64,000 nt of DNA, from positions 62,001 to 126,000 of the forward strand of contig JAKBJU010000004.1 in NCBI GenBank assembly GCA_021835845.1, read 5' to 3'. The position numbers were made by a program, and so were the translations under genes. Numbering within the stretch: position 1 is the stretch's first letter; each line of letters starts with the position of its first letter. The notes under the pieces are model-generated. The model worked only from the letters and a program-made list of their open reading frames with translations. It was not told where the DNA came from and ran no database searches. The DNA is from Pseudomonadota bacterium. GTDB taxonomy: Bacteria > Pseudomonadota > Gammaproteobacteria > Burkholderiales > JABEVD01. Shown here in pieces: positions 1-64,000 of this stretch.

Positions 1-45
1 GAGGCTCTCGAAGGCGTGAAGGCCGAGCCGGTGGAAAGCGAGTAA
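1..45 (+). CDS. 3' end of an unidentified upstream gene
   Basis: The window opens inside an open frame that encodes only 14 residues (EALEGVKAEPVESE) and a TAA stop. The next gene's ATG follows the stop with no gap, so the two genes are probably cotranscribed. Too little is present to name the product. Confidence 0.6.
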   Translation, partial: EALEGVKAEPVESE

Positions 46-957
46 ATGACGTTTTTCTCGCTGATCGTGGCGCTTTTGCTGGAACAGGTGAGGCCTTTCA
101 ACGGAAAGACGCTGGCTTTCATGCTGGGCTATTTCGACTGGCTCAGAAAGCATTTCACAACGGGGGAAGCCCGCCACGGCGTCCTTGCCTGGATGACTGC
201 AGCGATCCCGCTGACTCTCGCAGTCGGGGCCGCGTCCCTGCTGCTCCACAAGCTCAGCCCAACCCTCGGCTGGGTCTGGAATGTGTTCGTGCTGTACTTG
301 ACCATGGGATTCAGGCAATTCAGCCATGCTTACACCGCAATCGACAAGGCCTTGAAGAGCGGCGACCTGCAAAAGGCCAGGGAATTGCTCGGCGCATGGC
401 AAGGCGCTTCGGCTGCAGAATTCAACGCCGAGGAAATTTCGCGGGTTTCGATCGAACTGGGCCTGGTCTATTCTCATGTCTATGTTTTCGGGGTGATATT
501 TTTCTACGCCCTGCTGGGTCCGATGGGCGCAGTGCTTTACCGCCTGTCGACAGCCCTCAATGATGAATGGAACCGCTATCCCGAAGAGGCCGGGGAACTG
601 GGGAAATTTGCGGCCCAGGCTTTCGAGATCATCGACTGGATCCCCGCTCGCCTCACGGCATTGAGCTTCGCAATCGTGGGCGATTTCGAGGACGCGCTTT
701 ACTGCTGGAGAACGCAGGCCGCTTCCTGGCGCCCGGCCGCGCACGGCATACTGCTTTCCAGCGGCGCAGGAGCCCTTGGCGTAAGGCTTGGCGAGGCATT
801 GCCAGAAAACGGCCTGCAGCAATTCAGGCCGCTCATGGGCATGGGGGACGAGGCAGACAGCGCCTACATGCAAAGCGCTGTCGGACTCATCTGGAGAAGC
901 CTGCTGCTCTGGCTGCTTTTGATCCTGCTGCTCACCATCGCCAACCTGATCGGCTGA
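46..957 (+). CDS. CobD/CbiB (AmpE-like) family inner-membrane protein
   Basis: This 303-residue hydrophobic protein has the overall pattern of the betaproteobacterial CobD/CbiB family: an N-terminal membrane segment ending in EQVRPF, a GFRQFSHAY stretch near residue 90, and further membrane segments around residues 55-95, 140-170 and 280-300. True CbiB enzymes make adenosylcobinamide phosphate in the inner membrane, but no other cobalamin gene is visible here, so this may be a paralogue with a different role. The ATG abuts the stop of the preceding gene and the next gene starts 4 nt after the stop, which suggests an operon. The family assignment is fairly secure; the function is not. Confidence 0.75.
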   Translation: MTFFSLIVALLLEQVRPFNGKTLAFMLGYFDWLRKHFTTGEARHGVLAWMTAAIPLTLAVGAASLLLHKLSPTLGWVWNVFVLYLTMGFRQFSHAYTAIDKALKSGDLQKARELLGAWQGASAAEFNAEEISRVSIELGLVYSHVYVFGVIFFYALLGPMGAVLYRLSTALNDEWNRYPEEAGELGKFAAQAFEIIDWIPARLTALSFAIVGDFEDALYCWRTQAASWRPAAHGILLSSGAGALGVRLGEALPENGLQQFRPLMGMGDEADSAYMQSAVGLIWRSLLLWLLLILLLTIANLIG

Positions 958-961
958 AGAC

Positions 962-2617
962 ATGATTGACTCAATGCGCCTGATCGGATCCGGTTGCAGC
1001 CTTGCGGATTTTGCCGTTCGGCTCGATTCGCAAGGCATCATTCGCGACGTCGATTCCGCATCCTTTCTCGACGATTCGCGCTCCCTGATTGGGGAGCCCT
1101 TCTCCAGCCTGACCCATCCGGAAGACGCGAACAGGATCGAGAAAGCGATGGAATCGGCCTTGTTCCTCGCGCAAAAGCAGTCTTTCGTCTGCCGCCTGCT
1201 GAAAAAGGGCGCCCCGGTGTGGGTGGATTGCCACCTGGCTCAACTGCCTGATCTTTCGCCCCCGGAATTCGTTCTGATCGCGTTCGATGTTTCGCACTGG
1301 CAGGAAGATCAAAGCAGGATTTCCCATCTCGCCACCCATGATCCGCTGACCGATCTTCCCAACCGGCTCCTCCTCAATGACCGCATCAAGGTGGGCATCT
1401 CCGCCGTGCAAAGGCGGCAGCAGCCCGGGCTGGCGCTGCAGCTTCTCGATCTCGACAGCTTCAAGAAAATCAACGATTCGCTGGATCATGCAGGAGGAGA
1501 CGAACTGATCCAGGCGGTTGCAGAAAGACTGAAAACACTAGTCAGGGAAACCGACACCCTGGCAAGAATCGGCGGCGACGAATTCGCATTCATCCTGAAC
1601 GGCATCAGCCAGGAAAAGGAAGCCGAGATCGTCGTGAAAAAAGTATTGACCGCGATGCAGCGCCCTTTCCGCATCCAGAACAAAGACATTTACATCAGCG
1701 CGAGCATAGGCGCCGCGATTCACCCCGACCATGGCCATGACCCCGTTTCGCTTTTCAAGCATGCCGAAATGGCCATGTACAGCGCAAAAAACCTCGGCGG
1801 GAACTGCTGGCGGCTCTACGACAAAACCGTCAATCCGGAAACCAGCGATGTTTCGCTGGAATCGGCGATGCACGAAGGCATCCGCAACGGCGAGTTCCTG
1901 CTCCACTATCAGCCCATATTCTGCGCCGCTTCCGGCAAGCTGAAAGGTGCGGAAACCCTGATGCGATGGGAAAATCCGGAAAGAGGAACGATTTCCCCCG
2001 CAATTTTCATCCCCATCGCAGAAAGCACCGGGCTCATCGAGCTGCTGGGGAGATGGGCGTTGCGCATGGCCTGCCATCAGGCGAAGCTATGGCAATCCGA
2101 TGGGCATCCGGAATTTTATATTTCGGTCAATGTATCCCCCCGCCAGTTCAGGCAGGCAGGATTGCTGGAATCGATCAAGGGCGCGCTCGACGAATCGGGA
2201 CTCGCTCCTTCCAGCCTGATGCTGGAGATCACCGAAGGCGTCCTGATGAGTGATCCGGAAAGATCGGGAGAGACTCTGGATGAACTGCGTTCATGCGGCG
2301 TCAAGATCGCCATCGACGATTTCGGAACCGGCTATTCATCGCTTGCCTATCTCAAGAAGTTCCCTCTTTCCGTACTCAAGATCGACAAGTCTTTCGTCGA
2401 CGAACTGCCCCACCGCAAGGAAGACGTCGCCATCATATCGGCGGTTTTGAGCCTTGCCAAAGGACTCGGCCTTTCCGTCGTGGCGGAAGGCGTCGAACAC
2501 GACGAACAGCTCCAGTTCCTGGCCTCCCGGGGCTGCGACCTGATTCAGGGATATCTCAAGGGGAGGCCCATGAACGGCGCCGATTTTCAGGAAAAATTAA
2601 GGAACTCCTGGCTATAA
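962..2617 (+). CDS. PAS-like/GGDEF/EAL cyclic-di-GMP signalling protein
   Basis: This 551-residue cytoplasmic protein has a PAS-like sensor region (about residues 10-115), a GGDEF domain (about 120-285) and an EAL domain (about 300-545). The cyclase motif is intact (ARIGGDEF) and is preceded by an RETD inhibitory I-site. The phosphodiesterase domain reads KGAETL in place of the usual EAL triplet but keeps the metal-binding Glu, and it keeps DDFGTGYSSL and the later AEGVE. Either activity could therefore be present. No transmembrane segment is visible. It sits 4 nt after the CobD-like gene and just ahead of an HDOD protein. Confidence 0.9.
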   Translation: MIDSMRLIGSGCSLADFAVRLDSQGIIRDVDSASFLDDSRSLIGEPFSSLTHPEDANRIEKAMESALFLAQKQSFVCRLLKKGAPVWVDCHLAQLPDLSPPEFVLIAFDVSHWQEDQSRISHLATHDPLTDLPNRLLLNDRIKVGISAVQRRQQPGLALQLLDLDSFKKINDSLDHAGGDELIQAVAERLKTLVRETDTLARIGGDEFAFILNGISQEKEAEIVVKKVLTAMQRPFRIQNKDIYISASIGAAIHPDHGHDPVSLFKHAEMAMYSAKNLGGNCWRLYDKTVNPETSDVSLESAMHEGIRNGEFLLHYQPIFCAASGKLKGAETLMRWENPERGTISPAIFIPIAESTGLIELLGRWALRMACHQAKLWQSDGHPEFYISVNVSPRQFRQAGLLESIKGALDESGLAPSSLMLEITEGVLMSDPERSGETLDELRSCGVKIAIDDFGTGYSSLAYLKKFPLSVLKIDKSFVDELPHRKEDVAIISAVLSLAKGLGLSVVAEGVEHDEQLQFLASRGCDLIQGYLKGRPMNGADFQEKLRNSWL

Positions 2618-2659
2618 TGCATGCGACAAGCCAACCGGAAAACCCCTAGCCAACAAGCA

Positions 2660-4093
2660 ATGACTGAACATACCCTGATCTCGCGACTGGGGAAAGGCCA
2701 CTCCGGCTTTTTCGATCTGTTGTGGAAGCGCATGAGCGAAAAAGGCGACTTCCCGGCTCTTTCAAGCGCTGCCCAGGAAATCGCCGAGGCCATGCACGAC
2801 GAGGATCGCAATGCTTCGGAGCTGACCACGGCCATTCTGAGCGATTTCGCACTGACGCAAAAAGTGATCCGACTGGCGAATTCTGCGATGTATTCCGCGC
2901 TGGGAGGTGAAATCACGACCATCACGAAGGCCGTGCTGGTTCTCGGCGTGGATGCCATCGGACATCTCGCCCTGAGCGTGCGCCTGATGGACACCCTGTC
3001 CGCTTCGGTCCCGGATTCGCCCACGGCGAAAGCGGAAATGGCGAAATCCCTCCTCGCCGGCAGCATCGCCCATGGAATCGCCGCCAAAGCCAACCTGAAA
3101 GATGCAGAGGAAGTGGTCGTTTGCGCGCTCATGCATCATTTGGGCCGGCTTCTGGTTGCATTCTATTTCCCGGAAGAATGGGATGAAATAGCGAAGCTCG
3201 CCAGCGGACAGATCGATGCCGAAAATGAGGCGGCGAAAAAGGTGATCGGCATTTCCCTGGACGAAATCGCACAGGAATCGGCCAAGCGCTGGCGCCTCCC
3301 GGCAAAGATCGCAAACAGCATGGCACGCCCGAAGGATTCCATCGGTCCCAGCATTCCCGGATCTGCCGAATGGATCAACCTTGTGGCGAGCTTTTCCGGG
3401 GAAGCTGCAGCCATGGCCGCAGAAGGCAAATCCGGCCTCGACAAGCTGGTCGGCAAATACGGGGACGCCCTGCTCGTACCGCTGGAAGCCATTTCGCAAT
3501 CGGTTGAATCAGCCGTCTCCCACGCCAGGGAAACGGCGCTGCTGGACGCAGAGGAATCCTGGACCGAAGGCAAGCCGGAAAATGCCGGAGATCGCCTTGC
3601 TTCCGGCCTGGAAGGCTTCTCCAGCGCATTGAAGGAAGGCCTCTCCTTCGGGAACGCACTGAATCTTGCCCTGGAGACGCTTTATATGAGCATGGGATTC
3701 AACCGGGTTGTCGCCATCTTGCGCGATGGCGACACCTTGAAGGGACGCGTCGGATTCGGACACGGAATGCCGGAAGTACTGTCCAAGCTGGTTCTTCCTG
3801 AATCCACCGTTCCGGACCTGTTCCGCCTCGCCCTGCAAAACAATGCGGACATCTTCATCGAGAATGTTGCCGATCCCAAGATTTCGGAAAATCTCCCCGC
3901 CTGGTTCGGTACCTCCCTGACGGACGTGCGGTCCTTTGTCCTGCTCCCGATGTCGTTCAACAATCACCCGGTAGGGGCACTGTATGGAGACTGGGGCCGC
4001 GGCACGTCCTACTCGGTCGAAAAAAGCGAGCTCGCCCTGATGCGCTCCCTGCGCGACCAGCTGATGGGCATCCTGAGTCCGGCGAAAAAGTGA
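2660..4093 (+). CDS. HDOD domain protein with C-terminal GAF-like domain
   Basis: The N-terminal region (about residues 10-210) has the HDOD pattern: a run of helices, LANSAMYS near residue 75 and a MHHLGRLL segment near residue 155. The C-terminal part (about 310-470) resembles a GAF domain. HDOD proteins are signalling or output proteins often linked to c-di-GMP networks, and this one lacks a catalytic HD site. I place the start at the ATG at 2660 (MTEHTLISRL, 477 residues); an in-frame ATG at 2621 would add 13 polar residues and lies 3 nt after the GGDEF-EAL stop. The downstream DUF6164 gene overlaps the stop as GTGA. Confidence 0.85.
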   Translation: MTEHTLISRLGKGHSGFFDLLWKRMSEKGDFPALSSAAQEIAEAMHDEDRNASELTTAILSDFALTQKVIRLANSAMYSALGGEITTITKAVLVLGVDAIGHLALSVRLMDTLSASVPDSPTAKAEMAKSLLAGSIAHGIAAKANLKDAEEVVVCALMHHLGRLLVAFYFPEEWDEIAKLASGQIDAENEAAKKVIGISLDEIAQESAKRWRLPAKIANSMARPKDSIGPSIPGSAEWINLVASFSGEAAAMAAEGKSGLDKLVGKYGDALLVPLEAISQSVESAVSHARETALLDAEESWTEGKPENAGDRLASGLEGFSSALKEGLSFGNALNLALETLYMSMGFNRVVAILRDGDTLKGRVGFGHGMPEVLSKLVLPESTVPDLFRLALQNNADIFIENVADPKISENLPAWFGTSLTDVRSFVLLPMSFNNHPVGALYGDWGRGTSYSVEKSELALMRSLRDQLMGILSPAKK

Positions 4094-4458
4094 GCCCATG
4101 CAGACTATTCATGCTCGGCGGCGTTCCGGACGACGAAGCCGAAGAAATCCGGGAACTGCTGAATAATGGCGGCATCGACTATTACGAAGTGCCGGCGAGT
4201 TTCCTCGGCGTCTCGCCAGCGTCGCTATGGCTCCGGGACTGCAATCGGCTTCACGAAGCCAGGGCGCTGATCGATGGCTACCAGTTCGAGCGGGCAAGCC
4301 GCGCCAGAAGCGAATACGAAAGCCTCAAAAGCCGGGGCGAGCAGAAAACCCTGCTCGATTCGGCAAGGAATCATCCGCTCCGCTTCCTTGCCTACTTTGT
4401 CGCCATGGCAGCCATCCTTTACCTGTCGCTGAGTCCCTTCCTGTATTTCGGCAAATGA
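4090..4458 (+). CDS. DUF6164 family membrane protein
   Basis: This 122-residue protein starts at a GTG that overlaps the HDOD gene stop (GTGA), which implies translational coupling. It has an N-terminal segment of the DUF6164 type (GVPDDEAEEIRELL, then WLRD near residue 48), a charged middle region, and one C-terminal membrane span (about residues 97-117). The N-terminal part resembles the small alpha/beta fold of signal-transducing subunits with a putative-prokaryotic-signal domain, but no function is known. Its 3' end overlaps the convergent rsgA gene by about 40 nt. Confidence 0.75.
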   Translation: MSPCRLFMLGGVPDDEAEEIRELLNNGGIDYYEVPASFLGVSPASLWLRDCNRLHEARALIDGYQFERASRARSEYESLKSRGEQKTLLDSARNHPLRFLAYFVAMAAILYLSLSPFLYFGK

Positions 4459-5303
4459 AATCTTGCAGCGAGCCTCCTGTAGATTTCGATTCGCCTTTTG
4501 TCGATTTTTCCTGATTCGAAGGCGGATGCCACTGCGCATCCCGGTTCTTCGAGGTGCCTGCAGTTCCTGAATCGGCAATGACCCAGATACGGCCTGAACT
4601 CGACGAATGCATGGGCGACCCGCTCCTGGCCGAGGTGATGCAAACCGAATTCCTGCAGCCCCGGCGAATCGACGATATGGCTGTTCCCCGAGAGGTGGAA
4701 GAGCCTCGCATGGGTAGTGGTATGCCTTCCCGAATCGAGCGCGGACGATATCTCCCCGGTTTCCCTCGAAGCCTCCGGTATCAGCGCATTGATGAGGGTC
4801 GACTTCCCCATCCCGGACTGCCCGACGAACACGCTGGTTTCCCCATCGAGCAGGGAAACCAGCGGCGAGACATCCTGCTTTGCAGAGAGGACGAGAACCG
4901 GATAGCCTAGCCGTTCGTACAAATCGAGAGATTTCAGCGCCTCCCTGGTCGGTTCGAGCATGTCGGACTTGTTGAGCAGGATCAGGGACTTCAATCCCTG
5001 ATCCTCTGCCGCGATCAGGCAGCAATTCAGAAGTTCCTCGCTGAACGTCGGAACGCCAGCCAGAACGAAGATAACCTGGGTGAGATTGGCAGCGATGCGC
5101 TTCTCGCGATAGGCATCGCTGCGATAAAGCAGGGAGGCGCGGGGGGCTATCGATTCGATCACCCTGGCTTCGACATCGACGATGTCGCCGACGACCACAT
5201 CGTTTTTCTTCCCCCTCCTCACACAGGAGAACGTCTCCTCCCCGATTTCCACGGCATATTGCCTGCCGTAGGCTGCAACGACTTGTCCCTGGAGCAGCTT
5301 CAA
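4419..5303 (-). CDS. rsgA: Ribosome small-subunit-dependent GTPase A
   Basis: RsgA is a circularly permuted GTPase that assists late maturation of the 30S subunit. The permuted order is visible: an OB-fold N-terminus (KLLQGQVVAAYGRQYAVE), then G4 NKSD, G5 LSA, G1 GQSGMGKST, G3 DSPG, and a C-terminal zinc site CRFRNCRHLEEPGC. The open frame runs further upstream, but that part is the pterin dehydratase gene read out of frame. I therefore choose a TTG start at 5303 that overlaps the upstream stop as TTGA, giving 294 residues, normal for the family. Confidence 0.92.
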   Translation of the reverse strand: MKLLQGQVVAAYGRQYAVEIGEETFSCVRRGKKNDVVVGDIVDVEARVIESIAPRASLLYRSDAYREKRIAANLTQVIFVLAGVPTFSEELLNCCLIAAEDQGLKSLILLNKSDMLEPTREALKSLDLYERLGYPVLVLSAKQDVSPLVSLLDGETSVFVGQSGMGKSTLINALIPEASRETGEISSALDSGRHTTTHARLFHLSGNSHIVDSPGLQEFGLHHLGQERVAHAFVEFRPYLGHCRFRNCRHLEEPGCAVASAFESGKIDKRRIEIYRRLAARFHLPKYRKGLSDR

Positions 5304-5638
5304 ACGGAAAGCAGCGTATCGATCTTTGCCGCGCAGATGAAATCGTTCTCGGAAAGGCCGCCTATCGCATGGGTGGTATATTCGACCCGGCACTGGTTGT
5401 AGCCGACATGAAGATCGGGGTGATGATCTTCCTTGTGGGAAACCCAGGCCGTCATGTTCACGAAGGCCATCGTTTCGTAATAATTCCGGAAATTGTAGGT
5501 TTTCCCGATCGCATTGCCGACTCGCTCCCATCCCGCCAGGCTTCCCAGCAGTTCGGATATGGCAGCATCCGCCAGGGGAGGGACGCCCCCCTCGCAGGGT
5601 TTGCATTTCTTTTTATCGAGAGAGCATTCCATATTCAT
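5300..5638 (-). CDS. Pterin-4a-carbinolamine dehydratase
   Basis: This 112-residue protein matches PCD/DCoH enzymes, which dehydrate 4a-hydroxytetrahydropterin during tetrahydrobiopterin recycling. The signature HKEDHHPD is present near residue 68, followed by YNQCRVEYTTHAIGGL. An N-terminal Cys/Lys-rich segment (DKKKCKPCEGG) precedes the core. It lies between the M48 protease and rsgA on the same strand, 21 nt from the former and overlapping the latter. No phenylalanine hydroxylase gene is nearby, so its physiological partner is unclear. Confidence 0.9.
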   Translation of the reverse strand: MNMECSLDKKKCKPCEGGVPPLADAAISELLGSLAGWERVGNAIGKTYNFRNYYETMAFVNMTAWVSHKEDHHPDLHVGYNQCRVEYTTHAIGGLSENDFICAAKIDTLLSV

Positions 5639-5659
5639 CCTCGCCTGGAAAAAGTGCTT

Positions 5660-6913
5660 TCAATTATGCATCGCCTTCCTCAAATGCGCTATACGAATCG
5701 AGGCTGGCGGGTGCGAATCGTAAAAAACCGAATAGAGCGGATCCGGAGTGAGGGTTTTCGCGCTTTCCTGGTAAAGCTTGGTGAGCGCACGCGCGAGGTG
5801 CTCTGCATCGGATTGCTTCGCCGCATAGGCGTCCGCCTCGAATTCGTTCTTCCTGGAATAGAAGCTCAGAAGGGGCTTGAGAAGGAAGGTGAAGCTTGGC
5901 ACGACCATGAAAAAGAGCAGCAGCGCCATCGCATCGGAATGATTCTCCGCATTGAGCCCATCGAAAAACCATGCCTCGCCCCTGACATGCCCCAGCGCCC
6001 AGAGAAAAACGAGGCTGAGCACGAAACTCAAGGCAATGCGCTTGATCACGTGACGATGCATGAAATGTCCGAGTTCGTGGGCAAGAACGGCCTCGACTTC
6101 CGCCTCATCCAGATTGGCGAGCAGGGTATCGAAAAAGACGATGCGCTTGGTCTTGCCGAATCCCGTGAAATAGGCGTTTCCATGGCTGCTGCGGCGAGAG
6201 CCGTCCATCACGAAAAGCCCGTCCGACTTGAATCCGCACTTTTCCAGAAGATGCTCGATCCGCTTCTTCATGGAGGATTCCTCGAGCGGCTTGAACTTGT
6301 TGAAAACAGGTGCAATCCACGTAGGGTAAACGGCAAGAATGAACAGATTGAATGCCATCCAGGCAAGCCAGACATCCAGCCACCAGCGCGCTCCCGTTTT
6401 CGCCATCAGCCAGAGAATGAAGGCGGCCAGGGGAAGCCCGAAAAGGGCACCCAGAATGCCTTTCTTGAGCGCATCGAGCACGAAAAGCGGCAGCGTCATC
6501 TTGTTGAAGCCGTATCGGGCCTCAATGACAAATGTGCTGTAAAGTGCGACCGGCAGTTCCATCGCTTCCAGGATAAGCACAGCGCTCGCTATCAGCAGCA
6601 CGCCCTCGAAGATGGGATTTGCGACATGCCCTGACCAGAAGGACTCCAGCATGTTCAATCCCCCGCCCAGAGTGAACCACAGCACAGCGAGCGCCTCGAC
6701 AAAATCCGAAGCGAAACCTGCCGCCGTTTTCGAAGACGTGTAGCCCGCAGCCTTCCTGTGATCCTCGATGGATATCCTGTCCCTGAAATCCTCGGGAATG
6801 CTGTCCCGTCTTGCCCTGATATGCCGGACATGGCGCATCGCCAGCCAAAACTTGAGCAGGATCGAGGCCAGCAGGGCGGAAACGAAGATTTTTTCAAAAA
6901 TTTGTGCATTCAT
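5660..6913 (-). CDS. M48 family (Ste24-like) membrane zinc metalloprotease
   Basis: This 417-residue multi-pass membrane protein has the M48A layout: an N-terminal span, an EARYGFNK segment, the zinc motif [10 protein letters not shown] (HExxH) in the C-terminal half, and the third ligand in [10 protein letters not shown]. It resembles CAAX-protease/Ste24-type membrane proteases, which in bacteria have quality-control roles. I start it at the ATG at 6913 ([10 protein letters not shown]); an upstream ATG at 7006 would overlap the divergent orn gene. It is the first gene of a minus-strand operon with PCD and rsgA. Confidence 0.9.
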
Positions 6914-6968
6914 ACGGATGACGCCAGGAAATGGATGTGACACAATTTCATATTTTTCAGGGGCAATT

Positions 6969-7514
6969 ATGGCACAAGACAGCAATCGGCTCATCTGGAT
7001 CGACATGGAAATGAGCGGCCTGAATCCCGACCTCGACAGGATTCTGGAAGTCGCCCTGATCGTGACCGATTCCGAATTGAATATCGTTGCCGAAGCCCCG
7101 GTCCTCGTCGTGCATCAGCCCGATGCGATTCTCGACGGCATGGACAGCTGGAACAAGTCCACTCATGCCAAATCCGGCCTGATCGATAAAATCCGCGCCT
7201 CCTCGCTCGACGAGGCTGCAGCAGAATCCGGAATGATCGCCTTTCTGGAAGAGCATGTGCCCAAGGGGACTTCACCCATGTGCGGCAACTCCATCTGTCA
7301 GGACCGGCGCTTCCTCGCCAAATCCATGCCGAAGCTCGAGGCCTACTTCCATTACCGTAACCTCGACGTCAGCACCCTCAAGGAGCTTGCCAAGCGCTGG
7401 AAGCCCGCGCTTTCGGACGGATTCAAGAAGCACAACAGGCACGAAGCGCTGGCCGACATTCACGAATCGATCGAGGAATTGAAGTATTACCGCGAAAATT
7501 TCATCAGGCCGTGA
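6969..7514 (+). CDS. orn: Oligoribonuclease
   Basis: Orn is a DEDDh 3'-5' exonuclease that degrades di- to oligoribonucleotides, including pGpG from c-di-GMP breakdown, which fits the many c-di-GMP enzymes in this window. The first acidic pair is in WIDMEMSGL (Asp12, Glu14), the middle Asp is in CQDRRFLAK, and the last His/Asp pair is in [11 protein letters not shown]. The ATG at 6969 has an AGGGG ribosome-binding site and gives 181 residues, the usual length. The gene is divergent from the M48 protease, with about 55 nt between them. Confidence 0.96.
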
Positions 7515-7531
7515 CGGTTCGGACTTGCAAA

Positions 7532-7553
7532 ATTCTTAATTCTGTTTAAGAAT
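7532..7553. repeat. AT-rich inverted repeat after orn
   Basis: ATTCTTAA is followed by a 6-nt spacer and its exact complement TTAAGAAT. It lies between the orn stop and the PBP7-like gene. It has no T-run after it, so it is a weak terminator candidate or an operator-like site; I cannot tell which. Confidence 0.4.
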
Positions 7554-7617
7554 ATCGCGTATCCTCCGAATATTTCAGGGTAATTGCTTATCGGAAGGCT
7601 GAATGAAGGGGAAATCA

Positions 7618-8550
7618 ATGAAAATTCTGATCGCCTTGTGCGCCGTTTCCGGGCTCCTGATGTCGGGAAGCGCGAATGCGGCACGCCATCATCACCACCG
7701 GCACCACCACAAATCCCACTTCGTGAAGGCATCCTACAACAGGAATGCACACTTGCCCCGCGGCGCAGCTTACCCAAGGCTGGCATCCTATGCCGCCGTG
7801 ATTTACGACGAGAAAAACAGCGAGGAGCTTTATGCCAAGCATACCGACGCTGTGGTTCCGATCGCTTCGATCACCAAGCTGATGACTGCGATGGTGACAC
7901 TCGACGCCAAGCTTCCCATGAACGAAGTGCTGAAGATCGAGGATGAAGATGTCGACACGCTCAGGCACTCCGCATCCAGGCTGCCGGTCGGCACCAAGCT
8001 CACGCGCAACGAGATGCTCAGGCTCGCTCTCATGTCCTCCGAGAACCGCGCTGCCGCAACGCTCGGGCACAACTACCCGGGCGGAATAACCGCTTTCGTC
8101 AAGGCGATGAACGAGAAGGCCAAGGCGCTCGGCATGGAGCACACCCATTTCGTCGATTCTTCCGGCCTCCACAGCGAAAACGTCTCCACTGCCGCCGATC
8201 TCGTGAAGATGGTCGAAGCAGCCTACCAATACGACGTGATCAGGCAAGACACGACCACCTCCACCCACAAGGTCGTACTTCCCAGGAAAAGAAGCGAGCG
8301 CGTCCTCGAGTACAACAACTCGAACCTGCTGGTAAAATACAAGGCCAGCAATAGCTGGCATATCGGCCTTTCCAAGACCGGCTTCATCAACGAAGCCGGC
8401 CATTGCCTGGTAATGCACACCACCATTGCCGAGAAACCCGTCGTGATCGTTCTGCTCGATTCCTGGGGAAGTCAGACCAGGATAGGCGATGCCAACCGCG
8501 TCAAGAGATGGCTGGAAAGCCGGGCCAGCTCGAAAGGCGATTTCAGCTGA
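7618..8550 (+). CDS. D-alanyl-D-alanine endopeptidase (PBP7-like, S11 family)
   Basis: This 310-residue exported protein belongs to the S11 D-Ala-D-Ala peptidase family that trims peptidoglycan cross-links in the periplasm. A signal peptide ends around residue 21 (SGSANA). The catalytic triad motifs are present: SITK (Ser84), SEN (about residues 141-143) and KTG (about 253-255). The ATG at 7618 is chosen over 7603 because an AAGGGGA site sits 6 nt upstream of it. A striking His-rich stretch follows the signal peptide. The 3' end overlaps convergent coaBC by 8 nt. Confidence 0.9.
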   Translation: MKILIALCAVSGLLMSGSANAARHHHHRHHHKSHFVKASYNRNAHLPRGAAYPRLASYAAVIYDEKNSEELYAKHTDAVVPIASITKLMTAMVTLDAKLPMNEVLKIEDEDVDTLRHSASRLPVGTKLTRNEMLRLALMSSENRAAATLGHNYPGGITAFVKAMNEKAKALGMEHTHFVDSSGLHSENVSTAADLVKMVEAAYQYDVIRQDTTTSTHKVVLPRKRSERVLEYNNSNLLVKYKASNSWHIGLSKTGFINEAGHCLVMHTTIAEKPVVIVLLDSWGSQTRIGDANRVKRWLESRASSKGDFS

Positions 8551-9691
8551 TTGCTCTGGCGATTTCCTCGATCAGCTGAGCTGCAAGTTTGGTCTTTGCC
8601 GCCCGAGGCAGTTGCTTCGCAGCGCCTGAACTGAATATCACGATCTCGCTTTCATCCCTCCCCAATGCATCCTGCGCGAGGTTCCCGACGAGCATGGGAA
8701 CGTTCTTCCTCTTCATTTTGAGCCGCGCATTTTCTTCCAGATTGCCGGTTTCGGCAGCGAATCCCACGCAAAATGGCGGATTCTCCATGCTTGCGACTTC
8801 CTGAAGGATGTCCGGATTGGGCTCAAGCTCAAGCTTCAACGTGCCGCCCTTCTTGATCTTGCTCGAACTCGGATTCGCGACCCGGTAATCCGCAACCGCA
8901 GCCACGCCAACGAAAACGTCGCTGCCCCCGACATTCGCCATGACGGCATCCCGCATTTCCCGCGCGCTCGCAACCGGAACGAACTTCACCCCTACCGGCG
9001 GGGGGAGACAGGTGGGGCCGGAAACGAGGATGACTTGCGCGCCTGAATCAAGCGCGGCCTGCGCAACGGCATAGCCCATTTTCCCCGAACTCAGATTGGT
9101 GATCACCCTGACGGGATCGATGGCTTCCAGGGTGGGGCCGGCAGTCACCAGAAATTTCTTCCCGGAAAGAATTTTCGGGGAAAGCGCGGAAAGCACTGCG
9201 GATGCGATTTCATCGGGTTCCGCCATCCGCCCCATTCCCGTTTCGCCGCAAGCCTGGACGCCCTCCAGAGGCCCCACCACATGGACACCGTCTTCCAGGA
9301 TCTGCGCCAGGTTGCGCCGGGTCGCCGGATTGTCCCACATCTGCCGGTTCATCGCGGGCACCAGAAACAACGAGCAATCTCTGGCAAGGCAAAGACTGGA
9401 GAGCAGGTCTGAAGCGTGCCCCTGGGCGATCTTCGCGATGAAGTCTGCCGTGGCAGGGGCCACCAGGATCGCTGCTGATCCCCGCGACAGGTCGATATGC
9501 GCCATGTCGTCCCACTGGGCAAGGCGCACCGGGCGTCCCGAGAGCGTCTGCATCGTGAGCGGCGTGATGAAGCGGGTTGCGGCATCCGTCATGACGACTT
9601 CGACCTCGCACCCTCTTTTCACGAAAAGCCGAACCAGTTCAGCCGCCTTGTACGCTGCGATTCCGCCGGTTATGCCGAGTATGATTTTCAT
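8543..9691 (-). CDS. coaBC: Bifunctional phosphopantothenoylcysteine decarboxylase/synthetase
   Basis: CoaBC carries out two steps of coenzyme A synthesis: Cys addition to phosphopantothenate (CoaB) and decarboxylation (CoaC). The N-terminal CoaC half has GITGGIAAYK, the His motif MAHIDL, PAMNRQMW and the active-site Cys region ACGETGMGRM. The C-terminal CoaB half has TAGPTLEAIDPVR, ITNLSSGKMG and a KIKK segment. The ATG at 9691 follows an AAAGGGGC site and gives 382 residues, normal length; the longer open frame upstream is not supported. It is divergent from rpmB, a common betaproteobacterial arrangement. Confidence 0.95.
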   Translation of the reverse strand: MKIILGITGGIAAYKAAELVRLFVKRGCEVEVVMTDAATRFITPLTMQTLSGRPVRLAQWDDMAHIDLSRGSAAILVAPATADFIAKIAQGHASDLLSSLCLARDCSLFLVPAMNRQMWDNPATRRNLAQILEDGVHVVGPLEGVQACGETGMGRMAEPDEIASAVLSALSPKILSGKKFLVTAGPTLEAIDPVRVITNLSSGKMGYAVAQAALDSGAQVILVSGPTCLPPPVGVKFVPVASAREMRDAVMANVGGSDVFVGVAAVADYRVANPSSSKIKKGGTLKLELEPNPDILQEVASMENPPFCVGFAAETGNLEENARLKMKRKNVPMLVGNLAQDALGRDESEIVIFSSGAAKQLPRAAKTKLAAQLIEEIARAIS

Positions 9692-9722
9692 GCTGCCCCT
9701 TTCCCCTGCCATTATATCGGAA

Positions 9723-9752
9723 TTGCGCTTCCCGGCTAAAATATGGTATAAA
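9723..9752 (+). promoter_or_regulatory. Candidate sigma70 promoter for rpmB-rpmG
   Basis: TTGCGC at 9723-9728 and TATAAA at 9747-9752 are separated by 18 nt, about 30 nt ahead of the rpmB ATG and on the side facing away from coaBC. The spacing and sequence fit a housekeeping promoter; not tested. Confidence 0.5.
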
Positions 9753-9781
9753 TTCGCTTTTGTAGAATTCTGGAGCAGATT

Positions 9782-10018
9782 ATGGCGCGAGTATGCATCG
9801 TCACCGGCAAGAAGCCCATGGTAGGGAACAACGTCTCCCATGCCAACAACAAAACCAAGCGCAGGTTCCTGCCCAATCTGCAGAACCGCAAGTTCTGGGT
9901 CGAAAGCGAAAACCGCTGGGTCAGCCTGCGTCTTTCCGGGGCCGGCCTCAGGACGATCGACAAAAAAGGAATCGATGCCGTTCTGGCGGAACTGCGTTCC
10001 CGCGGCGAAAAAATCTGA
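9782..10018 (+). CDS. rpmB: 50S ribosomal protein L28
   Basis: This 78-residue basic protein is ribosomal protein L28 of the large subunit. It begins [20 protein letters not shown] and contains the conserved KRRFLPNLQ segment and [14 protein letters not shown] near the C-terminus. A GGAG site precedes the ATG. It is followed after 19 nt by rpmG, the standard pair in this group. Confidence 0.98.
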
Positions 10019-10037
10019 ACTGATTTAGGAGAATCTC

Positions 10038-10193
10038 ATGCGGGACAAAATCAAGCTCGAATCCTCTGCCGGAACCGGGCACTTCTACACCACCACCAAG
10101 AACAAGCGCACCACCCCGGACAAGATCGAGATCAAGAAATTCGACCCGGTTGCAAGGAAGCACGTGCTTTACAAGGAAACCAAGCTGAAATAA
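10038..10193 (+). CDS. rpmG: 50S ribosomal protein L33
   Basis: This 51-residue protein is ribosomal protein L33. It starts [19 protein letters not shown] and continues through a [17 protein letters not shown] segment to KETKLK. A TTAGGAGAAT ribosome-binding site lies just upstream. The zinc-binding Cys pairs of some L33 forms are absent, so this is the Cys-minus type. Confidence 0.97.
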
Positions 10194-10821
10194 AGTTCGC
10201 TTTCCGGAAAAAACCCGTCTCCGAAAGGCTAACTAGTGTAGAGACGTGTTGTTGTAAGTAACTTTGATTTGCCTATAACACCCCTTAGATCAGTGATCTA
10301 GTCCGCCGTCCCAAAGACACCGTACCACACAACCTGGAGAATATATTCGGGTAGGAAAAAACAAGAGCGAGATACGGATGGGATGCAGTCTTTGCAAAGA
10401 TGCAATGCCTTTCCGAAACAATACGTCTCGCCAGAAGTCTAAAATAGCTGGCGCAGAATTCGAGATGCCGATAAAATGGAACTGTTGTTAGGGGGAGGAT
10501 TCCCCTCAAGGACGGTGAACTGGCTCTGGGCGGTCATCTGGTTCAGCGGAGGCTCGCGGCCTGACGCTTCATGCTACAAATGGCCAAACACCACTTTTGA
10601 CTTTAATCTCTTTTCACCCTGCGAGTTGCGATAGATCAAATGCTTCCTGAAACAAGGCCAAGTCAATTTTGAGATCGGGACATTGCGCTCCCTACATCAT
10701 AATTTATTTAGCCGCCCCTGAAGAAGTAGAATATTTGTTATAAATCTGTTGGTTAGGTGTGTTCTTCTGGTGTATGGTTTGCTAGAACACAGATTTCAAC
10801 CCATTGATTTCTTGCAAATTC
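10194..10821. other. Gene-poor region with no credible gene
   Basis: This 628-nt stretch lies between rpmG and the transposase remnant. It is richer in A and T than its neighbours. I see no credible coding frame; a 74-codon minus-strand frame at 10285-10509 has no recognisable features. It has a weak inverted pair CGTCTC/GAGACG (10216-10246) and an AGGGG/CCCCT pair near 10490. It may be a decayed insertion site. Confidence 0.5.
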
Positions 10822-11141
10822 ATGAAGCCGAAGAAACCCGAGAAGACGCTGCAGGTTGATCTGTTCCGGATGAAATTGGATCAGATGCTGGACCAGAGGC
10901 ACGAGTTGTATCGATTGGCCGGAAGGCTTGACTGGCAGGCAGCCGAGGAACAGTTTGGCATGCTGTATTCGGAAGAGGGATTCCGATCCGGTTGATGGTG
11001 GGGCTGCATTATCTGAAGCATGCGTTCAACGAATCGGATGAGTCGGTGGTGGCAAGATGGGTGGAGAACCCGTACTGGCAATACTGTTGCGGAGAAGAGT
11101 TCTTTCGGCACAAGCTGCCGATCGATCCGTCGCAGATGACT
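10822..11141 (+). pseudogene. IS5-family transposase remnant, frameshifted and truncated
   Basis: The first frame gives the N-terminus of an IS5-type transposase (MKPKKPEKTLQVDLFRMKLD, then DQRHELYRLAGRLDW) and ends at a TGA near 10993-10995. The homology continues in another frame (LMVGLHYLKHAFNESDESVV through KLPIDPSQMT) and then stops at about 11141. A small deletion around 10980 explains the shift, with the usual Arg-Pro-Gly of the family missing. The DDE catalytic region is absent, so the element cannot move by itself. Confidence 0.85.
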
Positions 11142-11164
11142 TATCCGACTGTCCGAATTCCCGG

Positions 11165-11198
11165 GGCCACCTCTCAGGAGGGTGGCCTCTACGGTTTT
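11165..11198 (+). terminator. Hairpin with short T-run, possible terminator
   Basis: GGCCACC (11165-11171) pairs with GGTGGCC (11181-11187) and a run of five T follows at 11194-11198, after a 6-nt gap. The gap weakens the case for an intrinsic terminator. It lies between the transposase remnant and the end of the convergent efflux operon. Confidence 0.35.
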
Positions 11199-11209
11199 TG
11201 TGCTCAGAT

Positions 11210-12085
11210 TCAATTCCGGCGCGGCTGGACAACGACAGTGCAGGTCATTCCCGCCACGAGAGGCTGGCCGCCCTGAACGGCATCCAGCCTGATCCGCACC
11301 GGAACGCGCTGGGCGAGGCGCACCCAGTTGAAGCTCGGATTGACGTTCGCCAGGAGGTGCGGATCGGTCGGATTGTCCCGGTCGGAGATGCCGTGCGCAA
11401 CGCTTTCGACATGACCGGAAATGACCTGTCCCGACCCGAGCAGCCTGATTCTGGCAGGATCGCCGATCTTCATTAGCGCGACCTTGTTCTCCTCGAAATA
11501 GCCGTAGACCCAGAACGAATGCTGATCGATTACCGCCAGTTCGGCGGTGCCGGCATGGGCGTAATCGCCCGGCCTGACGAGAAGATTGGACACCCATCCG
11601 TCGACAGGAGAGCGGACCTGGGTGCGATCCAAGTTCAGCTTTGCCTGGTCCCGCACGGCTTGCGCTTCGAGGTACCTGGCCCTGGCCCCTGCCGCCGCGA
11701 GCCGCGCATCCTGCCTGTCTTCCCTGGATACCACGCTGTCGTCGACCCTGGCTCTGCGCCCCGCTTCGTCCAGCTTCATGTCGAGCTCCGCCTTTCTTTC
11801 CTCGACCAGGGCTTGAGCCGCTTCCAATGCATTGCGGTAATGCTCCGGATCGATCGCAAAAAGCAGCTCGCCCTTGCTGACATGCTGGTTGTCGCGCACG
11901 GCGACCTGCACGACCAGCCCGGCAACATCCGGCGCAATCTCGACCACGTCGGCCCGAACGCGCCCATCCCTGGTCCAGGGCGAATCCATGTAGCGAATCC
12001 AGAGCATGCGGCCGAGCGAGAGCGCGGCGATGACCAATGTCATCGTGATTGCCAGCCTGGAGATCTTTGCTCGATTCGTTTTCAT
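11210..12085 (-). CDS. HlyD-family efflux periplasmic adaptor (AaeA-like)
   Basis: This 291-residue protein has one N-terminal membrane span (about residues 10-30), then a barrel-sandwich pattern: RADVVEIAPDVAGLVVQVAV early, a helical hairpin (about 80-145) and TQVRSPVDGWVSNLLVRPGD after it. It would bridge the FUSC inner-membrane protein and the outer-membrane factor. The ATG at 12085 has an AAAGGAT site; the longer frame upstream overlaps the DUF1656 gene. It is the last gene of the MarR-OMF-FUSC-DUF1656-HlyD operon. Confidence 0.92.
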   Translation of the reverse strand: MKTNRAKISRLAITMTLVIAALSLGRMLWIRYMDSPWTRDGRVRADVVEIAPDVAGLVVQVAVRDNQHVSKGELLFAIDPEHYRNALEAAQALVEERKAELDMKLDEAGRRARVDDSVVSREDRQDARLAAAGARARYLEAQAVRDQAKLNLDRTQVRSPVDGWVSNLLVRPGDYAHAGTAELAVIDQHSFWVYGYFEENKVALMKIGDPARIRLLGSGQVISGHVESVAHGISDRDNPTDPHLLANVNPSFNWVRLAQRVPVRIRLDAVQGGQPLVAGMTCTVVVQPRRN

Positions 12086-12096
12086 TTCAAATCCTT

Positions 12097-12300
12097 TCAA
12101 TAAATGACCAGCCCCATCCCGCAAAACAGGCAAACGAACAGGGCGAATCTGAAGAGGGACGGGTACCAGACCCTGCGGTACAGACCGGAAATTGCGAAAG
12201 TCCTGTCCAGGGCCAGCATGATGATTCCGGCGATCAGAAAAGCCGGAACCAGAGCCGGAAAGGTCGCGCCGAGAAGCTCGACTTCCCTCGGCATGATCAT
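12097..12300 (-). CDS. DUF1656 small membrane protein (AaeX-like)
   Basis: This 67-residue protein has two membrane spans and the DUF1656 start (PREVELLGATFPALVPAFLI). Its ATG overlaps the FUSC stop as ATGA and it ends 11 nt before the HlyD gene. In E. coli the equivalent AaeX is part of the aaeXAB efflux operon for aromatic acids; its exact role is not known. Confidence 0.9.
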   Translation of the reverse strand: MIMPREVELLGATFPALVPAFLIAGIIMLALDRTFAISGLYRRVWYPSLFRFALFVCLFCGMGLVIY

Positions 12301-14366
12301 GCCGCCTCCTCCTTGGAAACAACCGAATCCTGATCCTGGATGGCGACCTTCATGAAATGCAGATGAAGACGCACCTTCCTCCCTGCCGCATCGCTGGCTC
12401 CGTCATGGCCGAAAAACGCCGCTTCCAGGGCCCGGAGGGCCGCCAGGCGCCGTTTTTCCGAGGGCGACTCGAAGAACAAGGCGACAGATTCGAGTGCGCC
12501 CCGAACCAGGCGCTGCGATTCACGGTCGCCCCCCTGCTCGACCAGCTCCCGCAAAGCGATCACGGCATGGCCGATTTCCAGCGCATGGAGCAGCCATTCG
12601 ATCACGATCCTATCCTCCTCATCCGCGATTCGCCTGATGCTCCCCGACCGGTAGACGAGATCGCGGGCGCCTATCTCCAGCTTCTCCCGCCTGAGCGGCA
12701 TCGGCTCCCGGCACGCGCCGATCACCAGACTTTTCAGGCGCTGGACAGTTCTGCGCCTTGTCCAGCGGCTCCCTCCCAGGTCGATCAGGGCGTACAAGAC
12801 GCCGGAAAGCGCAATGGCGAAGATGTCCGCGATGACATCGTTCATGAATGCCGCAGGGTCCGCGCTGTAGGCTGAGCCGAACCCGAGATGCATCAGGAAT
12901 ACGATGAAGAAGCCTGCGCCGACAACGGCTCCTTCCGGCCTTGTCGTCAGCCATGCGGCCATGGCGATTCCGGGAGCAACTGCGAGGGCCAGCATGACAA
13001 AACCCTGGGCCTGATTCAGCAGATGGAAATTCGTCCAGTAGGCGAACGCCGTTCCGATCAGGGCGCCCATCAGGAACTGGCGGATGGTGCGCGCCGGCGA
13101 AGGCGAAGTGGCGAACAGCGTGCTGGAAACCACGCCCAATGTCACCGCTTCGATGCCGGAGCCCCATTCGGCATAGATCCAGATCGATGCCATGATGGCC
13201 AGCATGAGCGCTCCGCGCATGCCCGCAAGCGCGACAGCGAGCGGGTCGAAATGCACGCCCAGCGAAGGCGCCTCAGCATCGTTGCGCTTTCTGGAGAGCG
13301 CGGCATAAGTTCTGGCATAGGCCATGAGATCGTCCAAAAGACGCCCGAGGAGATCCGCGCCCACGTCGAAATCGATCTTTTCACGGTCTGCGCCTTTTCT
13401 CGCCGCAGCAAGCTCCGCATCGAGGCCGGCACGCAATGTCGAAAGCCTCGCCGCGGCCTCAGCCGCCTCCCTTTCGTTAGCGGCCGGGAGCCCCCCCGGC
13501 ATCAGCACCTCCCCGATCTTCCTGTAGATCCCGGAAAGCGCGTCGGCAGTGGCATTCAGCCCCGATCTTCTCTGCCGCTGCAACAGATTCCCGAGAGCAT
13601 GGAAAGCGGTCGTCGCTTCCATGAATTCTGCATTCATTCTCCCCAGCCTCAAGCGGTAGGAGCGGGAGTCGTCGCTTTCCAGAACGGATGATGCGCGGAA
13701 TGCCTCCAGGCTGAAGATGTCGCCCATCAGCTTCATCAGCGCCGAGCGGTATCCCGCATCATCCGGCGATGACGATGCCACCATGACGCTGAAGTCGGAA
13801 AAGCGGCGCCTTGCCGAGTCGAGCATGACGCTCCCGATCCGCTTCGGGAACACCAGTTCGCTCACCAATGTCGCGCAAAGCAGGCCGATCATGATTTCGG
13901 AGACCCTGTCCGCTGCGATGTCGAATGCCCTGTCCGGCTGTGAAGCGGCTGGCAGGCCGACGATGCAAAGCGTGTAGCCGGCCAGAACGAAGGCATAGGA
14001 CTGATGGTTGCGCAAGATTACCGACCCTGCGGTGCAGATCCCTATCCAGATCGCCATGCTGGCCAGAAATGGCACCCGCTCCTGGGCAAAAAGCCCGACC
14101 AGAAGAAGCGCAGCCAGTACGCCTGCAACGGTGCCGATCAGGCGATAGTAGCTCTTGGCCAAGACCATCCCTGAATGGCTCTGCATGACGATGGCCACGG
14201 TGACCATGGCGGTCCTCGGCTGCCCCATATCGAACAGGATGGAAATCCACATTGCGCCCAGGCAGGCGATCAGCACCTTGGCCAGATATCCGAACCGGGG
14301 GGCATCCGCTTTCGCCCAGTCGCGCCAGGCGGCGCGAAAATCCGTGATCGCCTGCGCACCGATCAT
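12297..14366 (-). CDS. FUSC family inner-membrane efflux protein (AaeB-like)
   Basis: This 689-residue protein has the FUSC layout: two blocks of about five to six membrane spans (residues about 30-175 and 360-515), each followed by a soluble helical region. Segments such as QPRTAMVTVAIVMQSHSGM and RLIGTVAGVLAALLLV in the first block are typical. Relatives export aromatic acids or similar toxic compounds. It overlaps the OMF gene as ATGA, and a GGAGGGG site precedes its ATG. Substrate cannot be told from sequence. Confidence 0.92.
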   Translation of the reverse strand: MIGAQAITDFRAAWRDWAKADAPRFGYLAKVLIACLGAMWISILFDMGQPRTAMVTVAIVMQSHSGMVLAKSYYRLIGTVAGVLAALLLVGLFAQERVPFLASMAIWIGICTAGSVILRNHQSYAFVLAGYTLCIVGLPAASQPDRAFDIAADRVSEIMIGLLCATLVSELVFPKRIGSVMLDSARRRFSDFSVMVASSSPDDAGYRSALMKLMGDIFSLEAFRASSVLESDDSRSYRLRLGRMNAEFMEATTAFHALGNLLQRQRRSGLNATADALSGIYRKIGEVLMPGGLPAANEREAAEAAARLSTLRAGLDAELAAARKGADREKIDFDVGADLLGRLLDDLMAYARTYAALSRKRNDAEAPSLGVHFDPLAVALAGMRGALMLAIMASIWIYAEWGSGIEAVTLGVVSSTLFATSPSPARTIRQFLMGALIGTAFAYWTNFHLLNQAQGFVMLALAVAPGIAMAAWLTTRPEGAVVGAGFFIVFLMHLGFGSAYSADPAAFMNDVIADIFAIALSGVLYALIDLGGSRWTRRRTVQRLKSLVIGACREPMPLRREKLEIGARDLVYRSGSIRRIADEEDRIVIEWLLHALEIGHAVIALRELVEQGGDRESQRLVRGALESVALFFESPSEKRRLAALRALEAAFFGHDGASDAAGRKVRLHLHFMKVAIQDQDSVVSKEEAA

Positions 14367-15799
14367 CTCGCCCCTCCTCCCAGCGCAAGCATCAGCCTTG
14401 CATAGGACTCGAGTTTCTCGTCGCGGATCCTTGCGAGCGCTTCTTCACGCTCCAGGGCGACTTTCTCGGCGTCGAGAACGCGCCGATAATTGACAAGTCC
14501 GGCGCGGAAGGATTGCATCGAAAGCGCGCTGGCGCGCCGGGCCAGGCGAAGCGACTGTTCCGCCTTGGCCAGCCTGCCGGTTTCAGTCCTGTAGGATACC
14601 AGCTGGTCGGAAACATCCTTGAAGGCACGGACAACCATTTCGTTGTACTGGTCCACTGCGATGCCATAGGAGGCGTTCGCCGCAGACAGCCCGGCTCGGC
14701 GCTGCCCGCCATCGAACAGGGGCAGCGAAAGCGCGGGCCCGGCTCCTGCCAGAAAGGCAGCACTGCTCAGAATCTGGCTGAATCCAAGCGCTTCGAAGCC
14801 GGCCGCAGCTGCCAGATTGATATCCGGATAAAAGGCGGCCTTTGCCGAACGGATTCTGTTTCCTGCCGCTTCCACCCTCCAGCGCGCTGCCCGCACATCC
14901 GGCCTCCTGCCTATCAGGTTTGCAGGCAGCCTGTCCGGCAGCCCGACGGGCATCTCCAGGGACATGCCAGGCCGACCGATGCCGTCTTCCGCTCCAGGGC
15001 CCTCTCCGGCAAGGGCAGCCAGGCCGCTTTTCAGGAAAGCGATCCTGGCATCGACGGCTTCGATCTTTGCCAGCGCAAGGGGAAGAGGAGATTGCGCCTC
15101 GCTGAGCGCCATTTCCGTCCCCATGCCGGCATCAAGACGCTTCCGTTCGATCTCTGCGCCTTGCTTCAACTCAAGATACTGCTTCTCGGCAATATCGCGC
15201 AGGTGATATTCCATGGCGAGCCGGATATAGCTTCGCACGACGGCATTCTCGAGCTCGATGCGCACTTCCCGCTCCTCCGCCGATTGCGCACGAGCTTCGC
15301 CGATCGAGGCCTGCCATGCGCTCCTGAGGCGTCCCCACAGATCGAGATCGTAGGAAAATGACGCAACCGCGACATTGTTCCATTCGGTATGCCCGCCCCA
15401 TGGCGGGGGAATGAACTGGAGGGCAGTGAAGCGATCCCGGCTCGCAGACGCGCCGAAATCGCCCTGCGCAAGCAGCGCCGAATGACGTTCATTCGCCATC
15501 GATTCGGCGAGCGCGATCCGCTCCTTTGCCGTCTTCAGAACCGGGTTGCCCGATATGGCGCGCGCAACGAGCGAATCAAGCTGCGGGTCGCGATAGCTGT
15601 TCCACCATGCTTCGTCAGGCCAGGCTGTCCGGCTTGCGGCAAGCACCGCCTTGCCCGGCGCCAGCGCGTTTTCAGAAATCATTTTCCCGTCCGGGGCAAT
15701 GCCCGAAACGCCCGCACAGCCGGAAAGGAGCGACCACGCGGCCAGCATTGCAACCCGGCATATAGTACGGTAGCTAATCATCTGGGCAAAAAAATTCAC
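14363..15799 (-). CDS. Outer-membrane efflux lipoprotein (NodT/OprM-type)
   Basis: This 478-residue protein is an outer-membrane factor lipoprotein with a lipobox LLSGC near residue 28, the WPDEAWWNSYRDPQLDSLV segment typical of NodT proteins, and two repeats of coiled helices (about 80-260 and 300-470). DLPANLIGRRPDVRAARW-like sequence occurs near residue 295. It would provide the exit channel for the FUSC/HlyD pump. The GTG start at 15799 overlaps the MarR stop as GTGA; an ATG at 15781 is the alternative. Confidence 0.93.
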   Translation of the reverse strand: MNFFAQMISYRTICRVAMLAAWSLLSGCAGVSGIAPDGKMISENALAPGKAVLAASRTAWPDEAWWNSYRDPQLDSLVARAISGNPVLKTAKERIALAESMANERHSALLAQGDFGASASRDRFTALQFIPPPWGGHTEWNNVAVASFSYDLDLWGRLRSAWQASIGEARAQSAEEREVRIELENAVVRSYIRLAMEYHLRDIAEKQYLELKQGAEIERKRLDAGMGTEMALSEAQSPLPLALAKIEAVDARIAFLKSGLAALAGEGPGAEDGIGRPGMSLEMPVGLPDRLPANLIGRRPDVRAARWRVEAAGNRIRSAKAAFYPDINLAAAAGFEALGFSQILSSAAFLAGAGPALSLPLFDGGQRRAGLSAANASYGIAVDQYNEMVVRAFKDVSDQLVSYRTETGRLAKAEQSLRLARRASALSMQSFRAGLVNYRRVLDAEKVALEREEALARIRDEKLESYARLMLALGGGAR

Positions 15800-16299
15800 T
15801 TCATGACATCCAGGTTGCCTGCCAGAATCCTGAGGCTGGCGATCAGCTCCGCACGCCGGCTTTCCGGAAGCGCCGACATGAGCGCGCTCACCTTGCGATT
15901 GTAATCGGGAATGGCTTCGTCGAGCTTCTGCTGGCCCGCCTCGGTGAGGCGGATCAGGAATTTCCTCCTGTCGACAGGATCAGGAAGCCTGACGACCCAT
16001 TTCTCCCGCTCCAGGCCGTCGATGAACCCGGTCATGGTCGCCTTGGTGACGCCGGCCTTTTCCGCGAGGTCGCTTGGCGACGAAGTCAGGTCATCCTGCC
16101 GCAGCAGGAGGACGAGCACCCACCACCTGCCCTGAAGCAGGCCGTGCTGGGCCAGCATCCTGTCAAGCGCGATCGAGATATCCGAGCCTGCGCGAAGCAG
16201 ATTCACGAAATCCGAAATCGCCTGGATGTCCGTGCCCGGATAGCGCGCGAGGAATTTCTCGAGGCTTTTCGAAGTCGGCAATTCCTTGAGCAGAAGCAT
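15796..16299 (-). CDS. MarR-family transcriptional regulator
   Basis: This 167-residue protein has the MarR winged helix: LLQGRWWVLVLLL, the recognition segment DLAEKAGVTKATMTGFIDGL and the wing DPVDRRKFLIRLTEAG. It likely represses the efflux operon it heads, with the aromatic or drug-like substrate as inducer. The ATG at 16299 is placed 9 nt after a GGTGG site; a TTG at 16305 is less likely. A palindrome sits 10 nt upstream. Confidence 0.92.
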   Translation of the reverse strand: MLLLKELPTSKSLEKFLARYPGTDIQAISDFVNLLRAGSDISIALDRMLAQHGLLQGRWWVLVLLLRQDDLTSSPSDLAEKAGVTKATMTGFIDGLEREKWVVRLPDPVDRRKFLIRLTEAGQQKLDEAIPDYNRKVSALMSALPESRRAELIASLRILAGNLDVMK

Positions 16300-16308
16300 A
16301 AGCAAGCC

Positions 16309-16336
16309 ACCATAATTCGGTTCAATATATTATGGT
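16309..16336. promoter_or_regulatory. Candidate MarR operator
   Basis: ACCATAAT at 16309-16316 and its exact complement ATTATGGT at 16329-16336 are separated by 12 nt. The palindrome sits immediately upstream of the MarR gene, where an autorepressor would bind and block transcription of the efflux operon. Confidence 0.55.
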
Positions 16337-16446
16337 ACCTTACTACATGCCGAACCGAAAATCAAGCAAAACTCATCGATCATTTGAGCGGCAGACTTCC
16401 CGTCGCCGAACGCAGGCATCCTTCCATACTGCCGACATTGCCTGCT

Positions 16447-17787
16447 TCAGAACTCGAAATGCAGCCGCATTCCATAAATGCTCACGGGGCCGCGATCCTG
16501 ATTGTAGGCAGGATTGGTCACATACTGATAGTCGAAAGTGACGAAGAAATTCCGGGTTGCCTGAAGCGAATAATAGGTTTCCACGATCTTTTCCAGGCCA
16601 TAGTTGAGCGCCCCGTCGCCGATCAGGATGCCCATTCCGCCAGCCGCGAAATAGTCTCGAGCAGCGCCAGAAAGCCCGTTGGCCACGGCGGCGAAGCCGA
16701 AGGTGTCTCCCTGCCGATTCCAGCGCCCGCCCTTGAGCGAAAGGCCTGCGGCAACGGATCGGTTGATTTCGGTGAAATCGAATGCCTGCTCTGCTCCGTC
16801 GTTGTAGCTTGCACGCGCAAATGCGCCAAGATCGGAAGTCAGCTCCTGTTCGAGGTTGAGCGCGAAACCGGAATTGGTGTTGCCTCGCCTGACCAGCGCC
16901 GTATCGGGCGTCGAATTCGTCTGGCTTGCCAATCTCAGCGCGCCGGCATAGCTGCCCATCAAGCCGTCGTTGACGAATGCGAGCAGCTTGAGCTTCCCGT
17001 CATGCCCGAAAAGTCTGTGCCGTTCCTCGACCTCGCCCACATATTCGTGCTGGTTGAATGTCGGATCGATCTTGGTGCTGTTCGGCGTTTTGGAAAGGGC
17101 GAAGACACCTCCTCTGAGCGTCCAGCGCGATTGCGTCCATTCGGCAGATGCGCCATAGGTGTACCCCCAGGCATCCGCAGCATAATCGAATGCGCCTGAT
17201 TCGATGACCGACCAGTTCATGAAGTCCGCCCTGGGATCATGGGCATAGGCATTGGTGTCGAACACGTCGACGACCGAAAACTTGCCCATGGTCAGGATGA
17301 CGTTGTCAGCCGACTGGGTGCCTGCCAGCTGGTTCAGGCCCGATTCGACCTGCTTCACCTCCCCGCCGAGGTTGATCGTCTTCCTGTAAAACAGCCTGGG
17401 AAGTCGCTGGTAGGGGGCATTTGCCCCGACCTTGTAGGCGTCCCCGCTCGGGTAGCCTGCCATGCCGAGGGTGTTGGAGAGGCCGAACCCCTGGTCGATC
17501 TCCGGGTTGATCCAGAGTTCTCCGCTCCAGAACCTGGTTCCGGCAAAGAGCGTGACGTCCGAAGTCTCTGCGCTGCTGGACGCCGGATTCAGGCTGTTCT
17601 GTCCCGAATAGGACGCATTGAAGGCAGGATGCCATTGGCTGACGTTCGTGGCCTGGACATGCAGGCCCCAGGATTCGTCTGCAGGCTGGGCCTGCCCAGC
17701 ATCGTCCGCCCGCACTGCCCCGGCATGCAGGCCGAACACGAGCAGCATCATGGCTGTTTCGAGCCGTGCTTTTTTTCTGCTGGACAT
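16447..17787 (-). CDS. Carbohydrate porin (OprB-like)
   Basis: This 446-residue outer-membrane protein has a signal peptide ending near AVRADD, followed by the OprB start (WGLHVQATNVSQWHPAFN, then SYSGQNSL). It contains FAGTRFWSGELWINPEID, a strong OprB-family segment, alternating beta-strand sequence throughout, and ends in Phe (RLHFEF), as beta-barrel proteins do. The ATG at 17787 is preceded by AAAGGGA. It may take up sugars or other small solutes. It is co-directional with but separate from the MarR operon. Confidence 0.88.
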   Translation of the reverse strand: MSSRKKARLETAMMLLVFGLHAGAVRADDAGQAQPADESWGLHVQATNVSQWHPAFNASYSGQNSLNPASSSAETSDVTLFAGTRFWSGELWINPEIDQGFGLSNTLGMAGYPSGDAYKVGANAPYQRLPRLFYRKTINLGGEVKQVESGLNQLAGTQSADNVILTMGKFSVVDVFDTNAYAHDPRADFMNWSVIESGAFDYAADAWGYTYGASAEWTQSRWTLRGGVFALSKTPNSTKIDPTFNQHEYVGEVEERHRLFGHDGKLKLLAFVNDGLMGSYAGALRLASQTNSTPDTALVRRGNTNSGFALNLEQELTSDLGAFARASYNDGAEQAFDFTEINRSVAAGLSLKGGRWNRQGDTFGFAAVANGLSGAARDYFAAGGMGILIGDGALNYGLEKIVETYYSLQATRNFFVTFDYQYVTNPAYNQDRGPVSIYGMRLHFEF

Positions 17788-18332
17788 GATTTCCCTTTTG
17801 ATAATCATGATAACGCCGAATTGTTGCAATTATTCGGAAGGTCTCTGCCTTCCGGGGCAGACGGAACCCCGATGCCGCCGCCCGGTCCACCGATCTGCCG
17901 GGAGGATGCAATGGCGCTCATAGCGCCGTCTGTGGCCGAAAACGACAGCATATCCCCGAACGGGAATAGACTTGCCTAATGGCGGTGATCTGGTAATGCT
18001 GGATGCACCGTCCCGCTTTTCCAGCGGGACGGCGGAACGAGATGGACTCCTGCCGCGGTTTCCGCTATGAATTCCTAGATTGACTAGGGCAACTGTCCAT
18101 GCGGCCAAATCCCTGTTGTCGAAACGCCCGGATTATCGGTTAAACGAATTCAGATGTCAAACTGAACCAGGCCAGTATCTCCTGCGATTATCGCAAACAA
18201 TAAAATCCGTCGAGACGCCCAATTCTTACACTTTAATCTTTACGCGATCTTTACGCTTTTGGCCAAGATCCTTACAACATCTTTACTTCCCTCGGACTAT
18301 GATTCATCAATCGAATCATGCCTGGAGGAAAC
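17788..18332. other. Intergenic region upstream of the kdp operon
   Basis: This 545-nt stretch separates the porin start from the kdp operon. It contains no convincing gene. The only structured part is the kdp promoter region (18223-18303, annotated separately); the remainder shows nothing clear. Confidence 0.6.
18223..18303 (+). promoter_or_regulatory. kdp promoter with tandem candidate KdpE boxes
   Basis: TCTTTAC occurs at 18237-18243, 18248-18254 and 18280-18286, with TCCTTAC at 18269-18275 and TTCTTAC at 18223-18229. Two pairs are spaced exactly 11 nt apart, the period used by OmpR/PhoB-type regulators such as KdpE, and the pairs are 32 nt apart, about three helical turns. A TATGAT -10 lies at 18298-18303, so the last box overlaps the -35 region, as expected for an activator-dependent promoter. 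KdpE binding is inferred from the adjacent kdpE gene. Confidence 0.6.
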
Positions 18333-18425
18333 ATGGAGCCAGTTTATATCGCACTCATTGTTGCGTTGATTGCCGCATCCATTTTGTTCGTCTACGGATG
18401 CGAAATATTGAGGAGAACCTCATGA
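18333..18425 (+). CDS. 30-residue membrane peptide ahead of kdpF
   Basis: A clear ATG with a CTGGAGGAAAC ribosome-binding site opens a 30-codon frame that begins MEPVYIALIVALIAAS and ends CEILRRTS. It is one hydrophobic span with a basic tail. Its stop overlaps the kdpF start as ATGA, so it is probably translated with kdpF. I recall similar short hydrophobic ORFs near kdpF elsewhere, but know no assigned function. Confidence 0.6.
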   Translation: MEPVYIALIVALIAASILFVYGCEILRRTS

Positions 18426-18511
18426 CCTGGATCTATGCCCTCAGCGGCGCCGTTTCATTGGGGTTGCTGGTATATCTCATTGTCGCCTTGGTGAAACCGG
18501 AGAAATTCTGA
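18422..18511 (+). CDS. kdpF: K+-transporting ATPase small subunit KdpF
   Basis: This 29-residue peptide (MTWIYALSGAVSLGLLVYLI, then VALVKPEKF) matches KdpF, which stabilises the KdpFABC complex in the inner membrane. The C-terminal KPEKF is typical. Its stop overlaps the kdpA ATG by one base (TGATG). Confidence 0.93.
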   Translation: MTWIYALSGAVSLGLLVYLIVALVKPEKF

Positions 18512-20295
18512 TGACTGCCAACGGGATTCTTCAAATCAGTTTCTATTTCGTCACGCTGCTTCTGCTCGTCAAACCGATTGGCTGGTACATGGCCAGAATC
18601 TATGAGGGCAATTTGCCTGTATTCGCATGTTGGCTTGCTCCCGTAGAAAATCTTCTTTACAGGCTTTGCGGCGTGGACCGGAAAGATGAAATGAACTGGT
18701 GGCGCTACGCAATCGCCATGCTCTGGTTCAGCCTGCTCGGCGCAGCCGTCGTCTATGCATTGCAGCGCCTGCAGTGGATGCTTCCGCTCAATCCTCAGCA
18801 ATTCGGTGCGGTTTCTCCCGACTCTTCCTTCAATACTGCGATCAGCTTCATGACGAATACCAACTGGCAGGGATACTCGGGCGAATCCACCATGAGCTAC
18901 CTCACCCAGATGACGGGACTCGCCGTCCAGAATTTCTTCTCGGCGGCGGCAGGCATGGCGATCGCAGTGGCATTGATCAGGGGATTCGCGCGTCACACTT
19001 CACAAGCGATCGGCAATTTCTGGGTGGACATCACAAGGAGCACGCTTTACATCCTCCTTCCTCTTTCCATTGTCCTCGCGCTTCTCTTCGTCAGCCAGGG
19101 CGTGATACAGAATTTCTCCCCCTACAAGACGGTAAGCACGATAGAGGCGCCCACCTACGACAATCCCAAGTTGGACTCACAGGGAAATCCTGTCGCCGAA
19201 AAAACCACCACCAAGGGACAAACGCTTCCCATGGGACCCGTCGCATCCCAGGAAGCGATCAAGCAGCTTGGAACGAACGGCGGGGGATTCTTCAATGCCA
19301 ATTCGGCCCACCCTTTTGAAAATCCCACGCCGTTTTCCAATTATCTGCAGATGCTTGCGATCTTCCTTATCCCCGGTGGACTCTGCTACACGTTCGGCAT
19401 GATGGTGGGAGACAGGAGGCAGGGATGGGCGGTTCTCGCTGCCATGACCCTAATTTTCGTTTGTCTCCTTTCAATCACGGAACATTACGAACTGAACGGA
19501 AATCCTGGCTATGCTTCGCTCGGGGTGGATCAGACCCACTCCAACATCCAGGCTGGCGGAAACATGGAAGGCAAGGAGACCCGATTCGGCATTATCAATT
19601 CCGCTCTTTTCGCCACCATCACGACAGCCGCTTCCTGCGGCGCAGTTAACAGCATGCACGATTCATTCATGCCCCTCGGAGGGCTCGTTCCCTTGGCGCA
19701 GATCCAGCTTGGCGAAGTGATCTTCGGCGGCGTAGGCTCAGGTTTATATGGGATGCTTGTCTATGCGGTGATCGCCGTCTTCATTGCGGGTCTCATGATT
19801 GGGCGCACACCTGAATATCTAGGCAAGAAAATCGAATCTTTCGACATCAAGATGGCTTCCCTGACAATATTGATCCCTCCTATCCTGATTTTGGGATTCA
19901 CGGCCATGGCCGTCCTTGTCGATGCGGGAAAGGCAGGCGTTGCCAACCCTGGAGCACACGGCTTTTCAGAAATCCTCTATGCCTTCAGTTCCGCAGCAGG
20001 GAACAACGGCAGTGCCTTTGCAGGATTGTCCGCCAATACGCCCTTCTATAATTTGACGCTTGGATTGGCAATGTTCTTCGGCAGAATCTGGCTGATGATC
20101 CCTGTGCTGGCCCTTGCCGGTTCCCTTGCTGCAAAAAGGCGCATTCCTTCAGGCTCCGGCACCATGGCGACTCATACCCCGCTCTTCGTCGGACTTCTAA
20201 TCGGCACAGTGATCCTTGTGGGGGCGCTGAATTTCATCCCCGCGCTCGCACTGGGTCCTGTGGTCGAACACCTGACCATGGTCGGTGCACATTGA
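18511..20295 (+). CDS. kdpA: K+-transporting ATPase subunit A
   Basis: KdpA is the ion-selective subunit of the high-affinity KdpFABC K+ pump, related to superfamily of K+ transporters. The 594-residue protein has about ten membrane spans and conserved loops, for example [15 protein letters not shown] (about residues 110-125), [20 protein letters not shown] (about 252-271) and [13 protein letters not shown] (about 375-387), which form the selectivity filter region. The ATG overlaps the kdpF stop. The length fits the family. Confidence 0.97.
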
Positions 20296-20306
20296 GGAAT
20301 CAATCC

Positions 20307-22373
20307 ATGACAAAAGAATCACAAATTTTGTGGGACGGGGAAACCATCAACCAGGCATTGCTGGAGTCCTTCAAGAAGCTTTCTCCACGGCAGCAGATGA
20401 AAAATCCCGTGATGTTCGTCGTATGGATTGGAAGCCTTCTGACCACCATCCTCTTTTTCAAGGCTCTCGGAGGCAAGGGGGAGGCATCTGCCGGATTCAT
20501 CCTTGCCATATCGCTATGGCTCTGGTTCACCGTGATTTTCGCAAACTTCGCAGAAGCCATCGCCGAAGGGCGAAGCAAAGCCCAGGCAGCATCATTGCGA
20601 AAGGCAAGGCGCGAAATCATGGCGAAAAAGCTTTCCGAGCCCAGCTATGGCGCTTCCTTCAGCACCGCAGCCAGTTCCAGTTTGCAAAAGGGGGATATAT
20701 TCCTGGTTGAGGCCGGAGACATGATTCCCGCCGACGGTGAAGTGATCGAGGGCGTCGCATCGGTGAACGAGAGCGCCATCACAGGGGAGTCCGCCCCAGT
20801 CATCCGCGAGTCCGGGGGAGATTTTTCAGCCGTCACAGGCGGCACCATTGTTCTTTCCGATTGGCTCGTGGTCAAGGTCACGACGAACCCTGGAGAAAGC
20901 TTCCTGGACAGGATGATTGCCATGGTGGAAGGAGCAAAGCGTCAGAAGACGCCAAACGAAATCGCGCTCACCATCCTGCTCGTGGCGATGACGATCATAT
21001 TCCTTTTCGCCACTGCAACGCTTCTTCCCTATTCGATCTACAGCGTGGATGTCGCAAAGTCAGGGCATCCTGTTTCTGTAACCGTGCTGGTAGCGCTTCT
21101 GGTCTGCCTCATTCCGACTACCATAGGGGGCCTTCTTTCCTCGATCGGCGTGGCCGGCATGGGAAGAATGCTCCAGAAGAACGTGATCGCCACTTCCGGA
21201 CGTGCCGTGGAAGCCGCAGGAGACGTTGACGTATTGCTCCTGGACAAGACAGGCACGATCACCCTCGGGAACAGGCAGGCCACCCATTTTCATCCTGCGC
21301 CCGGCATAGAAGAACGAGAACTTGCCGATGCCGCCCAACTGGCCTCCCTTGCCGACGAGACGCCAGAAGGGCGGAGCATCGTGGTGCTCGCCAAGGATAA
21401 ATTCGGTTTTCGCGAAAGAAATATCCACGAGCTGGGCGCAACCTTCGTTCCCTTCACGGCGCAGACCAGAATGAGCGGCGTCAATCTTGATTCCAGGCAG
21501 ATCAGGAAGGGCGCTGTCGATGCGATCAGGCACCACGCTGAAACGCTCGATGCGAAATTCCCTCTCAATGTCCAGGTCATCGTCGACGATGTTGCAAGGC
21601 GCGGCAGCACGCCGCTTGTCGTTGTCGACAATACGAAGATCCTCGGCGTGGTCGAATTGAAGGATATCGTCAAGCACGGGATCAAAGAGCGCTTCGCCGA
21701 ACTGCGCAGGATGGGTATCAGGACCGTCATGATCACTGGAGACAACAGGCTTACTGCCGCAGCCATTGCTGCGGAAGCCGGGGTGGACGATTTCCTTGCA
21801 GAAGCGACGCCCGAAGCGAAACTAAAGCTGATCCGGGACAATCAATCTCAAGGACATCTCGTTGCCATGACTGGGGACGGGACCAACGATGCTCCGGCTC
21901 TCGCACAGGCCGATGTCGCGGTGGCGATGAATACGGGAACACAGGCTGCAAAAGAAGCAGGGAACATGGTGGATCTCGACTCCAATCCCACCAAGCTGAT
22001 CGAGATCGTCGAGACAGGCAAGCAGATGCTGATGACGAGAGGGGCGCTGACCACTTTTTCAATCGCCAACGACATTTCCAAGTATTTCGCCATCGTTCCG
22101 GCCGCATTCGTATCGACCTATCCAGCTCTCGGTGCGCTCAACGTGATGCATCTCGCAACTCCTGCGAGCGCCATTCTTTCGGCGGTGATCTTCAATGCCT
22201 TGGTCATCGTCGCACTCATTCCGCTGGCGCTGAAGGGCGTCAGATATCGCCCGGTCGGAGCTTCTACCCTGCTCAGGGACAATCTGATTGTCTACGGTCT
22301 GGGCGGCCTGATCGTGCCGTTCATCGGCATCAAGGCCATAGACATGCTGCTCGCCGTCTCAGGACTGGCTTAA
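20307..22373 (+). CDS. kdpB: K+-transporting ATPase subunit B (P-type ATPase)
   Basis: KdpB hydrolyses ATP to drive K+ uptake. The 688-residue protein has the actuator motif ITGES, the phosphorylated Asp in DKTGT (about residue 313), the ATP-binding domain, MITGDN and [20 protein letters not shown] in the hinge. The ATG at 20307 follows a TGAGGA site with 8-nt spacing; a TTG at 20292 in the same frame overlaps kdpA and is less likely. Confidence 0.97.
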
Positions 22374-22382
22374 GGAGAAATC

Positions 22383-22955
22383 ATGTTGAGAGAAATCAGA
22401 CCAGCAATATCGATCTTCCTGCTTCTCACGGTTCTCACGGGGGGCGTCTACCCGCTCGTCGTCACGGGCATCTCGCAGGGACTGATGCATCATCAGGCGA
22501 ATGGGAGCCTCATCATCGAAAACGGGAAACCGATAGGTTCAACGCTCATAGGTCAGAATTTTTCCGATCCGAGACATTTCTGGGGACGCCCCTCCGCAAC
22601 TTCTCCCATGCCGTACAATGGATCATCTTCAGGCAGCTCCAATCTGGGTCCGACCAACCCGGCTCAGATCGATGCTGTGAAAGGGAGGGTGAAGGCTCTG
22701 AAAGATGCCGATCCTGGCAACAGGCTGCCGATTCCTGTCGACTTGGTGACGGCTTCGGGAAGCGGCCTCGATCCGGACATTAGCCCGGCTGCGGCACTAT
22801 ACCAAATTTCGCGAGTGGCAAAGGCACGAGGGCTCGATCGGGCAAAAGTGAAGCAGCTAGTAGAGAAGCATATACAGGGCCGCCAGTTCGGATTCCTGGG
22901 TGAACCAAGAGTGAATGTGCTGGAACTTAACCTGGCATTGGACAACATGCATTGA
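22383..22955 (+). CDS. kdpC: K+-transporting ATPase subunit C
   Basis: KdpC is the single-span subunit that raises the nucleotide affinity of KdpB. The 190-residue protein has an N-terminal span (about residues 10-32), [20 protein letters not shown] and [18 protein letters not shown], both diagnostic of the family. An AAGGAGAAATC site precedes the ATG. Expected position after kdpB. Confidence 0.97.
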
Positions 22956-22965
22956 TGTTATGCCT

Positions 22966-25626
22966 ATGACGGATCAACGCCCCAATCCGGACGAACTGCT
23001 GGAACGCGTGCAGCGCGAGACCGAAAAGGCGAAGCGAGGCAGGCTGAAGATATTTTTCGGCGCTTCGGCTGGTGTGGGCAAGACCTATGCCATGCTTTCC
23101 TCGGCAAAGCAGCTCAGAGCACAGGGACTCGATGTCGTCATCGGCATCGCGGAAACGCACGGCAGAAGCGAGACCAAGGCTTTGCTGGAAGGGCTGGAAG
23201 TCCTCCCCTTGAAGGAGATCGAGTATCGGGGCAAGCAGATTTCAGAATTCGACCTGGACGGAGCGCTAAAGCGACGCCCAGCCCTGATCCTGGTGGACGA
23301 ACTCGCTCATTCCAATGTTTCGGGTTCGAGGCATCCCAAGCGCTGGCAAGATGTGGAAGAGTTGCTGGACGCTGGAATAGACGTTTTCACGACGGTGAAT
23401 GTACAGCATCTGGAAAGCCTCAACGATGTCGTGGGGGGAATCACAGGAATACGCATTTTCGAGACGCTGCCAGACAAGATATTCGAGGTAGCGGACGAGA
23501 TCGTCCTGGTCGACATCACCCCCGATGAACTGCTCCAGCGCCTGAAGGAGGGGAAGATTTACATGCCCCAGCAGGCGGAAAGCGCGATACGCAATTTCTT
23601 CCGCAAGGGGAACCTGATCGCTCTCAGGGAGCTTGCCCTGAGGCGCACGGCCGATCGCGTCGACGATCAGATGCGCAGTTACCGCCAGGAGCGCTCTATC
23701 CAGGCGCTATGGCAGACCCAGGAATCCATTCTGCTTTGCGTCGGCCCCAGGACTGGCTCGGAAAAGATCGTCAGGAGTGCCAGCAGGCTTGCCATGCAGC
23801 TCGGGGTCGAATGGCATGCCGTTTATGTGGAAACCCCTAGGCTTCAGCGTTTGACCGAGGAGGCGCGAAGGAGAATACTCAAGACGCTCAAGCTTGCCCA
23901 GGAACTTGGAGCGAAGACGGCGACCCTTTCAGGCCAGGATGCGGCGATTACCCTCGCGGATTATGCGCGCACTCACAATCTGGCAAAAATCGTCGTCGGG
24001 CGCGGCAAAAGCATGCCCTGGCGAAAAACCTTCGCCGAGCGCATAGGCAAGGCATTTCCAGATGCGGACGTCATCCAGACTTCCGGAACAGAAGCGGGGA
24101 CCCTGAATGAAGAAAAGAAGCCCTATGCCTCACCGAAGCAGGCTTCTCTAGAGCCTTATTTCTGGGCGTCATGCGCCTGCGCTTTAGCCACAGGAATCGC
24201 TGCGTTGATGTTCCCCTATTTCGACCTCGCCAACATCGCCATGCTTTTCCTGCTCGATGTCGTCATCGTTGCACTGAAATTCGGTCGCGGCCCCGCCGTT
24301 CTGGCCTCCTTTCTAAGCGTGGGCTTCTACGATTTCTTTTTCGTCCCACCCCGGTTCTCCTTTGCAGTGAGCGACGTTCAGTATCTGCTCACCTTTTCGG
24401 TCATGCTCATCATCGCCCTGATCATCGGTCAGCTGACGGCTAATCTGAGATATCAGGCCAGGGTAGCCTCGCATAGGGAACTGCGCCTGAGATCGCTTTA
24501 TGAAATGGCGCGTGACCTGTCTTCGGTTCTGGTCCAGAGCGAAGTCGTCGCAATCGGCAGGAAATTCGTTTCATCCACCTTCGGCGTCAGAGTCGCGATT
24601 ATGCTGGTTGACGATGGAGACAAGCTGCTCGAGGATACCGAAGTGCCGGAAGCGGACTTGAGCATTGCGCAATGGTGTTTCGACCACAATACCCCGGCAG
24701 GACTTTCCACCGGCACGCTTGCCGGAAGCAACATGCTCTATTTGCCGCTGCAGGCGCCGATGCGAACCAGGGGCGTGATCGCCGTGGAACCTAAAAACAT
24801 AAGATGGCTGATGATCCCGGAGCAGAGGAGGCAGCTTGACGGATTTTCCGCCCTGATCGCGACGGCGCTGGAGCGCGTTCATTACATTGAGGTTGCCCAG
24901 CAAGCAATCGTCAAGATCGAATCCGAACGCCTCAGGAATTCCGTTCTTTCCGCACTTTCCCACGATCTCAGGACCCCGCTCACCTCCCTTGCTGGCTTCG
25001 CAGAAACCCTCGAAAAAACGCGTCCACCCTTGAGCAATGAGCAGGCTGAAATTGCCGAGGCCATTCGCAGCCAGGCTTCGCGCATGAGTTCCCTCGTCAA
25101 CAACCTTCTGGAAATGGCAAGACTGCAATCGGGAGACGTCAGGCTGACTAGGGGCTGGCATTCCATTGAAGAAGTTATCGGGAGTGCATTGAAATCGAGA
25201 GAGAGCATTTTATCCGGACATCGGATCAGGATAACTTTGCCTGACGACTTTCCGCTTCTGGAATTCGACGCCACGCTCATCGAGCGGGTATTCTGCAACC
25301 TATTCGAGAATGCAGCGAAATACACTCCCCGGGGGAGCAGTATCAGGATAGAAGCGCAAATTGCCGACAAGGAAGCACGCATCTCGGTTTCCGACAACGG
25401 TCCCGGACTCGTCGAAGGTAGTGAAGAAGCCATGTTCGAGAAATTTACGCGGGGAGAAAAGGAATCAGCCACTCCCGGAGTTGGGCTGGGTCTTGCAATA
25501 TGCAAAGCCGTCGTCGAGGCACACCATGGGAAAATATGGGCCGAGAATCTGGATGCCGGCGGGGCCCGATTCACTTTTACCTTGCCGCTAGGCAATCCCC
25601 CGAAGATTGATTTGGAGGAAGCATGA
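22966..25626 (+). CDS. kdpD: Osmosensitive K+ channel histidine kinase KdpD
   Basis: KdpD senses K+ limitation or ionic strength and phosphorylates KdpE. Reading along the protein: the N-terminal KdpD domain with Walker A GASAGVGKT (about residue 32) and LVDELAHSN; a universal-stress-like domain (about 240-370); four membrane spans (about 390-490); a GAF-like domain (500-640); the phospho-acceptor His in SHDLRTPL (His666); and an ATPase domain with DNGPGL and GVGLGLAI. I use the ATG at 22966 (MTDQRPNPDELL, 886 residues); an ATG at 22960 is equally possible and neither has a strong ribosome-binding site. The stop overlaps kdpE as ATGA. Confidence 0.96.
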   Translation: MTDQRPNPDELLERVQRETEKAKRGRLKIFFGASAGVGKTYAMLSSAKQLRAQGLDVVIGIAETHGRSETKALLEGLEVLPLKEIEYRGKQISEFDLDGALKRRPALILVDELAHSNVSGSRHPKRWQDVEELLDAGIDVFTTVNVQHLESLNDVVGGITGIRIFETLPDKIFEVADEIVLVDITPDELLQRLKEGKIYMPQQAESAIRNFFRKGNLIALRELALRRTADRVDDQMRSYRQERSIQALWQTQESILLCVGPRTGSEKIVRSASRLAMQLGVEWHAVYVETPRLQRLTEEARRRILKTLKLAQELGAKTATLSGQDAAITLADYARTHNLAKIVVGRGKSMPWRKTFAERIGKAFPDADVIQTSGTEAGTLNEEKKPYASPKQASLEPYFWASCACALATGIAALMFPYFDLANIAMLFLLDVVIVALKFGRGPAVLASFLSVGFYDFFFVPPRFSFAVSDVQYLLTFSVMLIIALIIGQLTANLRYQARVASHRELRLRSLYEMARDLSSVLVQSEVVAIGRKFVSSTFGVRVAIMLVDDGDKLLEDTEVPEADLSIAQWCFDHNTPAGLSTGTLAGSNMLYLPLQAPMRTRGVIAVEPKNIRWLMIPEQRRQLDGFSALIATALERVHYIEVAQQAIVKIESERLRNSVLSALSHDLRTPLTSLAGFAETLEKTRPPLSNEQAEIAEAIRSQASRMSSLVNNLLEMARLQSGDVRLTRGWHSIEEVIGSALKSRESILSGHRIRITLPDDFPLLEFDATLIERVFCNLFENAAKYTPRGSSIRIEAQIADKEARISVSDNGPGLVEGSEEAMFEKFTRGEKESATPGVGLGLAICKAVVEAHHGKIWAENLDAGGARFTFTLPLGNPPKIDLEEA

Positions 25627-26306
25627 ATTCGATCATCCTGATCGAGGATGAAAAGCAGATCCGCCGCTTTGTCAAAACCTCACTTGAGGCAGAAGGCTAC
25701 CAGGTATTCGAAGCCGAAACGGGGAAGCAGGGCGTGATCGAGACGGCAAACCGCAAGCCTGATCTCGTGATTCTCGATCTTGGTCTTCCGGACATGGACG
25801 GCATTGAGGTCATTGGAAAGATTCGCGAATGGAGCAGTCTGCCCGTGATCATCCTCTCTGCGCGAAGCGAAGAATCGGAAAAAATCGATGCACTCGATGC
25901 CGGCGCGGACGACTATTTGACCAAACCGTTCGGGTCAGGGGAATTGCTGGCCCGCATTCGGGCGGCATTGAGACGTCAAGTGCATTCCCCTCAAGGGCAG
26001 GGAAGTGTATTCGAGGCCGATGGACTTTCGATCGATCTTGCCGGGCACCGCGTCACCCTGAATGAAATCGAAATCCATCTTACGCCGATCGAATATCGCC
26101 TTTTGTCGATTCTCGCCAAGCATGCCGGTAGAGTGCTGACCCATCGGTTTCTCTTGAAGGAAGTATGGGGGCCATCGCATGTGGACGATGCGCATTACCT
26201 GCGCATTTACATGGGCCAGCTTCGCCACAAACTGGAAAAGGAGCCCGCCAACCCTCGATATCTGCTTACGGAAACAGGTGTGGGTTACAGGCTTGCGGCC
26301 GAATGA
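25623..26306 (+). CDS. kdpE: Response regulator KdpE
   Basis: KdpE is the OmpR/PhoB-class activator of the kdp operon. The 227-residue protein has a receiver domain with acidic pair EDE at residues 8-10, the phosphorylated Asp52 in LVILDLGLPDMDG and KPF near residue 100, then a winged helix with the LTPIEYRLLSILAKHAG and HYLRIYMGQLRHKLE segments. It overlaps kdpD by 4 nt. The tandem 11-bp repeats before the operon are its likely target. Confidence 0.97.
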   Translation: MNSIILIEDEKQIRRFVKTSLEAEGYQVFEAETGKQGVIETANRKPDLVILDLGLPDMDGIEVIGKIREWSSLPVIILSARSEESEKIDALDAGADDYLTKPFGSGELLARIRAALRRQVHSPQGQGSVFEADGLSIDLAGHRVTLNEIEIHLTPIEYRLLSILAKHAGRVLTHRFLLKEVWGPSHVDDAHYLRIYMGQLRHKLEKEPANPRYLLTETGVGYRLAAE

Positions 26307-26431
26307 AGCCAAGCTATCCCATTATTTTCCCATCACCGCAATCTACCGAAGATTCAGGAAACGTAATGATTGTCTAATTCCGCTCGGTTACATTGGCACT
26401 CATTTCTGCAACCAATGCAATCGAGGAAACC

Positions 26432-27427
26432 ATGATCATGATGCTGCGCATGACGCTTCTGGCCGTGCTGTTTGCGGCCCCGCTTGCGGCTCCGGCCGCC
26501 GGGGTTCCCTTGACAAGATCGGCAGACGTTCCGCTGCCGGGAGACCCGACGCGCCTCGATTATGCGAGCCTCGACCCGGGAACCCGCGAGCTGTTCATCG
26601 CCCATCTTGGGGACAACGCGGTCATCGTCTTCGATGCGGACCGTGACAGGGTCCTGGCCGACATTCCCGGCATCGGCCATGTCCACGGCGTTCTGGCGGT
26701 GCCCGCGCTGGGAAGGGTTTATGCCTCGGCGACCTCGACCAATGAAATCGTGGTGATCGATGAAAAAAGCCTGAAAATCATCGCGCGCATTCCGGGCGGC
26801 TTCTATCCGGACGGCATGGCCTATGCGCCGCGCCAGCAGAAGCTTTATGTTTCGGACGAGCACGGGAAGACGGAAACCGTGATCGACACCAAGCGCAACC
26901 GGAAAATTGCGACCATCCAGATGGACAGCGAGGTCGGCAATTCCCGGTACGATCCCGCTTCAGGACATGTCTTCGTCAATGCCCAGACATCGGACAAGCT
27001 GATCGAGATCGACCCCGAAACCGACAGGATTGTCGCAAGTCACGCCCTGCAGGACTGCGCCGGGCCCCACGGACTGCTCATCGACGCACGCGACCGGCTC
27101 GCATTCATCGCATGCCAGGACAACGACAGGCTGCTCGCCCTGAACATGAAATCGATGGAAATCGCCCATGCCTTCCAGATCGGGAAAGATCCCGACGTGC
27201 TGGCCTTCGACCCCGGCTTCAACCGTCTCTATGTCGCCGGGGAAGCAGGCATCGTTTCCGTTTTCGATCTGTCCGGCGGGATGCACAAGGCAGGGGAGGG
27301 CTTTGTCGGAGACAATGCCCATGTGGTCGTCGTCGACCCCGCAACCCGCAAGGTCTATTTCCCGCTGAAAAACGTCGACGGCATGCCTGCGCTCAGGATC
27401 ATGAAGGAAAACAGCCTGCAGCAGTGA
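26432..27427 (+). CDS. YncE-like seven-bladed beta-propeller protein, exported
   Basis: This 331-residue protein has a signal peptide (about residues 1-25, ending APAAG) followed by repeating beta-propeller blades of the YncE/YVTN type: IDEKSLKIIARIPGGFYPDG, ETVIDTKRNRKIATIQ, EIDPETDRIV and so on. Such proteins are found in the periplasm, sometimes with metal or redox partners; no partner is visible here. The ATG at 26432 follows GAGGAAAC, so the 13 codons upstream of it in the open frame are excluded. It stands alone between kdpE and a gene-poor region. Confidence 0.8.
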   Translation: MIMMLRMTLLAVLFAAPLAAPAAGVPLTRSADVPLPGDPTRLDYASLDPGTRELFIAHLGDNAVIVFDADRDRVLADIPGIGHVHGVLAVPALGRVYASATSTNEIVVIDEKSLKIIARIPGGFYPDGMAYAPRQQKLYVSDEHGKTETVIDTKRNRKIATIQMDSEVGNSRYDPASGHVFVNAQTSDKLIEIDPETDRIVASHALQDCAGPHGLLIDARDRLAFIACQDNDRLLALNMKSMEIAHAFQIGKDPDVLAFDPGFNRLYVAGEAGIVSVFDLSGGMHKAGEGFVGDNAHVVVVDPATRKVYFPLKNVDGMPALRIMKENSLQQ

Positions 27428-28163
27428 AAGCTGCCTGTTTCTCGAAAAGGAACCAAATCGAGACGCTATGGCTCTTTACTCAGCCTCGATCCTGATCGGT
27501 TACGATTTAAGGAATAAATAATTGTTTGATCAGAATAAATCCGTAACCAGAAGCTTTGGAAAAATGCGACCTAAAAATTCCAACAGTTCAGTTTTTACGA
27601 TATTAAAACCGTAACTTGCTCAACTTTTCAAACACTCTTTAAGATCAGATAATAATAAGAGCGTAACCAGCCCGAATTGATGCCCCCTTTGACAGTTCCA
27701 AAATCATTTGCCGATTCAATGCTGAGAGCCAACCAATTGATCAAGTACTGCATAGACTTCACCCAACGAATCTCGATATGTCAGAGAAACGTTGTTCATA
27801 GTCACAATTGCCTTATCATGGCCGCACTACCTGCTTGCGTCTCTCGTGCAACTGCTCCAGCTTCTGATATCGAGCGTCTTCTTTGTCCACCTCCATCAGA
27901 CATCAGAAACCTATGAAAGTTCATTCTTTATTCCGCCGAGTCTATAGGGGAAGTGGGCGTCCATTCCATTACAAAAATTCTTACACCCTCCCCCTTCGCC
28001 CTCACCAACCCTACACCCGATTTTCCGCCATATTGATCTCGAACCGTTCCGATTGTAACAAATTGCGCCCTCCGTACGCACGGCTGTCCGGTGCGGAGGT
28101 TTTTCCTTGACGCGAGGCGAAATGCCGGGGTAGATTGCAGCAATCCCACAACAGGATAGAGCC
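27428..28163. other. AT-rich intergenic region with scattered GTAACCAG repeats
   Basis: This 736-nt stretch has no convincing gene. It contains an imperfect direct repeat: GATCAGA followed by an A/T-rich spacer and CGTAACCAG at 27528-27550 and again at 27643-27670, a CCGTAACTTG between them (27609-27618), and an inverted CGGTTACG at 27497-27504. Base composition is unlike the flanking genes. It could be a degraded mobile element or a regulatory region for the TPR gene. Confidence 0.45.
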
Positions 28164-29450
28164 ATGGCGGACGACCTCATGGATCAGGCGATGAGACTGC
28201 ATCTCGCGGGGCGCCATGCCGAAAGCGAAGCGCTTTACCGGCAGATTCCAGCGCACCATCCCGATTCGGCCAAGGCGAAGCATTACCTGGGATTTCTGCT
28301 GCAGCAGATGGGTCGGCTGGAAGAAGCGCTCGAATTCATCGAAGCCTCCCTTCAACTCGACAATTCCCATTCGGAATGGCACTACAACCACGGGATCGTC
28401 CTCGACAGACTGGGACGCTGCGATGAAGCCATTGCGGCATTCGAACATTCGCTGAAGCTCGCCCCCGGCAACTATTTCTGCAAGACCAGCCTCGGCGCGC
28501 TGCTCGAAAAGAGCGGGGATATCGGCAGGGCGGAGCAGCTCTACAGGGAAGCGTCGCAAATCGACCCGCACTGCCCGGATGCCCATTACCTGCTCGCTTC
28601 CCTCCTCGTTGCGCAGGGAAGATTCCTTGAGGCGCGGCATTCAAACAGCCTGGGGCTCATCGCCGACCCCGCACGGGACAAGTCGAAAATCAAGCTGGGC
28701 ATCGCATACTGCGAAGTCGGGGAAAGGGACAGGGCGATTGCCCTCATGGAAAACTGGCTGCATGAAGAGCCGGGAAACCCCGTCGCAAGCCACATGCTGG
28801 CCGCATTCAGGGGGGATGCGCCAGAACGCTGCTCCGAGCGCTATGTGGAGGCCGCTTTCGACAGGTTCGCAGCGCAATTCGATTCCATATTGACCCGACT
28901 CGACTATGCCGGACCCCGCCTGCTCCGGGAAGAATTGCAGCGGCTGAACTTTGTTCCAAACAGCCTGAAAGCGCTGGATCTCGGCTGCGGAACCGGGCTC
29001 AACGGACGGATCCTGAAATCCGTTGCGCCCAGCCTGACCGGAGTGGACATCAGCCAGGCGATGCTGGATGCAGCGGGAAAGACGCAGTGCTACGATTTTC
29101 TGGTCAAGTCCGAGATCTGCGAATTCCTCTGCGACGGCCGCGACCGCTTCGATCTGATTTCATGCATGGACACGCTGATCTATTTCGGAAACCTCGAACC
29201 GGTTTTCTCGGGAATCTCTGCGCACCTCGCCCCGGGCGGGCAATTCGTTTTCACGACGGAGAAACTCGCCTCGGACTCCGGGGGCTACGAACTCGGCATC
29301 ACGGGAAGATACCGCCACAGCGAGGATTATGTCGCAAGGCTGCTCGATGACGCCGGATTCGATCTGTCATATGCAGGCAATGCCGCCATCCGCAAGGAGA
29401 GCGGGCAGCCCGTCGAAGGCCAGCTCTATAGCGCCAGGAAACGACGATGA
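28164..29450 (+). CDS. TPR-repeat protein with C-terminal SAM-dependent methyltransferase
   Basis: The first half (about residues 5-210) consists of TPR helices with the usual pattern, for example AMRLHLAGRHAESEALYRQI and LGRCDEAIAAFEHSLKLAPG. The second half (about 250-425) is a class I methyltransferase with motif I LDLGCGTGLNG, the acidic GVDIS segment and LAPGGQFVFT. The TPR part probably binds a protein partner or substrate. No ribosome-binding site is evident before the ATG (28164). The substrate is unknown. Confidence 0.85.
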   Translation: MADDLMDQAMRLHLAGRHAESEALYRQIPAHHPDSAKAKHYLGFLLQQMGRLEEALEFIEASLQLDNSHSEWHYNHGIVLDRLGRCDEAIAAFEHSLKLAPGNYFCKTSLGALLEKSGDIGRAEQLYREASQIDPHCPDAHYLLASLLVAQGRFLEARHSNSLGLIADPARDKSKIKLGIAYCEVGERDRAIALMENWLHEEPGNPVASHMLAAFRGDAPERCSERYVEAAFDRFAAQFDSILTRLDYAGPRLLREELQRLNFVPNSLKALDLGCGTGLNGRILKSVAPSLTGVDISQAMLDAAGKTQCYDFLVKSEICEFLCDGRDRFDLISCMDTLIYFGNLEPVFSGISAHLAPGGQFVFTTEKLASDSGGYELGITGRYRHSEDYVARLLDDAGFDLSYAGNAAIRKESGQPVEGQLYSARKRR

Positions 29451-29506
29451 GGCGCGATTGAGGTACAATCCGGAGATTCCTCGAACCACCCTCACGCCAA
29501 TCATCC

Positions 29507-30766
29507 ATGAAAAAACTCAACGGAATGCGCCTCGACCTGACTGTCGAAGCGCTGCGCAGGATCCTCCCCCTGAGGGAGCCAGCGGACGTCGCCCTGCGCT
29601 TCTTTTTCCGCGACCACCCGAAAATCGGGCGCTCCGAGCGCGCCTTCGTCGCCGAAACCGTGTTTTCCGTCCTGAGAAGGAAAAGCTTCATCGACCATGT
29701 CATACGACAAGCCGACGGCAACGCGGGCACCCCCAGAAAGATCGCCCTGGTTTATCTCTCCAGAATCGAGGGCATGAACCTCAGGGAACTCAAACCCTAT
29801 CTTTCCGAATCCGAGGAGAAATGGCTCAATTCGGCCAAGGCCGTCCCGGCGGACGACCTGCCCCTGGAAGTCAAGGCGGAGCTTCCGGAATGGGTCGTCT
29901 CGAAACTCAGGCCCTCCATGAACGACGAGGCCATCCTTTCCCTGGGGAGAAGCATGCAGCAGAAGGCGCCGCTCGATCTGAGAGTGAACACGATCAAGGC
30001 GAGCCGGAAAGAAGTGCTCGAAAAACTCGGCGGAGAGGCGACGCAATGGTCTCCTGCAGGCGTGCGCATCCAGGACAAGTTCGCGCTCAACGAGCACGAA
30101 CTCTTCCTGGAAGGCAAGGTGGAAGTCCAGGACGAGGGCAGCCAGCTGCTGGGCTATCTCCTCGCGCCCAAAAGGCGCGAAATGGTGGTCGATTTCTGCG
30201 CCGGAGCCGGGGGAAAAACCCTGATGCTCGGCGCGCTGATGCATTCCACGGGCAGGATCTACGCTTTCGACATATCCGAGAAAAGGCTGGAAAAGCTGGG
30301 GCCGAGGCTCAAACGCTCCGGACTCTCCAACGTCAATCCGCAACTGATCCAGAACGAGAACGACATCAAGGTGAAGCGCCTGTCCGGCAAAATCGACAGG
30401 GTGCTGGTGGATGCCCCGTGCAGCGGGCTCGGCACATTGCGCCGCAATCCGGACCTGAAATGGCGCCAGTCGGAAGGGAGCCTCGAAGAACTCAAGACGA
30501 AGCAGGCCGCCATACTCGCGGGAGCTTCCGTGCTGGTGAAGCCCGGAGGGCGCCTCGTTTACGCGACCTGCAGCATCCTGCCGGAAGAAAACCGGGAAAT
30601 CGTGTCGAAATTCCTGGAGTCCCATCCGGAATTCAGCCTGCTCGGCGCTTCGGACATACTGAAATCCCAGCACATCGATCTGGATACCGGAAAATATCTC
30701 GAGCTTCGGCCGGACATCCACGGCACGGACGGCTTCTTCGCCGCGGCCATGGAAAAGACCTCCTGA
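29507..30766 (+). CDS. RsmB/NOP-family RNA (cytosine-C5) methyltransferase
   Basis: This 419-residue protein is an RsmB-like enzyme that methylates C5 of cytosine in RNA. Motif I is VDFCAGAGGKTLMLGA; the two catalytic cysteines are in VDAPCSGLGTLRRNPD and YATCSILPEENREIV. An N-terminal RsmB-type helical region (about residues 1-145) precedes the catalytic domain. It may act on rRNA, but the target cannot be told from sequence. It follows the TPR methyltransferase by about 56 nt. Confidence 0.9.
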   Translation: MKKLNGMRLDLTVEALRRILPLREPADVALRFFFRDHPKIGRSERAFVAETVFSVLRRKSFIDHVIRQADGNAGTPRKIALVYLSRIEGMNLRELKPYLSESEEKWLNSAKAVPADDLPLEVKAELPEWVVSKLRPSMNDEAILSLGRSMQQKAPLDLRVNTIKASRKEVLEKLGGEATQWSPAGVRIQDKFALNEHELFLEGKVEVQDEGSQLLGYLLAPKRREMVVDFCAGAGGKTLMLGALMHSTGRIYAFDISEKRLEKLGPRLKRSGLSNVNPQLIQNENDIKVKRLSGKIDRVLVDAPCSGLGTLRRNPDLKWRQSEGSLEELKTKQAAILAGASVLVKPGGRLVYATCSILPEENREIVSKFLESHPEFSLLGASDILKSQHIDLDTGKYLELRPDIHGTDGFFAAAMEKTS

Positions 30767-30839
30767 TTGCAGGACGAGGCACGAACCAGCATAATCCTCT
30801 TTTCTGGAATGGTTTTTCTGCGGGCAGGTCGACCTATCC

Positions 30840-33800
30840 ATGTCTTACAAAAAAAGCTTCAACCTGCGGATATCCGCAACGCATTTCATCATCCTGGCGC
30901 TCCTTTTCGGGTTCGGGATGGCAGTCGTCTCGACCATAGCAAGCCTTCAGTCCATCTCCCACGACCTCTACACCCACCCTTTCAGGGTCAGCAACACCGC
31001 CATGGACGCGCAAACCAAGATCGTCGCGATGCGCGACGACATGGTGGAGATGGCCCTGGACCCGGCGAATCAGGCGGAGCTTTCTCTCGAAGTGTCCGCC
31101 CTGGATGCCGGGGTCAGGTCGGATTTGAAGCTGATCCATTCTTCCTTCCTCGGGGACATGAGCCGGGTGGACGAGATCGACCGCCAGATGGATCTCTGGC
31201 AGCAGATCAGATCGAAAGTCATCGACCTCATCCGGCAGGGCGACCAGGCTCGGGCGAAGCGCCTGATGGCAGGCCCCGGGGAGCAGCTTTTCAAGCGGAT
31301 TCTGGGCAATACCGGTTACGTCGTCGAATTCGCGAGGAAGAAAGCCGAATTTTTTGCCAAGGAGGCGGCCGCCGAATCTGCATCCAGGGTGCACGAAATC
31401 TGGTGGCTGCTGGGGGGGCTGGCGGCTCTATTCAGCCTGCTGGTTTTTCTGGTCACGCGCCGCATCCTTGCCGAATTCCGCAGGAACGAGGCCTTCACCG
31501 GAAAGCTGATGGAAAGCGAGCAGAAGTTCCAGCGCCTGTTCGAGGAGGCCAGCGATTGCATCATGCTGCTTTCGACAGAGGGGGTCATCGTCGACATCAA
31601 CCGCACCGGTCATGAAAGACTGGGCTACTCCAAGGAAGAAATGGTGGGAAGGCGCATCGCCGAATTCGATACTGCCGAACACGCACCCAGGGTCCGGGAA
31701 AGGGTCGAAAATGTCATGAAGGCAGGCTGCGCTTCGTTCGAGGCGGCGCATGTATGCAAGAACCGCCTGGTGATGCCCGTGGAAATCAACGCCAGCCTCA
31801 TCGAAATAAACGGGAACCAGGTCATTCTCAGCGTGGTGCGCGACATATCCGAACGCAAGCGCATGGAAAACGAACTGGCGGCCAAGGAATCGCGCTACCG
31901 TGGCGTCATCGAAACTTCTCCGGAAGGCTTCTGGGTGGTGGACATGCAGGGGCGTCTTCTCGAAGTCAACGACGCCTATGTGGCGCTTTCGGGCTACAGC
32001 CGGGAGGAACTGCTCGCCATGAGCATTCCCGACCTGGAAGCAAAGGAGGACCCCGCAGAGACCGCAGCGCACATCGAAAACGTGATGAAGAACGGATACG
32101 AGCGCTTCGAAAGCCTGCACAAGACCAGGGCGGGGAAAATCTGGCCCGTCGAGGTGGCGGTCAGCTTCTGGCCTATGGAAGGCGGGCGCTTCTTCGTCTT
32201 CTGCAGGGACATCACCGAGCGCAGGCACAGGGAAGAGGAGCAGCGGCTGGCCATGACGGTGTTCCGGAATATCGGCGAGGGGATGACCGTGACCGATTCC
32301 GAGAACCGCGTCGTCGCCGTCAATCCGGCCTTCACCCATCTGACCGGCTACAGCGCAGAAGAAATGATGGGCAGAAATCCCAGCCTGCTGAGCTCCGGCC
32401 ACCACGACGGCGAATTTTACCGGCAGATGTGGAAAACGCTGGATGAGACCGGGCAGTGGCAGGGCGAAGTATGGGACCGCCGCAAGGACGGCGAGCTGAT
32501 CGCCAAATGGCTGACCATCAGCACCATCTACGACGAAGCAGGATCGGTGCATCAGCGGGTGGCGCTTTTTTCCGACATCACCCAGAAGAAACAGTCGGAT
32601 GAAATGCTCTGGCGACAGGCCAACTTCGATCCCCTCACCCAGCTACCCAATCGCCGCATGTTCCGCGAGCAGCTGGAACAGCAGATCAGGAAGACGCATC
32701 GCAGCGGGGCTTCCCTGGCGCTTTTCTTCATCGACCTGGACCGTTTCAAGGAAATCAACGATACGCTCGGGCACCATGTCGGAGACGAACTGCTGGTGGA
32801 AGCGGCAAAGCGCATCATGTCCTGCGTGCGCGAATCGGACACCGTGGCCCGTCTCGGCGGCGACGAATTCACCGTGATCCTGGGGGAATTGTCCGACAGG
32901 GCCAGAATCGATCATGCGGCGCAGAACATCATCGCCAGGCTGGCGGAACCCTTCCAGCTCGGCAGCGAAATCGCCTATGTTTCCGCCAGCGTCGGCATCA
33001 CCCTCTATCCGGACGATGCGGACAGCGCGCACAACCTGATCAAGCATGCCGACCAGGCAATGTACGAGGCCAAGAGTCGGGGCCGCAGCCGCTTCAGCTA
33101 TTTCACTCCCCAGCTTCAGGAAGAAGCCATGAAGCGCCTCAAGCTGACCACCGACATGCGCAATGCGCTTGCCAAGGAACAGTTCAGAGTCCATTTCCAG
33201 CCCATAGTCGATCTTGCGACTGGCAACATTCACAAGGCGGAAGCCCTGCTGCGCTGGGAGCATCCCGAGCAGGGCATGGTCAGCCCGATGGATTTCGTTC
33301 CGCTCGCCGAAGAAACCGGAATGATCAACGAGATCGGCGACTGGGTTTTCCGCGAAGCGGCGAGCCTGACGAAACGGCTTCAGGCATCCTCTCCCGCCTT
33401 CCAGATCAGCGTCAATGCCTCTCCGGTGCAATTCCACAGCACCCTGGATCATTTCGGCGAATGGCCGAATTACCTGAAACAGCTCGGCCTGGGCGGCAGC
33501 AGCATCGCCGTGGAAATCACCGAAGGGCTGCTGCTGGAGACGAACAGCAGCGCAACGGACCGGCTTCATGCCATGCGGGAAGCCGGACTGCAGATATCGC
33601 TCGACGACTTTGGCACGGGTTACTCGTCGCTTTCCTATCTCAAGCAGTACCCCATCCAGTATCTCAAGATCGACCGCTCCTTCGTCCGTGACATGACGAC
33701 CGACCCCAACGACGAGGCCCTGTGCGAAGCCATCGTGGTCATGGCGCACAAGCTTGGCCTGAAAGTCATCGCGGAAGGCGTCGAAACGACGCAGCAGCGC

Positions 33801-33902
33801 GACCTGCTTGTTGCAATGGGCTGCGATTACGCTCAGGGCTATCTGTTCTCGAAAGCCCTGCCTGCCGAAGCGTTTGCAAAACTCATGACGGACGGAAACT
33901 GA
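30840..33902 (+). CDS. Membrane multi-PAS GGDEF-EAL protein
   Basis: This 1020-residue protein has an N-terminal membrane span (about residues 12-35), a four-helix periplasmic region (35-175), a second span near 180-205, three PAS domains (about 220-340, 345-460, 465-585), a GGDEF domain (590-755, RLGGDEFTVI with the I-site RESD) and an EAL domain (770-1015, KAEALLRWE, DDFGTGYSSL, AEGVETT). Both catalytic sets look intact. It probably links an extracytoplasmic or redox signal to c-di-GMP turnover. The GNAT gene begins 5 nt after its stop. Confidence 0.93.
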   Translation: MSYKKSFNLRISATHFIILALLFGFGMAVVSTIASLQSISHDLYTHPFRVSNTAMDAQTKIVAMRDDMVEMALDPANQAELSLEVSALDAGVRSDLKLIHSSFLGDMSRVDEIDRQMDLWQQIRSKVIDLIRQGDQARAKRLMAGPGEQLFKRILGNTGYVVEFARKKAEFFAKEAAAESASRVHEIWWLLGGLAALFSLLVFLVTRRILAEFRRNEAFTGKLMESEQKFQRLFEEASDCIMLLSTEGVIVDINRTGHERLGYSKEEMVGRRIAEFDTAEHAPRVRERVENVMKAGCASFEAAHVCKNRLVMPVEINASLIEINGNQVILSVVRDISERKRMENELAAKESRYRGVIETSPEGFWVVDMQGRLLEVNDAYVALSGYSREELLAMSIPDLEAKEDPAETAAHIENVMKNGYERFESLHKTRAGKIWPVEVAVSFWPMEGGRFFVFCRDITERRHREEEQRLAMTVFRNIGEGMTVTDSENRVVAVNPAFTHLTGYSAEEMMGRNPSLLSSGHHDGEFYRQMWKTLDETGQWQGEVWDRRKDGELIAKWLTISTIYDEAGSVHQRVALFSDITQKKQSDEMLWRQANFDPLTQLPNRRMFREQLEQQIRKTHRSGASLALFFIDLDRFKEINDTLGHHVGDELLVEAAKRIMSCVRESDTVARLGGDEFTVILGELSDRARIDHAAQNIIARLAEPFQLGSEIAYVSASVGITLYPDDADSAHNLIKHADQAMYEAKSRGRSRFSYFTPQLQEEAMKRLKLTTDMRNALAKEQFRVHFQPIVDLATGNIHKAEALLRWEHPEQGMVSPMDFVPLAEETGMINEIGDWVFREAASLTKRLQASSPAFQISVNASPVQFHSTLDHFGEWPNYLKQLGLGGSSIAVEITEGLLLETNSSATDRLHAMREAGLQISLDDFGTGYSSLSYLKQYPIQYLKIDRSFVRDMTTDPNDEALCEAIVVMAHKLGLKVIAEGVETTQQRDLLVAMGCDYAQGYLFSKALPAEAFAKLMTDGN

Positions 33903-33907
33903 AGATC

Positions 33908-34435
33908 ATGACTTACCCCCCATCGCTCTATACGGAGCGGCTCGAATTGCGTCCCCTGAAAAAAGAGGACGGCGAAGACTTTCTGGCAATTTTTTCCAAT
34001 CCCGAGGTGACGCGGTATTACGAAGTCGGCACCATGATCAATCTTCTTGAAGCGAGCATCCTGCTCGATCATTTCATTGCCATCGGGCGGCTCGGCATCA
34101 GCCTGAAAGGCAATTCCAGAATCATCGGCAGCTGCGGGCTCTTCGCCCTCAACGCGGAATACTTCTCCGCATCCCTGGGCTACGATCTGGCACGGGAATA
34201 CTGGGGAAAGGGAATCATGACCGAGGCGCTGAAGGCCCTGCTCGGCCATGGCTTTTCATCGCTGGGGCTCAACCGGATCAATGCCTTGACCTATCCCGAC
34301 AATGCCGCATCGATCAGGGTGCTGGCGGGCCTGGGCTTCAGAATGGAAGGGACCATGCGCGAATTCGGTTTCTGGAAGGGCAGCTTTCACGACATGGCCC
34401 TGCATGCCCTGCTGCGCAGCGAATGGCGCTTCTGA
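33908..34435 (+). CDS. GNAT family N-acetyltransferase (RimJ-like)
   Basis: This 175-residue protein has the RimJ/RimL GNAT fold: YTERLELRPLKKEDGEDFL at the start, GYDLAREYWGKGIMTEAL as the acetyl-CoA loop, and NAASIRVLAGLGFRMEGTMR near the end. The ATG at 33908 starts the homology; the longer frame upstream is inside the GGDEF-EAL gene. It ends 1 nt before the EAL-CZB gene, so the three genes are likely an operon. The acetylated target is unknown. Confidence 0.9.
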   Translation: MTYPPSLYTERLELRPLKKEDGEDFLAIFSNPEVTRYYEVGTMINLLEASILLDHFIAIGRLGISLKGNSRIIGSCGLFALNAEYFSASLGYDLAREYWGKGIMTEALKALLGHGFSSLGLNRINALTYPDNAASIRVLAGLGFRMEGTMREFGFWKGSFHDMALHALLRSEWRF

Positions 34436-34436
34436 C

Positions 34437-35615
34437 ATGATGCCTGACGTGAAGCTGCATGAACTTGAATCTGCCCTCGAGAACGGCGAATTCGTCTATT
34501 ACTACCAGCCCAAGATATCCCTCGTCACAGGCAGAATCAGCGGGGCGGAAGCCCTGATACGCTGGATCAGAACCGACGGCAAAATCGTTCTGCCGAACAG
34601 GTTCATTCCTCTGGCCGAATCGAGCGGATTCATCACCGAAATCAGCCAGGCGATGTTCCCGAAACTGGTCACCGACGCCCTGATCGTCAACGACGTCAAC
34701 GCGAAGCTCGTCACTGCATTCAATCTCTCGGCAAAGGATTTCGAAAACAGGCATCTCCTTCATGCCATCCAGGACGCTTCTGGCCGGATCGATCCGGCCC
34801 GGCTGGGGGCGGAACTGACCGAGGCGTCGGTGATCGGCCTGGGCAACAGCAGAGCCCTCGGCAACCTGAGGGAACTGGCCGAGAGCGGAATCCGCCTGGC
34901 GATGGACGATTTCGGCACGGGATATTCCTCGATCGACACGCTGAGCCGCCTGCCTTTCGACATCATCAAGCTCGACCAGGGACTGATCAGCCGCATGTCC
35001 GATTCCGAAAGAAGCGCAACCATCGTCCTGGCGAGCATCCGCATGGCCCACCAGCTCGGCATGGAAATCGTGGCCGAAGGCATAGAAACCGCCTCCGCCT
35101 ACGACTTCCTGCTTCACGCGGGATGCACCGAAGTTCAGGGCTTCTGGATAGCGAGGCCGATGCCTCTGGACGATTACCTGGCTTTCATCCGCAAGGATCA
35201 TATCTGGACTGGGCTGCCCACCGGACTCATCCACATGGCGATTCTCGACCATGTGCAATGGCGCCAGCAGCTCATCTCCAGGGTGACTTCGCTCGCCTTC
35301 AATGGCAAGGTCGACGAGGCAGCGATACGCGCTTCCAACGTGGAAGTGGATCACCATCAATGCAAGCTGGGGAGATGGTACTACGGCGTGGGCCAGGCAT
35401 TTCGCGGGCACCCCGTTTTCGACCGGCTGGAAGAGCCGCACCGGCTCCTGCACCAGGCAGGATTCGATCTGCTCGAATCGGCCAGCCAGGGCATGTCCAG
35501 AAGCGAGCTGACGCGGCAGATGCGCATGCTGACGCACCAGTCGTCGCGCATCATCGAATTGCTTCAGGAACTGGAAAGCGAGGCGATGATCGATCTTTCC
35601 TTGAGGAACGCCTGA
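34437..35615 (+). CDS. EAL phosphodiesterase with C-terminal CZB zinc-binding domain
   Basis: This 392-residue protein has an EAL domain (about residues 5-245: GAEALIRW, AELTEAS, MDDFGTGYSS, AEGIETA) and no GGDEF domain. The C-terminal part (about 265-375) matches the CZB (chemoreceptor zinc-binding) domain, with the signature HHQCKLGRWYYG and histidines in HVQWRQQ, HP and HRLLH that supply the zinc ligands. CZB domains are known in chemoreceptors and diguanylate cyclases such as DgcZ; zinc may control c-di-GMP breakdown here. Its stop lies 3 nt before a MITE end. Confidence 0.88.
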   Translation: MMPDVKLHELESALENGEFVYYYQPKISLVTGRISGAEALIRWIRTDGKIVLPNRFIPLAESSGFITEISQAMFPKLVTDALIVNDVNAKLVTAFNLSAKDFENRHLLHAIQDASGRIDPARLGAELTEASVIGLGNSRALGNLRELAESGIRLAMDDFGTGYSSIDTLSRLPFDIIKLDQGLISRMSDSERSATIVLASIRMAHQLGMEIVAEGIETASAYDFLLHAGCTEVQGFWIARPMPLDDYLAFIRKDHIWTGLPTGLIHMAILDHVQWRQQLISRVTSLAFNGKVDEAAIRASNVEVDHHQCKLGRWYYGVGQAFRGHPVFDRLEEPHRLLHQAGFDLLESASQGMSRSELTRQMRMLTHQSSRIIELLQELESEAMIDLSLRNA

Positions 35616-35618
35616 ATC

Positions 35619-35899
35619 TTAGGGAACCACTGATTTATTCCCACGCGGTCGCGACGCGACTTTGCGAGATGAGATTCGAGGCGCGCGGCGAAGTCGAATG
35701 GTTATTCCATTCGCGAGCCGCGTAACAAAGAAGATCGCCCGCAAAGCCCCGCCCCAATCGGGTTGCGTGAGAATCGAGCGCTCGCCTTGTCGCGCTCCTT
35801 GATGTCGTAGGCCCGGCTACGATCTGCGTCGCGCTTCGCGCGATCATCTCGATTTTCTCAGCAACGCGATCTGCGCGGGAATAAATCAGTGGTTCCTTA
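35619..35899. mobile_element. MITE-like element, copy 1
   Basis: The left end reads TTAGGGAACCACTGATTTAT and the right end is its near-complement (GGGAATAAATCAGTGG, then TTCCTTA), so it is a 281-nt non-autonomous element with terminal inverted repeats. It contains no gene. Its whole length matches copy 2 (36543-36856) in inverted orientation, with different outer terminal bases. The last bases provide the TAA stop of the adjacent phosphoribosyltransferase gene. Confidence 0.75.
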
Positions 35900-36529
35900 G
35901 GACAGCGGCTTCTCGCGCGCATCCCTCAGCGTCTTCACCACCTCCTGATCCTCGACCTGGGGAAAATCCCGGTAGAACTGGCCCACAGCCTGGAAATATT
36001 CCGGGACTTCCAGGCAGACGGTTTCGTCGGCAAGCGGCCTTATTTTCTCCAGCGCATCGGGAGGGGAAACCGGAACCGCGCAGACCAGCTTCGATGGATT
36101 TCTCGAACGCAATGCATGAAGCGCCGAGATCATGGTCGAGCCGGTGGCGAGCCCGTCGTCGATGACGATGGCGATCCGCCCTTCGGGGTCGATCGGAGGC
36201 ATGTATCCGGCGCGCCTTTTGGCGATGACTTCGAGCTGCGCGGCCTTTTCGCGCTCGATGTACTCCGGTCCGGCGCCCTCGGCTGCCGCATAATCCGCGA
36301 CATAACACCAGCCGGATTCGTCCACCGATCCCACCGCGAATTCCGGGCTGTAGGGCGAGCGCAGCTTTCTCACCAGAACGACGTCGAGATCCCCCTGCAG
36401 CTCCAGGGCGATGATTCTGCCCATAGGAACGGCGCCGCGCGGAATGGCGAGTATCAGCGGATGCCTGCCCCTGTAATGCATCAGCTTCTTCGCAAGCAGC
36501 CTTGCGGCTTCCTCCCTGTCAGCGAACAT
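35897..36529 (-). CDS. Phosphoribosyltransferase-family protein
   Basis: This 210-residue protein has the type I phosphoribosyltransferase fold with the PRPP loop VIDDGLATGSTM (about residues 123-134) and IPRGAVPMG near the start. Relatives are annotated as phosphoribosyltransferases of unknown substrate, often near stress genes. The ATG at 36529 begins MFADREEAARLLAKKL. The gene lies exactly between two inverted MITE-like copies, and its TAA stop is formed by the edge of copy 1, so the C-terminal residues may differ from the ancestral protein. Confidence 0.88.
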   Translation of the reverse strand: MFADREEAARLLAKKLMHYRGRHPLILAIPRGAVPMGRIIALELQGDLDVVLVRKLRSPYSPEFAVGSVDESGWCYVADYAAAEGAGPEYIEREKAAQLEVIAKRRAGYMPPIDPEGRIAIVIDDGLATGSTMISALHALRSRNPSKLVCAVPVSPPDALEKIRPLADETVCLEVPEYFQAVGQFYRDFPQVEDQEVVKTLRDAREKPLS

Positions 36530-36542
36530 GATCCCCCCTTCC

Positions 36543-36856
36543 TAAGGAAGCCCTGAACAAGTCGCTCATGAGCCGTGTTGCCGGAAAATCGAGATGATCG
36601 CGCGAAGCACGACGCAGGTTGTAGCCAGGCCTACAATGCCCAGGAGGGCGACAAAGCGAGCGCTCGATTTTGAGATGCCCCGAAACTGCGCTTCGCTTCG
36701 TTTTCACGCAACCCTTCAGGGACGGGGCTTTACGGGCGATCCTCCTTGTCGCTCGATTTGCGAAGGGAATGACCATTCGCTGCGTCTCGCTTCGCGAGTC
36801 TCATCCCGCAAAGCCGACCGTCACGGCCACGCGGGACTTTTTCAGGGCTTCCCTAA
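36543..36856. mobile_element. MITE-like element, copy 2 (inverted)
   Basis: TAAGGAAGCCCTGAACAAGT at the left is mirrored by TTTTTCAGGGCTTCCCTA at the right. The interior matches copy 1 read on the opposite strand over essentially its full length, for instance AAAATCGAGATGATCGCGCG near 36585. It is 314 nt and contains no gene; a 90-codon frame inside it is not conserved with anything I recognise. Confidence 0.75.
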
Positions 36857-36873
36857 TCCAGCATAGCAAACAA

Positions 36874-37983
36874 TCAGGAAAGGACGGCGGGAAGCTCCTT
36901 CGCAAGCAGATTCTTTTCGGATACCGCCTTGCCGCAAAGCGCGAATCCGAGCATCTTTCCGTCTTCTCCCAGGAAAACGGATTTCACGCCGTCCGCATCT
37001 GATTCGGTATGCCAGGCGCCCTTCGAATCCGGCTTCGGCGGGGAAACCACAGCAGGACAGGAAGGCGTCTTGACGACGACGGGCATCGCGGGATAAACGA
37101 GAGATTCCGGCTCTCCCAGCACATTCCGGGCGAGAATCTTGGATGCGTGCATGATGGGCATCACGAAGGGCAGAACCTGCCCCTCGATTTCCATGCAGTC
37201 TCCTATTGCGTAAACATCCCGTGCGCTCGTCTCCAGTTGCCGGTTGACCAGAATCCCCCTCGCGCATTCCAATCCCGCATCCTGCGCAAGCCCGATCCTG
37301 GGCTTCAGTCCCACTGCGGAAAGGACGATATCGGCCTGGAAAGCGCTGCCGTCTTCGAGAAGGAGGCTTCCCTTTTCGATTTTCGCGATCTTCGCCCCCC
37401 AATGCCATGCGACTGTCTTCATGGCATGCTCCATCCACTTACCGCATTCCGGCGTCACCAGCCGGCCCAGCGGCTGGGTCGCAATGTCGAAAACATCGAC
37501 TTCGAATCCGCTTGACGAAAGATCGTCGGCGAATTCGCAGCCGACCAGGCCCGCACCGATTATCGCGACCCGCCTCTTCCCTTCCAGCGCTTTCCTGAAT
37601 TTCCCATAGCCGGACAGGTCGTTGACTGAAAGCGCGTCCGCATGAAGACGCAGCGGATCCGCGCCGAGGGCGAGCACCAGCTTCGCATAGCGCAGCTTCT
37701 CCCCGTCTATCGAAATTTCGTGGTCGCCGGGAAAAATCGCATCCACGCGGGCATCCGTCCTGATTCTGGCATCCAGCTCTTCCGCCATCCGGGCTGCGGT
37801 CTTGATGACCAGCGAATCCGGGGTTTTCCCCGCGGATAATGCGTTGGAGAGCATGGGCTTGGAATAGAAGTCCCCCGAATCCATCGAGACCAGAAGAAGC
37901 GTGGCATCCCTGTCCAGTCTTCTGATCTCCTTCGCGCTCTGGTAGCCGGCGAGTCCGCTCCCCACGATCACGATCGGTGCCAC
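36874..37983 (-). CDS. Rubredoxin-NAD+ reductase (FAD-dependent)
   Basis: This 369-residue flavoprotein passes electrons from NADH to rubredoxin. It has the FAD dinucleotide fold IVIVGSGLAGYQSAKE at the start, the NADH fold VAIIGAGLVGCEFADDL (about residues 137-153), and VYAIGDCMEIEGQ near residue 260. The rubredoxin gene is 4 nt upstream on the same strand, which supports the specific partner. It resembles AlkT/RubB proteins, though no alkane hydroxylase is present; the rubrerythrin upstream makes peroxide reduction the likely purpose. Confidence 0.92.
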   Translation of the reverse strand: MAPIVIVGSGLAGYQSAKEIRRLDRDATLLLVSMDSGDFYSKPMLSNALSAGKTPDSLVIKTAARMAEELDARIRTDARVDAIFPGDHEISIDGEKLRYAKLVLALGADPLRLHADALSVNDLSGYGKFRKALEGKRRVAIIGAGLVGCEFADDLSSSGFEVDVFDIATQPLGRLVTPECGKWMEHAMKTVAWHWGAKIAKIEKGSLLLEDGSAFQADIVLSAVGLKPRIGLAQDAGLECARGILVNRQLETSARDVYAIGDCMEIEGQVLPFVMPIMHASKILARNVLGEPESLVYPAMPVVVKTPSCPAVVSPPKPDSKGAWHTESDADGVKSVFLGEDGKMLGFALCGKAVSEKNLLAKELPAVLS

Positions 37984-37987
37984 GGTT

Positions 37988-38152
37988 TCAGACCTCGACC
38001 ATCTCGAAATCGGATTTCGCCACGCCGCAATCCGGGCAGTTCCAGTCTTCCGGAATGTCTTCCCATCTTGTACCGGCTGCCACGCCCTCCTCGGGCATGC
38101 CGACAGCCTCGTCGTAAACGAATCCGCAAACCACGCATTGCCATTTCTTCAT
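37988..38152 (-). CDS. Rubredoxin
   Basis: This 54-residue protein is a classic rubredoxin with [13 protein letters not shown] and [12 protein letters not shown] supplying the four Cys ligands of a single Fe. It begins MKKWQC. Its ATG overlaps the rubrerythrin stop as ATGA, so the two are translated together. It passes electrons from the downstream reductase to rubrerythrin. Confidence 0.97.
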
Positions 38153-38631
38153 GACTGAGCTCCTTTGTTGATAATCGCTTCGAGCGCCTCGCGGTAGTGT
38201 GCGGCATGCCGCTCCTCCACCTTCGCCAGTGCCGAGAAGCGCTTCGCCGCTTTCTGCAAGGTGGCGATGAACCTTTGCGCATGCTCCTTCGATTCGGCTA
38301 TCTGCCCGTCCATTTCGGCAAGCGCATCGATTCTTCCCTCCTCCTCGGCTTCTTTCCTGAAGGAAGGGTACATCTCGGTATATTCGTAGGTTTCCCCGGC
38401 TATCGCCATTTCCAGGCATTTTTCCGGGGTCGTCTCGCCCGCAGGATGGAGCAGTTCGAGATGGCCGAAGGCATGCAACACTTCCTGGGCCGCAGTTTCC
38501 TCGAACACCTGTGCGGTTTCGATATCCCCGGCCCTGCGGCACTGCCTGGCGAAATAGAGGTATTTGATGTGGGCCATCGACTCCCCCGCGAAGGCGGATT
38601 CGATGTTCCTGACGGTCGGCGATGATTTCAT
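38149..38631 (-). CDS. Rubrerythrin-family diiron peroxidase (no rubredoxin domain)
   Basis: This 160-residue protein has the ferritin-like diiron site of rubrerythrin: [56 protein letters not shown] and [13 protein letters not shown] supply the Glu and His ligands. It lacks the C-terminal rubredoxin domain of classic rubrerythrin, and a separate rubredoxin gene follows. It reduces hydrogen peroxide, using the rubredoxin and reductase encoded downstream. The ATG at 38631 follows AAAGGAGACC. Confidence 0.93.
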
Positions 38632-38735
38632 CTCGGTCTCCTTTGCATGCACAAGAGCAAGCGCTCAGGAACCATGTTACTCAGGAGAAACCGCCCGGTC
38701 CAATTGATTGTTTATGCCGCATCGATAGAATCCGG

Positions 38736-39680
38736 TTATGACCCTGCGATTTTCCCGTTAAGCGGAACAATGCCGGGAAGGTTGCAGTCCAGAATCGACT
38801 GCCTGACCGCCTCGACTGCCTGCGGCCTGTAGAAGCTCTTGCGCCAGGCGAGCACGACGCGCCTCGATGGCACCGGAGAGGAAATCGGCCGGATGGCTAT
38901 CAGGGCATTTCTCGATTCTTCCGCATCCGCCGCGGTTGCAGGCAGCACGGTGATCCCGGCGCCGGATGCGACCATGTAGCGGATCGTCTCCAGGGAGCTG
39001 CCTTCCACGGTTTTCTGCAGGCCGGAGGAAGCCGCGATGGCGCGGCTCAGGGCAGAGCTGGCCTGCAGCACCTGATCCCTGAAGCAGTTCCCCGCCGCAA
39101 GCAGGAACAGGTTGTCCTGGGCAAGCTGGGAAGCCGAAATGCTGGCTTTGGCAACCCATTTGTGATTGACGGGCAACGCCACGCGGAAGGGCTCTTCATA
39201 GACTTCATGCGTCACGATCCCGGGCTCGGAAAACGGGGCGGAAAGGATCGCGACATCGAGTTCGCCGCGCTTCAGGAGATCGGCGAGGCGGTTGGTGAAA
39301 TTTTCCTGGATCAGAAGCGGCATGAGCGGCGCCCGCTCGTGCAGCACCGGAATCAGCCTGGGGAACAGGTAGGGGGCGATGGTATAGATCGCGCCTATCC
39401 TGAGCGAGCCGTTCAGCTGCTCCTTCCCCTTGTGCACCATCTGCCTGATCGCAGTCGCCTCTTCCAGGACGCGCTTTGCCTGGACCACGACCTGCTCCCC
39501 TATCGGCGTCACGGAAACGTCGCTCATGCCGCGCTCGAAAAGCGTGACGCCGAGTTCGTCCTCGAGTTTCCTCACCGCCACGCTCAGGGTGGGCTGGCTG
39601 ACGAAGCAGGATCTTGCAGCCCTGCCAAAATGCCGCTCTCGTGCCAACGCAACGATGTACTTGAATTCCGTGAGTGTCAT
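38736..39680 (-). CDS. oxyR: OxyR-type LysR regulator lacking the resolving cysteine
   Basis: This 314-residue LysR protein has the OxyR DNA-binding start TEFKYIVALARERHFGRAA and SQPTLSVAVRKLE, then the OxyR effector region. The peroxide-sensing Cys199 is in AAGNCFRDQVLQASSAL, but position 208, normally Cys in OxyR, is Ser. It cannot form the usual intramolecular disulfide and may sense peroxide in another way. It lies upstream of the rubrerythrin-rubredoxin-reductase operon on the same strand, about 105 nt away, and is its likely regulator. Confidence 0.88.
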   Translation of the reverse strand: MTLTEFKYIVALARERHFGRAARSCFVSQPTLSVAVRKLEDELGVTLFERGMSDVSVTPIGEQVVVQAKRVLEEATAIRQMVHKGKEQLNGSLRIGAIYTIAPYLFPRLIPVLHERAPLMPLLIQENFTNRLADLLKRGELDVAILSAPFSEPGIVTHEVYEEPFRVALPVNHKWVAKASISASQLAQDNLFLLAAGNCFRDQVLQASSALSRAIAASSGLQKTVEGSSLETIRYMVASGAGITVLPATAADAEESRNALIAIRPISSPVPSRRVVLAWRKSFYRPQAVEAVRQSILDCNLPGIVPLNGKIAGS

Positions 39681-39766
39681 GATTCCTCTTGCCGAGCCGA
39701 TGCAATAGATGTATCAGAACTGCTCAATATAGTCAAAATCCATTTTCTTGACAAGAAAACCGCCTG

Positions 39767-41509
39767 TCAGTTGCCGAACAGCCCCTTCAGGAGCCGTTCC
39801 TTCACCTTGTCCTTGACCTCGGTTTTCTGCTGCTCGACCTTTGCCTTCAGCGCACCGGATGCCATGGAAGCGATATCCAGGGAATAATGCAGCGAATCGA
39901 ACGGGCCCGATATGCGGACCGGGACGGTCACGCCCCTGAGCGAGGAAAGGTCGGCCCCGCCCTGGCCCTGCAGGGTCGCGACCACGGAAACCCTGGCGAG
40001 ATAATTCAGGGCGCTCCTGCCAATGTCGATATCCCCCTCGCCGCCCAGCCTGAAGAGGGGGGATTTCGCCGCCAGGTCGCTGTTGTGGGCGACGCCGTTC
40101 CTGATGTCGAAAGTGGCGGAAAGCTCGGAGAAATCGGTCTTTTCGGAAGCATTCGCAGCCCCGCTTTTCGCCCCTCCCATTTTCGACTGGATGCCACGCA
40201 GCGCGGCTGCCATATCGATCCCCCTCACCGCGCCGTCGGTGAGGCGCAGGGAAGCCTTGCCTGCCAGGGATTTCCTGAGGTCCCCGACGAGGTTGCCGGA
40301 CGCCTTCAAATCGACCGCAACCGCCCCCCTTCCTTCGAGAATGTCCTTCTTCGTCATGTCCCGGATCAATGGCCCCACGCTGATCCCGGAAAGATTCTCC
40401 TTCAGCCTGAATTTCGGCACGGCGAGCGCTTCCACCACTGCGCTTCCTGCCGATTTTCCCTGATAGAGATCGGCCCTGATGGGGTCGAGATTCAGCCTGG
40501 AATCAGCCGCATGGATGCCGAGAGCGACATTCGACAATTGCAGCCCGTATACTTTCAGCGCCCCTATCGCGAGATTGCCGCTCGCATCCAGCTTCCTGAG
40601 GAAGGAAAGATCGAAAGGTTTCCCAGGGCCGGAATCCCTGGATCCGGCAAGGTAGCGGTCCGCATCCAGCCTGTCTATGCCGACATCGAAGCGGTAGGCG
40701 GGAGAGGCAAAATGTTTCACGGCAAGCTTCGCCCTGACGTGGCTGTCGTCGAATTTCCCGGACAGATCGGCTGAGGCAGACCGCTTCTCCATGTCGATTT
40801 CGGCCTCTCCTTTCACGGCAATCGCATGTTTCCCTCCGGAAAATTCGAGATCGATTCCGTCCAGCCTGTAGCTCTCGGAACCGGGCAGAAGCCCGCTTTT
40901 GAGCGACAGCTTCGACTCCCCGGCGGCATCCTTCATGACCAGTCCCAGGGAAAACCCGGTATGCACCCCTTCCTTCAGCCTTCCCGTCGCAAGCGAAATG
41001 CCATCGAATACCCTTTTGCTGCCGGTCTTCTCGTCTTCCAGGGAAACCGAGCTGTTCGCAACCGTGATGCCGCCGATGTCGAATTCGGGCTTCCTTGCGC
41101 CCCCCGCTTTCCCGCCCGCCAGATCGTCGTAATTGGTCGTGCCGTCGGAATGGCGCACCAGCCTGACATGCAGGCCGTCTATGGCTATCCTGTCCACCTC
41201 CAGGGAGCCGCGAAGCAGGGGCAGCCATGCCATATCCAGCATTGCATTGTCCATCGAGGCGAATTGCCCTTTGCCTTCTGGTCCGCTCAGGGAAGCCTTG
41301 CCGAGATTCAGTCCTATCCGGGGAAACAGCTTCAGGCCGATCTTTCCCTCCAGATTCGGGGTGCGCCCGGTTTCGTCCCTGACGAAGGCCACGATCTGCG
41401 GCTTGTAGTCGTTCGGATCGACTTCGATTGCGACATAGGAGAGAAACAGCAAGAACGCCGCGAACAGGACGGCTATCGACGCACCCGCATATTTGAGGAT
41501 CTTTTTCAT
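39767..41509 (-). CDS. AsmA family protein
   Basis: This 580-residue protein has an N-terminal membrane span (about residues 8-28) and an AsmA domain, including DPNDYKPQIVAFVRDETGR and LPLLRGSLEVDRIAIDGLHV. AsmA proteins are thought to carry phospholipids between the membranes or affect outer-membrane assembly. It ends VKDKVKERLLKGLFGN. The ATG at 41509 has a GGGGAT site 9 nt upstream; one at 41518 adds 3 residues but has a ribosome-binding site too close. It is divergent from the histidine kinase. Confidence 0.88.
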   Translation of the reverse strand: MKKILKYAGASIAVLFAAFLLFLSYVAIEVDPNDYKPQIVAFVRDETGRTPNLEGKIGLKLFPRIGLNLGKASLSGPEGKGQFASMDNAMLDMAWLPLLRGSLEVDRIAIDGLHVRLVRHSDGTTNYDDLAGGKAGGARKPEFDIGGITVANSSVSLEDEKTGSKRVFDGISLATGRLKEGVHTGFSLGLVMKDAAGESKLSLKSGLLPGSESYRLDGIDLEFSGGKHAIAVKGEAEIDMEKRSASADLSGKFDDSHVRAKLAVKHFASPAYRFDVGIDRLDADRYLAGSRDSGPGKPFDLSFLRKLDASGNLAIGALKVYGLQLSNVALGIHAADSRLNLDPIRADLYQGKSAGSAVVEALAVPKFRLKENLSGISVGPLIRDMTKKDILEGRGAVAVDLKASGNLVGDLRKSLAGKASLRLTDGAVRGIDMAAALRGIQSKMGGAKSGAANASEKTDFSELSATFDIRNGVAHNSDLAAKSPLFRLGGEGDIDIGRSALNYLARVSVVATLQGQGGADLSSLRGVTVPVRISGPFDSLHYSLDIASMASGALKAKVEQQKTEVKDKVKERLLKGLFGN

Positions 41510-41536
41510 TTTGGCCATCCCCGGTCATATAATTGA

Positions 41537-41597
41537 TTAAGGAGCCACTGATTTATTCTCCCGTGGTGCGCGTGGGAATAAATCAGTGGTTCCTTAA
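41537..41597. mobile_element. Short MITE derivative, hairpin of terminal repeats only
   Basis: TTAAGGAGCCACTGATTTAT at the left and its near-complement ATAAATCAGTGGTTCCTTAA at the right enclose 17-odd nt. The arms match the terminal repeat of the MITE-like copy at 35619. It looks like an internally deleted element or a solo pair of ends. It lies in the promoter region between divergent AsmA and kinase genes. Confidence 0.75.
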
Positions 41598-41618
41598 TTC
41601 TATGCCAAAGGGGAGCAC

Positions 41619-42710
41619 ATGGAAGGAAAGCCCGAAAGCGACGGCATCTACCGTGCCGCGATCGAAGCCCTGGCCGACGGAATCGTCCTGCTGGACCCGG
41701 AGGGCACCGTCATAGACTGCAATCCGGGAGCAGAATCGATTCTTGACCTGTCCCGCACAGCCATCCTCGGCAACAAGTTTTCCGGCATCGGGCTCGATTT
41801 CGTCCAGGAGAACGGCGCCCCCTACCCGAAAAAGAAACTGCCTCATGCGATCACGCTCGGCACGGGAAAAACCTGCAGGAACGTCGTCATGGGGCTTTCC
41901 AGGGCCAGGGGCGACACGACCTGGATCAGGGTCGATTCGGCAATCCTTTCCAGCGGGGGGCACCCCTTCGCCATCCTGGTTTCCCTTTCCGACATCAGCC
42001 TGCGCAAGAAGCACCAGGAAGAACTCCAGCACTCCTACAGCGCATTGCGCGAGCTTTCGTTCAGGCTGCAGCATGCCCGTGAAGTGGAACGGGCGAGCGT
42101 CGCACGGGAAATCCACGACGAGCTCGGCTCCGTCCTCACCTCGATCAAGTTCGACCTGAGCTGGGCCGTCGAGAAGATGGACGGCAGGGGGCAGTTCGAA
42201 GAGATATTCAAGGCGCTGGATGGCGCCATCCAGAGCGTCAAGAAAATCTGCACCGACTTGCGGCCCGCCATCCTGGACGATCTGGGACTGCTCGCCGCAA
42301 TCGAATGGCAACTGGGCCAGTTCGGCAGGAAGACCGGCATCCGCTGCAAGATCGAGGCCAGGGGCAGCGAGCCTGCCGTCCCGCAGGATGTCGCCACCGG
42401 CATCTTCCGCATCTTCCAGGAAACCCTCACCAACATCGCCCGGCATGCCGATGCGGCAAACGTGCGGGTCAGGTTCCAGGCGAACGAGAAGGATATTCTG
42501 CTGACGGTGAGCGACGACGGCAAGGGGATCGATCCCAAGAGAAGCGCAGGCTCCAAATCCCTGGGGATTCTCGGCATGGTGGAACGCGCCCAGGCTCTGG
42601 GCGGGGCGCTTGCCGTGCATCCCGCAAAACCGAGGGGGACGAAGGTGGAACTCTCCATTCCGCTGGAGCGGCGGACATCCAGAAGGGCTATCGCCTCCAG
42701 TATCCCCTGA
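41619..42710 (+). CDS. PAS sensor histidine kinase, NarX/DegS (HisKA_3) type
   Basis: This 363-residue soluble kinase has a PAS domain (about residues 10-130), then the HisKA_3 phospho-acceptor motif VAREIHDELGSVLTSIKF (His near residue 166), LRPAILDDLGLLAAIEW, and an HATPase with IFQETLTNIARHADA, DDGKGI and LGILGM. Kinases of this class pair with LuxR/NarL response regulators, but none is adjacent, so it is an orphan in this window. An AAGGGGAG site precedes the ATG. Confidence 0.92.
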   Translation: MEGKPESDGIYRAAIEALADGIVLLDPEGTVIDCNPGAESILDLSRTAILGNKFSGIGLDFVQENGAPYPKKKLPHAITLGTGKTCRNVVMGLSRARGDTTWIRVDSAILSSGGHPFAILVSLSDISLRKKHQEELQHSYSALRELSFRLQHAREVERASVAREIHDELGSVLTSIKFDLSWAVEKMDGRGQFEEIFKALDGAIQSVKKICTDLRPAILDDLGLLAAIEWQLGQFGRKTGIRCKIEARGSEPAVPQDVATGIFRIFQETLTNIARHADAANVRVRFQANEKDILLTVSDDGKGIDPKRSAGSKSLGILGMVERAQALGGALAVHPAKPRGTKVELSIPLERRTSRRAIASSIP

Positions 42711-43323
42711 ATTTTTCCATCACCTCGTTCATCTCGGAGTCCGAAATGATATTCGGCTCTCCGATCTGCAGCGCACGCCAGTATTGCTCGCAAAGCGACT
42801 CCACCTCGACGGCAAGTCCCATCGCCTCATCCAGGTCGCGTCCTGCGGCGATCATGCCGTGGTTGGCAAGCAGGCAGGCGCGCCTGTCATGGAGCGCGGC
42901 AAGGGCGTGATCCGACAGCGCCTGCGTGCCGAAAAGCGCATAGGGCGCGCAGCGTATCGAGGTTCCGCCTGCGGCTGCGATCATGTAATGGAAAGGCGGC
43001 ACTTCCCTGCCCAGGCAGGCGAGCGTCGTGGCGAAAGGGGAATGGACGTGGACGACCGAGCCGATCTCGGGGCGGTTCGCGAAAATGTCCCTGTGGAAGC
43101 GCCATTCGCTCGACGGCCTCTCGCCCGTGACGACTTCGCCCGAAAAATCCATGAGCACCATGTCTTCGGGACGCATGGCTTCCGGAGGCAACGCCGAAGG
43201 GGTGACGAGGAAATTCTCCCCATGCCGAAGCGAAAGGTTTCCCGCGGCCCCCCGGTTCAATCCCAGCTCGACAAGGCGCAGGGAGGCTGCAACCATCTGC
43301 TGCCGGAAATCGTATTCCGTCAT
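42688..43323 (-). CDS. Class II aldolase/adducin-family protein
   Basis: This 211-residue protein matches class II (fuculose-phosphate-type) aldolases: GAAGNLSLRHGENFLVTPSA, SVVHVHSPFATTLACLG and LLANHGMIAAGRDLDEAM, whose His residues hold the zinc. Relatives act on sugar phosphates or methylthioribulose phosphate; the substrate is unclear. I use the ATG at 43323, which overlaps the upstream Rap1a-like stop as ATGA; an ATG at 43335 would add 4 residues. Its 3' end overlaps the kinase gene end by 23 nt. Confidence 0.9.
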   Translation of the reverse strand: MTEYDFRQQMVAASLRLVELGLNRGAAGNLSLRHGENFLVTPSALPPEAMRPEDMVLMDFSGEVVTGERPSSEWRFHRDIFANRPEIGSVVHVHSPFATTLACLGREVPPFHYMIAAAGGTSIRCAPYALFGTQALSDHALAALHDRRACLLANHGMIAAGRDLDEAMGLAVEVESLCEQYWRALQIGEPNIISDSEMNEVMEKFRGYWRR

Positions 43324-43676
43324 TTCTTCCTGCATGGATAGGCCTCTCCCAACGCCTGCCTCACCAGCTGGCTGGCTGACATTTTCCGCATTCCCGCATG
43401 GGATTCGAGGTAGCTCCCGACGATTTCCTCGGCGTGCGAGGCGGAAAGCTTTTGCGGAATGCAGAGAACGCCAGCGAACGCCTCGGTCGCCCCCTGCACG
43501 TAGCCGATGTAGAAGCCCGCATCGATGGCATCCGTGGCAAGCTGCTGGCCGGAATCCTGGACCATCCTTTCTTTCGCCTGGTATCTTTCGAAAAGCTTGT
43601 TGCCGTCCAGATAGCCGTCGGCGCAAGCGGCAGTTGCATAGAGCGCCAGAGCCAGCGCCGGAATAGTCTTCAGCAT
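43320..43676 (-). CDS. Rap1a/Tai-family small periplasmic protein
   Basis: This 118-residue protein has a signal peptide (ending TAACADG) and matches the Rap1a/Tai pattern: FYIGYVQGATEAF, CIPQKLSASHAEEIVGSYLE and LVRQALGEAYPC. Related proteins are immunity factors for type VI amidase toxins, but no toxin or T6SS gene is nearby and most family members have no proven role. It overlaps the aldolase start. Confidence 0.8.
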   Translation of the reverse strand: MLKTIPALALALYATAACADGYLDGNKLFERYQAKERMVQDSGQQLATDAIDAGFYIGYVQGATEAFAGVLCIPQKLSASHAEEIVGSYLESHAGMRKMSASQLVRQALGEAYPCRKK

Positions 43677-43734
43677 GTTTTCTCCGATTGGCAGATGTCC
43701 GATTTCCCGTTCATGGCTTCCCCGGCAGACGGCC

Positions 43735-45099
43735 TCACAGCTCGAAGGACTCGCCGAGGGAAGGCATCACGACCTTGCCCTTCACAAGGGAAGCGAACTG
43801 GCTCATGCACGCTGCCTCGCCATGCACCAGGAAAGTCGTCCCGACCCCGCCTATTCCCTCGTGCCATTTCAGGAGCTCGGCCTGATCGGCATGGGCGGAG
43901 AAGCCGTTGATGGTATGGATGCGGGCGCGCACCGGCACTTCCCTGCCGTAGATGTGCGCTTCCTTCGCCCCGTCGATGATCCTGCGGGCAAGCGTTCCGT
44001 TCGCGGCATAGCCGACGAAAACGACGCTGCAGTTTTCCTTTCCCAGGCTGTTCTGGAGATGGTGCCTGATCCGCCCTCCGGTGCACATCCCGGCACCCGC
44101 CATGATCACCGCGCCGCCGCTGATCCGGTTGATCGCGATCGAATCCGCCGTCTCGCGGGTGAAATGCAGTCCCTGCAGATGAAAGGGATCGCGCCCCTTG
44201 CGGAACATCTCGGCGGTTTCCGGCGCATAGCATTCCGGATGCTTGCCGAAAATTTCCGTGGCGGAAATCGCCATCGGCGAGTCCAGGAAAACCTGGGTGG
44301 TCCTGGAGAACCGGCCCGACTCGACCCCTTCCCTCAGGAAATACAGCAGTTCCTGCGCCCGCTCCAGCGCGAAGGTCGGAATGATCACGTTTCCGCCCCG
44401 CCCGAAGGTGTCTTCCACGACCTCGTAAAACTCCTCGACGGAAGGCTCGAATGGCCGGTGCAGGCGGTCGCCGTAGGTGGTTTCCATGACCACGAAATCC
44501 GCGCTTTCCGGGGCGACGGGGCTCCTCAGGATGGGCCTTCCCGAGTTGCCGATATCGCCGGAAAAAAGCACGGAACGCTTCTTTCCCTTTTCCTCCAGTT
44601 CGAGCAGGATGCTGGCCGAGCCCAGGATATGGCCCGCATCCAGAAAGGTCGCCCTGATGTTCGGCACGAGCTCCAATGGCCTGCCGTAATTCGCCGTGCG
44701 GCCGAAGAAATCGAGGGCATAGAAGGCATCCATCAGGGAATAGAGCGGGACCGAAGGGCCATGATTGCGGCGGTGGTGAACTTCCTCTTCCTGCAGATGG
44801 GCGGCATCGAGCATCACGAGGCGCGAGAGTTCGCGGGTTGCGGCAGTGGTCACGATCTCTCCCCTGAAACCCCGCTTCACCAGGAGCGGAAGCCTTCCGC
44901 AATGGTCGAGATGGGCATGGGTGAGCAGAACGCAGTCGATCTGCGCCGGATCGAACCCGAAAGATTCCGCGTTCTCCTCCTCGATTTCGCGCCCGCCCTG
45001 GTAGAGGCCACAGTCGATCAGGATTTTCTTGTCCCCGCATTCGATCATGTGGCAGGAACCGGTGACCCCCCTGTCCGCGCCGTGGAAAGAAATCTTCAT
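43735..45099 (-). CDS. Beta-CASP MBL-fold RNA endonuclease-like protein
   Basis: This 454-residue protein belongs to the YSH1/CPSF-type metallo-beta-lactamase nucleases. MBL motifs: THAHLDHCGRLPLL, DAGHILGSAS and FSGDIGNSG; beta-CASP motifs: METTYGDR, AGAGMCTGGRIRHHL and HTINGFSAHADQ. Such bacterial proteins process or degrade RNA, though activity has been shown for few. The ATG at 45099 follows GGGGGCGAC; the longer frame upstream is the end of the neighbouring gene. Confidence 0.93.
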   Translation of the reverse strand: MKISFHGADRGVTGSCHMIECGDKKILIDCGLYQGGREIEEENAESFGFDPAQIDCVLLTHAHLDHCGRLPLLVKRGFRGEIVTTAATRELSRLVMLDAAHLQEEEVHHRRNHGPSVPLYSLMDAFYALDFFGRTANYGRPLELVPNIRATFLDAGHILGSASILLELEEKGKKRSVLFSGDIGNSGRPILRSPVAPESADFVVMETTYGDRLHRPFEPSVEEFYEVVEDTFGRGGNVIIPTFALERAQELLYFLREGVESGRFSRTTQVFLDSPMAISATEIFGKHPECYAPETAEMFRKGRDPFHLQGLHFTRETADSIAINRISGGAVIMAGAGMCTGGRIRHHLQNSLGKENCSVVFVGYAANGTLARRIIDGAKEAHIYGREVPVRARIHTINGFSAHADQAELLKWHEGIGGVGTTFLVHGEAACMSQFASLVKGKVVMPSLGESFEL

Positions 45100-45115
45100 G
45101 TCGCCCCCTTCATTT

Positions 45116-45814
45116 TCAGAACAATCCCCTGATCGCGCTTCCCGCCTTTTCCAGGGTTTTCCCCATGGATTTTGCCAGAGCATCGAAGCTCACTGCGGAT
45201 TCGAGCTTCGCTTTCAGCGCTCCCGCCACTTCCTGTCCCAGCTCTCCGGGAGTGACCCCACCCTGGGCCTTGCCGATGTCGTTCAGGGTGATGTCGGGCA
45301 GCTTCACCGAAACCGTCCTGCCATTCATGAATCCGGCGCTCGCCTGCGCTTTTGCATCCCGGATGGAAAGCTCCCCGACGATCAGCTTCTTGCCGCCCTT
45401 CCGGGTCCCGGAAGGGCCGGCATGATCCGCGATGTGTTTCTGGATGGCATCGAAATTGGTCGTGCCGTTCGCCTTCTCGTAACTGACGTCGGGAGAGTCA
45501 ACGGCGATTCTGTCGATGAGGACCACGGGTTTTGCGATGCTGGATACGTCGAGAACCATCTCGATCTCGCCGACCTTCAGGGCGTAAGGCGTACTGAAGC
45601 CGGAAGGATTGCCCACGACGAGGCCGCGCACGATCCCCGTTCCCTGCGCAGCCCTGATTTCGACCGAGGCGACCTGCACCCTGGTCCCGGTCATCTCGCT
45701 GCCGTACTTCTCGATGGCGGTTTTGACGAGGCTGTCCATGTTGCCGTGCAACCAGAAGAGCATGCCCGCCAGAACGATCAGGAGCGCAAGGAGTGCGACG
45801 CCTGCCTTTTTCAT
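45116..45814 (-). CDS. AsmA-like (DUF748-type) membrane-anchored protein
   Basis: This 232-residue protein has an N-terminal membrane span and then a beta-rich domain with IDRIAVDSPDVSYEKANGTT and NFDAIQKHI, the pattern seen in the AsmA family and in the other AsmA gene here. The C-terminal part is helical. It may take part in envelope lipid transport, but evidence is weak. The ATG at 45814 follows GGGAGG with 8-nt spacing; one at 45835 has no such site. Confidence 0.75.
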   Translation of the reverse strand: MKKAGVALLALLIVLAGMLFWLHGNMDSLVKTAIEKYGSEMTGTRVQVASVEIRAAQGTGIVRGLVVGNPSGFSTPYALKVGEIEMVLDVSSIAKPVVLIDRIAVDSPDVSYEKANGTTNFDAIQKHIADHAGPSGTRKGGKKLIVGELSIRDAKAQASAGFMNGRTVSVKLPDITLNDIGKAQGGVTPGELGQEVAGALKAKLESAVSFDALAKSMGKTLEKAGSAIRGLF

Positions 45815-46076
45815 TGTTTTACCCTCCCTGGCCAAATGATATCAGGGATCGAGCCTGGCAGTCACTGCCTCCAATCGAATCTGAAATGCAGGTTCGCCGG
45901 AATCAAGCGTATTAATATTCCGCAAACAACCAGTCCGGGTTAAGTTGACTCGTCGACCGGACAGCGCCTTCATGGACTCCATGAATTCCGTCCGACCTCC
46001 CTTGTTTGATGCGTCAGGACTGGCTGATCCATCACGCATGGTTTAAAGTAAAGGCAGGCGTCAATGGGGCAATACC

Positions 46077-48488
46077 GTGAACCGGCCGAGCTTGGACCAA
46101 ATCATTTTTGAGCACAGCATGGATGCAGTGCTTCTGACTGCGCCTGACGGCACCATCTTCAGGGCGAACCCTGCGGCGTGCCAGATGTTTCTTCGATCGG
46201 AGGAAGAGATCTGCAGGCTTGGCCGCGCCGGGCTCGTCGACCCCGCTTCCCCGAAGCTGAAGGAATTTCTGGAAACGCGCGCCCGGGCAGGCCGGGTCCG
46301 CTCCGAACTCATTTACCTGCGTGGGGACGGATCGCGCTTTCTCGGGGAAGTGAGTTCAGAGCAATTCGAGAATGACCGGGGCGAATTGAGGACTGTTCTG
46401 GTCATTCGGGATGTCAGCGACAGAATGCGCATGGAGGAAATGCTCAGGGATGCGCAGCGCATCGCTCATTTGGGTAGCTGGCATCTGGACATGGCAACCG
46501 GCCAGGTGGTTTGGTCTGAAGAGCTTTATAAAATGTACGGGTTCGATCCTGCGCTCCCTCCTCCGCCTTACGCCGAACACATGAAATTGTTCGTCCCTGA
46601 AAGCTGGGAGAAGCTGAGCGCTGCCCTGGCCAATACGCTGGAAACCGGGGCACCCTATGAACTCGAGCTCGAAATGATTCGCAGGGATGGCAGCCGCGGC
46701 TGGATGTGGGTGCGCGGAGAGCGGGTGGATGCCGCCGGAACGGCCATTGCTCTCAAGGGCATCGCCCAGGACATTACCGAGCACATGAAGACGCTGGAAG
46801 CCCTGAAGAGCAGCGAGTCCTGGTTGCGCAGCATTCTGGACAATACCAACACCTGCATTGCCTCGACTGACCGGCAGGGGCAGGTCACGAGCTTCAACGA
46901 GGCGTTCCGCGCCCTGCTCGGCTACGATGCGGAATCGCTCAGAAAGATGAATTTCGCCGATTTCACGCATCCGGAGGATTTGAATATCGAAAATGTCTTT
47001 TTCAATGAAATCCTCGCCGGAAAGCGCAACGGCTACCACATCAACAAGCGCTATCTCCACAGGGACGGCCATTCCATTTGGGTCGATCTTTCAACCGGCG
47101 TCATCCGGGACGAGAAGGGGAATGTGACGAACTTCGTCGCCGTCATCCAGGACATCTCCGACAGGAAGGCGGCAGAAAGCGAGATCACCCAACTGGCCTT
47201 CTATGATCCCCTGACCGGGCTCCCCAACCGGCGCCTGCTTCTTGACCGCCTCAGGCAGGCGATGGCTTCCAGCACGAGAAGCGGGCTGGACGGCGCGCTG
47301 TTCCTGATCGATCTCGACAACTTCAAGGGACTCAATGACACGCTGGGCCACGACATAGGCGATCTGCTTCTGCAGCAAGCGGCCGGACGCCTGGAGGCGT
47401 GCGTGCGGGAAGCGGATACTGTGGCCCGCCTGGGCGGAGACGAATTCGTCGTGATACTGAACGGCCTGGACGAAGGTGCGCTCGAAGCTGCATCGCACGC
47501 AGAAGCCGTGGGAGAGAAGATTCTGTCCAGTCTCGCCCTGCCCTACAGGCTCGCAGTATACGAATACCAGAGCACGGCCAGCATAGGCATCACCCTGTTC
47601 AATGAATCCAGAGTGATGGAAGAGATGATGAAGCAGGCCGACATCGCCATGTACCAGGCCAAGCAGGATGGGAGAAACACGCTCAGGTTCTTCGACAGGC
47701 AGATGCAGGAAAAGGTGGCCGCCCGGGTCGAGCTGGAAGCCGAATTGCGCAAGGCAATCGAGAAGATGCAATTCCAGCTTCATTACCAGATCCAGGTCGA
47801 TGCCTCGAACCGGCCAATCGGCGCAGAAGCGCTGATTCGCTGGCCCCACTCCGCCAGGGGATTTGTTTCTCCTGCCGAATTCATACCCCTGGCGGAAGAG
47901 ACTGGGATGATACTGCCCATAGGAGAATGGGTGATCGAAACTGCCTGCGCCCGGATCAAGGCCTGGGAAGGCATGCATCAGGCCCGTGATCTGACGCTTG
48001 CCGTGAACGTGAGCGCAAGGCAATTCAGGCAACCCGGGTTCGTCCTCAAGGTGAAAGAGATCGTCCTGCGCCATGCCATCAATCCGAAAAGGCTCAAGCT
48101 TGAATTGACGGAAGGCACGCTGCTTGAAAACGTCGAAGAAACAATTTCGACCATGAGCGCATTGAGCGAAATCGGCATTCAGTTCTCGCTGGACGACTTC
48201 GGCACCGGCTATTCTTCATTGCAGTATCTCAAGCGGCTTCCCCTAGATCAGCTCAAGATCGATCAGTCTTTTGTCCGGGAAATCGGCTCCGACCCCAGCG
48301 ACAAGGCGATCGTCCATACCATCATTGCCATGGCGAAAAGCCTTAGCCTGGACGTCATTGCAGAAGGCGTCGAGACGGCAGAGCAGATGCAGCTTCTTCG
48401 CGACCGTGGCTGCATCCACTATCAGGGGTACCTTTTCGGCAGGCCTCTCCCCCTCGACGAGTTCGAGGCTTCCCTGGATCGGAAATGA
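46077..48488 (+). CDS. Multi-PAS GGDEF-EAL protein
   Basis: This 803-residue cytoplasmic protein has three PAS domains (about residues 5-120, 125-235, 240-365), a GGDEF domain (375-540, ARLGGDEFVVIL, I-site READ) and an EAL domain (555-800, GAEALIRW, DDFGTGYSSL, AEGVETA). Both active sites look intact, so it could make or break c-di-GMP. The start is a GTG at 46077 with a GGGG site upstream. It ends shortly before the NHLM operon tail (48631, opposite strand). Confidence 0.92.
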   Translation: MNRPSLDQIIFEHSMDAVLLTAPDGTIFRANPAACQMFLRSEEEICRLGRAGLVDPASPKLKEFLETRARAGRVRSELIYLRGDGSRFLGEVSSEQFENDRGELRTVLVIRDVSDRMRMEEMLRDAQRIAHLGSWHLDMATGQVVWSEELYKMYGFDPALPPPPYAEHMKLFVPESWEKLSAALANTLETGAPYELELEMIRRDGSRGWMWVRGERVDAAGTAIALKGIAQDITEHMKTLEALKSSESWLRSILDNTNTCIASTDRQGQVTSFNEAFRALLGYDAESLRKMNFADFTHPEDLNIENVFFNEILAGKRNGYHINKRYLHRDGHSIWVDLSTGVIRDEKGNVTNFVAVIQDISDRKAAESEITQLAFYDPLTGLPNRRLLLDRLRQAMASSTRSGLDGALFLIDLDNFKGLNDTLGHDIGDLLLQQAAGRLEACVREADTVARLGGDEFVVILNGLDEGALEAASHAEAVGEKILSSLALPYRLAVYEYQSTASIGITLFNESRVMEEMMKQADIAMYQAKQDGRNTLRFFDRQMQEKVAARVELEAELRKAIEKMQFQLHYQIQVDASNRPIGAEALIRWPHSARGFVSPAEFIPLAEETGMILPIGEWVIETACARIKAWEGMHQARDLTLAVNVSARQFRQPGFVLKVKEIVLRHAINPKRLKLELTEGTLLENVEETISTMSALSEIGIQFSLDDFGTGYSSLQYLKRLPLDQLKIDQSFVREIGSDPSDKAIVHTIIAMAKSLSLDVIAEGVETAEQMQLLRDRGCIHYQGYLFGRPLPLDEFEASLDRK

Positions 48489-48630
48489 TTGCTTTCAGGG
48501 CGTTCCGCCAGGATCGGGCGGCCGAAAACGGGTTTGCCTGCCGTTTCAGATCACCGCATCACCCTGCTGATTGCAGTCTCGGGCAGCCCGGAATAGCTGC
48601 GAAACTGGCACGTTCACTCGTGACGGATCA

Positions 48631-49390
48631 TCAATGAAATAACCGGTTGACCCTGTAAAGATCGGCTTCGGCAAGGTCGGCGACAGCTGCCTTCAGCTGC
48701 AACTGGCTCATCAGGAAATCGTATTTGGCATGTTCCAGATCCCGGCTGGCCGAATAAAATTGCACTTGGGCATTGAGCACATCCAGGTTATCGCGCGAGC
48801 CTGCCACGCGGCCAAGCTTCATTGCCCTCAGCATTTTCTCACTGGATTTCAGAGCCAGATCAAGCGCTTTCACCCTGGCAATGCCGTCTACCACGCCCAG
48901 GCAGGCTCGTCTGGTCTGAATGTCCACATTGCCGCGCACGTTTTCGAGATCGTCCATGGCGCGATACCGAATAGGCTCGGCTCGCGCGCAGGATCAGGTC
49001 TTGACTGGCCATCCTGTAGCGGGCATCGGCCAGCGTGACCTTGAATTCGGCTTCCGTGTAGGTCACCCAGTTGTCGAGCCGGAACAGCGGTTGGGTCAAG
49101 CTCAACACATAGCCCTTGCTGTTGAACCGGCTCGCGCCCGATTCGAAGATATTGCTGCCCTGATACTGCAGGGAGACATCGTTGCCCATGGTGTTGGCCG
49201 AAAGATCCACTTTGGGCAGAAGCAGGGAGCGGGCCTGGGGCAGCTTTTCCAAATCCGCCTTGTAAGCCTCCTGGGCAGACCTGTATATCGCATCGCTGGA
49301 CCTGGCATCGCGATAGATCTGGAGCAGGTCCATGGAACTTGCAGCCAGGGCATGAGCGGACAGGGCAAGAAAGAGTGCGGCTCTTTGCAT
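48631..49390 (-). pseudogene. TolC-family outer-membrane channel, decayed by internal deletion
   Basis: The N-terminal part (49390 to about 48965) has a short signal peptide and TolC-like sequence (DLLQIYRDARSSDAIYRSAQ, then RSLLLPKVDLSANTMGND, YVLSLTQPLFRLDNW). The C-terminal part (about 48957 to 48631) is in another frame and matches the end of TolC (RRACLGVVDGIARVKALDLA, GTR-like region replaced by AGSRDNLDVLNAQ). The middle half of the protein is missing, so the gene cannot give a normal channel. It ends the operon of the two ABC transporters and HlyD. Confidence 0.85.
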
Positions 49391-49393
49391 GGT

Positions 49394-49939
49394 TCAGGAT
49401 TCTTGAACACCTGAAAGAATCTGCATCATGCGACTGAACCTGTCCCCGGCAAGGGAAACGGTATCCAGTAGCCCATCGTCCAGTTCGTCCTCCATGATTT
49501 CGTCCGAAGACAGGTCTCCTGCCTTGCCGTAGCCCATACGCTTGATGGTCCCTCTCATTCGATCGGCGAGAAACACGGAAAGGGCGCGAAAGAAACGCAT
49601 GCCGAATCCCGTATCGATCGTGAAGCGCGCTTCGAGATCCGCCTTTGCGAGTTCGAGCAGTTTGACTTCGCTCCTGGCGGTCACGGTGGCCGAAGTGGGC
49701 GAACTGTCGACAAACGACATTTCGCCGAGCATTTCACCGGAACCCAGGGATGCGACAACCCCTAGCCCGGATATGGATACGTCCATGCGTCCTTCTGTCA
49801 GGATGTAGAGCCTGTCGAGCATTTCGCCTTCCCTGATCAGCACCGTCCCTTCCGCCAGTATGCGCCTCTTGCCCGCCTTGCCCAGCCATTCGATGTCTGT
49901 ATCGCTCAACAATCCGAAAATATATAGCACCTTGCGCAT
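49394..49939 (-). CDS. Small cyclic-nucleotide-binding-domain (CNBD) protein
   Basis: This 181-residue protein is a CNBD fold: ILAEGTVLIREGEMLDRLYI, TEGRMDVS, and a phosphate-cassette-like GEMLGEMSFVDSSPTSATVT. The Arg that normally contacts the cyclic phosphate is replaced by Thr/Ser, so cAMP or cGMP binding is doubtful. The rest is helical. The ATG at 49939 has a GGGGGAA site; the upstream frame overlaps the ABC gene. It may regulate or form part of the NHLM exporter, whose second ABC protein has a similar N-terminal region. Confidence 0.82.
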   Translation of the reverse strand: MRKVLYIFGLLSDTDIEWLGKAGKRRILAEGTVLIREGEMLDRLYILTEGRMDVSISGLGVVASLGSGEMLGEMSFVDSSPTSATVTARSEVKLLELAKADLEARFTIDTGFGMRFFRALSVFLADRMRGTIKRMGYGKAGDLSSDEIMEDELDDGLLDTVSLAGDRFSRMMQILSGVQES

Positions 49940-49964
49940 GTCACGCTTCCCCCTTGTTTTGAAA

Positions 49965-52628
49965 TCAAAGCAGCTGCCGCTTTGCCAATGCGGCGAAAGC
50001 ACCGTTTGCCGCGATCAGTTCCTCGTATCTGCCCGTTTCGACGATTTTTCCGTCCGCCACGACGATGACTTGGTCGGCGCGGGCGATGGTGGACAGGCGA
50101 TGAGCGATGACGACCCGGGTGATGTCGAGCCGGCCAAGACTCTCCATCACGGTCTCCTGTGTCCGGTTGTCGAGCGCACTGGTCGCCTCGTCCAGGAGCA
50201 AGATGCCCGGATTCCTGGCCAGTGCCCTGGCAAGAAGCAGGCGCTGCCTCTGCCCGCCTGACAGGGTTGCCCCGCCTTCCTGAAGCACGGTATGCAGCCC
50301 CATGGGCATCACATCAATGTCCGCATCGAGCCCGACAAGGCGAGCGGCATTCATGGCATCGATCTGCGAAATGCGCGTGCTTCCCGCAATGTTGGAAAAA
50401 ATGCTTCCCGCCGAGATCCGGCCGCTTTGCAGCACGACCCCTATGCTGCGGCGCAACGCCGTCAGGTCGAGGCCTGCAAGCGGCTTCCCGTCGAAGAAAA
50501 TCTCTCCGCGCTCGGGAAGCTCGAACCCCATCATGAGTCTCATCAATGTCGATTTTCCGCTTCCGGAAGGCCCCACGATGGCGACGAACTGGCCGGGCTC
50601 CACTTTCAGGGAAACGCGGTCTAGAAGAGGCGGCCCTTCCTTCTGGTAACGGAAGCTGACATCGGCAAACTCGATTTCCCCCTTCAGCACGCCGGGCGCC
50701 TTGCGGTTCCTTCCGCTTTCGGGCAATTCCCTCAAGATCGGGCTCAAGCGCTCGAACCGGGGAATCGCGCCCAGCGACTGGGTCAGCGCCAGCGTCATCC
50801 CGACCATGGCCTGCAGAAACTGCCCGAACGCCGCATTGAATGCCAGCATGTCCCCCGGCGTGAGCGGATTTTGTACCGTATCGGGATCGGGTACTGCGCT
50901 GGGGCTGGTGGCCAGGCTTTGCAATTGAATGTCGGTTGCGGCATGCTTCATCAGCCAGACCATCCCGGAAAAAAGCAGAATGCTTGCCAGCAAGGGAGTG
51001 CAGGCTTGCACCATTTCCTGGAAGTTGGCGGCGCGCTGCGCCCTGGAAAACCGGATCTTCTGCGCACCATAGGCATCGGACCAGGCTGCGAATGCGCGCG
51101 ATTCGGCTGCGGCCGCCTTGAGCTTGGTGACGCCAACGATAAACTGCAGCACGAGCCCTTCCACCCTGCCCCTGTGCCTCGTCTGCTCCCGCTCCTCGAT
51201 CAATTGTTTTTTTCCCAGCCAGGCCGATCCCGCCAGAACAGCAAGCACGATTATCAGGCCCATCAGGCTGAGCTGCCAGCTGTACCAGAGCATCACGATC
51301 AGGCTGGCCATGGAAAAAATGGAGGCGAGCACTGCGGAACTCACCGTGACGGAGAGCGTCTCGCGTATCGTCTGGATGCTGAGCGTCCTGTCTCCCAGAT
51401 CGCCTGCCGTGAATCGCCTGAAGAAGCCGACGGGAAGCCTGAGCAGCCTGTCGAAAAGCGCCGCCTGGAGATCCGCGTCGATTCTTCCCTCGATGCGCAG
51501 CATCGAGAATCCCTTGACCACCTCGAATCCGAATGCGCCGAATGCTGCGGCAAGCAGGGCGGCCACGATCTGGATATGCTGGAAATAGGCTGCCCTTGGA
51601 ATGACCGATTCGATGAGCATGCCGGTTGCGACAGGCACCATCATGCCGAGCGAAGCTGAGGCGATTCCCATGAAGACGAGGCGCTTCGCATCGCGTCCTA
51701 TTCCACCTGAAGAAAAGCGCCAAACATCCCTAGCTGAGAGCGACAGATCAGGCAACCTCGCATAGAGCATGACGGCTTCCTTGCCGATCGAAGCGGCCAT
51801 GCCCTCGTCGACTCTTGTGCATTTTCCTTCAGGCTCGACCAGCTCATACCCTCCCCTCTTAGCGCCTATCAGGGCTATTGGGGAACCGTCATCGAGACGG
51901 GCGATCAATGGCCCGTTGTCCCGGCTCCACCAGTCATCCCTGAGCAGCACCTTGCGGCTGTTGACTTCGATTCCCGAGAGCAAATTATCCAGATCATTCT
52001 CGCCCTGCAGCGCAGGGGAAAGATCCGGATCGATTCCCGCAGCCTGAGCAACCATTCTGAAAACCTTCACCAATGGCGAATCGAGCGAAGCCTGCCCCGC
52101 TTCATGCGCGATTTTCGAGAAGATGACCTGCCCCAGGCCAGCCAGACTGCTTTCGAGCGCATGATGCGATCCACGCCAGGATTCGGCCAGCCTAGCCATT
52201 CTTGCCTCTTCCTGACTGGCAAGGCGGCTCGATATCTCTTCCGCAGCTATTTCGCCGAGTCTTCCGATGTCATACGGAGATCCTCCAGGCGAAACGCCAA
52301 ACTTTTTCCACCAGCCCTCAAGCAGACCGGAAGACATTTCCGAAGGGAGCGAAGAGAAATGGGAGAATGCATCGGGCGCATGGGATACCGATGCATCGAG
52401 ATTGCCGACGGCGATCGTTTTCCTTCCCCCGATTTCGGGAAGGCCCAGAAAGACTTCCCCAGGAGAGCATTTCGTCAGGAAATGGCGTCTTCCTCCATCG
52501 TGCTCGATGCAGAAAAGATTGATTTCCCCGCTCAAAACCAGATAAGCGCCAGCTTCCCCGCAAAGGCTGATCGGACTTGAATTTGTCGCGGGATGCGCTT
52601 CATTGGGCCAGAACGGGATGGCATCCAT
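49965..52628 (-). CDS. NHLM-system ABC transporter, second ATP-binding protein (ABC2)
   Basis: This 887-residue protein matches the second ABC protein of NHLM (nitrile hydratase leader microcin) export systems. It has a CNBD-like N-terminus (about residues 20-115), a family-specific segment KVLLRDDWWSRDNGPLIARL (about 229-248), six membrane spans (about 310-575) and an ATPase domain with GPSGSGKSTL, LSGGQRQRLLLARAL and LLLDEATSALDN. It has no C39 peptidase, unlike ABC1 upstream. Its ATG directly follows the ABC1 stop. Confidence 0.93.
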   Translation of the reverse strand: MDAIPFWPNEAHPATNSSPISLCGEAGAYLVLSGEINLFCIEHDGGRRHFLTKCSPGEVFLGLPEIGGRKTIAVGNLDASVSHAPDAFSHFSSLPSEMSSGLLEGWWKKFGVSPGGSPYDIGRLGEIAAEEISSRLASQEEARMARLAESWRGSHHALESSLAGLGQVIFSKIAHEAGQASLDSPLVKVFRMVAQAAGIDPDLSPALQGENDLDNLLSGIEVNSRKVLLRDDWWSRDNGPLIARLDDGSPIALIGAKRGGYELVEPEGKCTRVDEGMAASIGKEAVMLYARLPDLSLSARDVWRFSSGGIGRDAKRLVFMGIASASLGMMVPVATGMLIESVIPRAAYFQHIQIVAALLAAAFGAFGFEVVKGFSMLRIEGRIDADLQAALFDRLLRLPVGFFRRFTAGDLGDRTLSIQTIRETLSVTVSSAVLASIFSMASLIVMLWYSWQLSLMGLIIVLAVLAGSAWLGKKQLIEEREQTRHRGRVEGLVLQFIVGVTKLKAAAAESRAFAAWSDAYGAQKIRFSRAQRAANFQEMVQACTPLLASILLFSGMVWLMKHAATDIQLQSLATSPSAVPDPDTVQNPLTPGDMLAFNAAFGQFLQAMVGMTLALTQSLGAIPRFERLSPILRELPESGRNRKAPGVLKGEIEFADVSFRYQKEGPPLLDRVSLKVEPGQFVAIVGPSGSGKSTLMRLMMGFELPERGEIFFDGKPLAGLDLTALRRSIGVVLQSGRISAGSIFSNIAGSTRISQIDAMNAARLVGLDADIDVMPMGLHTVLQEGGATLSGGQRQRLLLARALARNPGILLLDEATSALDNRTQETVMESLGRLDITRVVIAHRLSTIARADQVIVVADGKIVETGRYEELIAANGAFAALAKRQLL

Positions 52629-54788
52629 CTACATGCCCCCCACCAGGCTTGCATATTCGCCCTGCAGTTCGAGAAGGGATTCGTGGGTGCCGCGCTCGAC
52701 TACCTCTCCCCGCCTCAACACGAGGATCTCGTCGCAATCCCTGATCGTGGAAAGGCGATGGGCAATGATGACGACCGCGCATCCTCGCCGCCGCAGATTG
52801 TCGTCGATCGCCTTTTCCGTGACGGGATCGAGGGCGGATGTCGCCTCGTCCAGCACCATGAGGAGCGGGTTTCTGGTGAGCGCCCGCGCGATTTCCAGTC
52901 GCTGCCGCTCCCCTCCGCTGAAGTTCACCCCGCCTTCGTCCACTTTCGCGTCCAGGCCATCTTCGCGAGAAAGAATCTCTTCTGCGATTTTCGCATCGGC
53001 CAATGCGCATTTCATGGATTCTTCTGGCACTGAAGGATCCCAAAGGCTTAGATTCTCCCGAACCGTTCCCTCGAAAAGATAGATTTCCTGGTCGACATAG
53101 GAAACCGCAGTTGCGAACACGCGACCGGAAAGGCTGTCGAGCGCTCTTCCGTCCAGCAGCACCTCCCCTTCGGAAGGGGCGAGCAGGCCGCATGCCAGCC
53201 TGCCCACCGTCGACTTGCCGCTTCCGGAACCGCCGACCATGGCGATGCGCTGCCCCGGCTTGACCGTCAGCGAAAGGTTTTTGATGAGCGGGGCATCGAG
53301 CGGGCTGTAGCCAAAGCTCACATTGCGCAATTCGAGCATCCCCTGCAGGGCAGCGGCAGTTGCATCATCATCCTCCCCATCATTCTGACGGATCGGCAAG
53401 GGATAGCGGAAAACGTCGGACAACCTGACCAGCAGCCCCTTGATTGTCTGGATGGTGCCGGCAAGGCCGACCAGCCTGCCCACTGGTTGGGTGAATCCAG
53501 CCATCAGCAGCTGGAAGGCAATGAGGTCGCCCAGGGTCATCTCTCCGCGCATGGCCTGATAGCCGCCGATCCCGAGGACGGCGACCACGGTCAGGGTGGA
53601 GAGCAGCATCGGCGTTGCGCTCTGCCAGACGGACTGTGCGCCGAGCTTCTGCTGGGCTTCGAGCGCTGAGGCCTGGTGTCCTGCCCAAGTCGAGAAGGAG
53701 GATCCTTCCGTCCCGCTCGCCTTGATCGTCTCGATGCCTCTTATGCTCCCTACCGTCGCTCCGCCCAGCTTGCCTAGATCGTTCACCATCGCAGCCGAGG
53801 CATCCTCTCTGGAACGTGCCATGCCTTTCAGCAGGAAAAAATTGAGCGAGACGAGCGTGATGCCGACCAGGCCCAGTCTTGGATTGAAGAGCATCATGAC
53901 GATTGCGTAGAAGCAGACCGTGATCAGATTGAAGAAATTGGTCGCCAGTTCTCCAGCAAGCAGCTTCGCGATGCGCTCGCTTGCGGCAACCCTGTTTGCA
54001 ACGTCGCCCGCCTGGCGCTGGGTGAAGAAGCTCACCGGCAGCTTCAGCACATGCATGATGAAGCTGCTCGACAGGGTAACGGCGAGCTTCATCTCGAGCC
54101 TGAGAAGATAATGCTGCTGGACCCACACCAGGAATCCCCGGACAATCAAAGTCAGCACCATGGCAAGGATCAGCGGCCTGAACCATTCCTGCTGGTTGCC
54201 GATCAGCACCTCGTCGACGAATACCTTGGAAAATACCGGAACGATCACGGCAGGCACGACCAGGAGAAGGCTAGCCAGCCCGACGAAGGCAAGCGCTTCA
54301 TGGGAGTGCTTGAGACGCGAAGCCAGTTCGGCTATCAGCGAGGGCGGCCTTCCGCAGGGCTCGAATTCCGGTCCTGGCTCGAAAACCAGCACGACCCCGG
54401 TGAAGCATTCCTCGAGATCCTCGATCGATACCTTTCGCGGCCCGCTTGCCGGATCGTTGAGATAGACGATGCCGTTTCGTATGCCCTCGAAAACCAGGAA
54501 GTGATTGAAATTCCAGTGGATGATGGAAGGGATCGGCAGGGCCTGGATCGCCTTCGGGTCGTTCTTGTTGAATCCCTTCGCCGAAAGCCCGTGCCGTCTG
54601 GCGCATTTCAGGATATTGCTCGCCTTGCTGCCGTCGCGGGAGACACCCGATTCGTTCCTCAGTTCCTCCAGGGGAATCCAGCGGCCGTAATGAGCGAGCA
54701 CCATCGCCAGGGAAGCCGCGCCGCATTCGACCGCTTCCATCTGTAGAATGGCGGGGGTCCTGACCCGACGCGATGAGGCTTCAGCCAT
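52629..54788 (-). CDS. NHLM-system peptidase-containing ABC transporter (ABC1)
   Basis: This 719-residue protein cleaves double-Gly leader peptides and exports the product. The N-terminal C39 peptidase has the catalytic Cys22 in QMEAVECGAASLAMVLAHYG, a His in FNHFLVFEG and LNDPASGP; then six membrane spans (about 160-440) and an ATPase with VGGSGSGKSTVGRL, NFSGGERQRLEIARAL and VLDEATSALD. It starts directly after the HlyD stop (TGA-ATG). Confidence 0.94.
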   Translation of the reverse strand: MAEASSRRVRTPAILQMEAVECGAASLAMVLAHYGRWIPLEELRNESGVSRDGSKASNILKCARRHGLSAKGFNKNDPKAIQALPIPSIIHWNFNHFLVFEGIRNGIVYLNDPASGPRKVSIEDLEECFTGVVLVFEPGPEFEPCGRPPSLIAELASRLKHSHEALAFVGLASLLLVVPAVIVPVFSKVFVDEVLIGNQQEWFRPLILAMVLTLIVRGFLVWVQQHYLLRLEMKLAVTLSSSFIMHVLKLPVSFFTQRQAGDVANRVAASERIAKLLAGELATNFFNLITVCFYAIVMMLFNPRLGLVGITLVSLNFFLLKGMARSREDASAAMVNDLGKLGGATVGSIRGIETIKASGTEGSSFSTWAGHQASALEAQQKLGAQSVWQSATPMLLSTLTVVAVLGIGGYQAMRGEMTLGDLIAFQLLMAGFTQPVGRLVGLAGTIQTIKGLLVRLSDVFRYPLPIRQNDGEDDDATAAALQGMLELRNVSFGYSPLDAPLIKNLSLTVKPGQRIAMVGGSGSGKSTVGRLACGLLAPSEGEVLLDGRALDSLSGRVFATAVSYVDQEIYLFEGTVRENLSLWDPSVPEESMKCALADAKIAEEILSREDGLDAKVDEGGVNFSGGERQRLEIARALTRNPLLMVLDEATSALDPVTEKAIDDNLRRRGCAVVIIAHRLSTIRDCDEILVLRRGEVVERGTHESLLELQGEYASLVGGM

Positions 54789-56048
54789 TCAGTAAAGCCC
54801 GGTGGTTTTTCTGAGGAAAGGGATCAGGAGCGTGATCGGGCGCTGTTCGGTCACGGTGACTTCGGCCTCTAAGGTCGTGCCGCTCGATAACGGGTAGGGC
54901 GAGCCTTTTCTCGATGTCCAGCGATAGCCGGTCCCCGATTCTGGATCGGGAAGCAGATCGATTCTGACTTCATAGGGCGGCCCCTGGCTTGCGAATAGCG
55001 CTGTGAGAGCAGGATTGGAAAGAAGCGCATCCATGCCCTGCCTGGTCACCGGAAAATCGGATATGCTGCTCACGCGCCCGATCAGGCTGCCGTATTCTTC
55101 CTTCTTCACGTTGGCCGGACTGATTCTCGCCGCTTGCCCGACGACAAGCTTCTTTCCGTCTGCGGTCGGCATGAACAGAACCGCTTCAAACCCTTTGCGC
55201 CCCCCCTCCACGCTCAAGACCGGCTGGCCCGCCTGAACAAAATCTCCGGGCGCCGACTTCAGTTCGATCACGCGCCCGTCGATTGGGGAAGTGACGACTG
55301 AATCCTGATTCAAGGCCAGATCCTGCCGCCCTGCATTTCTTCTGGCATCGTTCAATGCCAGAACCTGCCTGCTTCGCTCTTCCCGATAACGGCTTTCGAT
55401 CTGAATCAGCTGCAGCCCCAGCTGACTCTGCTCTTCCTTGTGATTGGCAAGATCCGTCCTGATTCTGGCGATCTCCGCCCTGATTTCGTCGAGCGAGCTT
55501 TCCGAGAATATGCCCTTCCTGGCGTATTTTTCCTGCTTCTCGAGCACCCCGTTGAGGAAGGCAAGCCGATGCTCGTCAGCTTCGATCAGGGGCTGCAATG
55601 CCTTCGTCCGACCTTCGATCGCCCGCCTCTTTGCGGAAATCTCGTTCCTGTAGTCGTTGTCCAGGCGGGAGAGGGCATTTTGCTGGTCTTGAATCGCCCC
55701 TCCCGCATCCGCCTTTCGCTGCTCCCCCAATTCCTGCTCGACATAAGCGACAGGCTGGCCCTTCTTCACGACATCTCCCACCTTCACTAAAAAGTGCTTC
55801 AGGGAGCCCGAAGCCTGGCTCGATGCATTGCTGACCAACCCGCCTCTTTCAACGAGGATGCCCTGGCCCTTGACATTGGTCGGAATCGAACCGAAAACGC
55901 CCCAGATCAGCAACCATGAAATCAGGCCGCCGCAAACCGCCAAAGCGATCCAGCCCCTGGCATCCGTGATGGTGACGAGGCGATCGATCTGCTCCGGGGA
56001 CGACATCCGGTCGAGCGCAGCCTGGCGGAAAATATTTCTACCCATCAT
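54789..56048 (-). CDS. NHLM-system HlyD-type secretion protein
   Basis: This 419-residue periplasmic adaptor has the NHLM HlyD start: IFRQAALDRMSSPEQIDRLV followed by one membrane span (about residues 33-52). Then comes a biotinyl-lipoyl region with FLVKVGDVVKKGQPVAYVE, a coiled hairpin (about 100-225) and SVVTSPIDGRVIELKSAPGD. It would connect the ABC proteins to an outer-membrane TolC. It is the first gene of the minus-strand NHLM operon and is served by the divergent palindromic promoter region. Confidence 0.93.
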   Translation of the reverse strand: MMGRNIFRQAALDRMSSPEQIDRLVTITDARGWIALAVCGGLISWLLIWGVFGSIPTNVKGQGILVERGGLVSNASSQASGSLKHFLVKVGDVVKKGQPVAYVEQELGEQRKADAGGAIQDQQNALSRLDNDYRNEISAKRRAIEGRTKALQPLIEADEHRLAFLNGVLEKQEKYARKGIFSESSLDEIRAEIARIRTDLANHKEEQSQLGLQLIQIESRYREERSRQVLALNDARRNAGRQDLALNQDSVVTSPIDGRVIELKSAPGDFVQAGQPVLSVEGGRKGFEAVLFMPTADGKKLVVGQAARISPANVKKEEYGSLIGRVSSISDFPVTRQGMDALLSNPALTALFASQGPPYEVRIDLLPDPESGTGYRWTSRKGSPYPLSSGTTLEAEVTVTEQRPITLLIPFLRKTTGLY

Positions 56049-56110
56049 GCAATGCTTCTAATATGGACGAAATTGCTCTTGATTGGAGCGCCGGATTTTC
56101 CATGATACCC

Positions 56111-56181
56111 ATTCTAAATTTTTATCGTTCGCCAATCGTTCGCAGATTGCGAACGATTGGCGAACGGTGATACCTTATCAT
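56111..56181. promoter_or_regulatory. Perfect palindrome with divergent NHLM promoters
   Basis: CGTTCGCCAATCGTTCGCA at 56126-56144 and its exact complement at 56148-56166 are separated by GAT. Each arm has two GCGAACG copies 11 nt apart. Reading outward, each arm is followed after 9 nt by a -10-like box: TATCAT (56176-56181) for the plus-strand operon and TAGAAT (56116-56111 on the minus strand). There is no consensus -35, which suggests an activator binds the repeats. Confidence 0.75.
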
Positions 56182-56189
56182 GAAACGTC

Positions 56190-59100
56190 ATGCAGAATGA
56201 GCAGCCGATCTTGTCAGGAATTTTTCGAAAGAATCAGGTTCCCGCCACCTATTTCCAGACTCAGACGACCGAATGCGGCCTGGGCGCCATGGCCATGATA
56301 CTCGGCCATTTCGGCCGGTTCGTCACGCTGGAGGAGTTGCGGCAGGTCTCGGGCGTCTCGCGCGACTGCGTCAATGCAACTGATCTCGTCAGAATCGCGA
56401 AGCATTACCGACTCGAAGCCAGGGTGCTGAAGCGCGAGCCTGATTCCCTTCCAGAACTGGGATTTCCCCTCGTCGTCTATCTCAACTTCATCCATTTCGT
56501 GGTCGTTGAAGGCATGACAGCGGAAAGCGTCCTGCTCAACGACCCGGCTTGCGGAAGATTCTGCATGCCCAACGAGGAATTCGACGAAGCCTACACGGGA
56601 ATCACCCTCTCCTTCAGCCCGGGCGATGCATTTGAAACAGGAGGCAAAAAGCCCGCGCTCCATGCCATGGCAGGCCATTTCCTGAAGGATGGGAAAGCGA
56701 AAATCGTCCTCGCCATGATTTCCGGCCTCCTGCTGAATCTTCCCCTAGTCTTCTTCGCCTGGCAGGCGGATGAATTGCTCTCCAAATCCCTGGGAAGGGT
56801 CGCATTCTGGCTGATGATCGCCGCATTCATGCGGGGGGCGCTGGTATTTTTCCAGAAGAAGCTTCTGTCGAATCTGGAACTCAGGCTTTCCGGAGAAGGC
56901 GCCTCCAGACTTCTCGACCATCTCATCAGCCTTCCCCATGCCTTCTTCGTCTACAGGATACCTGCCGTGCTGCAGGGAAGAGTGCATGACCAGGCGGAAT
57001 GCGCAAGATTGCTGTGCAAGACCATCTTGCCCGCCTTTTTCAATCTTCCGGGCATGCTTTTCCTGCTTGCGGCCTTATTCCATTCCGGCATGAGGGAAGG
57101 CACTTCCGCATCATTGACGATCATCGCGTTTCTGCTCCTGATTTCATTATTGCGCCATCTCGGTTCCGGAGAATTCAGGCGCATGCGCGGGCAAAACGAG
57201 GAGTCCTGGATCAAGCTCTCCCATGCGATCGGTCATTTCGAGTCATTCAAGACGGGAAGCGGGGACATTGAGTTCCTTTCGGACAGCATGGGTGGCACCT
57301 CGGGAATCGTGAAGCTTCGCCAGATGTATGGATTCTTTCATGCCTTGTCCGAAGCTAGTCCGGAGCTGCTTATCGCAATCCTGCTGCTCTTCCTCCCGGC
57401 AAACGCATCGCCTGCCGCATTCATTCTGGCCTTCGCCCTGCTGCCCAATCTCAGGGAAATCTCGAAATTGCACGGCAAGCTCGACCTGCTCCAAGAAAAG
57501 CTTTCCCATCTTGTCGATCTGAATCAGCAGGTCCAGGAGAATCCATCTAAAGATGACGGTCCGTTTTCTGGAGCGGAATGTGTGCTCGAAGCAAGGAATG
57601 TCGAATTCGGCTTTTCCCCCGTCAAGCCGCCCCTCCTCAGGGAAATTTCGTTTGCCGTCAGAAGAGGCGAGCAGGTCGGCATCACCGGCCCGTCCGGGTG
57701 CGGCAAGTCGACCCTCGCCCAGCTTCTCGTGGGCCTCCACAAACCCTGGAAGGGGGAGTTTTTTATCGAAGGGTTGCCTGCTTCGTTCTGTTCGAGGGAG
57801 CGGCTTTCCAAAAAAATCGCCTGGGTGAACAAGCATCCCTTCTTCTTTTCAGGGTCGTTAAGGGAAAACCTGTGCCTGTGGCATGAAGCGACAAGCGAAA
57901 CAGCGCTCCATGATGCGATCAGGGACGCCTGCCTGGATGAAGTCATCGAGAGGCTTCCCGAGGGACTCGATTCCAGGGTGGAGCATCGGGCGGCGAACTT
58001 CAGCGGTGGCCAGAAGCAGAGAATGGAGATCGCGCGCGCGCTCCTTCTTGACCCGCAAATCATGGTACTCGACGAAGCGACCGACGGGCTCGATCATGCG
58101 CTCGAGCAGAAACTCAGATCCAACCTGAAAAAGCGCGGCATAACCCTGATCGTCGTGAGCCACAGGGCGAGCACGCTCGCCGAATGCGACAGGGTTCTGC
58201 GCATGGCGGAAGGGAGGCTGGTCGAGGAAATCCCTGAAAGACCCCGACCTCCAGTCATTTCCGCTTTTTCGTCCGAAGAAGACCCGATTCCTCTTCAAAG
58301 ACCTCCCGGAGACCGAAGGGAATCCCTTTTCCAATGCTTCGAACTCGTCGCATCGGAAATCGGGGAAAAATCGGTCACCCTGCCCCATGAACCGCTTCCA
58401 ACAGAAGGAAGTCGAGCGGACGAAAAAGGCCTTTCCATGCTCGCGAGATACAATCGCATTCCCATGCGCAGCGTCCGCTTCGTCGTCGGAAAATGGTGGA
58501 GACGAGACCACGGCCCCTTGATCGCCTTTCTGAAGGATGGGCATCGCCCGGTCGCCATCCTTCCATCAGGGGCTGGATATGTCATTTTCGACCCGGAAAA
58601 GGGAGCCCGGATAAAACTGGATCTGCACTCTGCGAAGCTTCTCGAAAATCGCGCATACATGCTCTACTCGCGCCATGATTCGGCAAGAAAAGGCCCATTG
58701 CGCTTCTTCCTGCACGATTTTTCCAGGCTCGCTCCCGACCTTTTCGGCGCGGCTTCTTCGAGCCTCGCGCTCGCCTGCCTTTATGCCTTCATCCCTTTTC
58801 GCCTCCTGAACGCCGATCACGGCCTTCACTGGGGAACTGCGGCGTGCCTCGCATCGGCCGCACTGGTTCTGGCAGAGGCGGCCCGCATTTCCTTCCTGCT
58901 CAGGATGGAGGGACGGCTGGAGCTTTCCGCATCCTCGGCGATCTTTCAGCGGGTCATGCGGCTTCAGCCTCTCCATTTCGGCAAGCATGGACCGGAGGAA
59001 ATTTCATCGAGCATTCACTCCATTCCACGCATCCTCGATCTGCTGGGAAACGGCGTCCTGCGCAGGCTTTTCAATATCGGAGTCTTTCTTTCCGGCATCG

Positions 59101-59786
59101 CAGCGCTCGCCTGGATATCGCTGAAGTCGGCAGGCTTCGCGTTGCTGCTCCTGCTGCCCATGCTCGTCACCATCCTGCCGGCAAGCATTGGAAATAAATG
59201 GGCAACAAGGCGTCTCCATCTGCGCATAGGCAACATGCGCTATCTCCTCGAAATGCTCAAGGCGGTTCCCAGGCTCAGGCAGATGGACAGACAAAAGCAG
59301 GCACTGAATTTCTGGAAGGCAGGACGTGAAGATGAAATGAAATTATCGGAAAAGATGGAAAATGCCGATCTGCTCGCCGATTCCTTCGCCGATTTCTATC
59401 CATGGCTTGCAAGCGTTCTCTTCCTGGTCCCGGTCAACGGAGAACCCCATGAAGTCGTCATGCTTTCCGCCTTCCTCATCTCCGCCTTTTCCTTACAGAA
59501 CTTTTCCCTGGCCTGTTCGGAAATCATGAAAATCATGCCGATGATGGAAAGACTGAATTCGCTTTCCAGCGCGCCTGTCGAGCCTAAAGCCATGGGTTCC
59601 AGGCATGAAGCGGAAACCGTCGAGATCAGAAATCTCGGATTCACCTATCCAGAAAACAGGGAAGCGGCAATCAGTGGCGTTTCGATGACGATCGCGCCGG
59701 GCGAATTCGTCGCGCTGGCCGGGCCTTCTGGAAGCGGAAAGTCGACCCTGCTTCGCCTGCTCCTCGGCTTCCCCCCCCCCCCATGA
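56190..59786 (+). CDS. Fused C39-peptidase ABC1 and ABC2 exporter, frame broken at a C12 tract
   Basis: One open frame of 1198 residues joins two ABC transporters. Part 1: C39 peptidase with catalytic Cys29 (QTTECGLGAMAMILGHFG), FIHFVVVEG and LNDPACG; membrane spans (about residues 170-450); ATPase 1 with GPSGCGKST (about 495) and NFSGGQKQRMEIARAL. Part 2: the ABC2-type VGKWWRRDHGPLIAFL segment (about 770), more membrane spans (830-1110) and the start of ATPase 2 (GPSGSGKSTLLRLL, about 1178). A run of 12 C then shifts the frame to a TGA. Removing one C joins it to the frame at 59818, giving about 1380 residues. Confidence 0.88.
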   Translation: MQNEQPILSGIFRKNQVPATYFQTQTTECGLGAMAMILGHFGRFVTLEELRQVSGVSRDCVNATDLVRIAKHYRLEARVLKREPDSLPELGFPLVVYLNFIHFVVVEGMTAESVLLNDPACGRFCMPNEEFDEAYTGITLSFSPGDAFETGGKKPALHAMAGHFLKDGKAKIVLAMISGLLLNLPLVFFAWQADELLSKSLGRVAFWLMIAAFMRGALVFFQKKLLSNLELRLSGEGASRLLDHLISLPHAFFVYRIPAVLQGRVHDQAECARLLCKTILPAFFNLPGMLFLLAALFHSGMREGTSASLTIIAFLLLISLLRHLGSGEFRRMRGQNEESWIKLSHAIGHFESFKTGSGDIEFLSDSMGGTSGIVKLRQMYGFFHALSEASPELLIAILLLFLPANASPAAFILAFALLPNLREISKLHGKLDLLQEKLSHLVDLNQQVQENPSKDDGPFSGAECVLEARNVEFGFSPVKPPLLREISFAVRRGEQVGITGPSGCGKSTLAQLLVGLHKPWKGEFFIEGLPASFCSRERLSKKIAWVNKHPFFFSGSLRENLCLWHEATSETALHDAIRDACLDEVIERLPEGLDSRVEHRAANFSGGQKQRMEIARALLLDPQIMVLDEATDGLDHALEQKLRSNLKKRGITLIVVSHRASTLAECDRVLRMAEGRLVEEIPERPRPPVISAFSSEEDPIPLQRPPGDRRESLFQCFELVASEIGEKSVTLPHEPLPTEGSRADEKGLSMLARYNRIPMRSVRFVVGKWWRRDHGPLIAFLKDGHRPVAILPSGAGYVIFDPEKGARIKLDLHSAKLLENRAYMLYSRHDSARKGPLRFFLHDFSRLAPDLFGAASSSLALACLYAFIPFRLLNADHGLHWGTAACLASAALVLAEAARISFLLRMEGRLELSASSAIFQRVMRLQPLHFGKHGPEEISSSIHSIPRILDLLGNGVLRRLFNIGVFLSGIAALAWISLKSAGFALLLLLPMLVTILPASIGNKWATRRLHLRIGNMRYLLEMLKAVPRLRQMDRQKQALNFWKAGREDEMKLSEKMENADLLADSFADFYPWLASVLFLVPVNGEPHEVVMLSAFLISAFSLQNFSLACSEIMKIMPMMERLNSLSSAPVEPKAMGSRHEAETVEIRNLGFTYPENREAAISGVSMTIAPGEFVALAGPSGSGKSTLLRLLLGFPPPP
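59771..59782 (+). repeat. Poly-C tract (12 C) inside the second ATPase domain
   Basis: A run of 12 C lies inside the fused transporter gene. With 12 C the frame ends at a TGA at 59784-59786; with 11 (or 14) C the frame continues into the rest of ATPase 2. Runs like this change length by slippage in the cell and are also a common source of read errors, so the tract could be a phase-variation switch or a sequencing artefact. Confidence 0.85.
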
Positions 59787-59817
59787 GGGAGGCATCTACC
59801 GAAACGGAAGACCCCAC

Positions 59818-60333
59818 ATGACGAGCGATCTTTCAGGCTGGCGGGAAAGGGTCGGGGCAGTTCTGCAGGACGACCAGCTTGAGGTCGCCATGTCCGTTCG
59901 CGGCCATATCGCCGGCGCAAACACACCCTACACCCTGGCCGAAATCAGGGAAGCGGCGAGGCTTGCGATGCTGGAGGAGGACATCGATTCGATGCCCATG
60001 GGCATACAGAGCATCGTCGATTCCGACAAGGTCTCGACTGGCCAGAAGCAGCGCCTCCTGATCGCGAGGAGACTGTTGAGGAGGCCTGATCTCCTGATCC
60101 TGGACGAAGCGACCAACGCGCTTCCGGAAGACATGCAGCAGAAGCTGTTTTTCAATCTGAGGAAACTCGGCATCGCCTGCCTGCTCGTCTCGCACCGGGC
60201 GAGCGCGATCGCTTCAGCCGACAGGGTCTACCTGATGGACGAAGGCAGGATCGCCTGGAGCGGCAAACCGGAAATATTCTTCTCGCAAGGCATGCATGTC
60301 AGGGAAGAAGGCGAAGATGAAACGGGATATTGA
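59818..60333 (+). CDS. C-terminal part of ATPase 2 of the fused exporter
   Basis: This 171-residue frame continues the fused transporter: Q-loop-like GAVLQDDQLE, signature VSTGQKQRLLIARRLL (in place of LSGGQ), Walker B LLILDEATNAL and the His-loop LLVSHRAS. It has no ribosome-binding site of its own and homology begins before its ATG, as expected for the downstream half of a split gene. The degenerate signature suggests ATPase 2 is a weaker, non-consensus site. Confidence 0.85.
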   Translation: MTSDLSGWRERVGAVLQDDQLEVAMSVRGHIAGANTPYTLAEIREAARLAMLEEDIDSMPMGIQSIVDSDKVSTGQKQRLLIARRLLRRPDLLILDEATNALPEDMQQKLFFNLRKLGIACLLVSHRASAIASADRVYLMDEGRIAWSGKPEIFFSQGMHVREEGEDETGY

Positions 60334-60341
60334 GGAAAATC

Positions 60342-60512
60342 ATGGATCCGCTTAAATTCAGGCAGAGAAGGCTGTTCAGGAAGGAGGCCATAGCCAATTT
60401 CGTGGGCGCGCTGGGAGACGGTTCGACCCCCGAACTGCTTTTTCGAGGATACGGATGGAGGCTGCTTGCCGCATCGATCTGCCTTGCCCTGCTCGCCATT
60501 CATGCCCTTTAG
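60342..60512 (+). CDS. HlyD-like N-terminal membrane stub
   Basis: This 56-residue ORF begins MDPLKFRQRRLFRKEAIANF and has one membrane span near the end (LLAASICLALLAIHAL). It resembles the first 50 residues of NHLM HlyD proteins such as the one at 54789-56048, where FRQAALDRMSSPEQ also precedes a single span, and stops just where the periplasmic part would begin. GAGGAAAATC precedes the ATG. It could be the remnant of a deleted HlyD gene or a small membrane protein in its own right. Confidence 0.65.
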   Translation: MDPLKFRQRRLFRKEAIANFVGALGDGSTPELLFRGYGWRLLAASICLALLAIHAL

Positions 60513-60518
60513 AAAGTT

Positions 60519-60551
60519 GCGAACGATTGGCGAACGGTGATTGTTTATGAT
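60519..60551 (+). promoter_or_regulatory. Third copy of the tandem-repeat promoter, before the precursor gene
   Basis: GCGAACG at 60519-60525 and 60530-60536 are 11 nt apart, followed after 9 nt by TATGAT (60546-60551). The sequence from TTGCGAACG to GGTGAT is identical to the right arm of the palindrome at 56147-56171. It drives the precursor gene and FAAL gene, so they share their control with the exporter. Confidence 0.75.
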
Positions 60552-60584
60552 GACCATGCCGTAACTTAACAAAAGGAGATGAAA

Positions 60585-60833
60585 ATGACTCAGGATGTCG
60601 AAGCATTCAGACAGGCAGTCGACCAGAACCCTGCTCTTCAGAAGGAAGTCAAAGCGCTTGTCGTGGCGCAAGGGATCGACTACAAGGCGATCAGCGAACT
60701 TGGGGAAAAGCACAATTTCTCTTTCACCGCAGAAGAGGCCCAGCAATTATTGATGGCGTCCAACGACGAACTGTCGGACTTCGAGCTGGAAATGGTGGCG
60801 GCGGGCGGCGTATGTTGCCAAAGCGGCTTGTAA
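60585..60833 (+). CDS. Nif11-like leader peptide precursor with a seven-residue Cys-Cys core
   Basis: This 82-residue peptide has a Nif11-type leader: DVEAFRQAVDQNPALQKEVK, NFSFTAEEAQQLL and DELSDFELEMVAAGG, the last ending in the double Gly cleaved by C39 peptidases. The core after GG would be only VCCQSGL. The ATG at 60585 has an AAAGGAG site with 6-nt spacing. It lies in the promoter repeat context of the NHLM exporter and 32 nt before the FAAL protein. This combination suggests a small modified natural product, but no tailoring enzyme apart from the FAAL/NRPS is in view. Confidence 0.8.
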   Translation: MTQDVEAFRQAVDQNPALQKEVKALVVAQGIDYKAISELGEKHNFSFTAEEAQQLLMASNDELSDFELEMVAAGGVCCQSGL

Positions 60834-60865
60834 GACGAAACGGAAAGAGCTGCGCTTGCTGATTG

Positions 60866-63800
60866 ATGCTGAAGAGGTTCAGTGAGCATATCAGGCTGCA
60901 GCCTGAAAAAACGATTCTGACATTCCTGCGGGACGGCGAAAAGGATGCCGTCTCGCTCTCCTTTTCCGAACTCGAAGACCGCGCGCGCAAGATCGCATCC
61001 CGCCTGCTTGTTCATGCCCCAAAGGGTTCGCGAGCGCTGCTGCTGCATCCCCCCGGGCTCGAATTCTGCTCGGCCCTGCTCGGCTGCTTCTATGCGGGCA
61101 TAATAGCCGTTCCCTGCTACCCGCCTTCCTCGAAGCTGAGCTCCCGCTCCGGCGAGCGATTCCTGAGGCTCGCCAGACACTGCGATGCGGCGATCGCGCT
61201 GACCGATTCTTCCAACATTTCGAGGCTCTTGCCCCACTTCAGACAGAGCAGCGTGAAGCTGCTTGCAACCGACAGTCCCTTCGAAGAACAATCCATCGCC
61301 CTGCCTGAAATCATCGATTCGGACCTCGCCCTGATCCAGTACACTTCCGGGTCGACCGGCTCCCCCAAGGGCGTCATGCTGACCCATGCGAACCTCGCCG
61401 CGAACCTGGAATCGATCATGTTGCGCTACGAATTATCGGAATCATCGACCGTGGTGAGCTGGCTCCCCCCCTACCACGACATGGGCCTGATCGGCGGCAT
61501 CCTTTCAGCCCTTCATTGCGGCTACCCGCTCGTGATGATGGAGCCCAGGCATTTTTTGCAGAAGCCGGTGCGCTGGCTCGAAGCGATGGACAGGTACCGG
61601 GCGGACGTCAGCGGCGGGCCGAATTTCGCCTACGATCTCTGCGCCGACAGAATCCCGGATGAAGCTATCGAGAATCTGGATCTTTCCTCCTGGACTCTCG
61701 CCTTCTGCGGCGCAGAGACGGTGAAACCGGGAACGCTCAAGCGCTTCGCCGAAAATTTCTCAAAGACCGGATTCAAGGCGTCTTCCCTATTTCCCTGCTA
61801 TGGGCTCGCTGAAGCCACCCTGATGGCGACGGCAGTTGATAGAGGAAAGGGCGCGAAAACGATCAATCTTGACGGGGCAGAAATCGTGAGCTGCGGGAAG
61901 GCAGGGGATGGGGTCGAGATCGCCATCGTCGATCCAACTACTGGAACAGTCCGTCCCGAAGGAAAGGAAGGGGAAATCCGGATCAAGGGAAAGAATGTCG
62001 CGACAGGATACTGGAACGATCACGAGGAAAGCGGGAAAACCTTCGGGAATGTCATTCCTGGAAGGGGAGACGTCTGGCTCCGGACGGGGGATCTGGGGTT
62101 TCTGCTCGACGACGAACTCTACGTGAATGGAAGATTGAAGGACCTCATCGTCCTCAGGGGAAGGAACTACCATCCATCCGACATCGAGGAGGAAGCAAGC
62201 ACAAGCCACCCTTCTCTGGAACTCAATGCCTGCGCCGCTTTTTCGATTGATGACGGCGATTTCGTGATCGCAATCGAGGTCAGGCGGGAAGCGCGCCGCA
62301 ACATCGATCCCTCGAAAATCGTCCGCGCAATTCAGGCCGGCCTTGCGCAATCCTTCGATCTTGCAGCCGGGGAGATCGTCCTCCTTCCGCCCGGTTCCCT
62401 TCCGAGGACCACGAGCGGAAAGATCAGCCGCTCCAGCTGCCGGGAGCAGTACCTTTCCGGAACTCTCAAGCCGATTCGGAAAGCACCGGATGAAGTGTCT
62501 ATCAGACTCCATTCGGAAATGGAGAAAAAAATATGCCATCTCGTATCCGGAGTGCTCAGGATTCCTCTCGATTCCATCGAACCCGAGCTGAAGCTCGGGG
62601 AGATCGGCTTCGATTCCCTGAAGCGCGTCGAACTGGCGCTCACCATCGAGGAAGCCTTCGATGTCTGCATCGATGCCGAATCCCTTTCATCCGATCTCGA
62701 TCTTTCCTCCCTTGCCTTGATGATTCGGGAATCTTCTTCACGGAAAGCTCCGCAATCAGAAGAGGCAGATGAATTCGATCCAGCAGGGCGGGAATTGCCG
62801 CTCACCCCCCTGCAGCACGCCTTCCTCCATCCAGGCCCGGAAAATCCCGAATCGTTTCTGGAAATCGTCTATCTGCGCACCCCGAGCGAACTTGACATCC
62901 ATGCATTGAAGCGTGGGCTTTTCATGCTCGAATATCGATTCGATTCGCTGAGAATGAGGTTTTCAAAGGAAGGAGATGTCTGGAAGCAGCAGTACGGCAT
63001 TTCAGGCACCGGCATTTCGTTCGAAATGATGGACGCATCGGGAATGTCGGCAGAGGAAGTCAGGAAGAACCGCACCATCATGGTCGAGAGCCTCAAGAGC
63101 GGATTCGACCTTGCCGAAGGCCCCGTGATGCGTGCCGTATTCTTTGATCGGGGAGAAAATGAGACCGGCCTGCTCGGCCTGTCCTTCCATCATCTCGTGA
63201 TCGACGTGACTTCGGTTTCGATATTCGTCACTTCCCTCCAGCATGCCTACCAGTCGGCATTGTCGGGAAATATCGTCAAGAATGGCAAATGCGAATATGG
63301 CAAATGGCTGCTTGCCCTTGATGCCTACGGAAAAAAGGAGGCATTGAAGCAGGTCGATTACTGGAAGGAAGTGTGCGGCGAATCAGAAGATGCGGATTGC
63401 AGCTTGAAGCCTGATCCTTCGCAAAGGTGGAAGTTGCTTTTTCATCCCGGGCTCTCTCCTGCGGAGAACAGGAGGTTCGTCGAAAAACATCCCCTGCCGA
63501 TCGAGAGGCACCATGCATTCCTTGCGGCATTGGCCCATGCCTGGTGCAAAATGACTGGCGAGGGCAACGCGCTGGTCCTGCTGGAATTTCACGGCAGGAA
63601 GGCATTCGAAGACACGAACCCCACGACCGCCATGGGATGGTTCGTCTGCCGCTATCCCGTCAAGCTTCCGGTGAAACAGGACCCTGCCGAATTGTTCCAG
63701 GAAACACGCAAAATAATGCAGCAGATTCCGGATGAAGGAATTGGCTACGGCCTGCTCATGATGCGGGGCGATGCCATGAAAACATTGCGCAGACCCAGGA

Positions 63801-64000
63801 TCAAGCTAATCTACAGGGGAGGGATGGACGACGGATTCAGGGAAAATGCGATGTTCCCGGTCATAGGCTCGGAAAACGTCTCGGATGCCCTTTACGAGGC
63901 CCAGGAAAATGCTGGCGAGAACTGCCATGTCGAATTGTACGTGACCATGAAGCGTGGGCAGCTTTCCTGGACTGTGCAATATTCCCCAGCATATTTCGAC
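60866..64000 (+). CDS. FAAL-carrier-condensation NRPS protein, 3' end outside window
   Basis: An open frame of 1045 codons runs off the window. It begins with a fatty acyl-AMP ligase domain (about residues 1-555) with QYTSGSTGSPKGVMLTHANL, the FAAL hallmark WLPPYHDMGLIGGIL, GLAEAT and RTGDLG. Next is a carrier protein (about 555-635, Ser584 in GEIGFDSLKRVE), then a condensation domain (from about 655) with SFHHLVIDV (HHxxxD, about residue 775). It would activate a fatty acid and pass it to an amine. The ATG at 60866 has no good ribosome-binding site; a TTG 3 nt earlier is the alternative. Confidence 0.88.
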   Translation, partial: MLKRFSEHIRLQPEKTILTFLRDGEKDAVSLSFSELEDRARKIASRLLVHAPKGSRALLLHPPGLEFCSALLGCFYAGIIAVPCYPPSSKLSSRSGERFLRLARHCDAAIALTDSSNISRLLPHFRQSSVKLLATDSPFEEQSIALPEIIDSDLALIQYTSGSTGSPKGVMLTHANLAANLESIMLRYELSESSTVVSWLPPYHDMGLIGGILSALHCGYPLVMMEPRHFLQKPVRWLEAMDRYRADVSGGPNFAYDLCADRIPDEAIENLDLSSWTLAFCGAETVKPGTLKRFAENFSKTGFKASSLFPCYGLAEATLMATAVDRGKGAKTINLDGAEIVSCGKAGDGVEIAIVDPTTGTVRPEGKEGEIRIKGKNVATGYWNDHEESGKTFGNVIPGRGDVWLRTGDLGFLLDDELYVNGRLKDLIVLRGRNYHPSDIEEEASTSHPSLELNACAAFSIDDGDFVIAIEVRREARRNIDPSKIVRAIQAGLAQSFDLAAGEIVLLPPGSLPRTTSGKISRSSCREQYLSGTLKPIRKAPDEVSIRLHSEMEKKICHLVSGVLRIPLDSIEPELKLGEIGFDSLKRVELALTIEEAFDVCIDAESLSSDLDLSSLALMIRESSSRKAPQSEEADEFDPAGRELPLTPLQHAFLHPGPENPESFLEIVYLRTPSELDIHALKRGLFMLEYRFDSLRMRFSKEGDVWKQQYGISGTGISFEMMDASGMSAEEVRKNRTIMVESLKSGFDLAEGPVMRAVFFDRGENETGLLGLSFHHLVIDVTSVSIFVTSLQHAYQSALSGNIVKNGKCEYGKWLLALDAYGKKEALKQVDYWKEVCGESEDADCSLKPDPSQRWKLLFHPGLSPAENRRFVEKHPLPIERHHAFLAALAHAWCKMTGEGNALVLLEFHGRKAFEDTNPTTAMGWFVCRYPVKLPVKQDPAELFQETRKIMQQIPDEGIGYGLLMMRGDAMKTLRRPRIKLIYRGGMDDGFRENAMFPVIGSENVSDALYEAQENAGENCHVELYVTMKRGQLSWTVQYSPAYFD

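Follow-up and report, generated by a model that had tools for sequence, protein, structure and literature searches.

Background

Precursor peptides with Nif11/NHLP leaders and NHLM export (TIGR03798; TIGR03794, TIGR03796 and TIGR03797) were described by Haft et al. 2010 (PMC2887384), and the non-TOMM NHLPs encoded next to LanM have cores of 26 residues on average (PMC2887384). Lipolanthines, goadvionins, lipoavitides and selidamides are acylated by GNAT enzymes (PMC13060382, PMC9505594). In another system, OaaA-OaaACP-OaaC, fatty amides are formed from acyl-ACP and a free amine, and in OaaC-type C domains the glycine of HHxxxDG is replaced, by Ser in 42% and by Ala in 36% (PMC13142362). In the open-access literature, we found no paper in which Nif11 is joined with a FAAL or with lipidation by an NRPS domain.

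The locus analyzed here lies in a stretch of 64,000 nucleotides from a Burkholderiales genome (hereafter, the window). It resembles the Nif11/NHLP-NHLM systems in having a Nif11 leader with a Gly-Gly-type end and adjacent HlyD, C39-ABC and ABC exporter genes. Unlike them, it has a leader that scores below the TIGR03798 cut-off, a FAAL-ACP-E-type protein instead of a TOMM or LanM enzyme, and relatives with cores of mostly 8-14 residues. As in the GNAT-lipidated peptides, a ribosomal peptide is apparently paired with an acyl supply, but the cluster showed no GNAT, and an E-type domain (hereafter, X) fused to FAAL-ACP takes its place as transferase candidate. An acyl-adenylating enzyme, an ACP, a condensation-superfamily domain, the lack of an acceptor PCP and a replaced HHxxxDG glycine are shared with OaaA-OaaACP-OaaC, which differs in its free-standing proteins, starter-clade-related C domains and small-molecule amine acceptors (PMC13142362). 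Domain order, size and an E-type third domain are shared with the TycA and GrsA initiation modules (A-PCP-E), whereas a FAAL replaces the amino-acid A domain, the active-site signature is altered, the genome has no partner C domain and the protein ends after X. The locus is a Nif11 RiPP system, potentially with a new RiPP lipidation route, and its short-core precursor family is apparently undescribed.

The precursor gene and its neighbors

The precursor gene runs on the plus strand from ATG 60585 to the stop at 60833. The 82-aa Nif11-type product ends in LSDFELEMVAAGG-VCCQSGL and reads in full MTQDVEAFRQAVDQNPALQKEVKALVVAQGIDYKAISELGEKHNFSFTAEEAQQLLMASNDELSDFELEMVAAGG-VCCQSGL. Its 75-residue leader ends in ELSDFELEMVAAGG, after which only seven residues, VCCQSGL, precede the stop; the full Nif11-like leader and very short core described in an earlier note, made from the sequence alone, were found exactly as stated. 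A good ribosome-binding site (AAAAGGAG) ends 6 nt 5' of ATG 60585, which is the likelier start because the in-frame ATG at 60579 directly abuts this site. The precursor exceeds the gathering cut-off of Pfam Nif11 (PF07862; 28.7 bits, cut-off 23.8), whereas its match to NCBIfam leader_Nif11 (TIGR03798) spans the profile at 28.9 bits, below the curated cut-off of 32.3. It is the sole Nif11 match in the 2.2-Mb genome. A chance open reading frame is ruled out by conservation and by the ribosome-binding site.

The gene for the FAAL-ACP-X protein starts 32 bp downstream of the precursor (Table 1). All three NHLM components (TIGR03794, TIGR03796 and TIGR03797) score above their cut-offs and are clustered, which defines an NHLM export system. 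Most of this gene set, in varying order, surrounds the precursors of two further loci (L003, L004) and of genomes G796, G875 and G859, and L005 has precursors together with FAAL-ACP-X. Several of the alphaproteobacterial clusters also carry an AraC-type regulator. In most clusters, a second exporter, in which C39, ABC and ABC are fused in one chain of 1360-1435 aa, stands beside the ordinary NHLM exporter. Just beyond the window end, after the FAAL gene, a 1172-aa regulator with BTAD, cyclase-like, AAA and TPR segments is encoded (L006 5127-8645).

Among the scanned window and cluster proteins, with several small or doubtful open reading frames lying outside the scan, there was no YcaO, LanM, Lan dehydratase, radical SAM enzyme, GNAT or other enzyme of RiPP modification. 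The enzymes by which a TOMM or lanthipeptide cluster is recognized (YcaO, LanM or Lan dehydratase) are thus not seen among the scanned proteins, nor is the GNAT of GNAT-dependent lipidated RiPPs such as lipolanthines and selidamides.

Table 1. Features of the precursor locus, in window coordinates unless a locus is named
Feature	Position	Strand	Basis or remark
Outer-membrane efflux protein (OEP/TolC type)	48631-49390	-	read in two frames, frameshifted
Cyclic-nucleotide-binding-domain (cNMP) protein	49394-49969	-	member of the conserved set
NHLM ABC2 exporter	49965-52628	-	TIGR03797, 802.2 bits, cut-off 709.4
NHLM ABC1 exporter with C39 peptidase	52629-54788	-	TIGR03796, 997.8 bits, cut-off 853.3
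NHLM secretion protein, HlyD type	54789-56048	-	TIGR03794, 298.8 bits, cut-off 156.2
Fused C39 peptidase-ABC-ABC exporter (NHLM ABC1 + ABC2 in one chain; 1435 aa in L003)	56190-60333	+	split into 56190-59786 and 59818-60333
Remnant (56 aa) of small HlyD-like partner	60342-60512	+	163-197 aa in L003, L004, L094
Ribosome-binding site AAAAGGAG	60571-60578	+	sequence
Nif11-type leader, 75 aa, with C39 double-glycine-type motif VAAGG at its end	60585-60809	+	translation; Pfam PF07862, 28.7 bits; DELSDFELEMVAAG common to homologues
Core peptide VCCQSGL and stop	60810-60833	+	translation; alignment with VCGNTGL of L003
FAAL-ACP-X protein, 1076 aa from ATG 60866	60866-64000	+	ends 96 nt past the window (L006:5096)
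FAAL domain	about 60893-62476	+	domain of FAAL-ACP-X
ACP domain (GFDSLK)	about 62528-62713	+	domain of FAAL-ACP-X
Epimerization-type domain X	about 62792-64063	+	domain of FAAL-ACP-X
Fused C39-ABC-ABC exporters of other loci	L003 10477-14784; L004 402-4697; L037 5371-9474; L041 5434-9516; L045 4220-8428		

A family of short cores

Scanning GTDB species genomes revealed three loci with precursors 46-50% identical, the same LSDFELEMVAAG and the same kinds of neighbors: L003 (a Burkholderiales MAG), L004 (a MAG labelled Methylocystaceae; genome G765) and L005 (Terasakiella pusilla; genome G766). A profile built from seven precursors then recovered precursors in five more genomes of the Terasakiella order. 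Weak matches in G175, G116, G661, G712, G1183 and G535 were excluded from the counts; they are different Nif11-type proteins, most of which have a longer tail or a different motif. One of these genomes, G535, encodes three Nif11-like precursors in tandem (L014, reverse strand 1378-2644), next to a B12-binding-like open reading frame; their ends are related (NDELSDFELEMVSGG, EDELTEAELELVAGG) and their cores are short, at roughly 12-18 residues.

Core lengths and sequences were counted from AAG. Homologues with AAG-T/A/L/C suggest that cleavage follows AAG rather than AAGG, in which case the window core is GVCCQSGL (8 aa). The 18 homologous precursors, from 8 other genomes, have cores of 10-24 residues, and the median over all 19 cores, including that of the window, is 12. 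These cores are TPIVCGNTGL and APINCGRGAKQL in L003; GSVSCIKGDI, LPINSSSGATEMS and VVIKQSGNNMV in G765; CVIGEAHNKGTI and GSTSCIKNDV in L005; LPTQCNGGMQGMS in G1013; LPINCSSGAVRMQ, APTNTHSGGT, IPINCEQETVKA and VPVNCERETIKA in G796; LPVNVSGGNGGIPG and NAVWCDSDDA in G875; and four of 17-24 aa, two per genome, in G859 and G960.

The window core is the shortest in this short-core family, not an outlier among long ones, and the 18 homologous short cores rule out a truncated outlier. Its closest relative is the core of L003, TPI-VCGNTGL against VCCQSGL, with V, C, G, L and one S/T position in common. A start of the form xP[IVT] is found in 9 of the 19 cores. At least one Cys occurs in 13 cores, at core position 5 in nine, and every listed genome has at least one Cys-bearing core; six cores have none, and no single type of nucleophilic residue is present in all 19. 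The Cys-Cys pair is confined to the window (1/19). Judged from these alignments, core shortness characterizes the whole family, whereas the second Cys is a private change of the window copy. The earlier note had suggested that the two adjacent Cys could form an N-terminal thiazoline, a disulfide ring or a lipidation site. As the family's reactive centre, the pair is rejected: it is not conserved, and the cluster showed no cyclodehydratase (YcaO). With the pair in one core and six cores lacking Cys altogether, a general mechanism cannot depend on adjacent Cys.

FAAL-ACP-X carries a remodelled epimerization-type domain

The FAAL domain is closest to solved FAALs such as 3kxw and FadD23 (about 205-443 bits), against 103 bits for the LgrA A domain; by sequence it is clearly nearer to FAALs than to amino-acid A domains. 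The ACP serine and the lysine of TTSGK are present in all seven aligned proteins. The combination found in FAA systems (acyl ligase, ACP, C-superfamily domain, no acceptor PCP) is present here, and the protein ends after X.

In a Pfam search, X is returned as Condensation. A single-sequence phmmer search of PDB chains placed PvdL E2, TycA E, TycB3 E and GrsA E at the top (121 to 70 bits), whereas no C domain exceeded 33 bits. A maximum likelihood tree was constructed from 42 domains from five NRPS loci and the FAAL-ACP-X family. The seven X domains form a clade (100/100) on a long stem within the epimerization clade (97/98). The combined clade is separate from the three starter C domains located after FAALs and apart from all other C domains but one, L062_1472, the next branch out. 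The distance of X from starter C domains refers to this set of NRPS and FAAL-ACP-X domains, which contains no FAA-type C domains. An AlphaFold model of X (pLDDT 83, pTM 0.82) had only E domains at Foldseek ranks 1-12. E and C structures gave overlapping VIA-align Z values, so the fold alone would not separate E from C. Together, phmmer, tree and Foldseek rule out a true condensation or starter-C domain.

The intact E signature (HHxxxDGxSWR, EGHGRE, FNYLG) is found in none of the seven X domains. All of them keep both His, the Asp, the Glu of EGHGRE, GWF, PxxGxG and a Tyr; all have HHxxxD[AV]xSxS for HHxxxDGxSWR (the DG glycine replaced by Ala or Val, SWR by SxS), ExxGR with the Glu kept, and xYRG for FNYLG, with the Asn lost. 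By sequence, tree and predicted fold, X is a remodelled NRPS epimerization-type domain and no true condensation domain. The earlier note had suggested that so short a core would suit a condensation domain as acceptor; the tie to an acyl-loading protein, with the peptide as the sole evident acceptor, agrees with this idea, but the domain is of the epimerization type by sequence, tree and fold.

Precursors and FAAL-ACP-X occur together

The X protein adjoins precursors or shares a cluster with them in the window, L003, L004, L005, G796, G875 and G859; other precursors are found at a distance from the FAAL gene (L039, L040). Among 297 genomes of the Terasakiella order, the precursor profile matched 7 at an E value of 1e-6 or better, and the X profile matched 6 with scores of at least 590 bits; below these, scores dropped to 203 bits, in NRPS-size open reading frames. 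All six X-bearing genomes are among the seven with precursors (hypergeometric P = 8e-12 if genomes are treated as independent, which they are not fully, kinship being ignored). At the level of gene content, short-core precursors are paired with FAAL-ACP-X.

Genome G1013 has a precursor, NHLM genes and the fused exporter without any PF00668 domain. A further FAAL-ACP-X protein is encoded in G543, on a 4.4-kb contig, beside a full-length small HlyD-like gene; the contig holds no precursor, and none for G543 was among the matches listed in the phylum-wide precursor search. Plasmid and phage collections gave no match to FAAL-ACP-X over the full length beyond ordinary FAAL-NRPS similarity. In 8 of 9 tested genomes, X is the sole condensation-superfamily (PF00668) domain, so no carrier-bound acceptor or NRPS acceptor module is evident.

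Discussion

We see an even chance that the genes of the window form a compact system that makes a short and probably acylated ribosomal peptide, in which the FAAL loads the ACP and X transfers the acyl group to the core. We infer the roles of FAAL, ACP and X, and with them the chemistry, from their domain families. The FAAL would convert a carboxylic acid to its acyl-AMP and load it onto the ACP serine; the acid is most likely a fatty acid. X would bind acyl-ACP as the E domains of TycA and GrsA bind aminoacyl-PCP and, in place of epimerizing, would transfer the acyl group to the peptide. The acceptor would probably be the freed N-terminus of the core, that is, the alpha-amine after C39 cleavage, which is the most general candidate because no side-chain nucleophile is common to all 19 cores. 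The leader may recruit the enzyme, the exporter or both, and the two C39-bearing exporters of a cluster might, speculatively, divide the work. Such systems would yield ribosomal lipopeptides, most of them about 8-14 residues long.

Transfer to the core is favored because the short peptide is the recurring nucleophile-bearing companion, because no downstream C domain or acceptor module is evident, and because the Oaa system offers a precedent. The specific proposal that a FAAL-ACP-E-derived protein lipidates short Nif11 cores, an epimerization-type domain having turned acyltransferase with a ribosomal acceptor, is made tentatively, at somewhat under an even chance. Counting against acyl transfer to the core, X descends from epimerization domains and keeps the E-type glutamate, so it could instead catalyze racemization or another acyl-ACP reaction; G1013, with precursor and exporters but no condensation-superfamily domain, also counts against it. 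In transporters of this kind, cleavage by C39 normally accompanies export, and N-acylation of a cleaved core in the cytosol is then harder to reconcile.

The window copy may be switched off or decaying, as its lesions suggest. In the fused exporter gene, a poly-C12 tract (59771-59782) is one base off frame relative to L003 and leaves the downstream ATPase out of frame; the OEP gene is frameshifted, and the small HlyD partner is truncated. Phase variation, sequencing error or decay may account for the C12 frameshift. No other C or G run in the window reaches a length of 9. The break in the OEP gene (two frames, 48631-49390, minus strand) has no homopolymer. In eight genomes of the same genus, X is absent save for one probable cluster relic, a 43-residue fragment with 60% identity to the X domain (G002, L085 1654-1782). 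Another congener (G007, L009 1426-1617) has a leader-like peptide that ends in ENDELSDFGREMIALAGN with a stop at the expected core start, also a probable relic. On these grounds, the cluster could be decaying or phase-off in the window genome and the short CC core a drifting relic, which would be compatible with acyl transfer as the explanation for the family as a whole. The precursor, FAAL-ACP-X, NHLM HlyD, ABC1 and ABC2 are intact, however, the core still matches that of L003 (VC..[TS]GL), and the C12 tract may be a switch or an error; we consider a relic unlikely, if well short of negligible.

X might still act as an isomerase, epimerizing or isomerizing the ACP-bound acid at the alpha position, with the released acid or lipid as a separate product and the peptide as a co-exported partner or regulator. 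Its place within the epimerization clade, the retained His, Glu and Tyr of the E active site, the twelve best Foldseek matches and the TycA/GrsA architecture with FAAL for A are all consistent with this role. We nevertheless regard it as improbable: all seven X have lost the glycine of DG, the WR of SWR and the asparagine of FNYLG, the genome has no trans C domain to use the product, and the close tracking of X by the precursor family would be left unexplained.

We give little credence to export of an unmodified peptide, as a signal or antimicrobial, with FAAL-ACP-X acting on something else. G1013, which retains precursor and exporters without X, and the precursors distant from the FAAL gene would be so explained, but not the shared clusters in seven loci of two classes, the reciprocal co-occurrence across genomes, or a conserved set without another candidate acceptor. 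Chemistry centred on a core Cys (CC in the window), whether as acceptor by S-acylation, perhaps with an S-to-N shift, or as thiazoline or disulfide, accords with the frequency and position of Cys but is very unlikely in view of the six cores without it, the restriction of CC to the window and the lack of a cyclodehydratase among the cluster proteins seen.

For genome searches, X-type domains (HHxxxD[AV]xSxS, E..GR, YRG) can serve as markers of short-core Nif11 precursors, which may escape gene callers. If acyl transfer to the core is true, ribosomal lipopeptides would also arise by an assembly-line route, a third one for RiPPs after GNATs and the lipoprotein pathway, and the system would directly join assembly-line synthesis with ribosomal peptide synthesis. 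With an acceptor that is gene-encoded and tiny, the scope of acyl donors and peptides could be explored by simple mutagenesis. The system would also be a case of an epimerization domain evolving into a transferase.
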